Below are positions 1 through 8,530 of a DNA stretch of 8,530 bases, one piece after another (within the stretch, counting starts at the first letter, position 1; each line of letters begins with the position of its first letter). A program made the translations under genes and the position numbers. This DNA comes from Bacillota bacterium (GTDB lineage Bacteria > Bacillota_A > Clostridia > Lachnospirales > Bianqueaceae). The stretch spans positions 1 through 8,530 of the forward strand of contig JAFOIR010000348.1 in NCBI GenBank assembly GCA_017420625.1, written 5' to 3'. The notes below the pieces were generated by a model. That model was not told the origin of the DNA, ran no database searches, and worked only from the letters and a program-made list of their open reading frames with translations.

Positions 1-16
1 CCCACTATCGTCCCCT
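1..16. repeat. 16-base direct repeat, copy 1
   Basis: The first 16 bases, cccactatcgtcccct, recur exactly and in the same orientation at 5768-5783. On the minus strand the repeat reads AGGGGACGATAGTGGG and begins inside the TAG stop of the ferredoxin-like gene (15-17). The copy is cut by the window edge, so the identity may extend to the left; at the second copy it is preceded by ttttga. It may be the end of a mobile element or another dispersed repeat. The match is seen directly; the nature is inferred. Confidence 0.7.
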
Positions 17-728
17 AATCCAGCACTCTGCCGTCTCTCGAAATCGTAACGACCTGCCATGGGATGAACTTGCCGCTGGCCTGCAGTGCGATCTCTGCAG
101 CTCGCTGCAGTCCGCCGCAGCACGGCACTTCCATGCGAACGATCGTTACACTCTTAATGTCGTTGTCCCTGATGATGGCGGTCAGTTTCTCCGTGTAGTC
201 AACATCATCCAGCTTCGGGCAACCGATGATGGTGACTTTGCCCTTCATGAACTCCTCATGCAGGCTGGCATATGCAAAGGCAGTACAATCCGCCGCAATC
301 AGGAGTTTCGCTCCATCGAAGAACGGCGCCTGGATCGGGACCAGTTTGATCTGGCACGGCCACTGGGCGAGACGGGATACCGGATTGGCGGTAGACTGCG
401 CCGACTCCGGTTCTTCTGCAGGGCCTTCCTTCGCACCGGCAAACTGCGCCACACTCGATCCCGGGCATCCTCCCCCGCCGAGGAGTTCCTGCATCCGCTG
501 ATGCACTTTCACTGCCGCTTCATCATATTCCGGCGCTTCCCTTTCCTCGAAGGTGATCGCCCCTGTCGGGCAGGCGGGCAGGCAGTCGCCGAGACCGTCG
601 CAGAAGTTTTCCCGCACGAGTTTCGCCTTGCCGTCAATCATTTCGATGGCGCCTTCATGGCAGGCTGCGGCGCAAAGTCCGCAGCCGTTGCATTTTTCTT
701 CATCTATATTGATTATCTTTCTGAGCAT
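15..728 (-). CDS. 4Fe-4S ferredoxin-like protein with C-terminal cysteine domain
   Basis: This 237-residue protein has an N-terminal ferredoxin module and a longer C-terminal domain. The first cluster motif is C13-x2-C16-x2-C19-x3-C23. The second is C43-x5-C49-x3-C53-P: the expected second cysteine (position 46) is Leu within CDGLGDC, a variant I recall as usual in this family. Residues about 55-120 are a low-complexity linker. The rest carries further cysteines, including a CCGG motif near residue 204. No signal peptide or membrane segment is seen, so it should be cytoplasmic. It probably passes electrons or binds metal; the partner is unknown. It is the last gene of the asr operon, 45 bases after the CGGC-domain gene, with AAAGGA 9 bases before the ATG. 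Its stop codon overlaps the repeat at 1-16, so the natural C-terminus may have been altered. Relatives occur near other anaerobic redox genes such as hcp (from memory). Confidence 0.85.
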   Translation of the reverse strand: MLRKIINIDEEKCNGCGLCAAACHEGAIEMIDGKAKLVRENFCDGLGDCLPACPTGAITFEEREAPEYDEAAVKVHQRMQELLGGGGCPGSSVAQFAGAKEGPAEEPESAQSTANPVSRLAQWPCQIKLVPIQAPFFDGAKLLIAADCTAFAYASLHEEFMKGKVTIIGCPKLDDVDYTEKLTAIIRDNDIKSVTIVRMEVPCCGGLQRAAEIALQASGKFIPWQVVTISRDGRVLD

Positions 729-773
729 TTTTCTCTGTCCTTTTCTTTTCGCTTCGATCAGCAGCCAGTCGGA

Positions 774-1211
774 TCAATCAAAGGCTACATTTTCGTATAC
801 TTTGTATTTTCCCTGTGCGCGCAGTTTGCGTGTAGGTTCACTCTGGAAAGACCCCTCGACGATATTCTCGAAGCCCTTCTTCTGAATGATTTCCTTCATA
901 TAGTCAACATTCGGGCATCTGTCATGATGCTTGTTGTCTGTTACAACGCAGCTGGCAAGATGAACTGCAACTTCTGATTTTTTGATGTCCGTTCCCATAC
1001 GCATCTTCTTTGCGAAATGCTCCAGATATCCCGCCACGCGTGTTCCACAGCAGCCTCCACAGGTCATCGTCAGAAACTTCGTATCCGCAGGATATCCCTC
1101 AAATGCGGCGCCTCTTTCGAAAAAACAATTCGAGCATGAAAAGCCTGAACATCTTTCTCTGGAATGCTCACACTGAATGACAACTACGTACTTGATTAAA
1201 TCCTTATTCAT
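774..1211 (-). CDS. CGGC-domain protein
   Basis: I chose the ATG at 1211 (145 residues) because GGAGG lies 6 bases upstream. An in-frame ATG at 1244 would add 11 residues but overlaps the channel gene by 41 bases and has no clear ribosome site. The protein is cysteine-rich: C14, C21, C26, C29, the signature C51-G-G-C54-C55, then C88 and C99. This pattern matches the CGGC domain family, which is thought to bind metal but has no established reaction. It is soluble, with no membrane segment. Its start overlaps the end of the channel gene by 8 bases (1204-1211), which implies translational coupling and a role tied to sulfite reduction or sulfide handling. Possible jobs are metal or cluster delivery, or binding a sulfur species; nothing here decides between them. 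Confidence 0.85.
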   Translation of the reverse strand: MNKDLIKYVVVIQCEHSRERCSGFSCSNCFFERGAAFEGYPADTKFLTMTCGGCCGTRVAGYLEHFAKKMRMGTDIKKSEVAVHLASCVVTDNKHHDRCPNVDYMKEIIQKKGFENIVEGSFQSEPTRKLRAQGKYKVYENVAFD

Positions 1212-1986
1212 AACAGTCCTCCTTTTTTTCTCTTGACCCAACATGATACGGCAATGCTACGAACAGAATCGCTCCAATCATGTTGCCAAACGTCACTACG
1301 ATGAGATTGAACCAATATCCTCCCATAGTGATCGCTTCGTTCCCGCCGTTATCGATGAGCGCGAGGGTCAGCAATGTCATGTTGGCTACGCTGTGCTCAA
1401 AACCCGTAGCAAAGAACGCAAGCAGGCACCAGAACACCATAATCAGCTTTCCAGCGTCTGATTTCGCTCGGAAACCGCACCATACAGCCAGACATACCAA
1501 AGTATTACACAACGCACCTCTTGCAAGAAGCGGTATGAAGCCTGCCGTCATCTTTGCTGCCGCAGTGGTTGTCATTGCTGTCAGCGTCGCATCACTGTAG
1601 AGCCCTGTCAGGCTGAATACAATTGCCAGCAATACTGATCCCACCAGATTTCCGATCCAGCAGACTCCCCACAGTTTTAGCGTGTCCGTAATCGTTACTG
1701 TCTTGCGAAGTACGCCTGCAGTCATTACCATATTATTTCCGGTAAACAATTCTGCTCCTGCAATCACCACAAGACTCAGCGCAACGCCGAAGCAGCAGCC
1801 CATCACAAGCTTGGTATACGGTGCTCCGTCAAGCGCTCCGCTTAATGTAAATACAAGAAGGATACCAAACCCGATGTATGCTCCCGCCAGTACCGACAGC
1901 AAAAAATAGCCAGCCGGATTCTTCTTCAGAAGAGTTGCTTTTGCGACAGCCCCTTTGGAAGCCGCCGTGAATTCTTCATTAAACAT
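1204..1986 (-). CDS. Formate/nitrite-family channel, probable hydrosulfide channel
   Basis: A 260-residue integral membrane protein with about six hydrophobic helices, typical of the FNT family (FocA, NirC, HSC), which forms pentamers. Family features visible are AELFTGN (residues 78-84), the GNLVGS segment (112-117), RGALCN (156-161) and FEHSVANM (196-203) with the central pore histidine at about 198. FNT channels pass small monovalent anions such as formate, nitrite or hydrosulfide. The position directly after asrC points to hydrosulfide release, and perhaps sulfite entry, as described for the HSC/FNT3 channel encoded beside asrABC in Clostridioides difficile. The ATG has AAGGA 7 bases upstream. 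It is 27 bases from asrC and overlaps the next gene by 8. The family is certain; the substrate is inferred from context. Confidence 0.92.
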   Translation of the reverse strand: MFNEEFTAASKGAVAKATLLKKNPAGYFLLSVLAGAYIGFGILLVFTLSGALDGAPYTKLVMGCCFGVALSLVVIAGAELFTGNNMVMTAGVLRKTVTITDTLKLWGVCWIGNLVGSVLLAIVFSLTGLYSDATLTAMTTTAAAKMTAGFIPLLARGALCNTLVCLAVWCGFRAKSDAGKLIMVFWCLLAFFATGFEHSVANMTLLTLALIDNGGNEAITMGGYWFNLIVVTFGNMIGAILFVALPYHVGSREKKEDCYE

Positions 1987-2013
1987 ATCAAGATCCTTTC
2001 TGTCAGTTTCTGA

Positions 2014-3036
2014 CTACTCTTCTCTTTCTGAGAAGCGGAACATCGACTGTCTCAGCTCATTGCTCTGATCATAACGTTTGCCGCCCCAGTAGATGCGGCC
2101 CTGGATCTCGCATTCCGGATTCGGAGTGACATCCTTCATGATATACTTCAGGAATTCTTCAAAACCGGTACGGTCTACGATGTATCCGATATGCTCTTTG
2201 CTTTCGACAGCAGCTCTGTCCATGTATTCATCCAGATATGCATAAACGTTGCAGATGACCTTTTTGATGGTATCGTGATCTGCCCACTTCATGAAGTCTT
2301 CTGCAAGGCGCGGATTCTTCTTCCCGGTACGCCCGAGAAGAACCATGCGGAAGTAGTCTTCCTCGCTTCTTGTCCAGGCACGTGTCGGACAATAGATCAC
2401 GCATACTCCGCAGCCGACACACTTGTTCGTGTCACGTTCTATCTTCCCATTGACGATCTCCAGCGCTCCGACTGATCTTTTCTTGCAGTACTTCACGCAT
2501 TGCTCACAGCCGATGCAGCGATCCTTATCATACTGTGGCTCAGTCTGGCCAAGAATGCCGAAATCATTGAGACGTACGTGGGCGCAGTCATTGGAACAGC
2601 CTGTGAAGGCGATCTTAACGTGATGGTCGTTCGGGAAAATCGCCTTGTCGATCTCCTGCGCAAACTTCTTCGTATCGTAGCAGCCGAACGGGCAGAGTTG
2701 TTTGCCTGGACAGGCCACGACATTACGTGTTCCGGAAGCAGGATATCCGCCGTTGTACTCCTCCTGATTGACGTTTCTGTTCTCAATAATCAGCTGAAGT
2801 GCCTTGTTGACTTCTTCCAGATCAGCCAGGTCGATTCCCGGAATCTCAAATCCCTGTCGATTGGTGATGTTTACCATGCCCTTGCCGTATTTCCTTGCGA
2901 TATCGACGACGCGCTGCAGCGAATCCACGTCGATCTCTCCGCCCGGACAGCGCACACGGGAAGCAGTCTCGCCCCTGACCTTGGACTGACGGAAGGCATT
3001 CTTCTTCAGTTTTTTCACATTGATATCAAGTGTCAT
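2014..3036 (-). CDS. asrC: Anaerobic sulfite reductase subunit C (siroheme catalytic subunit)
   Basis: The catalytic subunit, which carries out six-electron reduction of sulfite to sulfide in the cytoplasm. Counting from the ATG at 3036 (340 residues), the siroheme/4Fe-4S pair motif is C109-x5-C115 (CPGKQLC) and C147-x3-C151 (CSNDC). Two ferredoxin clusters follow: C174/C177/C180/C184 and C206/C209/C212/C216-P. The N-terminal half is a nitrite/sulfite reductase ferredoxin-like domain. An in-frame GTG at 3045 lies directly against the AAAGGAG ribosome site with no spacing, while the ATG at 3036 has 8 bases of spacing, so I prefer the ATG. The gene is 23 bases downstream of asrB. All cofactor cysteines are present and the length fits the AsrC family, so it should be functional. 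Confidence 0.96.
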   Translation of the reverse strand: MTLDINVKKLKKNAFRQSKVRGETASRVRCPGGEIDVDSLQRVVDIARKYGKGMVNITNRQGFEIPGIDLADLEEVNKALQLIIENRNVNQEEYNGGYPASGTRNVVACPGKQLCPFGCYDTKKFAQEIDKAIFPNDHHVKIAFTGCSNDCAHVRLNDFGILGQTEPQYDKDRCIGCEQCVKYCKKRSVGALEIVNGKIERDTNKCVGCGVCVIYCPTRAWTRSEEDYFRMVLLGRTGKKNPRLAEDFMKWADHDTIKKVICNVYAYLDEYMDRAAVESKEHIGYIVDRTGFEEFLKYIMKDVTPNPECEIQGRIYWGGKRYDQSNELRQSMFRFSEREE

Positions 3037-3059
3037 TTCTTTCACTCCTTTCCGTTATC

Positions 3060-3854
3060 CTAGTCGATCATGTTTTTGCTTTCGGTATAATTGAAAACCG
3101 GTCCGTCGAGGCAGACATACTTCTCGCCGATGCGACAGTGTCCGCACTTGCCGAGTCCGCAGCACATCTTGCGCTCCTGGGAAACCCAGATATTCTCTTC
3201 TTTGAAGCCTTTCTCGAGCAGACCCTGCACTGCAAATTTCATCATGATCGGCGGTCCGACCACAACGGCCTTTGCTTTTGCAGCATCGCGCAGAGGCAGA
3301 TCAGGTATGAATGCGGTAACCAGCCCGGTCTTACCTTCGTATCCCTCCGGTGCGCCGTCGACGGTGAGGATCAAATCCAGCTTTTCGTTCCAGCGTTCCA
3401 GGTCATCCCGAAAGAGCATGTCGTCCGGGCTCTTGAATCCTACGATGACATGCTTATCTTTTGGCTCTGCTGTGTCCGTCAGTGCGTCGATGACGCCGCG
3501 GACCGGAGACACGCCGGTGCCACCAGCCACGACAACGACTTCGCCCTCTTCGTAGAGTGACGTGTCGAATCCGTTGCCGTACGGTCCGCGCATAAGCAGA
3601 CTGTCGCCGACGTAGCGTTCAAACACTTCGTTCGTGACGCGGCCTACACGGCGAATCGTCAGGTCTACAAAATCTTCGCCGATGCCGCTGACAGAAATCG
3701 GCGCCTCCCCGTACTTCGGAATGGAAACTTCGAAAAACTGTCCCGGTTTCACATCGCCTGCGAATTCCATTCGAAAGGTGTATTCTTTATCCGTATGTTT
3801 GATCACTTCCTTGATCTTTGATGGGAACGGAATGTATGGATTCTTATTTGTCAT
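3060..3854 (-). CDS. asrB: Anaerobic sulfite reductase subunit B (FAD/NADH, 2Fe-2S)
   Basis: The electron-input subunit, which takes electrons from NADH through FAD and a 2Fe-2S cluster and passes them to AsrA and AsrC. It has 264 residues from the ATG at 3854. The FAD-binding barrel covers about residues 10-100, with APISVSG at 51-57. The nucleotide-binding fold starts at AGGTGVSPVRG (110-120). The C-terminal 2Fe-2S ligands are C232, C237, C240 and C248, as in PyrK-like reductases. An earlier ATG at 3884 would add 10 residues, but the 3854 start has AGGAGG 6 bases upstream. The start overlaps the asrA end by 11 bases, consistent with coupled translation. PyrK (dihydroorotate dehydrogenase electron-transfer subunit) is the closest alternative; the asrA and asrC neighbours rule it out. 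Confidence 0.96.
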   Translation of the reverse strand: MTNKNPYIPFPSKIKEVIKHTDKEYTFRMEFAGDVKPGQFFEVSIPKYGEAPISVSGIGEDFVDLTIRRVGRVTNEVFERYVGDSLLMRGPYGNGFDTSLYEEGEVVVVAGGTGVSPVRGVIDALTDTAEPKDKHVIVGFKSPDDMLFRDDLERWNEKLDLILTVDGAPEGYEGKTGLVTAFIPDLPLRDAAKAKAVVVGPPIMMKFAVQGLLEKGFKEENIWVSQERKMCCGLGKCGHCRIGEKYVCLDGPVFNYTESKNMID

Positions 3855-4869
3855 CGCCAGCCTCCTTCCCTGCTGCATCCGCAACCTTGTTGATAATATT
3901 CGAGAATGAAATGTACTCCGGACATACCATGTCGCAGCGGCCGCAGCCCACGCACATGTCGTAGCCCGTGCGCGCCCGGAAGTCGTGAATCTTGTGGAGC
4001 ACTTTGAAACGCATGCGCTCTCCGTTGGTCTTTCGGTACTGTCCGCCGCCGGCTACATCCGTGTAGCCGTCGATCATGCAGGATCCGCCGACTCTGCGGC
4101 GCTCACCCACTTTGCCGTTGTCCGTGTAGAACACATCCTGCATGGTGTAGCAGGTGCAGGTCGGGCACACGATGGTGCACCGGCCACAGTTCACGCAGCG
4201 CTTCGTGTATTCATCCCACAGTTCATCACTGTAGATGCTGAGAGGAATGTCTTCCGGAACGGTCACAGCTTTTTGATTCTCCGTCACACACCACGGCTCC
4301 ACATCCGCTTCCGTGCCTCCTGCTTTTGCAAAAGCTTCCGCAAAGGCAGGATCCGGCGTATCGCAGCGGAACATGCCTTCACTTTCATCAACGGAGAACA
4401 CGTATCCGTCCTCAGTCCGGTTCGTCCCCATGTCCACGCAGAAACAGTCATCAAAGCTTTTGCTGCATCCAATCAGAGCGAACTTCACAAGATCTCTGCG
4501 TCTTCTGTAGAACCAGTCTTCTTCGCTGCCGTTCTCCAGATACATGTGATCCAGTCGTTTCACTGCGTGCATATCACAGCTGCGCAGGAATACGATGACC
4601 GGACGCTCATCGATGTCCGCTTCCTTCACCTGGTTCTCTGTAAAGAAGAACAGAGTCTCTGACAAAGGCAGCATGAATTCCTTGAACGCGTAGTCCGATT
4701 CGACTGTCAGTTCGATTTCTGAAGCATCGCTGACAAAATCGTACCGGACCAAGTCCACATCCTTGAATCTGCCCTCTCCTTTCTTGCACACCGGCGCGAA
4801 GATCCGGTATGTTTTTCCCAGCTGGCGCATCGCTTCACCGAACTGGTCTTTGCTTAATAGATATCCCAC
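3844..4869 (-). CDS. asrA: Anaerobic sulfite reductase subunit A (4Fe-4S electron transfer)
   Basis: AsrA carries electrons between AsrB and AsrC. Counted from the GTG at 4869 the protein has 341 residues. Two 4Fe-4S motifs lie in the C-terminal part: C225/C228/C231/C235-P, followed by extra C238 and C240, and C306/C309/C312/C316-P. The N-terminal 200 residues form the AsrA-type domain, with more cysteines at 98, 135, 142 and 144. The longest frame starts at an ATG at 4926, but I prefer the GTG: AGGAGG (4875-4880) is 5 bases upstream, the N-terminus MGYLLSKDQF fits the family, and the predicted transcription start (about 4903) lies downstream of the ATG. First gene of the operon, divergent from a Crp/Fnr regulator that probably controls it. 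Confidence 0.95.
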   Translation of the reverse strand: MGYLLSKDQFGEAMRQLGKTYRIFAPVCKKGEGRFKDVDLVRYDFVSDASEIELTVESDYAFKEFMLPLSETLFFFTENQVKEADIDERPVIVFLRSCDMHAVKRLDHMYLENGSEEDWFYRRRRDLVKFALIGCSKSFDDCFCVDMGTNRTEDGYVFSVDESEGMFRCDTPDPAFAEAFAKAGGTEADVEPWCVTENQKAVTVPEDIPLSIYSDELWDEYTKRCVNCGRCTIVCPTCTCYTMQDVFYTDNGKVGERRRVGGSCMIDGYTDVAGGGQYRKTNGERMRFKVLHKIHDFRARTGYDMCVGCGRCDMVCPEYISFSNIINKVADAAGKEAGDDK

Positions 4870-4901
4870 AGTTGCCTCCTTCCTCCTGATTCCGTTATTT
4901 G

Positions 4902-4915
4902 CCAGTTTCATTGTA
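4902..4915 (-). promoter_or_regulatory. Predicted asrA promoter (-10 box and start site)
   Basis: On the minus strand, TACAAT at 4915-4910 matches five of six bases of the -10 consensus and predicts a start site near 4902-4904. No good -35 hexamer lies 16-18 bases upstream; that space holds a run of seven T and the edge of the palindrome at 4935-4952. A missing -35 is what an activator-dependent promoter should show. The resulting leader of about 33 bases carries the AGGAGG before the GTG start. Inferred, not mapped. Confidence 0.55.
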
Positions 4916-4934
4916 TCAGAAGCCATAGAAAAAA

Positions 4935-4952
4935 ACGTTGCGTACGCAACGT
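4935..4952. promoter_or_regulatory. 18-base perfect palindrome, likely Crp/Fnr operator
   Basis: ACGTTGCGTACGCAACGT is a perfect inverted repeat between the divergent asrA and regulator genes. Its core, TTGCG-TA-CGCAA, has the two-fold symmetry and size of Crp/Fnr-family sites but is not the classical FNR (TTGAT-N4-ATCAA) or CRP (TGTGA-N6-TCACA) half-site. The centre (4943.5) falls at about -41.5 from the predicted asrA start, the class II activator position, and at about -30 from the predicted regulator start, where binding would block RNA polymerase. The palindrome is seen directly; the binding protein is inferred to be the regulator next door. Confidence 0.75.
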
Positions 4953-4966
4953 GTGCGACTTATACT
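4938..4966 (+). promoter_or_regulatory. Predicted promoter of the Crp/Fnr regulator
   Basis: TTGCGT (4938-4943) and TATACT (4961-4966) are separated by 17 bases. The -10 is good; the -35 keeps only the TTG and lies wholly inside the palindrome, suggesting autoregulation. The predicted start near 4973 would leave only about 14 bases of leader, with GGGAGG (4973-4978) at its very 5' end. That is short, so the true start may lie further upstream. Confidence 0.45.
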
Positions 4967-4986
4967 GAAGGCGGGAGGCAATGGAT

Positions 4987-5649
4987 ATGGATCATCAAAT
5001 CGAGAAATACATGAAAAATCCGCTGTTCGAAAACATCGCAGCGGATCATCTGCAGGCCATGCTGGGCTGCCTGCACAGTTATACAAGAAACTATAAAAAA
5101 GGCGAAGTCATCATCATGGAGAAGGACTCCATCCGGTACGTGGGCATCGTGCTTACCGGAACGGTCCATATGATGAAAGAAGACATCTGGGGACGTCAGA
5201 CTTTGCTGACATATACCTCAGAGAACGAGGTTTTTGGGGAGACTTTTGCCGTGCAGAAAAATCCCGATTCCTATGTAACTTTTATTGCAGGGACAGATAC
5301 TTCTGTCCTCTTCGTCGCCGCCTGGAACGTCATTCACTGCTGCCCAAGCCAGTGTGTATTTCATGAACAACTGACGCGGAATATGTTTGATCTGATTGGC
5401 CGGCGCAGCATCCGGCTTATGGAGCGGATTGAGATTTCCTCCAAGCCGTCCCTGCGCGAAAAAATCCTGGCCTACTTATCAATGCAGGCCCAGAAGCAGG
5501 ACAGCCGTTACATCACGCTCCCGCTGGGACGCACGGAACTAGCCAACTACATTGGCGCCAACCGAAGCGCCCTGACCCGCGAGCTCGCCTCCATGCGGGA
5601 GGACGGACTCATCGATTACGAAAAGAATACATTCCGGATTCTAGAATAG
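4987..5649 (+). CDS. Crp/Fnr-family transcriptional regulator of the asr operon
   Basis: A cyclic-nucleotide-binding-like sensor domain (about residues 15-130) and a dimerisation helix lead to a C-terminal winged helix-turn-helix (about 181-216), in which NRSALTREL is the recognition helix. I prefer the ATG at 4987 (220 residues) because GGGAGG is 8 bases upstream; the ATG at 4981 has only 2 bases of spacing. Numbering from 4981, cysteines occur at 30, 120, 121 and 125, the last three as HCCPSQC. Four cysteines could hold an iron-sulfur cluster or sense redox or sulfur species, but they are not in the N-terminal arrangement of E. coli FNR. The sensor domain lacks an obvious cAMP-binding signature. 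Its divergent placement and the shared palindrome suggest it activates asr under anaerobic or sulfite-rich conditions. The signal cannot be read from the sequence. Confidence 0.9.
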   Translation: MDHQIEKYMKNPLFENIAADHLQAMLGCLHSYTRNYKKGEVIIMEKDSIRYVGIVLTGTVHMMKEDIWGRQTLLTYTSENEVFGETFAVQKNPDSYVTFIAGTDTSVLFVAAWNVIHCCPSQCVFHEQLTRNMFDLIGRRSIRLMERIEISSKPSLREKILAYLSMQAQKQDSRYITLPLGRTELANYIGANRSALTRELASMREDGLIDYEKNTFRILE

Positions 5650-5650
5650 C

Positions 5651-5684
5651 AAAAGAGACCCATTCAGGTCTCTTTTCGTTTTGA
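5651..5684 (+). terminator. Intrinsic terminator after the Crp/Fnr gene
   Basis: A perfect 10-base-pair stem (aaaagagacc, 5651-5660, with ggtctctttt, 5667-5676) closes a 6-base loop and is followed by cgttttga. It begins two bases after the regulator's TAG stop. The stem ends in T-rich sequence, as expected of a rho-independent terminator on the plus strand. Confidence 0.88.
5672..5684 (+). repeat. 13-base direct repeat, copy 1 (terminator tail)
   Basis: cttttcgttttga forms the 3' arm and T-rich tail of the terminator and recurs exactly at 5755-5767, 83 bases downstream. Confidence 0.75.
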
Positions 5685-5754
5685 TAGCGGAGGACACGGG
5701 ACTTACGCGGCGGGCCCCTGCCCCTCCGTCGGTATTACTGCATCTGCTCCTTCA
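5685..5754. other. GC-rich non-coding segment with an imperfect hairpin
   Basis: Between the two copies of cttttcgttttga lies a GC-rich stretch with no convincing gene. CGGAGG (5688-5693) can pair with CCTCCG (5723-5728), and with small bulges the pairing extends inward through CA/TG and GGG/CCC to a GC-rich loop. It may be a repeat-element structure, the remains of a mobile-element end, or chance. Confidence 0.4.
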
Positions 5755-5783
5755 CTTTTCGTTTTGACCCACTATCGTCCCCT
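5755..5783 (+). repeat. Adjoining repeats: 13-base copy 2 and 16-base copy 2
   Basis: cttttcgttttga (5755-5767) repeats 5672-5684 and is directly followed by cccactatcgtcccct (5768-5783), which repeats positions 1-16. Base composition turns AT-rich just after 5783, so this unit marks the border between the sulfur locus and the accessory region. It may be a degenerate or solitary mobile-element end. Confidence 0.75.
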
Positions 5784-5825
5784 TATTTCCTAATTCGGAT
5801 CAGGTGGTTTTTGATGCTTTTATGT

Positions 5826-5921
5826 CTATATACTCTCTACCGCATCGTTCATTTGATCAAAAAGATAATCGTCATAATTACTTCCCCATATAATTACTGA
5901 TTTATCTTTAACAGCAAAAAC
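5826..5921 (-). other. Open in-frame tail beyond the TGA of the unknown gene
   Basis: Past the TGA at 5922-5924, the same frame stays open for 31 codons to a TAG at 5826-5828. The translation begins VFAVKDKSVIIWGSNYDDYL and ends DAVESI. Its mixture of charged, aromatic and hydrophobic residues resembles the preceding protein. A TGG-to-TGA change (Trp to stop) is the simplest explanation, making the upstream gene truncated at its C-terminus. It could also be ordinary non-coding sequence that happens to be open. Confidence 0.45.
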
Positions 5922-6854
5922 TCATTCTAAACCTACTCGTTCACAATACTCTCCCCAATATCCATCATCACCTTCAACGTTATGGAGCCATACATATAAC
6001 AGTATCGCCTCTAAATATTGTTTTTTTCTGTTTAAGAATTGCTTTTTCGGCATTCCTGAATACAAACTGTCAATAGAGAACAGATTGTTCTTCTGTCTGT
6101 AATCATATTCCCAGTACAATGGTTCGCCAGATTTTAGCTGATACATTTCTATATACTTACTTTTTTTCTTATGTTTTGGAGGCCATTGTTCTGGATGATC
6201 ATAATAGTTATTAATATAGTCTTCGCAAAAGTTGAACACATTGACGCCCCGTTCTTCATATGTATCCTTTATCCAATTATCAATTTTTTCACTAATATGA
6301 AAGTCCTCATCCATCAAATTATAAATGCGATGCTGATCTTTTAAGAATCGGTAGATCATTTCAGATTGACCTTCAAGAAACGGGAATCTTTTTATTGCTT
6401 TAGGATATACATCATACGATAATGCACGGAACTCTGCCTCGGAATCATATAAATAGAAGTACTTATCAGCAATGAAGTTTTTCAATTGCATATGCATGTA
6501 CTTTCCTTGTGCTGCATAAAGGCCTACCAACCACTCCTTTATTTCCGCAGAATACTGTTTTACATTTCTCTGTCTATAATTATCTATTTTTTCGTTATGT
6601 AAAATTGTTTCCTCTGAACCGCCGATTGAATCCAGATAATTATTGAAATACTCAAACACATAATTGACGCAAACCTTGGTGTTTTCAGCACGCGCTTCGA
6701 GATTGTATTCGTCAAGGCCATCTTCTTTTCTTCTGTGGGCAATGTATTCGTCGATTCTCATTTGGAATTGTTTTACTCCTTTTTCATATTGCTTATCAAA
6801 CCAACGTATAATTCCTTCAAAAAAAGGGAAATGCCTAGGAGGCAACGTACACAC
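5922..6854 (-). CDS. Unrecognised 310-residue protein, possibly damaged at both ends
   Basis: I do not recognise this protein. It is soluble, rich in Tyr, Phe, Asp, Glu and Lys, with no signal peptide or membrane helix. It may contain a diverged internal duplication: HFPFFEG with a later NYVFEYFNNYLD (residues 8-14 and 64-75) resembles RFPFLEG with NFCEDYINNYYD (156-162 and 208-219), and EKIDN occurs at 88-92 and 189-193. The stated start is a GTG at 6854 with no clear ribosome site. An ATG at 6868 has AAGG 7 bases upstream but is in another frame, which ends after about 25 codons; moving to the main frame needs a -1 shift, possibly at the T7 run in ccctttttttgaagg. A downstream start at 6761 (Met32) has AGGAG about 13-14 bases before it but would lose the first repeat. 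The frame continues beyond the TGA. A consensus promoter lies just upstream. AT-rich, unlike the sulfur locus. Confidence 0.6.
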   Translation of the reverse strand: MCTLPPRHFPFFEGIIRWFDKQYEKGVKQFQMRIDEYIAHRRKEDGLDEYNLEARAENTKVCVNYVFEYFNNYLDSIGGSEETILHNEKIDNYRQRNVKQYSAEIKEWLVGLYAAQGKYMHMQLKNFIADKYFYLYDSEAEFRALSYDVYPKAIKRFPFLEGQSEMIYRFLKDQHRIYNLMDEDFHISEKIDNWIKDTYEERGVNVFNFCEDYINNYYDHPEQWPPKHKKKSKYIEMYQLKSGEPLYWEYDYRQKNNLFSIDSLYSGMPKKQFLNRKKQYLEAILLYVWLHNVEGDDGYWGEYCERVGLE

Positions 6855-6875
6855 AGCACGCTTAGCATTTAGCTA

Positions 6876-6879
6876 CCTT
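6876..6879 (-). promoter_or_regulatory. Ribosome-site candidate for an out-of-frame ATG (6868)
   Basis: AAGG lies 7 bases before the ATG at 6866-6868, about 20-30 bases after the predicted transcription start. This is the best initiation signal near the 5' end of the unknown gene, but its frame encodes only a short hydrophobic peptide (MLSVLCVRCLLGISLFLKEL and on) unless the ribosome shifts frame. It may initiate the main gene through an indel or programmed shift, make a leader peptide, or be chance. Confidence 0.4.
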
Positions 6880-6901
6880 ACCTAGGTCTTACTTCACTTA
6901 A

Positions 6902-6930
6902 AGTATAGCACTCGCATCACCGCTTGTCAA
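6902..6930 (-). promoter_or_regulatory. Consensus sigma-70-type promoter for the unknown gene
   Basis: On the minus strand, TTGACA (6930-6925) is a perfect -35, and TATACT (6907-6902) follows after exactly 17 bases. The -35 lies in the last codons of the DUF3800 gene (Ile-Asp-Lys). The predicted start near 6895 gives a leader of about 40 bases. The unknown gene is therefore probably transcribed on its own, strongly, as well as by read-through. Confidence 0.8.
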
Positions 6931-7624
6931 TTGAGGCACTTAAGTCGATTTTATCCATTCGTCCTCTTTTTCCCTTACCTGGGAAAACACCAAGTCTGAA
7001 TTTAGATGGATTTATCGCCTCTACAACATCTCGAACCACGTCAATATCCTTTGATCGCATATACATTGTATTGACCACAAAATCCGCAAGCTGTATTCCA
7101 TAATGCGTTGCCGAATCATAGTATTTTACAGAAAAGGAATAATCATTATAACAGAACTCGGTTTCAAGATATTTTTGGAGATCCTTCAAGTCATCAACAC
7201 TGATATTTCTGTTATCAACAGCTAGCACGAACTCAAAGGGCTCGTTGTTTGGTAGCAACTGCAATATTACATCGTGAAATAGTAGCTTTACACCGAAATT
7301 GAAAAAGATGTTAGTCTTTTCAATTTCTTTTCGCATATTGCTTTTATTAAACTGAATTGCACATCCATAGAAATTATCTAACACCTGAATTCCATTCAGC
7401 ACCTCCTTTTTTTCCTGAACAGTCATCTCACGTGTTTTCAATTCCCTTGATAGCGGAATGCCTCTTCTCTCTTTATGCCTTTTATTGATTTTTTTATATT
7501 TACTAATTATTTTATGGACTTGATTAGGTTCTCCGAAAGCAATATATCCGCCAATCACAAAATAATTAGTTGGGCTATTCTTATGTATCGAACCCGATTC
7601 ATCCAAATATACAAATATCTTCAA
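6917..7624 (-). CDS. DUF3800 domain protein
   Basis: 235 residues, starting with TTG at 7624, which has GGAGG 6 bases upstream and leads straight into the family's N-terminal strand. Hallmarks of DUF3800 are YLDESG (residues 6-11), ELK (61-63), VDNRN (136-140) and QLADFV (178-183). The conserved acidic residues (D8, E61, D137, D181) suggest an RNase H-like metal-dependent fold, but no reaction is established for most members. The family is common in accessory and mobile regions and sometimes near defence genes. Its TGA (6917-6919) is 62 bases from the GTG of the next gene, whose promoter begins inside this gene. AT-rich codon use suggests horizontal acquisition. The start and motifs look intact. 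Confidence 0.88.
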   Translation of the reverse strand: MKIFVYLDESGSIHKNSPTNYFVIGGYIAFGEPNQVHKIISKYKKINKRHKERRGIPLSRELKTREMTVQEKKEVLNGIQVLDNFYGCAIQFNKSNMRKEIEKTNIFFNFGVKLLFHDVILQLLPNNEPFEFVLAVDNRNISVDDLKDLQKYLETEFCYNDYSFSVKYYDSATHYGIQLADFVVNTMYMRSKDIDVVRDVVEAINPSKFRLGVFPGKGKRGRMDKIDLSASIDKR

Positions 7625-7668
7625 TGCTTTCCTCCGATTTGACCCTCATAATCTCTTATGCCGATATG

Positions 7669-7674
7669 ATTATA
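7669..7674 (-). promoter_or_regulatory. Extended -10 promoter of the DUF3800 gene
   Basis: On the minus strand TGGTATAAT is a perfect -10 with the TGn extension. A weak -35 (TTCAGA, four of six) lies 18 bases upstream, as extended -10 promoters tolerate. The predicted start near 7662 gives a leader of about 38 bases carrying GGAGG before the TTG start. Confidence 0.7.
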
Positions 7675-7723
7675 CCATACTCAATACCAGATTCTGAAGG
7701 GCTTAGTGAGGAAAAAACACTCC

Positions 7724-7751
7724 TTGGCCAACAACGATTTTTTGTTATAGA
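7724..7751 (+). promoter_or_regulatory. Weak candidate promoter for the IS3 transposase
   Basis: TTGGCC (7724-7729) and TATAGA (7746-7751), each four of six to consensus, are 16 bases apart on the plus strand upstream of the transposase. Transcripts would have to pass the hairpin at 7761-7778. This is the best pair I could see in the gap, but a weak one. Confidence 0.3.
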
Positions 7752-7760
7752 ATGCCTTTT

Positions 7761-7784
7761 ATCTGCACTTTTGCAGATCTTTTT
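7761..7784 (+). terminator. Terminator-like hairpin upstream of the transposase
   Basis: ATCTGCA (7761-7767) pairs perfectly with TGCAGAT (7772-7778) around a 4-base loop, followed by cttttt. It is a short intrinsic-terminator shape on the plus strand, 33 bases before the transposase ATG. Such structures can shield a transposase from outside transcription. The stem has only seven pairs, so strength is uncertain. Confidence 0.5.
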
Positions 7785-7816
7785 ATTCCAATATATTTAT
7801 TGCAAGGAGGTAAACA

Positions 7817-8530
7817 ATGAAACGTCAACACTACACGAACGAAGAAAAGGAAAAACTGCTTTTCCGATATGCATCTGAACCAACAGATGTGAAGGATCTG
7901 CTCCAGGAAGCAAGCATTCCCAAAAGCACTTTTAATCAATGGCTGCGGGAATATGACACACAGCATAACTGTCAGAGCGAAAATGATTACAGCCCAAGGA
8001 ACTTCCGGCACCTCAAAGCGCGGAATCTGCACCTGGAAGACATTATCGCAGTCCTGAATGATTCCTACTGTTCTCCCCGGGCATCTCTTCGGGAGCGTCT
8101 GAACGAAGCAGAACGATTGCGAAGTTCCTATAATATCCATTTGGTCTGCGAAGCACTCGGCCTGTCACGCAGCACTTTCTATAACCACATCAAACGCAAT
8201 CATCGTGAACGCGCATGGTTCTTTCTTCGGCGTGAGGAACTCAAAAAACAGATCAGAGAACTGTTTGATGACAGTTCACAGATCTACGGTGCACGGAAAA
8301 TGGCAGCTGTTTTAAGAAAACGGGGCGTTGTTGTCAGCACAAGACTCGTTCGTGAATTGATGGTTGAAATGGGATTGATCAGCGTCCGTGTTTATTCCAA
8401 TTATCTCTACAGCAAAGAATTCGGCAAATACAAAAACTATTTGAAACAGGAATTTGATGTCGATGCTCCAAATAGAATCTGGGTCAGCGATGTAACCTAT
8501 TTCAAGTACAAGGAGAACCCCTACTACATC
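7817..8530 (+). CDS. IS3-family transposase, single frame, cut by the window edge
   Basis: An open frame of 238 codons runs off the right edge. It starts at ATG 7817 with AGGAGG (7805-7810) 6 bases upstream. Order of parts: an N-terminal helix-turn-helix (about residues 6-47), a Leu-rich coiled segment (about 65-100), a second helix-turn-helix (about 104-128, LGLSRSTFYNHIK), an HTH_21-like region (about 143-187, IYGARKMAAVLRKRG), and the start of the rve/DDE integrase core at NRIWVSDVTYFK, where D225 is the first catalytic Asp. The rest of the core (second Asp and Glu) lies outside. Most IS3 members split orfA and orfB and join them by a -1 frameshift; here both parts read continuously in one frame. 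The left terminal repeat should lie between 7625 and 7816, but I could not fix it without the right end. Confidence 0.93.
   Translation, partial: MKRQHYTNEEKEKLLFRYASEPTDVKDLLQEASIPKSTFNQWLREYDTQHNCQSENDYSPRNFRHLKARNLHLEDIIAVLNDSYCSPRASLRERLNEAERLRSSYNIHLVCEALGLSRSTFYNHIKRNHRERAWFFLRREELKKQIRELFDDSSQIYGARKMAAVLRKRGVVVSTRLVRELMVEMGLISVRVYSNYLYSKEFGKYKNYLKQEFDVDAPNRIWVSDVTYFKYKENPYYI
7817..8530 (+). mobile_element. IS3-family insertion sequence, left part
   Basis: The transposase marks an IS3-family element whose left end is upstream of 7817 and whose right end is beyond the window. Boundaries, terminal inverted repeats and target duplication cannot be set from this sequence; the start given is that of the gene only. 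Confidence 0.75.

Follow-up and report, generated by a model that had tools for sequence, protein, structure and literature searches.

The systems closest to the locus described here are the HcpR regulators and the anaerobic sulfite reductase operon asrABC. According to the available text of the published descriptions, HcpR1 and HcpR2, known from Desulfovibrio, Clostridium, Bacteroides, and others, control hcp and frdX, a feature that they have in common with the group analysed below (PMC545781, PMC1274295). The published HcpR consensus sites are TGTGA-N6-TCACA, TTGAC-N4-GTCAA, and GTAAC-N4-GTTAC (PMC545781, PMC1274295), and HcpR activation has been predicted where the site lies upstream of the -35 element or slightly overlaps it (PMC545781). 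The HcpR regulon of Desulfovibrio is described as including a pair of genes that resemble sulfite and nitrite reductases (PMC545781). The HcpR1 and HcpR2 regulators are said to be without the FNR-type cysteine motif; Ser-181 is reported for C. difficile and C. thermocellum, and HcpR2 regulators with Ser-181 use a different motif, which the text does not give (Rodionov et al. 2005, PMC1274295). In C. difficile, the hcpR mutant is reported to be eightfold more sensitive to nitric oxide (NO), and not to reactive oxygen, and to show log2 changes of -3.04 for frdX and -2.62 for hcp when no NO treatment is given (PMC12915319); lower mRNA levels of these two genes in the mutant are as expected of an activator. 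For the HcpR of P. gingivalis, heme binding via Met68/His149 has been proposed (PMC12750200).

The AsrABC of Salmonella is described as a sulfite reductase whose deletion did not stop nitrite reduction (PMC10949509). On nitrate, Acididesulfobacillus shows a 29-fold increase of asrABC, a 195-fold increase of the AsrABC protein, and a 30-fold increase of hcp, and nitrite reduction by AsrABC has been proposed for this organism (PMC10949509). Among the literature matches listed, none linked HcpR with asrABC, with most subscription papers and RegPrecise standing outside the search; a single listed paper contains both terms, and HcpR appears in it only within the title of a cited reference. The motif GTTGC-N4-GCAAC was likewise not found in print by this search; the Ser-181 motif may appear in a figure or outside the search.

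The locus was analysed in a stretch of 8,530 bases, the whole of which is referred to here as the window. Its features are as follows.

15..728, minus strand: frdX-type ferredoxin of 237 aa, two-cluster, related to the ferredoxin adjoining hcpR/hcp elsewhere
774..1211, minus strand: CGGC-domain protein, by domain match
1204..1986, minus strand: channel of the formate/nitrite family (FNT); closest solved relatives the 3tdo set, then NirC
2014..3045, minus strand: asrC, TIGR02912, catalytic subunit of the sulfite/nitrite reductase type, above the NCBIfam cut-off
3060..3854, minus strand: asrB, TIGR02911, above the NCBIfam cut-off
3844..4869, minus strand: asrA, TIGR02910 (460 bits), with a GTG start
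4903, minus strand: predicted asrA transcription start, placed from the -10 box; leader of about 34 nt
4910..4915, minus strand: asrA -10 box TACAAT, first base 28 nt from the operator centre; spacing of 28-29 conserved
4935..4952, no strand: predicted operator, perfect 18-bp palindrome ACGTTGCGTACGCAACGT, with the core GTTGC-N4-GCAAC at 4937-4950; motif conserved in relatives
4938..4943, plus strand: -35-like hexamer TTGCGT of the regulator, within the operator; 17-nt spacer to the -10 box
4961..4966, plus strand: -10 box TATACT of the regulator, first base 17 nt from the operator centre
4987..5649, plus strand: Crp/Fnr regulator of the clostridial HcpR type, starting at ATG 4987 or at 4981

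All three Asr subunits scored above their curated cut-offs (TIGR02910, TIGR02911, and TIGR02912). The likely start of asrA is GTG 4869, which is preceded by GGAGG. ATG 4926, the start of the longest open reading frame (ORF), was rejected because it lies upstream of the -10 box; the TIGR02910 match covers the protein from GTG 4869. For the regulator, ATG 4987 is the likelier start, standing 8 nt after GGGAGG and giving a protein of 220 aa, the length of many relatives. In comparison to the anaerobic sulfite reductase operon composed of asrABC and an FNT/HSC channel, the window has the same three subunits and an FNT gene, and adds the CGGC gene, the frdX-type gene, and an HcpR-type operator. The frdX-type gene is the last gene seen before the window edge and belongs to the same operon as asrABC, FNT, and the CGGC gene. 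In the nearest relative (L001, a draft genome), asrABC and FNT are kept and the ferredoxin is reduced to a remnant with a match over 26 residues, indicating that the ferredoxin is not fixed in the lineage.

The palindrome reads ACGTTGCGT followed by ACGCAACGT and is the only perfect 18-bp palindrome of the window. It lies at 4935-4952 and is flanked, as the original prediction had stated, by asrA on the minus strand and by the divergent Crp/Fnr gene on the plus strand. When 111-base stretches were simulated with a first-order Markov model of the region, at least one perfect 18-bp palindrome occurred in 8 of 20,000. The palindrome centre falls at about -40.5 of asrA when the -10 box is taken as -12 to -7, and the asrA -35 position, at a 17-nt spacer, is occupied by ACGTTT, a poor -35. 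On the opposite side, the regulator -10 box TATACT begins 17 nt from the centre, which places TTGCGT, inside the palindrome, at the regulator -35 position. A consensus scan for sigma-70 promoters over 4700-5200 found none, as expected given that neither promoter has a good -35.

To follow the site in relatives, an alignment of 42 regulators was used for a scan with one genome per species, and the loci of the best 80 of at least 527 confirmed relatives (L001-L080) were retained. In 53 of these 80 loci, GTTGC-N4-GCAAC occurs in the 300 bp ahead of the regulator, and merging at ≥80% regulator identity leaves 26 of 48 loci with it; in the background, 149 of 20,000 random 300-bp windows more than 1.5 kb from the regulator contained it. 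Within the same 300 bp, none of the 80 loci had the motif with any of five other spacers, any of three rearranged motifs, or an FNR (TTGAT-N4-ATCAA), HcpR1, HcpR2, or CRP (TGTGA-N6-TCACA) site. Among the 27 loci lacking the exact site in this interval, 17 carry it elsewhere in the fetched stretch, in many cases ahead of hcp or asrA, and the other 10 (of the 80) have no exact site anywhere in that stretch. The placement of the palindrome is not due to chance. Conservation beside related regulators, suggested earlier as a check, was thus found in the 53 loci, and the view that the half-site is neither the FNR nor the CRP consensus agrees with the absence of both sites upstream of all 80 related regulators. 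The half-site itself had been read as TTGCG/CGCAA. The relatives conserve GTTGC/GCAAC with a free N4 spacer, and the final G of TTGCG is not conserved among them.

The spacing between site and promoter was then analysed by scoring a -10 matrix at every offset downstream of the site, with no prior requirement for a -10 box. The set comprised 39 non-redundant targets, namely hcp, asrA, nrfA, ferredoxin, and hemerythrin-PAS genes, a recurrent Pfam-less gene, and a molybdopterin oxidoreductase gene. L001 and L002, which are copies of the window, were left out of the promoter sets, as was the window asrA promoter because its ORF had been called from 4926. A -10-like hexamer lies at offset 29 from the palindrome centre in 37 of the 39 targets and at offset 28 in the other two, and the next best offset, 31, applies to 6 of 39. 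Offset 29 corresponds to -41.5, the classical class II position, and is used by all seven non-redundant asrA promoters; the window, at offset 28, has the minority value. Two of the 37 targets have a better -10 at another offset (L006 at 32 and L077 at 24). The target -35 matches the consensus at no more than two of six positions in 30 of 39 targets, versus 47% in the background. On the regulator side, the -10 lies at 17 in 16 of 29 promoters and at 23 in 7 of 29, and either distance puts the site over the -35.

These results bear on the promoter arrangement that had been proposed from the window. Centring of the palindrome at about -41.5 for asrA describes most promoters of the relatives, and the window itself stands at about -40.5 (offset 28). 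The poor ACGTTT hexamer agrees with the statement that asrA lacks a good -35, and the palindrome covers the regulator -35 in the window (TTGCGT, 4938-4943) and likewise in relatives with the -10 at 17 or 23. The proposed wiring, in which one site serves class II activation of asrA and covers the -35 of its own regulator, is strongly supported by the conserved geometry in relatives and is a prediction for this organism. Very probably, an HcpR-type regulator, of a kind known to respond to nitric oxide stress, uses the palindrome as its control switch.

Analysis of the regulator protein revealed matches to PF00027 and PF13545 above cut-off, which is the Crp/Fnr architecture. The AlphaFold model has a mean pLDDT of 88.2, and its best Foldseek match is the HcpR of P. 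gingivalis (PDB 9day, E 7.9e-15), which was second by sequence. Despite this match, the P. gingivalis protein has 22% identity to the window regulator, and the clostridial group carries a Cys/His quartet in contrast to the heme binding proposed for P. gingivalis (PMC12750200). The recognition residues Arg180, Ser181, and Arg185 (R-S-R) are present in 117 of 120 aligned rows, the window included. Identification of the regulator as CRP was rejected, with no CRP site in the 80 upstream regions and Ser rather than Glu at position 181, and identification as FNR was rejected on the lack of an FNR box in the same regions and on the cysteines, which are C30, C121, and C125 instead. The regulator was also sought in viral contigs, in which none was found.

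Four further loci (L187-L190) combine the regulator with hcp and a divergently oriented frdX-type ferredoxin, and their site is at offset 29. We assign them to the Clostridioides type because, over the aligned stretch, the FNT protein encoded in G107 (the genome that contains L188) matches by eye the solved chain of 3tdo, which we take to be a C. difficile protein, and because the regulator ORF of L188 has 242 aa. That length is as expected from the 729-nt C. difficile hcpR (PMC12915319). The window regulator is 36-37% identical to the Clostridioides-type regulator. With C. difficile HcpR (CDR20291_2076), as far as it is described and as read in L187-L190, the window shares the Crp/Fnr protein, Ser-181, the four residues of the quartet, GTTGC-N4-GCAAC, and the frdX partner. 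The two differ in the -10, which lies at 29 in the C. difficile-type loci and at 28 in the window, and in the target, which is frdX-hcp for C. difficile HcpR and asrABC-FNT-CGGC-frdX in the window. In the examined stretches of the four Clostridioides-type genomes, asrABC had no such site. The architecture, the R-S-R residues, the shared operator, and the frdX/hcp linkage point to the clostridial Ser-181 HcpR type for the window regulator; the published HcpR1/HcpR2 consensus sites, absent from all 80 upstream regions, belong to other HcpR groups, as far as the published text describes them.

The genes next to related regulators indicate what the site serves. hcp, named by TIGR01703, is present in 37 of the 80 loci and has the site within 300 bp upstream in 27. 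AsrA is present in 23 of the 80 (counted from the table), and in the 21 loci with a called asrA ORF the site lies within 300 bp upstream of asrA in 10, so that the palindrome expected ahead of asrA near related regulators was found in these and not in the other 11. The site is also located ahead of an NrfA-type cytochrome c552 (L018 and L036), frdX, hemerythrin-PAS genes, and a gene for an ODP/flavodiiron-type protein (L073). In L069-L071 it precedes a molybdopterin oxidoreductase, and AsrC is present in all three genomes. The oxidoreductase of L071 is nearest to formate dehydrogenase or assimilatory nitrate reductase without reaching either cut-off; after it come, in order, genes for a ferredoxin, an NAD-linked flavoprotein, and a SLAC1-type anion channel, and then asrA. 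In L039, L040, L042, and L043, asr adjoins the regulator and hcp, yet the site serves hcp; about 120 bp ahead of asrA these loci have a CRP-like palindrome instead, and a second Crp/Fnr gene adjoins asrA. The regulator of L003 is 74% identical to that of the window and its palindrome is identical, and it stands ahead of a pyridoxamine-oxidase-like flavoprotein (PF12900, with the -10 TATGAT at 29) and an frdX-type ferredoxin; AsrA was not found in this genome, a 1.0-Mb draft. The regulator partners and the L003 case therefore indicate that the site follows the regulator, and that the theme is nitrogen oxides rather than sulfite. In the draft genomes of the nearest relatives of the window (G001, G002, and G003), hcp was not found, and NrfA was not found in G001-G004. 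The flavodiiron/ODP family has matches in all four of G001-G004 and is hence uninformative.

We further sampled asrABC without regard to the regulator. In the order sample, AsrA was above cut-off in 52 of 198 genomes, among them G001, which has the site. With G001 uncounted, the site occurs in 1 of 54 asr loci (L107), where it stands ahead of FNT-asrABC and beside a regulator relative; 30 of the 54 loci covered only about 1.5 kb on each side of asrA, so that a regulator further off would be missed, and L123 and L156 overlap. In the phylum of L067, AsrA was above cut-off in 30 of 398 genomes, and in 3 of the 30 loci (L266, L269, and L270) the exact site precedes asrA by 102-109 bp. A -10 at 29 accompanies all four sites (L107, L266, L269, and L270). 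In L266, a single site lies between asrA and a divergent frdX; the -10 at 29 serves frdX, and towards asrA there is TATAAT at 30. The absence of the site from 53 of 54 and 27 of 30 sampled asr loci, together with its presence in 10 of 21 regulator loci, therefore makes asr a minority target. HcpR-type control of asr is a minority arrangement that recurs in samples drawn independently of the regulator.

Of the 75 rows in an AsrA tree, the 24 that carry the site or a regulator relative all group on the same side, which holds 30 rows (support 98/86); this clustering is partly due to row choice because the tree mixes regulator-found and AsrA-found rows. The AsrA of the window is on this side, and none of the 45 rows on the other side has the regulator or the site in the fetched stretch. 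Twelve of the 24 linked rows have a regulator relative and no site within 1.2 kb upstream. Eight rows of the order sample are on the regulator side, and two of these (L107 and L151) have a Crp/Fnr relative beside asrA; that of L151 has 30% identity and is without the GTTGC site.

For a genome-wide view, the near relative G001 was used for a regulon scan (regulator 97% and AsrA 99% identical to the window). GTTGC-N4-GCAAC alone is unspecific, with 3 matches against 3 of the reversed control in G001 and 1 against 14 in G004. A composite pattern of the site and a -10 at 28 or 29 matched in 131 of 393 genomes of the order, and its reversed control gave 49 matches in 47 genomes (rows counted by eye), so that a good part of the composite matches is due to chance. 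Among 90 composite loci examined, of which 60 were hand-picked and non-random and two (L209 and L210) are the same site, the site is directly upstream of hcp or an frdX-type gene in 30 by our own count. Many other composite matches lie inside predicted ORFs.

We consider it likely that the window encodes a clostridial HcpR-type regulator that would answer NO or nitrite, switch on asrABC and the frdX-type gene, and limit its own synthesis. The site, its conservation, the promoter geometry, the operon content, and the regulator type are as observed above, and we infer from sequence how binding, activation, auto-repression, the signal, and the nitrogen-oxide role of AsrABC would work in this organism. 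The regulator would sense reactive nitrogen, most likely NO, or nitrite through it. Its dimer would bind GTTGC-N4-GCAAC with the centre about 41 bp upstream of the asrA start and act as a class II activator, recruiting RNA polymerase to a promoter without a usable -35, and the same bound dimer would cover the -35 of the regulator promoter and so limit regulator synthesis. The predicted output, asrABC-FNT-CGGC-frdX, would combine a sulfite/nitrite reductase, a channel, and a ferredoxin of the type that partners HcpR. AsrABC would probably reduce nitrite or another nitrogen oxide, in a lineage where hcp was not found.

The original prediction had suggested sulfite, a sulfur species, or redox state as the signal. 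A local sulfur switch, in which the regulator would sense sulfite, sulfide, or persulfide and control asrABC and an FNT channel of the hydrosulfide type, is unlikely: the operon does hold asrABC with an FNT near the 3tdo set, but regulator relatives with the same site mostly adjoin hcp or frdX, and also nrfA, hemerythrin genes, and a nitrate-reductase-like gene. The conserved cysteines could react with sulfur species, and the ferredoxin, which forms the link between operon and HcpR, survives just as a remnant in L001, where asrABC and FNT stay. Yet the identical palindrome drives the flavoprotein-ferredoxin pair in L003, in whose draft genome AsrA was not found, most sampled asrABC operons are without the site, and the opposite side of the AsrA tree (45 rows) has neither regulator nor site in the fetched stretch.

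A redox signal leads to the cysteines of the regulator. Numbered from the start at 4981, the quartet Cys30/Cys121/Cys125/His128 is complete in 112 of 120 rows and wholly lost in 7, and only L030 lacks Cys30 alone; residues that bind one metal or cluster together would be expected to disappear in this joint manner, and the quartet suggests a metal sensor. It differs from the cysteine arrangement of FNR. Cys-ligated iron centres are able to react with both O2 and NO, and this, together with the retention or whole loss of the quartet, would suit an FNR-like oxygen or redox switch in which an iron-sulfur or other metal centre is bound by C30/C121/C125/H128 and the regulon extends beyond the nitrogen genes. 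We regard that switch as quite improbable, since the quartet departs from the cysteine pattern of FNR, most of the recognised targets are nitrogen-oxide genes, and the C. difficile hcpR mutant is reported to be sensitive to reactive nitrogen and not to reactive oxygen (PMC12915319). An intrinsic terminator or a chance repeat is a scarcely credible reading of the palindrome and was rejected: six T follow it on the minus strand and it was flagged as terminator-like, but the T run is missing at the same palindrome in L003 and in the relatives compared for promoter spacing, and the site lies upstream of both starts and is tied to the promoter at a fixed distance.

Within the HcpR-type control favoured here, the HcpR system is known, and what is new is asrABC as the predicted output of an HcpR-type regulator. 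The sulfite/nitrite reductase-like gene pair described for the HcpR regulon of Desulfovibrio provides a precedent for this idea (PMC545781), and that AsrABC can act as a nitrite reductase is so far a published proposal (PMC10949509). The class II HcpR-type operator, the frdX-type gene in the operon, and the nitrate-reductase-like gene that three relatives have in the same run of genes open the way to a direct test of this proposal in anaerobic gut bacteria, for which the production of nitrite and sulfide is of importance. For tracing the clostridial nitrosative-stress regulon, GTTGC-N4-GCAAC combined with a -10 at 29 would discriminate better than the motif by itself, and the Cys3-His quartet, whose members are conserved together, offers four residues with which to probe how clostridial HcpR senses its signal. 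As a tentative extension, which we see as possible and would not yet favour, this AsrABC subgroup may be a nitrogen-oxide reductase (converting nitrite, NO, or hydroxylamine to ammonium) that is under an HcpR-type regulator and replaces Hcp where it is missing, with clostridial HcpR sensing NO via a Cys30/Cys121/Cys125/His128 centre and not via heme. The context of AsrABC suggests nitrogen oxides as its physiological substrate. Regulation thus provides a further ground for testing the nitrogen role of AsrABC in the clostridial group, where this "sulfite" enzyme may serve against nitrite or nitric oxide.

The predicted operator (GTTGC-N4-GCAAC) and its HcpR-type regulator recur with genes outside the asr operon. 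Among the best 80 of at least 527 loci encoding relatives of the regulator, 17 carry a gene for the same small protein close to the regulator gene (cluster 3), which gave no match in a Pfam scan of the following copy:

L041:782-1372, cluster 3 protein, 196 aa; present at 16 further loci

When the site lies upstream of a cluster 3 gene, the -10 box stands at offset 29 from the palindrome centre in all six non-redundant cases. Judged from this arrangement, the cluster 3 protein is a predicted, as yet unnamed, member of the regulon.

Several redox proteins are also encoded behind the site. In L198-L200, the composite site (operator plus -10 box) precedes a gene whose product combines an acyl-CoA dehydrogenase with ETF and rubredoxin domains in one fusion protein, as read by Pfam from the L199 copy; an ODP-type protein is encoded nearby. 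Small flavoproteins are recurring targets (L003, L224, L228, and L229), with the L003 and L229 copies matching PF12900 (pyridoxamine oxidase). In L069-L071, a single run behind the site comprises genes for a molybdopterin oxidoreductase, a ferredoxin, an NAD-linked flavoprotein, a SLAC1-type channel, and AsrA, an arrangement that, from the domains checked in the L071 copy, resembles a coupling of nitrate reduction to AsrABC.

At four loci (L039, L040, L042, and L043), hcp and the regulator gene adjoin asrABC-FNT, a second Crp/Fnr gene adjoins asrA, and a CRP-like palindrome (TGTGA-N6-TCACA) lies upstream of asrA; asr at these loci is predicted to be controlled by another regulator. Separately, one contig of genome G161 (L156) carries several tandem asrA, asrB, and asrC copies and pieces.

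Two further parts of the window are as follows:

window 774-1211, minus strand, gene for a CGGC-domain protein, flanked by those for the FNT channel and the ferredoxin
window 5922-8530, region downstream of the regulator gene, with genes for a DUF3800 protein and for a 310-aa protein that gave no Pfam match, and with a transposase-like gene (HTH_21 and HTH_Tnp_1) that extends past the window edge

The frdX-type gene is intact in the window; in the nearest relative it is a short remnant (L001:1700-1830), reflecting either a true deletion or a draft-assembly fault.

The regulators compared include three (L226, L227, and L230) in which the Cys/His quartet, the candidate metal sensor, is absent and the recognition residues are unchanged. 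In L226 and L227, the gene downstream of the site encodes a substrate-binding protein, that of L226 being NMT1/phosphonate-bd like. These sequence features suggest that the three regulators are paralogues answering another signal.
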